A stretch of 14,397 bases of DNA from Ignavibacteria bacterium (GTDB lineage: Bacteria > Bacteroidota > Ignavibacteria > UBA10030 > SZUA-254): positions 3,474 to 17,870 of the forward strand of contig VBOC01000054.1 of assembly GCA_005877655.1 (NCBI GenBank), read 5' to 3'. The notes beneath the pieces are model-generated. The model was not told where the DNA came from and did no database searches. It saw nothing but the letters and a program-made list of their open reading frames with translations. This document shows positions 1 to 14,397 of the stretch, piece by piece; position 1 is the stretch's first letter; every line of letters starts with the position of its first letter. Both the position numbers and the translations under genes were made by a program.

Positions 1-1
1 T

Positions 2-589
2 GATAATCTCAATCCGATCATCTGGCACAAGATTGCAAACGCGAGTTATGAGGTCAACAATGGATCTAAGTTTCTTGGGAAACCCTACGAACCGAACGCG
101 ATCATCAAGAACGACATCGAGTTCATACTCATGCAAAGAAAGCCGGGCGGTTACAGACAACCAACGGAACGCCAGCGGAAGCTCAGCATGATTTCAAAGG
201 AGGAGTACAATAAGTGGTTCCAGCAATTCTGGAATATCACCGGTGCATCAACCCGAGACCACCCCGCTCCCTTTCCCCTGGAGATCGCCTACAGGCTTGT
301 CAGGATGTTCTCATTTTCAGGCGACACAGTCATCGATCCGTTTTGCGGTTCGGGCACGACGATGGTAGCCGCGATGAAATCGGGACGAAACAGTATCGGG
401 ATCGAGATCGACGCCGAATACTGCAAAATGGCCGAGGAGCGTTTGCGTAAAGAAAACTCTGACATGTTCTCGTCGGCGAATCTCGAATTCATTTATCCTG
501 CTCAGGAGAGCCATCCGATGCTAACAGTAGCCGACAAACGTGAACATTATATCGCGCGTAAGAGGAAAGGACGGAAACAACGGGTCTAA
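2..589 (+). CDS. DNA methyltransferase (N4-cytosine/N6-adenine, beta-type), 5' truncated by window edge
   Basis: This is the C-terminal part of a site-specific DNA methyltransferase that transfers a methyl group from S-adenosylmethionine to an exocyclic amino group of adenine or cytosine. The frame is open from base 2, so the true start lies outside the window; the internal ATG at 131 would cut a conserved stretch in two. Visible signatures are a W-H-K-x-N segment followed by GKPYEPNAIIKNDIEFIL near the left edge, then HPAPFPLEIAYRLVRMF. The SAM-binding motif I DPFCGSGTT lies at 335-361, followed by IGIEIDAEYCKMAEERL. Motif I near the C-terminus fits the beta arrangement, in which the catalytic (D/N/S)PP(Y/F) motif comes first and would lie off the left edge. 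The C-terminus is a short basic tail (ARKRKGRKQRV). Recognition sequence and any partner restriction gene cannot be judged. It converges with the aldolase gene. Confidence 0.9.
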   Translation, partial: DNLNPIIWHKIANASYEVNNGSKFLGKPYEPNAIIKNDIEFILMQRKPGGYRQPTERQRKLSMISKEEYNKWFQQFWNITGASTRDHPAPFPLEIAYRLVRMFSFSGDTVIDPFCGSGTTMVAAMKSGRNSIGIEIDAEYCKMAEERLRKENSDMFSSANLEFIYPAQESHPMLTVADKREHYIARKRKGRKQRV

Positions 590-651
590 ACCTTCAGCCT
601 GCGTTCCCGCCGAGTATGATCGGGGACTTTACCTGAATCCAGGATCCGGGA

Positions 652-670
652 GGGCTCTAAGGAGCTTTTT
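652..670 (+). terminator. Weak intrinsic terminator candidate between convergent genes
   Basis: GGGCTC (652-657) can pair with GAGCTT (662-667) around a TAAG loop, giving four Watson-Crick and two G-T pairs, followed by five T. It lies 62 nt after the methyltransferase stop and touches the stop codon of the opposing aldolase gene. The stem is short, so this is only a candidate. Confidence 0.27.
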
Positions 671-1577
671 AGTGCGACACCTTCAAACCGAGCAAGCCGG
701 CGGCCGAGAGCAATTCCTCAATTTGTTTTCGCGCGGATTCAGATAGCGGTACGAGCGGACTCCGGACGCACCCGGCGTCATACCCGAGCAACGTGGCCGC
801 GTACTTGAGACCCGCGATGCCGAACGTCGATGTGACGGCGGCATTCACCGGCAAAAGCTTCTCGTGAAGCTCCCTCGCCTTCTCCGCCTGCCCCCCTTCG
901 TGATACGTCTGGACCATGGCACATTGATTGCCCGCCACGTTCGCCAGGGCAAGAATCCCGGCCGAGATGCCGAGAGTGAGCGCGGGATACCAGGCCGCGG
1001 CAGTGCCCACGATGAGGTTGAATGTTTCCGGAACAACCTTCATGATCGCTTCGAGCTGGCGCACATCGCCGGCGCTGTCCTTCATTCCGATCACATTCGG
1101 ATGCCGGCTCAGAGCGCCCACGGCGGCCACCGAAACATTAATATGCGTGAAGGCCGGCATATTATAGATAAGAATCGGAATGCGGGACGCATCGGCAATG
1201 TGGCGAAAATGTGCGATAAGCGCGTCATCAGTCATCTGGGAGCCGTAAAAGCACGGCGTGAGGACCAGAGCGGCATGGGCGCCCGCCTCGGCTGCCTTCG
1301 TTGTAAGACGGATTGATTCCCGGGTCGACTCCAACCCCGTCCCGGCAAAGATCTTCCTGCCTCTGGCCGCGTACTGTGCGGTCAGCTCGATCAACCGTAT
1401 TTTCTCGGTTTCGTTGAGATAGGGCGTTTCGCTGTTGGATCCGAGGACCAGATAACCGCCCAGTTCCTCCTTGTTCCACCGCTCGACGTTGCGCTTGTGT
1501 GCGGCGTAATCCACCTCGCCTTCCTTCGTAAACGGCGTGACCATGGGAGGATAAACTCCCCGTATTTTCTGACTCAT
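669..1577 (-). CDS. DapA-superfamily aldolase, HOGA1-like (4-hydroxy-2-oxoglutarate aldolase type)
   Basis: This is a class I (Schiff-base) aldolase of the DHDPS/NAL superfamily, a cytosolic TIM barrel of about 302 residues. The Schiff-base lysine is K166 in GMKDSAGD and the catalytic tyrosine is Y138 in IYNMPAFT. The substrate-loop motif is GSNSE (46-50) where classical DapA has GTTGE. GSN, TPCFYG, GMKDS and the C-terminal NAAVTSTFGIAGLK resemble human HOGA1 as I recall it, with a constant offset of about 30 residues for Ser77, Tyr168 and Lys196. I therefore favour a 4-hydroxy-2-oxoglutarate (or related 2-oxo acid) aldolase over lysine biosynthesis. The ATG at 1577 (MSQKIRGVYPPM) has GGAGG three bases upstream at 1585-1581. 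The ATG at 1580 and an upstream ATG at 1595 are alternatives. It is divergent from mgtA and monocistronic here. Substrate specificity within this superfamily is hard to predict. Confidence 0.87.
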   Translation of the reverse strand: MSQKIRGVYPPMVTPFTKEGEVDYAAHKRNVERWNKEELGGYLVLGSNSETPYLNETEKIRLIELTAQYAARGRKIFAGTGLESTRESIRLTTKAAEAGAHAALVLTPCFYGSQMTDDALIAHFRHIADASRIPILIYNMPAFTHINVSVAAVGALSRHPNVIGMKDSAGDVRQLEAIMKVVPETFNLIVGTAAAWYPALTLGISAGILALANVAGNQCAMVQTYHEGGQAEKARELHEKLLPVNAAVTSTFGIAGLKYAATLLGYDAGCVRSPLVPLSESARKQIEELLSAAGLLGLKVSH

Positions 1578-1624
1578 CATCCTCCGAATGTACACGAAAG
1601 CCTGGCGAAATTCAAAAAGAAAAG

Positions 1625-1653
1625 TTGATACTCGCCCTGATTTCCGCTATATT
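1625..1653 (+). promoter_or_regulatory. Sigma70-like promoter candidate for mgtA
   Basis: TTGATA (1625-1630) and TATATT (1648-1653) are separated by exactly 17 bp and lie in the only AT-rich part of the divergent aldolase/mgtA spacer, about 100 nt ahead of the mgtA GTG. The resulting leader of roughly 90 nt could hold regulation, but I recognise no known Mg2+ riboswitch or leader-peptide layout in it. No expression evidence is visible. Confidence 0.42.
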
Positions 1654-1751
1654 TTAAATTATTGAATCGGTTTGCTTCCGCCGACACAGCACCCGCACAG
1701 TTATCTGGAAAAATTGCCCTCGATCTCACGACTCTCCCCTTCCCGTAACCC

Positions 1752-4385
1752 GTGCTGTTAACGATTGAGGAACAGACGGCTATTCGCCCGGCGCCGCCTC
1801 TGATGCGAAAGAAGGCGGGTTCGCCGGCTGCTTCTTCTCTTCTTGCCGAAGTTTCCCGGATGAAGCCGGACGAAGTGCTCGCCAGGCTGAATACCGCAAT
1901 TGACGGGCTGGGCGATTCGGAGGCCGGGCAGCGGCTGGAGGAGGTCGGACCGAACGAGCTGGCAAAAGAGAAGAGACACGGCTGGCTCTGGCGGCTCATG
2001 ATCACGCTGCGAAATCCGCTCGTGATTCTCCTTGCGGCCCTCGCCATCATCTCGTTTGCGACCGGTGACAGCCGGGCGGGGATCGTCATGTCGCTGATGG
2101 TCGCCCTCGGCGTTATCTTGCGGTTCGTCCAGGAGTCCCGCGCCGACTCTGCGGCCGCGAAATTGAAAGCGATGATCACGGTCACCGCCACGGCGATCCG
2201 CGCCGGACAGGCGAAGGAAATTCCCTTGAAGGACCTCGTTCCCGGCGACATCGTAAAGCTCTCGGCCGGGGATATGATCCCCGCCGACCTGCGCATCCTC
2301 TCGTCCAAGGACCTGTTTATTGTGCAGTCGGCGTTAACCGGAGAGTCTCTCCCCGTCGAAAAGTTCGATGTTCCGGAGACAAGGACGAACGTCTCTCCGA
2401 TCGAGCTCATCAATACTTGCTTCCTCGGCACCAGCGTCGAGAGCGGGACGGCGACCGGCATCGTCCTCGAGACCGGTTCCCGCACGTACCTGGGCAGCAT
2501 CGCCCGCAGCCTGGCGGGTCAGACGATGCTCACAAGTTTCGATCAGGGGATCAACCGATTCACCTGGCTCATGATCCGGTTTATGATCGTCATGGTGCCG
2601 CTGGTCTTCCTGATCAACCTCGTGACGAAGGGGAACCTGGTCGAGGCATTCTTCTTTTCCCTCGCCGTAGCGGTGGGCCTCACACCCGAGATGCTCCCGA
2701 TGATCGTCTCGGTCTGCCTCTCGAAGGGCGCTCTCGCCATGTGCCGCAAAAAAGTCATCGTCAAGCGGCTCAACTCGATCCAGAACCTGGGGGCGATGGA
2801 CGTGCTTTGCACCGACAAGACAGGGACATTGACGGTCGACCATGTCATCCTCGAGCGCCACTGCGACGTGGTCCGCGAGGAGGACGAGCTCGTCTTGCGC
2901 GATGCCTATCTCGTCAGCCATTTCCAGACAGGCCTGAAAAATGTTCTCGACCGCGCGATCCTCAAGCACGTTGAGGTGCGCCAGCAGCTGAACATCGAGA
3001 ATGTCAGGCGGATCGACGAGATTCCGTTTGATTTCTCGCGGCGGATGATGTCCGTCGTGGTCGAGATGCCGGACGGCGGTCATCGCCTGCTCACCAAGGG
3101 AGCCCCGGAAGAAGTCTTCCTTCGCTGTACCCGTTTCGAGCTGAACGCAGAAATTCTGCCGATGGATCCGATCCTGATCGAGGATCTGAAGGAGGAATAC
3201 GAGCGCCTCAGCATGGACGGATTCAGGGTGCTTGCCATCGCTTATAAAAACGTCGACGTGCGTACCGCGTACTCGAGGGATGACGAGCGGGAACTCGTGC
3301 TGCGGGGCTATGTGGCGTTTCTGGATCCCCCGAAGGACACAGCCGCAGCCGCCATCTCGGCACTGCAACGACACGGCGTCGCGGTCAAGGTTCTGACCGG
3401 CGACAACGATCTGGTAGCCCGGAAGATCTGTCACGAAGTGGGTCTTCCGACAGACCAGGTCATTCTCGGAAGCGAGGTCGATCAATTGCCGGATCAGGAG
3501 TTGTACAACGCGGTGGAGAAGACGACGCTCTTCGCGCGCCTCTCGCCCATGCATAAAAAGCGCATCGTCGAAGTCCTTCGCGAGCGGGGCCATGTCGTCG
3601 GATTTATGGGCGACGGAATCAACGACGCCCCGGCTCTGCGGGCCGCCGATATCGGGGTCTCCGTCGACACCGCTGTCGACATTGCCAGGGAATCCGCCGA
3701 CATCATCTTGCTCGAGAAAAGTCTGCTGGTTCTTGAAGCGGGGGTGATCGAAGGCCGGAAGGTGTTCAATAACATCCTGAAGTACATCCGGATGGGGGCA
3801 AGTTCGAACTTCGGGAACATGTTCAGCGTTCTCGGCGCAAGCGCCTTCTTGCCCTTCCTTCCGATGGCGCCCATCCAGGTCCTGACCAACAACCTGCTCT
3901 ACGACTTCTCGCAGGTTCCGATTCCGACAGACGCGGTCGATGAGGAACTTGTGGCGAAGCCCCGCCCCTGGTCGATCGACGAGATTAAGAAATTCATACT
4001 TTTTATCGGCCCGATCAGTTCGATCTTCGATTACACCACATACTTCGTGATGCTCTATCTCTTCAACTGCTGGGATCCGGCCCGCTCATCCTTGTTTCAG
4101 ACCGGATGGTTCGTCGAGTCTCTGATGACGCAGACCCTGATTATCCACGTGATCCGCACGAACAAGATCCCCTTCGTGCAGAGCCGCTCCAGCCTGCCGC
4201 TGGTGTTCACTTCTGTCATCGTTATGGCGATCGGAGCCTGGCTCCCGTACTCGCCGTTCGCTCCGGCTCTCGGATTTGTCGAATTACCGGCTCTCTACTG
4301 GCCCATCCTTCTCCTGACATTGATCGGCTACATCACCCTGACGCAGACTGTGAAGATGCGGCTCCTCAAACGGGGATGGATCTAG
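1752..4385 (+). CDS. mgtA: Magnesium-translocating P-type ATPase (MgtA/MgtB type)
   Basis: This is an inner-membrane P3B-type ATPase that imports Mg2+ driven by ATP hydrolysis. Its 877 residues match the usual length (E. coli MgtA is 898). In order: a cation-ATPase N domain (LNTAIDGLGDSEAGQRL); the first membrane hairpin (NPLVILLAALAIISFATGD); the actuator loop TGES (196-199); the family-typical VGLTPEMLP in membrane segment 4 (308-316); the phosphorylated aspartate D355 in DKTGTLT; the nucleotide-binding KGAPEE; and the hinge GDGINDAP from residue 620. A block of C-terminal membrane segments includes FGPISSIFD and the MgtA-like LFQTGWFVESLMTQTLI. PEMLP, NNLLYDFSQ and the overall match distinguish it from P2 Ca2+/Na+ pumps. 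The start is a GTG without a clear Shine-Dalgarno; the ATG at 1803 (MRKKAGS) is an alternative. Its stop codon is immediately followed by the ATG of the next gene, implying one transcript. Confidence 0.95.
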   Translation: MLLTIEEQTAIRPAPPLMRKKAGSPAASSLLAEVSRMKPDEVLARLNTAIDGLGDSEAGQRLEEVGPNELAKEKRHGWLWRLMITLRNPLVILLAALAIISFATGDSRAGIVMSLMVALGVILRFVQESRADSAAAKLKAMITVTATAIRAGQAKEIPLKDLVPGDIVKLSAGDMIPADLRILSSKDLFIVQSALTGESLPVEKFDVPETRTNVSPIELINTCFLGTSVESGTATGIVLETGSRTYLGSIARSLAGQTMLTSFDQGINRFTWLMIRFMIVMVPLVFLINLVTKGNLVEAFFFSLAVAVGLTPEMLPMIVSVCLSKGALAMCRKKVIVKRLNSIQNLGAMDVLCTDKTGTLTVDHVILERHCDVVREEDELVLRDAYLVSHFQTGLKNVLDRAILKHVEVRQQLNIENVRRIDEIPFDFSRRMMSVVVEMPDGGHRLLTKGAPEEVFLRCTRFELNAEILPMDPILIEDLKEEYERLSMDGFRVLAIAYKNVDVRTAYSRDDERELVLRGYVAFLDPPKDTAAAAISALQRHGVAVKVLTGDNDLVARKICHEVGLPTDQVILGSEVDQLPDQELYNAVEKTTLFARLSPMHKKRIVEVLRERGHVVGFMGDGINDAPALRAADIGVSVDTAVDIARESADIILLEKSLLVLEAGVIEGRKVFNNILKYIRMGASSNFGNMFSVLGASAFLPFLPMAPIQVLTNNLLYDFSQVPIPTDAVDEELVAKPRPWSIDEIKKFILFIGPISSIFDYTTYFVMLYLFNCWDPARSSLFQTGWFVESLMTQTLIIHVIRTNKIPFVQSRSSLPLVFTSVIVMAIGAWLPYSPFAPALGFVELPALYWPILLLTLIGYITLTQTVKMRLLKRGWI

Positions 4386-6746
4386 ATGCCGGTTCGATCA
4401 ACGAATCCGCTGCGACAGTACGATGCCAGCTCATCGGTAGAGCCCCTGGAGCTCGACCGGAGCGGGCGGAAATTCATCTATCCCCCCGCCGAGAAGATCG
4501 GGGTGATCGAGGTGGAGAACTTTCCCGCGCTGGGAAAGCTCGCCGCCCTCCGCTTTATTGAATGGGTCCTCAAGAACCCGGGCGGCGTCATCGCTCTTCC
4601 GACCGGAAGAACACCCGAGCATTTCATCAAGTGGGTCCGGCGGATCCTCGACCGGTGGAACACCGGCGAAATCAAGCGCCTTCTCAGGGAATATGGAATC
4701 GGCGGATCCGGACCCCCCGATATGCGGAGCCTCATCTTCGTCCAGATCGACGAGTACTATCCGATGGATGCCCGGCAACACAACAGCTTTCACCACTATG
4801 TGAACGAGTTCTATCTGAAGGGGTTCGGCCTCGATGCGAAGAAAGCATTGCTGATCGACTCGACCACTCTGGGCCTTCCTCCGGGAACGTCAATGGAGGA
4901 ACTGTTTCCGGGGAACATCGTCGATCTCACGCTTCGGGTGAGGCAGACCCGATCCGACCTCGAACACCTCCAGAGGGAGGTGATCAACCGGGTCGACATG
5001 TTCTGCACCGAATATGAAATGAGAATCAGGCATCTGGGCGGCATCGGTTTTTTTCTGGGGGGAATCGGGCCGGACGGACATGTGGCCTTCAACGTGAGAG
5101 GGTCAAGTGTTTTTTCCACCACCCGGTTGACGGGCACGAACTACGAGACGCAGGCGTCGGCCGCATCGGACCTGGGCGGGATCGAGATATCCCGCAACCG
5201 GCTCGTGATCACCATCGGCCTCGCTACGATTACGTACAATCCCACTGCCACGGCGATCATCATCGCCGCAGGGGATGCCAAGGCGCAGGTCGTCGGCCGG
5301 GCGATCGAAGAAAAGAAACACCAGCAATATCCCGCCTCAGTGCTCCAGGACCTCAAGCACTCCCGATTCTATCTCACGAGGGGAGCGGCGCGGGCCCTCT
5401 CCGAGAGGCGGGTCGAAGATATTCGACGCATGCATCCGCCGTCGGATCAGGTCGTCGATGACGTGCTCATTTCACTCGCCTCGAGCCGCAGGAAGCCGCT
5501 CCAGGAATTGACCGCGGGCGACTGCCGGGCCGACCGGCTCGCCAACGAACTGATGCGCTCGAAAAGCAGGTCACTCCGCCAACGGACTCACGCCGTGCAG
5601 AAGCGCCTCCTCGGCAAAATTGAAAAAGGAATCGCGACCGTAACGGGCACCACCTTTCTTCACACTGAACCGCATCAGGACGACGTGATGCTCGGCTATC
5701 TCGCCTACATTTATCATCTCGTCCGCGATCCCACGAATAAACACTATTTCGCAAATCTCACCTCCGGTTTCACCTCCGTCTCGAATCAGTACTGTCTCTC
5801 GATCGTCCGGAAGCTCGGGGACCGCCTCAACAATGCGTCGTTCCTGAAGCTGCTGAGGAATCCCGGCGACAGGGCGAAGAGAATGGAGGATGTCTATTTG
5901 TTCCTGGACGGCGCCGCCGCAAAGCGCGAGGAGAAAAAGGACGAAGCGGAAGCCAGGCGCCTGCTCCGCAATCTCATCGGCATATACAAAACGAAAAAGC
6001 TTTCAATTCTGCGCACTAAAATTCTGGAATTGGACGAGTACTTGATTTCACAATACCCCGGAGGGAAAGATCCTCCGGAGATACAGCTCATCAAAGGAAC
6101 GCTGCGGGAGTGGGAAGTCGAGCTCTTGTGGGCCTACTTCGGAATCGAGGCATCCGACGTGCATGCGCTCAGGTTGGGATTCTACGGCGGAGAGCTGTTC
6201 GGAGAAGAACCGCGGATCGAGCGCGATGTCCTTCCGATTTACAAACTCATGATGCGCGTTCGTCCCGATGTTATTTCAGTGGCCTTTGACCCCGAGGGGA
6301 GCGGTCCGGACACGCATTACAAGGCCCTCCAGGCGGTGGCGGAGGCGGTAAAGATGTATCAGAAGCGCGCCAGTTCGAGGCTCAGGATCTGGGGCTACCG
6401 GAACGTCTGGTACCGATTTAGCCCCGGTGAGGCTACGACCATGGTCCCGGTATCGCTGAATACTCTCTCCCTGCTGCACACGGCGTTCATGAACTGCTTC
6501 GGCTCGCAGCGTGCCGCCTCCTTCCCGAGCTACGAGCACGACGGCCCGTTTTCCGAGCTGGCACAGAAGATTCAGGTCCAGCAATATGGAATCGTCAAAA
6601 CCTGCCTCGGAAAGGACTTCTTCCTCAACCACCCCCATCCCCGTTTGAGGGCCGCGCGGGGAATGATTTTCATTAAAGAGATGTCCCTTCCCGAGTTTTA
6701 CGATAAAGTCCGGGAACTGAAGAAGGTCACCGAAGCGAGGGAATGA
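4386..6746 (+). CDS. NagB-like isomerase/deaminase domain fused to PIG-L (LmbE-type) deacetylase domain
   Basis: This is a 786-residue two-domain protein with no signal peptide. Residues about 25-330 are a NagB/SugP-isomerase-like domain: LPTGRTP (71-77, LPTGGTP in NagB), D122-E123-Y124 in QIDEY (the general-base region) and D230-G-H232 in GIGPDGHVAFN, followed by the STTRL/TNYETQA loop. The residue matching NagB Glu148 is V237, so classical glucosamine-6-phosphate deamination is plausible but not assured. Residues about 415-770 are PIG-L-like: the metal-binding PHQDD (429-433) and DTHYK (642-646, the late His), interrupted by a charged helical insertion around 510-590. PIG-L enzymes are Zn2+ N-deacetylases of GlcNAc-type substrates, so the protein could deacetylate and deaminate an amino-sugar phosphate. 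Similar fusions are known to me from Bacteroidetes-like genomes. The ATG abuts the mgtA TAG, so translation is probably coupled. Confidence 0.85.
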   Translation: MPVRSTNPLRQYDASSSVEPLELDRSGRKFIYPPAEKIGVIEVENFPALGKLAALRFIEWVLKNPGGVIALPTGRTPEHFIKWVRRILDRWNTGEIKRLLREYGIGGSGPPDMRSLIFVQIDEYYPMDARQHNSFHHYVNEFYLKGFGLDAKKALLIDSTTLGLPPGTSMEELFPGNIVDLTLRVRQTRSDLEHLQREVINRVDMFCTEYEMRIRHLGGIGFFLGGIGPDGHVAFNVRGSSVFSTTRLTGTNYETQASAASDLGGIEISRNRLVITIGLATITYNPTATAIIIAAGDAKAQVVGRAIEEKKHQQYPASVLQDLKHSRFYLTRGAARALSERRVEDIRRMHPPSDQVVDDVLISLASSRRKPLQELTAGDCRADRLANELMRSKSRSLRQRTHAVQKRLLGKIEKGIATVTGTTFLHTEPHQDDVMLGYLAYIYHLVRDPTNKHYFANLTSGFTSVSNQYCLSIVRKLGDRLNNASFLKLLRNPGDRAKRMEDVYLFLDGAAAKREEKKDEAEARRLLRNLIGIYKTKKLSILRTKILELDEYLISQYPGGKDPPEIQLIKGTLREWEVELLWAYFGIEASDVHALRLGFYGGELFGEEPRIERDVLPIYKLMMRVRPDVISVAFDPEGSGPDTHYKALQAVAEAVKMYQKRASSRLRIWGYRNVWYRFSPGEATTMVPVSLNTLSLLHTAFMNCFGSQRAASFPSYEHDGPFSELAQKIQVQQYGIVKTCLGKDFFLNHPHPRLRAARGMIFIKEMSLPEFYDKVRELKKVTEARE

Positions 6747-6760
6747 CGTGCAATTAAAAC

Positions 6761-6789
6761 TTGACATTCGGGGGGATATTCAATAACTT
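6761..6789 (+). promoter_or_regulatory. Sigma70-like promoter for the DUF1059-like/GH47 pair
   Basis: A consensus TTGACA (6761-6766) is followed after 17 bp by TAACTT (6784-6789), a modest -10. It starts 14 nt after the stop of the NagB/PIG-L gene and gives a leader of about 65 nt. The spacer carries a run of six G (6770-6775). Confidence 0.5.
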
Positions 6790-6846
6790 CATCCGTTCGA
6801 GAAAGGCCTGTAGCATCCTAACCGAAACCACCCAACCACAACACAG

Positions 6847-6853
6847 AAAGGAG
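6847..6853 (+). promoter_or_regulatory. Strong ribosome binding site of the DUF1059-like gene
   Basis: AAAGGAG lies 7 nt before the ATG at 6861. It is the best Shine-Dalgarno in the window and fixes that start. It also shows that this organism uses canonical Shine-Dalgarno initiation, which argues against Bacteroidia proper. Confidence 0.8.
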
Positions 6854-6860
6854 ACAAGCC

Positions 6861-7214
6861 ATGGTAAAACAACTCTCGGCGCTCCTGTTTGCAGTCGTTC
6901 TGGCCGTTTGCTTCACAACGATCACACGGGCTCAGGAATCGACACCACAAGAGCCGAAGAAGGAAGCAAAGCCGGAAATGACGAAAACCGAAAAGGCGCC
7001 CGAGAAAGGCGCGATGTATTCGGTGAGCTGCGATCCGACCTGCGGTTTCATGTGCCGGAGCCACGACAAGAAAGAGGTCACGGACATCGTCATGAGGCAT
7101 GCGCAGAAGGCCCACAACAAGAAGATGACCGCGAAAGAAGTGCACAATCCCGGTCCCGCCCACGCGGGGTCGGGATTTTTTTTACCTGTCCGGTCCCGAT
7201 TTGCGGGACAATAA
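6861..7214 (+). CDS. Small exported DUF1059-like protein
   Basis: This 117-residue protein begins with a Sec signal peptide (MVKQLSALLFAVVLAVCFT, likely cleaved after TRAQ). A Lys/Glu/Pro-rich linker follows, then a compact domain SVSCDPTCGFMCRSHDKKEV with DIVMRHAQKAHNKKM, resembling DUF1059. Three cysteines spaced C-x3-C-x3-C and the later histidines look suited to metal binding. Most DUF1059 proteins I know are short and cytosolic, so the exported form is unusual; its function is unknown. The domain ends near residue 93. The remaining residues are encoded by a perfect-looking intrinsic terminator (7146-7183) and the sequence after it, so the present stop may be a secondary one. The next gene begins 13 nt downstream. 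The start is certain from the strong Shine-Dalgarno. Confidence 0.8.
   Translation: MVKQLSALLFAVVLAVCFTTITRAQESTPQEPKKEAKPEMTKTEKAPEKGAMYSVSCDPTCGFMCRSHDKKEVTDIVMRHAQKAHNKKMTAKEVHNPGPAHAGSGFFLPVRSRFAGQ
7146..7183 (+). terminator. Strong intrinsic terminator inside the 3' end of the DUF1059-like gene
   Basis: The arms 7146-7159 and 7164-7177 pair over 14 bp (two of them G-T wobbles) around the 4-nt loop CCAC, and the stem runs into eight T (7176-7183). This is a textbook rho-independent terminator. It lies within the reading frame of the upstream gene and 44 nt before the GH47 start. Ribosomes reaching the stop at 7212-7214 would cover it, so read-through into the mannosidase gene may depend on translation. 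Confidence 0.85.
7193..7209 (+). promoter_or_regulatory. Secondary hairpin that competes with the terminator arm
   Basis: GTCCCG (7193-7198) pairs with CGGGAC (7204-7209) around a 5-nt loop. The same downstream arm (GCGGGAC, 7203-7209) is also a perfect 7-bp complement of the terminator's left arm (GTCCCGC, 7153-7159), so mutually exclusive folds are possible. It stands 8 nt ahead of the GH47 Shine-Dalgarno. The pairing is visible in the sequence; a regulatory role is inference. Confidence 0.35.
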
Positions 7215-7217
7215 TCC

Positions 7218-7221
7218 GGAG
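7218..7221 (+). promoter_or_regulatory. Ribosome binding site deciding the GH47 start
   Basis: GGAG lies 6 nt before the ATG at 7228. It supports that start over the upstream in-frame TTG at 7201, which lies inside the hairpin and would put nine charged or polar residues before the signal peptide. Confidence 0.6.
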
Positions 7222-7227
7222 TCGAGC

Positions 7228-8547
7228 ATGAACCGATCCGCGGGAGCCCTCGCCTGCTTAATGTGCCTGCTGTCCCTCCGGCAGGCGGCATCTCAGGACA
7301 AGACCCTTCTCCTCGAAACAGACAAGTCCAGGATGGCCGAGGATGTGCGCCGGGAATTTCTGCATTGCTGGAACGCCTACAAGAAATACGCCTGGGGACA
7401 TGACGAGCTGAAACCTCTCAGCAAGGGCTATCGCGACTGGGGGCGATTCTCTCTTTGCATGACCCCGGTCGATGCGATGGACGCCCTCACCCTCATGGGC
7501 CTCGCCGATGAAGCACAAGAGGCGAGGGAGCTGGTCGTTTCGAAACTCTCCTTCGATCGCGACATGGAGGTCAAAAATTTCGAGATCACGATCCGCCTCC
7601 TGGGCGGACTCTTGAGCAACTTTCAACTGACAGGCGACAAGCGCCTGTTAACTCTCGCCGAAGAGTTGGGAAACCGATTGCTCCCGGTGTTCAACTCTCC
7701 GACCGGCATGCCGTATGTTGCCGAAATCGGCACGCTGCTCATCGAATTCGGCACCCTGAGCAAGCTCACCGGCAAAGCCGTCTTCTACGAGAAAGCGAAA
7801 CGTGCGCTCGTCGAGCTCTACAACCGCCGCTCTCCCATCGGGCTCCTTGGTTCCGGGATCAACGTCGAGACCGGGGCCTGGACCGACTCGCTCAGCCACA
7901 TCAGCGGCGGAATCGATTCCTATTATGAATATCTCCTGAAGTGCTGGCGCCTGTTCGATGACAAGGAATGCGAAACCATGTGGCGGACGAGCATCGATGC
8001 GGCCGGGAAGTACCTCGCCCATGAAACGACCACCGGATTCTGGTACGCACGCGTGAACATGAGAACGGGGAAACGTGAGCAGACGCGCTTCGGGGCGCTC
8101 GATGCTTTCCTCCCCGCCGTCCTCGCGCTCTCGGGCGATCTGGAGCGCGCCGCACGACTGGAAGCATCGTGCTACAGGATGTGGACGAGATTCGGCATCG
8201 AGCCGGAGGAAATCGACTATGCGACGATGACTGTGACGGAGGGCGCCTATCCGCTCCGCCCCGAAATCATCGAGTCGGCATACTACCTTTATTACATTAC
8301 GAAACGGCCCGCCTATCTCGAAATGGGCAGGACTTTCTTTGACAGTCTCAAACGCTACTGCAAGACAGACGCCGGGTACGCCGCCTTGAAGGACGTTCGA
8401 ACGAAGGAGAAAAAGGACAACATGGAAAGCTTCTTCCTCGCCGAAACGTTAAAGTATCTTTACTTGCTGTTCGCACCGGCGGAAACTCTTGACCCGACGA
8501 AGGTTATTTTCAATACGGAGGCGCACCCGATACGGAGAACGTGGTAG
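7228..8547 (+). CDS. Exported glycoside hydrolase family 47 alpha-mannosidase
   Basis: This 439-residue protein has an N-terminal signal peptide (MNRSAGALACLMCLLSL, then RQAAS-Q) and a single GH47 (alpha/alpha)7-barrel domain. GH47 enzymes are Ca2+-dependent inverting alpha-1,2-mannosidases, best known from eukaryotic ER and Golgi N-glycan trimming, with a smaller set in bacteria. All landmark motifs are present: E60 in AWGHDELKPLSK, D292 in GALDAFLPAVLAL, E346 in YPLRPEIIES, E400 in DNMESFFLAETLKYLY, and T430-E431 in FNTEAHPI, the Ca2+-binding threonine near the C-terminus. These match the acids usually numbered E330, D463, E599, E663 and T688 in the human ER enzyme, so the protein looks catalytically intact. 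It probably acts in the periplasm on mannose-containing glycans. It follows the DUF1059-like gene by 13 nt and ends 3 nt from the convergent GT2 gene, leaving no room for a terminator between them. Confidence 0.92.
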   Translation: MNRSAGALACLMCLLSLRQAASQDKTLLLETDKSRMAEDVRREFLHCWNAYKKYAWGHDELKPLSKGYRDWGRFSLCMTPVDAMDALTLMGLADEAQEARELVVSKLSFDRDMEVKNFEITIRLLGGLLSNFQLTGDKRLLTLAEELGNRLLPVFNSPTGMPYVAEIGTLLIEFGTLSKLTGKAVFYEKAKRALVELYNRRSPIGLLGSGINVETGAWTDSLSHISGGIDSYYEYLLKCWRLFDDKECETMWRTSIDAAGKYLAHETTTGFWYARVNMRTGKREQTRFGALDAFLPAVLALSGDLERAARLEASCYRMWTRFGIEPEEIDYATMTVTEGAYPLRPEIIESAYYLYYITKRPAYLEMGRTFFDSLKRYCKTDAGYAALKDVRTKEKKDNMESFFLAETLKYLYLLFAPAETLDPTKVIFNTEAHPIRRTW

Positions 8548-8550
8548 GGA

Positions 8551-9744
8551 CTAGGCGGGACTCCCTGACGATTGTTCCTCAGGAAGCGGCGCGTCGCCGG
8601 CTTCACGGTGGGTGCGAATCCATTCCTTTGACCCGCGCTTTTTGAGCATCCCGGCATAGAGCATGAGTTTCCAGAGGGCGTACCGGGGCAGGTGAAGCAA
8701 AACTTTCAGGTCTTCCATGGAACCCCGGGCCGCCTGAATTCCGACCAGGAGGTGTACCATCCCTATTCCCATCAGCCCGGCCCAAAGCCAGATCACAGGT
8801 CCCAGTTCCGAAAAACCGAGCCCCAGCAGGATGGCCGACATCATGAACATCGCCGAAACGGCCATGAGCAAATTGACGAGCGGCGGAGTGACAAGATCGA
8901 TGAAGGCATCGAAACATCGATACGAGCGTGCGTACAGGGCGGTGCGGAGAAGCCGGCCCGCATACTTTTTTACTAGTGGATATCTGCCCATTTCCCACCT
9001 CGCGCGCTGGCTCCGGGCGTTTGCGGCAAATTGAGGCATCGCGGCGATCACGGTCGCTTCGGGCGCGAAGACCACCCCGACCCCCCGGAGCAATAACTCC
9101 GGAACCCGGCGAAGCGTGTCGACGGCGAAGCACATGCCGTTTCCACGCAAACCCGACGAACATCCGAGAGCCATTCTGCCGAGCGGGCGCACGTAATTGT
9201 AGAGCAGGAAGCCGATGCGAATGATCTCCGAACTCCAGGACCCGGGGAGCGGATTGACCAGATCGCTGCTCTGGATTGCCTCCGCCCCTGCTTGAAGCTC
9301 ATCATTCATGACCGAAAGAAAATTCCGCGAGGCGGTGCTGTCGGCGTCCACGACGACGACCGCGTCGTACCGGGACAATGAGACGAGTGCGTCAAAGCCC
9401 CAGCGCAGCGCATAGCCTTTGCCCCGCAGATGCGGATCGTTTCTTTCCAGGATCTGGACTCGCGGACGATTCGCAACTTGAGCGGTGCCGTCATCGCAGT
9501 TGTCGGCAATGACGACGACATCGTACATCTGGCTTGGGTAATCGATCGCGAGCAGGCTTCGGAGCGTTGCATCGATCGTCCGCTCTTCGTCGTGCGCGGG
9601 AACGACGATGGCGAATCGGCGCAGGCGGGAATTGCCCGAATTCCGGCGCTGTCCGGGATTGAGGGCAAGGACGCTGAGGAAGGCGAGATAACAGAGCGGG
9701 AGGCCAAAAATCAAAAGAAGGACGATTTCAAGAACTGTTATCAT
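8551..9744 (-). CDS. Membrane-bound family 2 glycosyltransferase
   Basis: This is a 398-residue processive-type GT2 enzyme that would transfer a sugar from a nucleotide sugar at the cytoplasmic face of the inner membrane. It has an N-terminal membrane helix (VLEIVLLLIFGLPLCYLAFL) and the nucleotide-binding start FAIVVPAHDEERTI. The metal-binding motif is D133-A-D135 in VVVDADST, and the acceptor-site motif is Q246-R-A-R249-W250 (QxxRW). Two or three C-terminal membrane helices follow (LLMAVSAMFMMSAILLGLGF and PVIWLWAGLMGIGMVHLLVG). The QxxRW motif and membrane segments resemble synthases of hyaluronan, cellulose and poly-GlcNAc type, so it could build or extend a polysaccharide. The ATG at 9744 (MITVLEIV) is preferred over the GTG at 9750. 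It is the last gene of the minus-strand operon, 13 nt after the acyltransferase-PRODH fusion. Confidence 0.9.
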   Translation of the reverse strand: MITVLEIVLLLIFGLPLCYLAFLSVLALNPGQRRNSGNSRLRRFAIVVPAHDEERTIDATLRSLLAIDYPSQMYDVVVIADNCDDGTAQVANRPRVQILERNDPHLRGKGYALRWGFDALVSLSRYDAVVVVDADSTASRNFLSVMNDELQAGAEAIQSSDLVNPLPGSWSSEIIRIGFLLYNYVRPLGRMALGCSSGLRGNGMCFAVDTLRRVPELLLRGVGVVFAPEATVIAAMPQFAANARSQRARWEMGRYPLVKKYAGRLLRTALYARSYRCFDAFIDLVTPPLVNLLMAVSAMFMMSAILLGLGFSELGPVIWLWAGLMGIGMVHLLVGIQAARGSMEDLKVLLHLPRYALWKLMLYAGMLKKRGSKEWIRTHREAGDAPLPEEQSSGSPA

Positions 9745-9757
9745 AGACACCCGGTCT

Positions 9758-11626
9758 TCACAACAGTCCCTGGTTCCAGTCCCCCCCGGTCAGGAGGCCA
9801 TTCAACGCCCATGCCATCATCGCAGGGCGATGCGAAACGTAGCGGATGTTGTAGGGTAGATACGGAGTGCCGAACGGAACATAGACCCTCACCGGGATCC
9901 CCAGAGGTTCTGCAGCACTCTTGGCAATCGAAGGCAGCCCGAGCATCTGTTCCAATTCACACCGTGTTTTCGAGGCATGCAGGATCGTGAGGGCTTCGTG
10001 GGCGAGCTGACGATCGTGCGTGCCGACAAACACATGCGCGCACCGCCCCGCGAGCGCTCGGATCAGGACGAGAAAGTTTCTCCGGCAGTCAAGCCCGTTT
10101 CCCTTCGGGTCCGACCATTGTCCTTTTACGACACGAACCGAAACCCCGGACCTGATTGCCCATTCGGCGTCCTCGATGCTCCGTTCCCATCTTGAAGGAA
10201 GCGTGCACCCGACCAATTCCCAGATCGCGTGCGCGGCTTCGGTGAGCTCGATCGTCCTGTCCTGTGCTCGGGCGTCGACCGCATCGAACTGGAGCGGCAC
10301 GCGGCGGCGCGATGCATAGCACGCGAGTTCCCGGACGAGATCCGGGTCGAATCTCAGGTCGGAGATCTTGACGGATAACTGGCCGTCAAATTGCTCGGCC
10401 GCAATTGAGTCGATCGCCGCCTTGGAGTTCTTGAGAACCTGCGCGGGGGGTTCCGAATCTCCCCTCCAGTGCGCGACCGTCAGCAATGCCTTGCGCTCGG
10501 CGAGGCGCCGGCATACGCTGATCGCATCCGCGAGTTCCGGTCCGGCAACATACCGGTGCCCGATCCGCTCGATGGAGCGTCGTTTGAGGCGAGCCAGCGT
10601 TTTGAACAGGCGGTATCCACACCATGCGAGCCCGTCGACCGAGAACGGATAACAATCATGCAACACGTGTTCCCGCTTCGCGCTCGTCCACATATGGATC
10701 CACGGCTCGTCCGTCCCGAGAAATTCAAACTCGGCAAGGCCTTTTGAAAATGCCCAATGGATGGCCTCATGCATCAGCAAGATACCAGGGGAACAGTGTG
10801 CCCACGTTTCATCGAACCCGACCTTCAACACCCACAAGCGCCGTGCATGTTCGACCGCCAGTATCCCCGCAACTGCCTGACCATCGACCCGCAGGAAAAA
10901 GAACCGGAGGGCGCCCGTCCGGGCGGCCGCATGCCCGTACGAAGTAAAAAAGCGCGCGGAACGGGGGTCGGACCGGACGGCCGTCCCCAGCCGCCCCTTC
11001 CACCCGGTTGCTTCTACGTTGACAAATTCGCGAAGATAGGATTCGACACTCTCCTCCGTCGGCGATTCCACCTGTATCTGCACCTCCCCCATTTCATCCA
11101 GCCGCCGCCGCGCCCGCCGCAAGCTTGAGCGCCGGCTTGAAGAAATCCCCGCTTCAAAATCTTCCCAGGGTCCGTCGATGAGGAGCCATGGAGAGGCGGA
11201 CTGCCTTCGTACCGTTACCCCGCGAAGCGGAGCAGCCAATCTTCGGGCAAGCCGGATCTCGGGCGAATCCGCCGCAATCCTTCCAAGGCGTATCGGGAGC
11301 CGTTGAGCACTGACCGCCCAAAGGAGTTCCTTGAGCGATTCTTCATCCCTGAACAGAAAACCGCTCGGCTCCTGCAGGGTCGAGCTCCCAAGCAGTTCCA
11401 GCCGCCGGACGCCCCGGCGGCGAACCATCACCATCGGCGCTGCGGCGACGAGTTCTTCTCCGTCCCTGATGAGAATAATCATGAGCTCATCGGGAGGGCT
11501 CACCGCCGCCGCGCAGGCGGCAAACCATTCGTGGGTGAGGAGCGGGTTTTGAAATTCCAATGCCAGCGCATCCCATTCGCGCTCCAGTTTCATCAAACCC
11601 GCAACAGTATCAACGACTTCGATCAC
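9758..11626 (-). CDS. CelD/BioF2-type GNAT acyltransferase fused to a proline-dehydrogenase-like domain
   Basis: This is a 622-residue cytosolic protein with two parts. Residues 1 to about 330 are a double-GNAT acyltransferase of the CelD/BioF2-like (Acetyltransf_6, FemAB-related) type: LEREWDALALEFQNPLLTHE at the start, an Arg-rich SSRRSSLRRARRRL segment, then LRFFFLRVDGQAVAGILAVE and KVGFDETWAHCSPGILLMHE. Residues about 345-622 resemble the PRODH (beta/alpha)8 barrel: LSVKIS with K420 (like PutA K329), FDAVDARAQDR with D448 (like D370), VRVVKGQW with K501, GTHDRQL (from G535), LEQMLGL, VRVYVPFG and PYNIRYVSHRP (R595). The usual substrate-binding Arg pair reads R595-Y596 here. PRODH enzymes oxidise proline with FAD; this substitution suggests another substrate, or binding only. 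I know no characterised protein with this fusion. The GTG start at 11626 has AAAGGGG 4 nt upstream and overlaps the preceding gene by 17 nt. Confidence 0.8.
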   Translation of the reverse strand: MIEVVDTVAGLMKLEREWDALALEFQNPLLTHEWFAACAAAVSPPDELMIILIRDGEELVAAAPMVMVRRRGVRRLELLGSSTLQEPSGFLFRDEESLKELLWAVSAQRLPIRLGRIAADSPEIRLARRLAAPLRGVTVRRQSASPWLLIDGPWEDFEAGISSSRRSSLRRARRRLDEMGEVQIQVESPTEESVESYLREFVNVEATGWKGRLGTAVRSDPRSARFFTSYGHAAARTGALRFFFLRVDGQAVAGILAVEHARRLWVLKVGFDETWAHCSPGILLMHEAIHWAFSKGLAEFEFLGTDEPWIHMWTSAKREHVLHDCYPFSVDGLAWCGYRLFKTLARLKRRSIERIGHRYVAGPELADAISVCRRLAERKALLTVAHWRGDSEPPAQVLKNSKAAIDSIAAEQFDGQLSVKISDLRFDPDLVRELACYASRRRVPLQFDAVDARAQDRTIELTEAAHAIWELVGCTLPSRWERSIEDAEWAIRSGVSVRVVKGQWSDPKGNGLDCRRNFLVLIRALAGRCAHVFVGTHDRQLAHEALTILHASKTRCELEQMLGLPSIAKSAAEPLGIPVRVYVPFGTPYLPYNIRYVSHRPAMMAWALNGLLTGGDWNQGLL

Positions 11627-12956
11627 GTTTCCCCTTTGATATTAAGACGATACTCACCCGGTACTCCGTCATTGCAGACCCGATAGGTGTTTTGTGGGCC
11701 TCGGGAGGACCCTGTTTCTGGCGGGTTGCCGGCGCTCTCTGACGCCTTCTCAGGAGAAATCCCAGTGCCGAAACCATAAACGGAAGTGGGTCCGTGGGAT
11801 CGAAGACGCGGAAGTGGATCTTCGCCGCGAACGACCTCAGGTATGAATTGAACGTCCACTCTCCGGTGTGCCGGTAACCGGTCCAGTACGCTCGAAGATC
11901 CTGTTTGACATGCAGCAGGCGGGCGTCATCGGTGTACGATTGTCCACAATCCACGGACTCTCCGCGCTGGTCATGATAGGCCGCCGATGCCAGATTAACG
12001 CGCGCATAAGCGCCCAGCAGCTCCCAGAGGTTGAAGCGAGGATTGATCTCCAGAATATTAAATGCTTTTGTCCGAACATCCCATTTGTAATCTATTTTCA
12101 CTATTCCCTGAAATCCGATTCGCCGGAGATACTCGACGCTCAACCGGGCGAGAGACGTGTTGTGGATTGTCCGCACATACGCGCTCCCGCCGGTATGCGG
12201 CGGGTAGGTGCGTATTTTGCGGCCCAGAAAATATCCAAGACAACGCGAGTGGATATCGAAGTACCCGTGGAAACTGTCAATCGATTCATCCCTCCCGTCG
12301 ATATATTCCTGAATCACGACCCCAGCCTCTCTTTCGGGCAGTGCCCCGCAGAAGTCCAGAAGCTGGGCTCTTGTCTCGAACCTCCGCAACGCGTTCTTGT
12401 ACGATCCGAAGCGGGCCGCCTGCTCGGGTGTATCCCATATCCAGTCCTGGCTGTATGCCGGCTTGACGATACAGGGAAACGTGATCGAACCCTCGAGCTC
12501 CAGAAAGTCTTCGAGGCGCCGGAGCGTGACCGTTCGGGGGATCGGGAGGTCGTGCTCGCGGGCGAACTTCGCGAAGAGCACCTTGTTGAAAAGCTTCTCA
12601 AGCAGATCGTCGGGAGGCAGCAGAAAACGGTAGAAAGGCTCAAGTTGATGGCGGTATCTCCAGACAAACCACAGTTCAGGGTCCGATGCATAGAAGAGGA
12701 CGGGCTTCTCCCCCCACCCGGAGCTGAGCTTCTGCAGCCGCATGATGATCTCGCCGTAATTCTCGGGCTTGAAAAAGGGAAGCACCCACCGTCCGGCGCA
12801 ATAACGGGAATGAAATCCGATGTCCGAGGGCTGCGAGGAAGCGATATGGCTCATGATTCCGGTCATGCCGAGCGACCTTGCGATATCGTACGCGCAGGGA
12901 GACCATCCAGCCGATAGAATCAGTGCCCCCGAGCTCTTTGCCGATGAATTCTGCAT
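11610..12956 (-). CDS. ATP-grasp ligase, COG3919-like (predicted carboxylate-amine/thiol ligase)
   Basis: This 448-residue cytosolic protein would activate a carboxylate as an acyl-phosphate with ATP and join it to an amine or similar nucleophile. The N-terminal pre-ATP-grasp fold reads GALILSAGWSPCAYDIARSL, with FHSRYCAGRWVLPF as in predicted ATP-dependent carboligases (COG3919). The ATP-grasp core has LFNKVLFAKFAREHDLPIP, the nucleotide-binding lysine K165 in FPCIVKPAYSQDW, the hinge IQEYIDGRDESIDSFHGYF, the basic loop LGRKIRTYPPHTGGSA, and E303-I-N305-P-R, the Mg2+-binding pair. The C-terminal tail, after LLRRR, is basic and low in hydrophobics. It begins 14 nt after the stop of a disrupted paralogue, has no clear Shine-Dalgarno, and overlaps the acyltransferase gene by 17 nt, so expression is likely coupled. 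The substrate is unknown; an amino acid or sugar acid of a surface glycan is a guess from context. Confidence 0.85.
   Translation of the reverse strand: MQNSSAKSSGALILSAGWSPCAYDIARSLGMTGIMSHIASSQPSDIGFHSRYCAGRWVLPFFKPENYGEIIMRLQKLSSGWGEKPVLFYASDPELWFVWRYRHQLEPFYRFLLPPDDLLEKLFNKVLFAKFAREHDLPIPRTVTLRRLEDFLELEGSITFPCIVKPAYSQDWIWDTPEQAARFGSYKNALRRFETRAQLLDFCGALPEREAGVVIQEYIDGRDESIDSFHGYFDIHSRCLGYFLGRKIRTYPPHTGGSAYVRTIHNTSLARLSVEYLRRIGFQGIVKIDYKWDVRTKAFNILEINPRFNLWELLGAYARVNLASAAYHDQRGESVDCGQSYTDDARLLHVKQDLRAYWTGYRHTGEWTFNSYLRSFAAKIHFRVFDPTDPLPFMVSALGFLLRRRQRAPATRQKQGPPEAHKTPIGSAMTEYRVSIVLISKGKRDRSR
11631..11637 (-). promoter_or_regulatory. Ribosome binding site for the GTG start of the acyltransferase-PRODH fusion
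   Basis: On the minus strand AAAGGGG precedes GTG (11626-11624) by 4 nt. It lies inside the 3' end of the ATP-grasp gene and supports a GTG start with a 17-nt gene overlap, a sign of coupled translation. Confidence 0.6.
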
Positions 12957-12970
12957 ACTCTATTGTTCGC

Positions 12971-14137
12971 TCATCCGATGATATTAACAGGGAGACGTTT
13001 GAGGATGCGCCCGCCAAAGCCCATGGCGGAACGAACGAAGGGCAACGGGTCGAGCGGATCAAATATGCGGTAGTATTTTTTCTTCATGAACGATTTGAGA
13101 TATGGGACCAGGGCCCACTCTCCGGATTTCCGGTAGCCGCCCCAATATGCGCGGATATCCGGAAGGAAATAAAGCATTCGGAGATCATCCGCATAACCTC
13201 CGGAAAGTCCTACCCGCTCTTCCCGCTGATGGCGATAGGCAATCAGGGGCAGGTTTATCCCGGCGTACGCTCCGAGGAGGTGCCAGAATTGAAAGTGCGG
13301 CTCAATCTCCATGATCATGAAATCGTTAGTCCGTTCATCCAGCTTATAGTCGATCTTGACGATGCCGCGCATGCCGATCCGGGCGAGGTAACCGATACTC
13401 TGCTTCGCCAACGCCTCGTTGTAAATGGTGCGCGAGTTAGCCGAGGCATTCCGAGCGTTCATTGAAGTAGCCGTGGAAGGTCGTGATCGCATCGTCGCCG
13501 CCGTCGATGTAAGACTGAACCACAAACCCGGAAGCCCGCTCGGGGAGCGCGTCGGCAAATTCCAACAGGTCATCCTTCGAACCGAATCGGCGCAGCGCCT
13601 GCTTGTACGATGGCAACCGATCCCGCTCTGCGGGATTCTTCCAGAACCAGTCCTGGTTGAAGGAAGGCTTCATGATGCAGGGAAACGCGACCGCGCCGAT
13701 TCTTTTCCGCAGGTCGCGCGCATCCGAGAACGATTCCCCCCGCGGAACGGGAAGGCCGCACCGTTGCGCGAACTCATAGAACCGCGACTTGTTGAGGAGG
13801 GTCGTGGTGAGCGGATCGCCCGGCAGGAGGAACCGGAAGTGTTCCTGCAGCCGGTCCCGGAACTGATGCACAAATCCGACCTCGGCGTCGCCCACATAGA
13901 AAAGCACGGGCTTCTCCTCCACCGAAGTTCCGATCGCTTCCAGAGCGTCTGCGATCTTTTCGTAATGGCTCGGCTGTCCGGCTGTGAGGAAACGACAATA
14001 GACTTAACTCCCGCCAGCCCTAGTGCGCGCACGATGTCGTATGCACCCGGCCATCCCCCACCGGTGAGAATGACCGCCCTCCGCGGCGCTTTATCTCGGC
14101 GCATGGTGTTGGCTTTCATTGAAAAAGAAATGTTCAC
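12971..14137 (-). pseudogene. Disrupted paralogue of the ATP-grasp ligase (two frame-shifting deletions)
   Basis: Three reading-frame pieces align end to end with the adjacent intact ATP-grasp protein. Piece A (14137 to about 13980) gives RAVILTGGGWPGAYDIVRAL to VVSSQP. Piece B (about 13973 to 13437) gives PSHYEKIADAL through FPCIMKPSFNQDW and YIDGGDDAITTFHGYF to ECLG-stop. Piece C (about 13435 to 12971) gives SRTIYNEAL through GIVKIDYK to LPVNIIG-stop. Between A and B about 20 residues of the neighbour (SDIGFHSRYC to LPFFK) are replaced by 5 nt; between B and C another 20 (YFLGRK to GGSAYV) are replaced by 7 nt. The net losses of 55 and 53 nt each shift the frame and together restore it. The remaining EINPR motif reads EIEPHF. 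Loss of the basic loop and the Mg2+-binding Asn implies no ligase activity. Starts are possible at GTG 14137 (GGGAG 9 nt upstream), ATG 14119 or ATG 14104. A misassembly is the main alternative. Confidence 0.75.
13971..13984 (-). repeat. Short direct repeat at the first deletion junction of the disrupted ATP-grasp gene
   Basis: CGGCTG occurs at 13971-13976 and again at 13979-13984, two bases apart (CAGCCG on the coding strand). It sits exactly where the frame changes after SSQP. Such short repeats are typical footprints of slippage or microhomology deletions; they can also cause assembly collapse. Confidence 0.55.
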
Positions 14138-14396
14138 AATAGTTTACTCCCAATTGGTAGAGGAGAACGAGTTTGGATCGGACAAAACGGAGACTCGCCA
14201 TCGCTGACGGTTTCTTGGTGATCGCGAACCGCCTGAACTCATGATATTCCCGCCGGATCCGATCGAAGCTTTTTATCACGAACTCCCGCACGAGAAAGAT
14301 TCGGAACCGGGCCCGTGATCCGCGCGAGCATCCGACCCCCCTCACAAGCCAGTTTTCGCTGCGAACGCACTTGAGCTCTTCATACTTGTAGGCCTC
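14091..14396 (-). CDS. C-terminal fragment of an unrecognised operon protein, possibly an acyltransferase end
   Basis: The frame is open from the right window edge to a TAA at 14093-14091, giving about 101 residues. It starts EAYKYEELKCVRSENWLVRG, continues with a basic stretch (SRARFRIFLVREFVIKSFDR and REYHEFRRF) and ends NESQHHAPR. No domain can be assigned firmly. The E-x-YKYE opening followed by Arg-rich helices recalls the C-terminal end of CelD/BioF2-type GNAT acyltransferases, as in the fusion protein of this operon (GTDEPWIHMWTSAKRE then LKRRSIERIG), but this is only a resemblance. It overlaps the start region of the disrupted ATP-grasp gene by 14 to 47 nt, depending on the start chosen there, so it belongs to the same operon. 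The GTG at 14345 is not needed as a start. Confidence 0.55.
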   Translation of the reverse strand, partial: EAYKYEELKCVRSENWLVRGVGCSRGSRARFRIFLVREFVIKSFDRIRREYHEFRRFAITKKPSAMASLRFVRSKLVLLYQLGVNYCEHFFFNESQHHAPR

Positions 14397-14397
14397 A

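Follow-up and report, generated by a model that had tools for sequence, protein, structure and literature searches.

A proline-dehydrogenase-fold barrel joined to a double-GNAT transferase: the fused form of a conserved pair with a possible role in modifying surface-glycan precursors

In a contig of an Ignavibacteria bacterium, one long open reading frame joins a GNAT-fold transferase to a barrel of the proline dehydrogenase (PRODH) type, inside an operon of ATP-grasp and glycosyltransferase genes, which raises the question of what these two halves have to do with each other and how far their union extends beyond this genome. The preliminary description of this DNA had proposed this domain composition and its operon setting, and both are borne out by profile searches and by the predicted model, with the catalytic lysine and the flavin-phosphate residues of PRODH kept. 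The features of the window, that is, the whole stretch of 14,397 nucleotides analysed, are collected in Table 1, where the gene calls are open reading frames, no gene finder having been used.

Table 1. Positions in the window of the fusion protein, its conserved residues and its operon neighbours (row counts refer to the barrel subfamily alignment).
Feature	Coordinates	Strand	Basis or remark
Fusion ORF, 622 aa	9758..11626	(-)	GTG start at 11626; ORF call, profiles and model
Double-GNAT transferase half, residues 1-335	10621..11626	(-)	PF13480 at residues 163-309; model
PRODH-like (beta/alpha)8 barrel, residues 341-622	9761..10606	(-)	Profile and predicted structure
Lys420 (PutA Lys329)	10367..10369	(-)	69/69 subfamily rows
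Asp448 (PutA Asp370)	10283..10285	(-)	69/69 rows
Arg498..Lys501 (PutA Arg431..Lys434), flavin site, VRVVKGQW motif	10124..10135	(-)	Arg 69/69; Lys 65/69, Arg in 4
Thr536-His537 (PutA Thr486-His487), flavin phosphate	10016..10021	(-)	Thr/Ser 69/69, His 69/69
Arg595-Tyr596 (place of PutA Arg555-Arg556), proline carboxylate	9839..9844	(-)	Arg 10/69 and 8/69
ATP-grasp gene, upstream	11610..12956	(-)	17-base overlap with fusion start
Second ATP-grasp gene	12971..14137	(-)	Coding stretches in changing frames
Open-ended fragment at contig end	14091..14396	(-)	BLAST grouping: second GNAT family
GT2 glycosyltransferase, downstream	8551..9750	(-)	Nearest NCBIfam model EpsU, below cut-off

Regarding the barrel half, it matches the PF01619 profile at 30.3 bits against a cut-off of 27, and structure comparison places its predicted structure in the (beta/alpha)8 fold of PRODH; the two checks that had been proposed for it thus both came out in favour of the assignment. 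A second structural aligner, applied to the full model, gave matches spanning residues 340-609 only. The weakest stretch of the barrel model is the helix carrying the place of the Arg pair (pLDDT 51-66; 79 in the full-length model), and in a six-frame genome search at E 0.001 the window barrel is absent from the PRODH matches listed. The same genome encodes two further PRODHs, each with the Arg pair and the canonical residues, and therefore proline breakdown is covered elsewhere.

According to the excerpted parts of the cited papers, Lys329 of PutA is the proposed catalytic base and Arg555 and Arg556 hold the proline carboxylate (PMC10651016), Arg431 and Glu559 are assigned to FAD binding and Asp370, Tyr540, Leu513 and the Arg pair to the substrate (PMC3718742), the flavin phosphates of Thermus PRODH are bound by Thr226, His227 and Lys187 (PMC5335563), and BjPutA loses its PRODH activity when an Arg of the carboxylate site is exchanged for Met (PMC5786444). 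The equivalent residues were read from an alignment of 69 subfamily rows (the window and 68 of the 69 other barrel matches, the contig-cut L030 being left out) with eight canonical PRODHs, using E. coli PutA as the reference numbering. Besides the positions in Table 1, Val433 is kept in all subfamily rows and Gly435, Tyr540 and Tyr552 in 68 each. Both equivalents of Arg555 and Arg556 occur together in a single row (L102) and either of them in 17, the window barrel having Arg at the first place and Tyr at the second, so that the Arg-containing segment, which had been listed among the PRODH signatures of this protein, is not conserved in the subfamily. In addition, the Glu289 and Glu559 equivalents are found in two rows each and that of Gln404, which we take to be a flavin contact, in none (Pro in 65), whereas Arg555, Arg556, Glu289, Gln404 and Glu559 are all kept in the eight canonical PRODHs. 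The place of Tyr406 is occupied by Arg in 65 rows, that of Ala436 by Gln or Glu in 68 and that of Tyr437 by Trp in 64; thus, GAY of PRODH becomes GQW and LQAY becomes LPxRW. As the Lys, Asp, Tyr and flavin-phosphate residues are kept and the Arg pair is gone, most of the hydride-transfer machinery is retained and the grip on a free carboxylate lost. The label "proline dehydrogenase" is probably wrong for these genes.

The transferase half matches PF13480 (Acetyltransf_6) at 112.7 bits against a cut-off of 22, and two GNAT-type halves are seen in its predicted model. When the full model was compared with the PDB by Foldseek, the folds other than PRODH among the first 50 matches listed were FemX from Weissella (E 6.2e-13), Sba18/Sbb17 (2.9e-10 to 1.6e-09) and MprF (1.7e-09), with no CoA-type GNAT among these 50; the matches carry no ranges, and the Fem-type ones would be those covering the transferase half of the model. 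The three Sba18/Sbb17 entries, of which two contain streptothrisamine, are described as peptide synthases that depend on aminoacyl-tRNA. An alignment of 41 rows (the window and 40 hand-picked of 76 rows) has an Arg-rich helix opening the second GNAT domain, at residues 162-179, with a net charge of +3 to +8 (mean 5.1), and the CoA motif [QR]xxGx[GA] is found in none of the 41 rows at residues 256-300. FemX is thought, in the part of the source available, to contact tRNA through a positively charged helix in its second GNAT domain (PMC12945691), and we infer that the Arg-rich helix is the same one. At residue 310, whose correspondence was judged visually from nine Fem-family ORFs in relatives, Lys occurs in none of the 41 rows and Ile, Leu or Thr in 36, and the catalytic Lys of the Fem "FK" motif (Lys305 in FemX) seems, from this alignment, to be absent. 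The half resembles the FemX/Fem-like aminoacyl-tRNA transferases (7z5y, 4ii9; Sba18 9wqy, Sbb17 9wqw; MprF 6lv0) in its double-GNAT architecture and Arg-rich helix, but differs in the apparent lack of the FK lysine and in that its profile gave no link to the solved Fem proteins among PDB sequences; designed proteins and ywmB, the sole matches in that search, were taken as chance. The nearest NCBIfam model is BspF, named as a crotonyl transferase, and a profile comparison with an XrtA FemAB protein was uninformative (probability 2%). In a viral structure library, the best match is a phage FemAB family protein, and no fusion occurs among the first 50 matches listed.

The preliminary description had regarded the fusion as unfamiliar; the protein is indeed fused here, but its halves are widespread as a pair of genes, of which the fusion is one form. 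At least 52 homologues were found among 7997 candidates scored, at least 19 of these also with the barrel; the protein of the window shares 88% identity with one of them, whose linker is longer by 20 residues. A single-protein scan of genome contigs gave no matches; the loci came from an alignment-based scan of genome contigs with two exact peptide patterns, one per half, the best 80 of 113 being kept, which yielded 78 loci, to which the window's genome and its relatives contributed three more, L018-L020. In this biased set of 81, which comes mostly from named genomes and also includes near copies (L044/L045, L033/L041 and four Polyangium), both partners are present in 67 loci: 60 with the transferase followed by the barrel, three in the reverse order and four fused, the barrel being therefore a separate gene in 63. 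The transferase occurs alone in 11 loci and the barrel in three. The latter, having no transferase above 200 bits, are L070, which starts inside a transferase gene, L099, at a contig end, and L050, beside a sigma-54 regulator. Two less biased samples, with two genomes (G000 and G027) common to both, agree with this pattern: among 60 genomes, the window's own and its relatives, a barrel of this type (>120 bits) is found in seven, in all of them fused or adjacent to the transferase, and of 296 genomes from the phylum, five give a match at E 1e-28, each of them with both halves.

The paired loci span ten named phyla (Ignavibacteriota, Calditrichota, Bacteroidota, Pseudomonadota, Actinomycetota, Acidobacteriota, Planctomycetota, Armatimonadota, Gemmatimonadota and Myxococcota), six of the 67 having no phylum assignment. 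Members occur in named strains, such as Altererythrobacter xiamenensis CGMCC 1.12494, Polyangium fumosum DSM 14668 and Thiocystis minor DSM 178, and the module is therefore testable. In the barrel tree, which like the transferase tree is a quick one without bootstrap, 88 subfamily rows are split from nine canonical rows by a branch with support 100, and the fused state changes seven times by parsimony, at least three of these changes being forced by starred branches; they may be fissions as well as fusions. This repeated change between fused and adjacent states is good evidence that transferase and barrel work together. The distances in the two halves also correlate (r 0.83 over 66 loci, a value reached in none of 1000 permutations), part of which may be explained by shared species history, as the comparison holds no control gene. 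In two relatives within the window's family (L020:4441-6369 and L025:1626-3560), transferase and barrel share a reading frame and are separated by one stop codon, a state close to the complete fusion of the window.

As to the genomic surroundings, the second ATP-grasp gene of the window is frameshifted or mis-assembled here, judging from its changing frames; in the relative L027, two open ATP-grasp-group genes stand in tandem ahead of the pair. Convergent with the operon, a glycosyl hydrolase of family 47 (E 1.6e-118) is encoded at 7201-8547 (+), and a 786-aa protein at 4386-6746 (+) has weak glucosamine-6-phosphate isomerase-like and weak PIG-L deacetylase-like parts, both below cut-off. The pair lies with ATP-grasp genes in the window's relatives, and in some of them also with a ComA-like sulfolactate synthase, polysaccharide deacetylase, glycosyltransferases and a GH9 hydrolase. 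Mining for the same fusion or for split neighbours next to ATP-grasp genes, as had been suggested, did recover both fused and split pairs; the ATP-grasp part held in 11 of the 67 paired loci only (group 4, in L018, L019, L026-L031, L038, L048 and L077), nine of the 11 being window kin, Ignavibacteriota or Bacteroidota, and the idea of an ATP-grasp as an essential partner was rejected. Across phyla the neighbours vary: when 67 were scanned at E 1e-5, hand-picked from 253 as the nearest on the same strand with near copies left out, the matches listed (25 of 73 families) comprised a further PF13480 in eight, HAD in eight, GH9 in six and GT2 in five. Only some of the loci thus have glycan genes directly beside the pair. 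Included in the HAD matches is a protein of about 960 residues (e.g., L068:10036-12933, L060:10462-13419, L027:12196-15099) that 15 of the 81 loci encode, several of them directly after the pair. Between its PRTase-like segment and its terminal HAD phosphatase lies a middle part, in which a HHNFGG...VDPAYDLA stretch is presumably phosphotransferase-like. ComA-type sulfolactate synthesis was likewise rejected as the general purpose of the barrel, as group 43 occurs in four loci (L026, L027, L028 and L031) and in the window's own genome. There, contig C176 (L105:1850-3342) carries a ComA-type phosphosulfolactate synthase adjoining a 2-phosphosulfolactate phosphatase family gene. The contig also encodes two methyltransferases, a GNAT-ATP-grasp protein and, truncated where the contig stops, a GNAT; this arrangement suggests the production of sulfolactate for a surface glycan of the same type.

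The 11 loci with a transferase and no barrel, from which it follows that the transferase is able to work alone, form one group inside the family (branch support 90 in the transferase tree). The neighbours were scanned in three of them, where L034 has an XrtA/PEP-CTERM FemAB match above cut-off and L039 and L052 have matches to XrtA-type models below it. Of nine of their genomes, six have no barrel match and two have weak ones (32 and 38 bits); the ninth, G353, has a 135.6-bit match elsewhere of unassigned class, to be read beside the 112.6 bits that Thermus PRODH scores with the same profile.

Our preferred reading, held tentatively and at somewhat below an even chance, is that the window protein is the fused form of a conserved module in which a double-GNAT transferase and an amine-oxidising flavoenzyme of PRODH fold act successively on a surface-glycan precursor. 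The fold, the residues kept and lost, the pairing, the repeated fused/split change and the glycan-type neighbours of part of the loci come from computation, whereas the flavin content, amine chemistry, step order, substrate and acyl donor are putative. Most likely, the transferase would charge an amino sugar, sugar nucleotide or related precursor with an acyl or aminoacyl group, and the barrel, acting after it on the same surface-glycan precursor, would use its flavin and the invariant Lys to take a hydride from the carbon next to the amine of that substituent; this amine could be prolyl-type or another cyclic or secondary one, in a molecule that lacks a carboxylate or has it blocked by amide or ester formation. 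The earlier suggestion of transfer followed by oxidation of an amino-acid-like group fits the loss of the Arg pair and the Fem-like predicted fold, and stays a proposal. A precedent is given by the BD-12 pathway, where, in the parts of the sources available, a Fem-like enzyme aminoacylates an amino sugar with a flavin amine oxidase alongside (PMC12945691, PMC10156733). The few Glu559 equivalents and the missing Gln404 in the alignment may count against a flavoenzyme. In a more specific version, which we hold as a long shot, a tRNA-dependent (e.g., prolyl) transferase would decorate an amino sugar of a surface polysaccharide, and oxidation of the residue in its amide linkage by the barrel would give a pyrroline, which on ring opening would form an aldehyde able to cross-link the matrix.

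Adjacency and fusion are silent on step order, and the barrel could instead act before the transferase, turning a free small amine into an imine or aldehyde that then serves as donor or acceptor, in a supply line rather than a tailoring line. The persistence of the transferase without a barrel in some loci fits this order, in which a different supply of substrate could stand in for the barrel; with the carboxylate site lost, however, an ordinary free amino acid is not a likely small molecule for it, and we regard this order as unlikely. It is highly improbable that the barrel is an ordinary proline dehydrogenase paired by chance with an acyltransferase, as its clade is separate from the canonical rows, the full Arg pair is confined to one row and the genome already has two PRODHs with it, even though the profile match lies above cut-off and the Lys, Asp, Tyr and flavin-phosphate residues are those of a PRODH. 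PutA also acts as a regulator, being annotated in E. coli as a fused transcriptional repressor, and the replacement of Gln404, Glu289, Arg555, Arg556 and Glu559 would likewise suit a barrel turned into a non-catalytic flavin or ligand sensor, as had also been put forward, or into a scaffold for the transferase. Such a role appears improbable, since the catalytic Lys, Asp370, Arg431 and His487 are invariant and Tyr540 and Tyr552 nearly so across the 69 rows, which is not expected of a dead barrel, and since the barrel is mostly encoded by a gene of its own; the sensor reading is thus unsupported.

Compared with known systems, the parts of the module have known folds, and what seems new is a barrel subfamily that has lost the carboxylate site and is tied to a transferase. 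Monofunctional PRODHs (PF01619; Thermus 2g37/2ekg, Deinococcus 4h6q/4h6r) have the Arg pair, Glu289, Gln404 and Glu559 that the subfamily has lost, and do not share its partnership with a GNAT-fold transferase. The BD-12 (streptothricin-type) pathway combines the Fem-like Orf11 with the FAD enzyme Orf1, which, as far as the excerpted sources go, is a glycine-oxidase-type (GR2) flavoprotein oxidising glycine and not a PRODH barrel, and its product is an antibiotic, not a polysaccharide; the likeness drawn here is one of the kind of step. The PF13480 transferases of XrtA/PEP-CTERM-type exopolysaccharide clusters, that is, the barrel-less loci, belong to the same transferase clade and have no adjoining PRODH-like partner. 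No report of a transferase/PRODH-like pair was found among the matches listed from open-licence full-text literature, and no PRODH partner is mentioned in the excerpts of papers dealing with the lipocone superfamily or with operons of the aminoacyl-tRNA/ATP-grasp kind.

PRODH is otherwise met, in the excerpts of the cited literature, as a proline-burning enzyme. A separate clade of barrels that keeps the Lys, lacks the carboxylate site and accompanies a transferase across ten named phyla would put the fold to a new use and indicate an amine oxidation not yet described, whose probable targets are the surface glycans of bacteria. If the pyrroline/aldehyde reading were true, ten or more phyla would have, in their glycans and with proline as the source of the aldehyde, a bacterial counterpart to the cross-links that collagen forms through lysine aldehydes.
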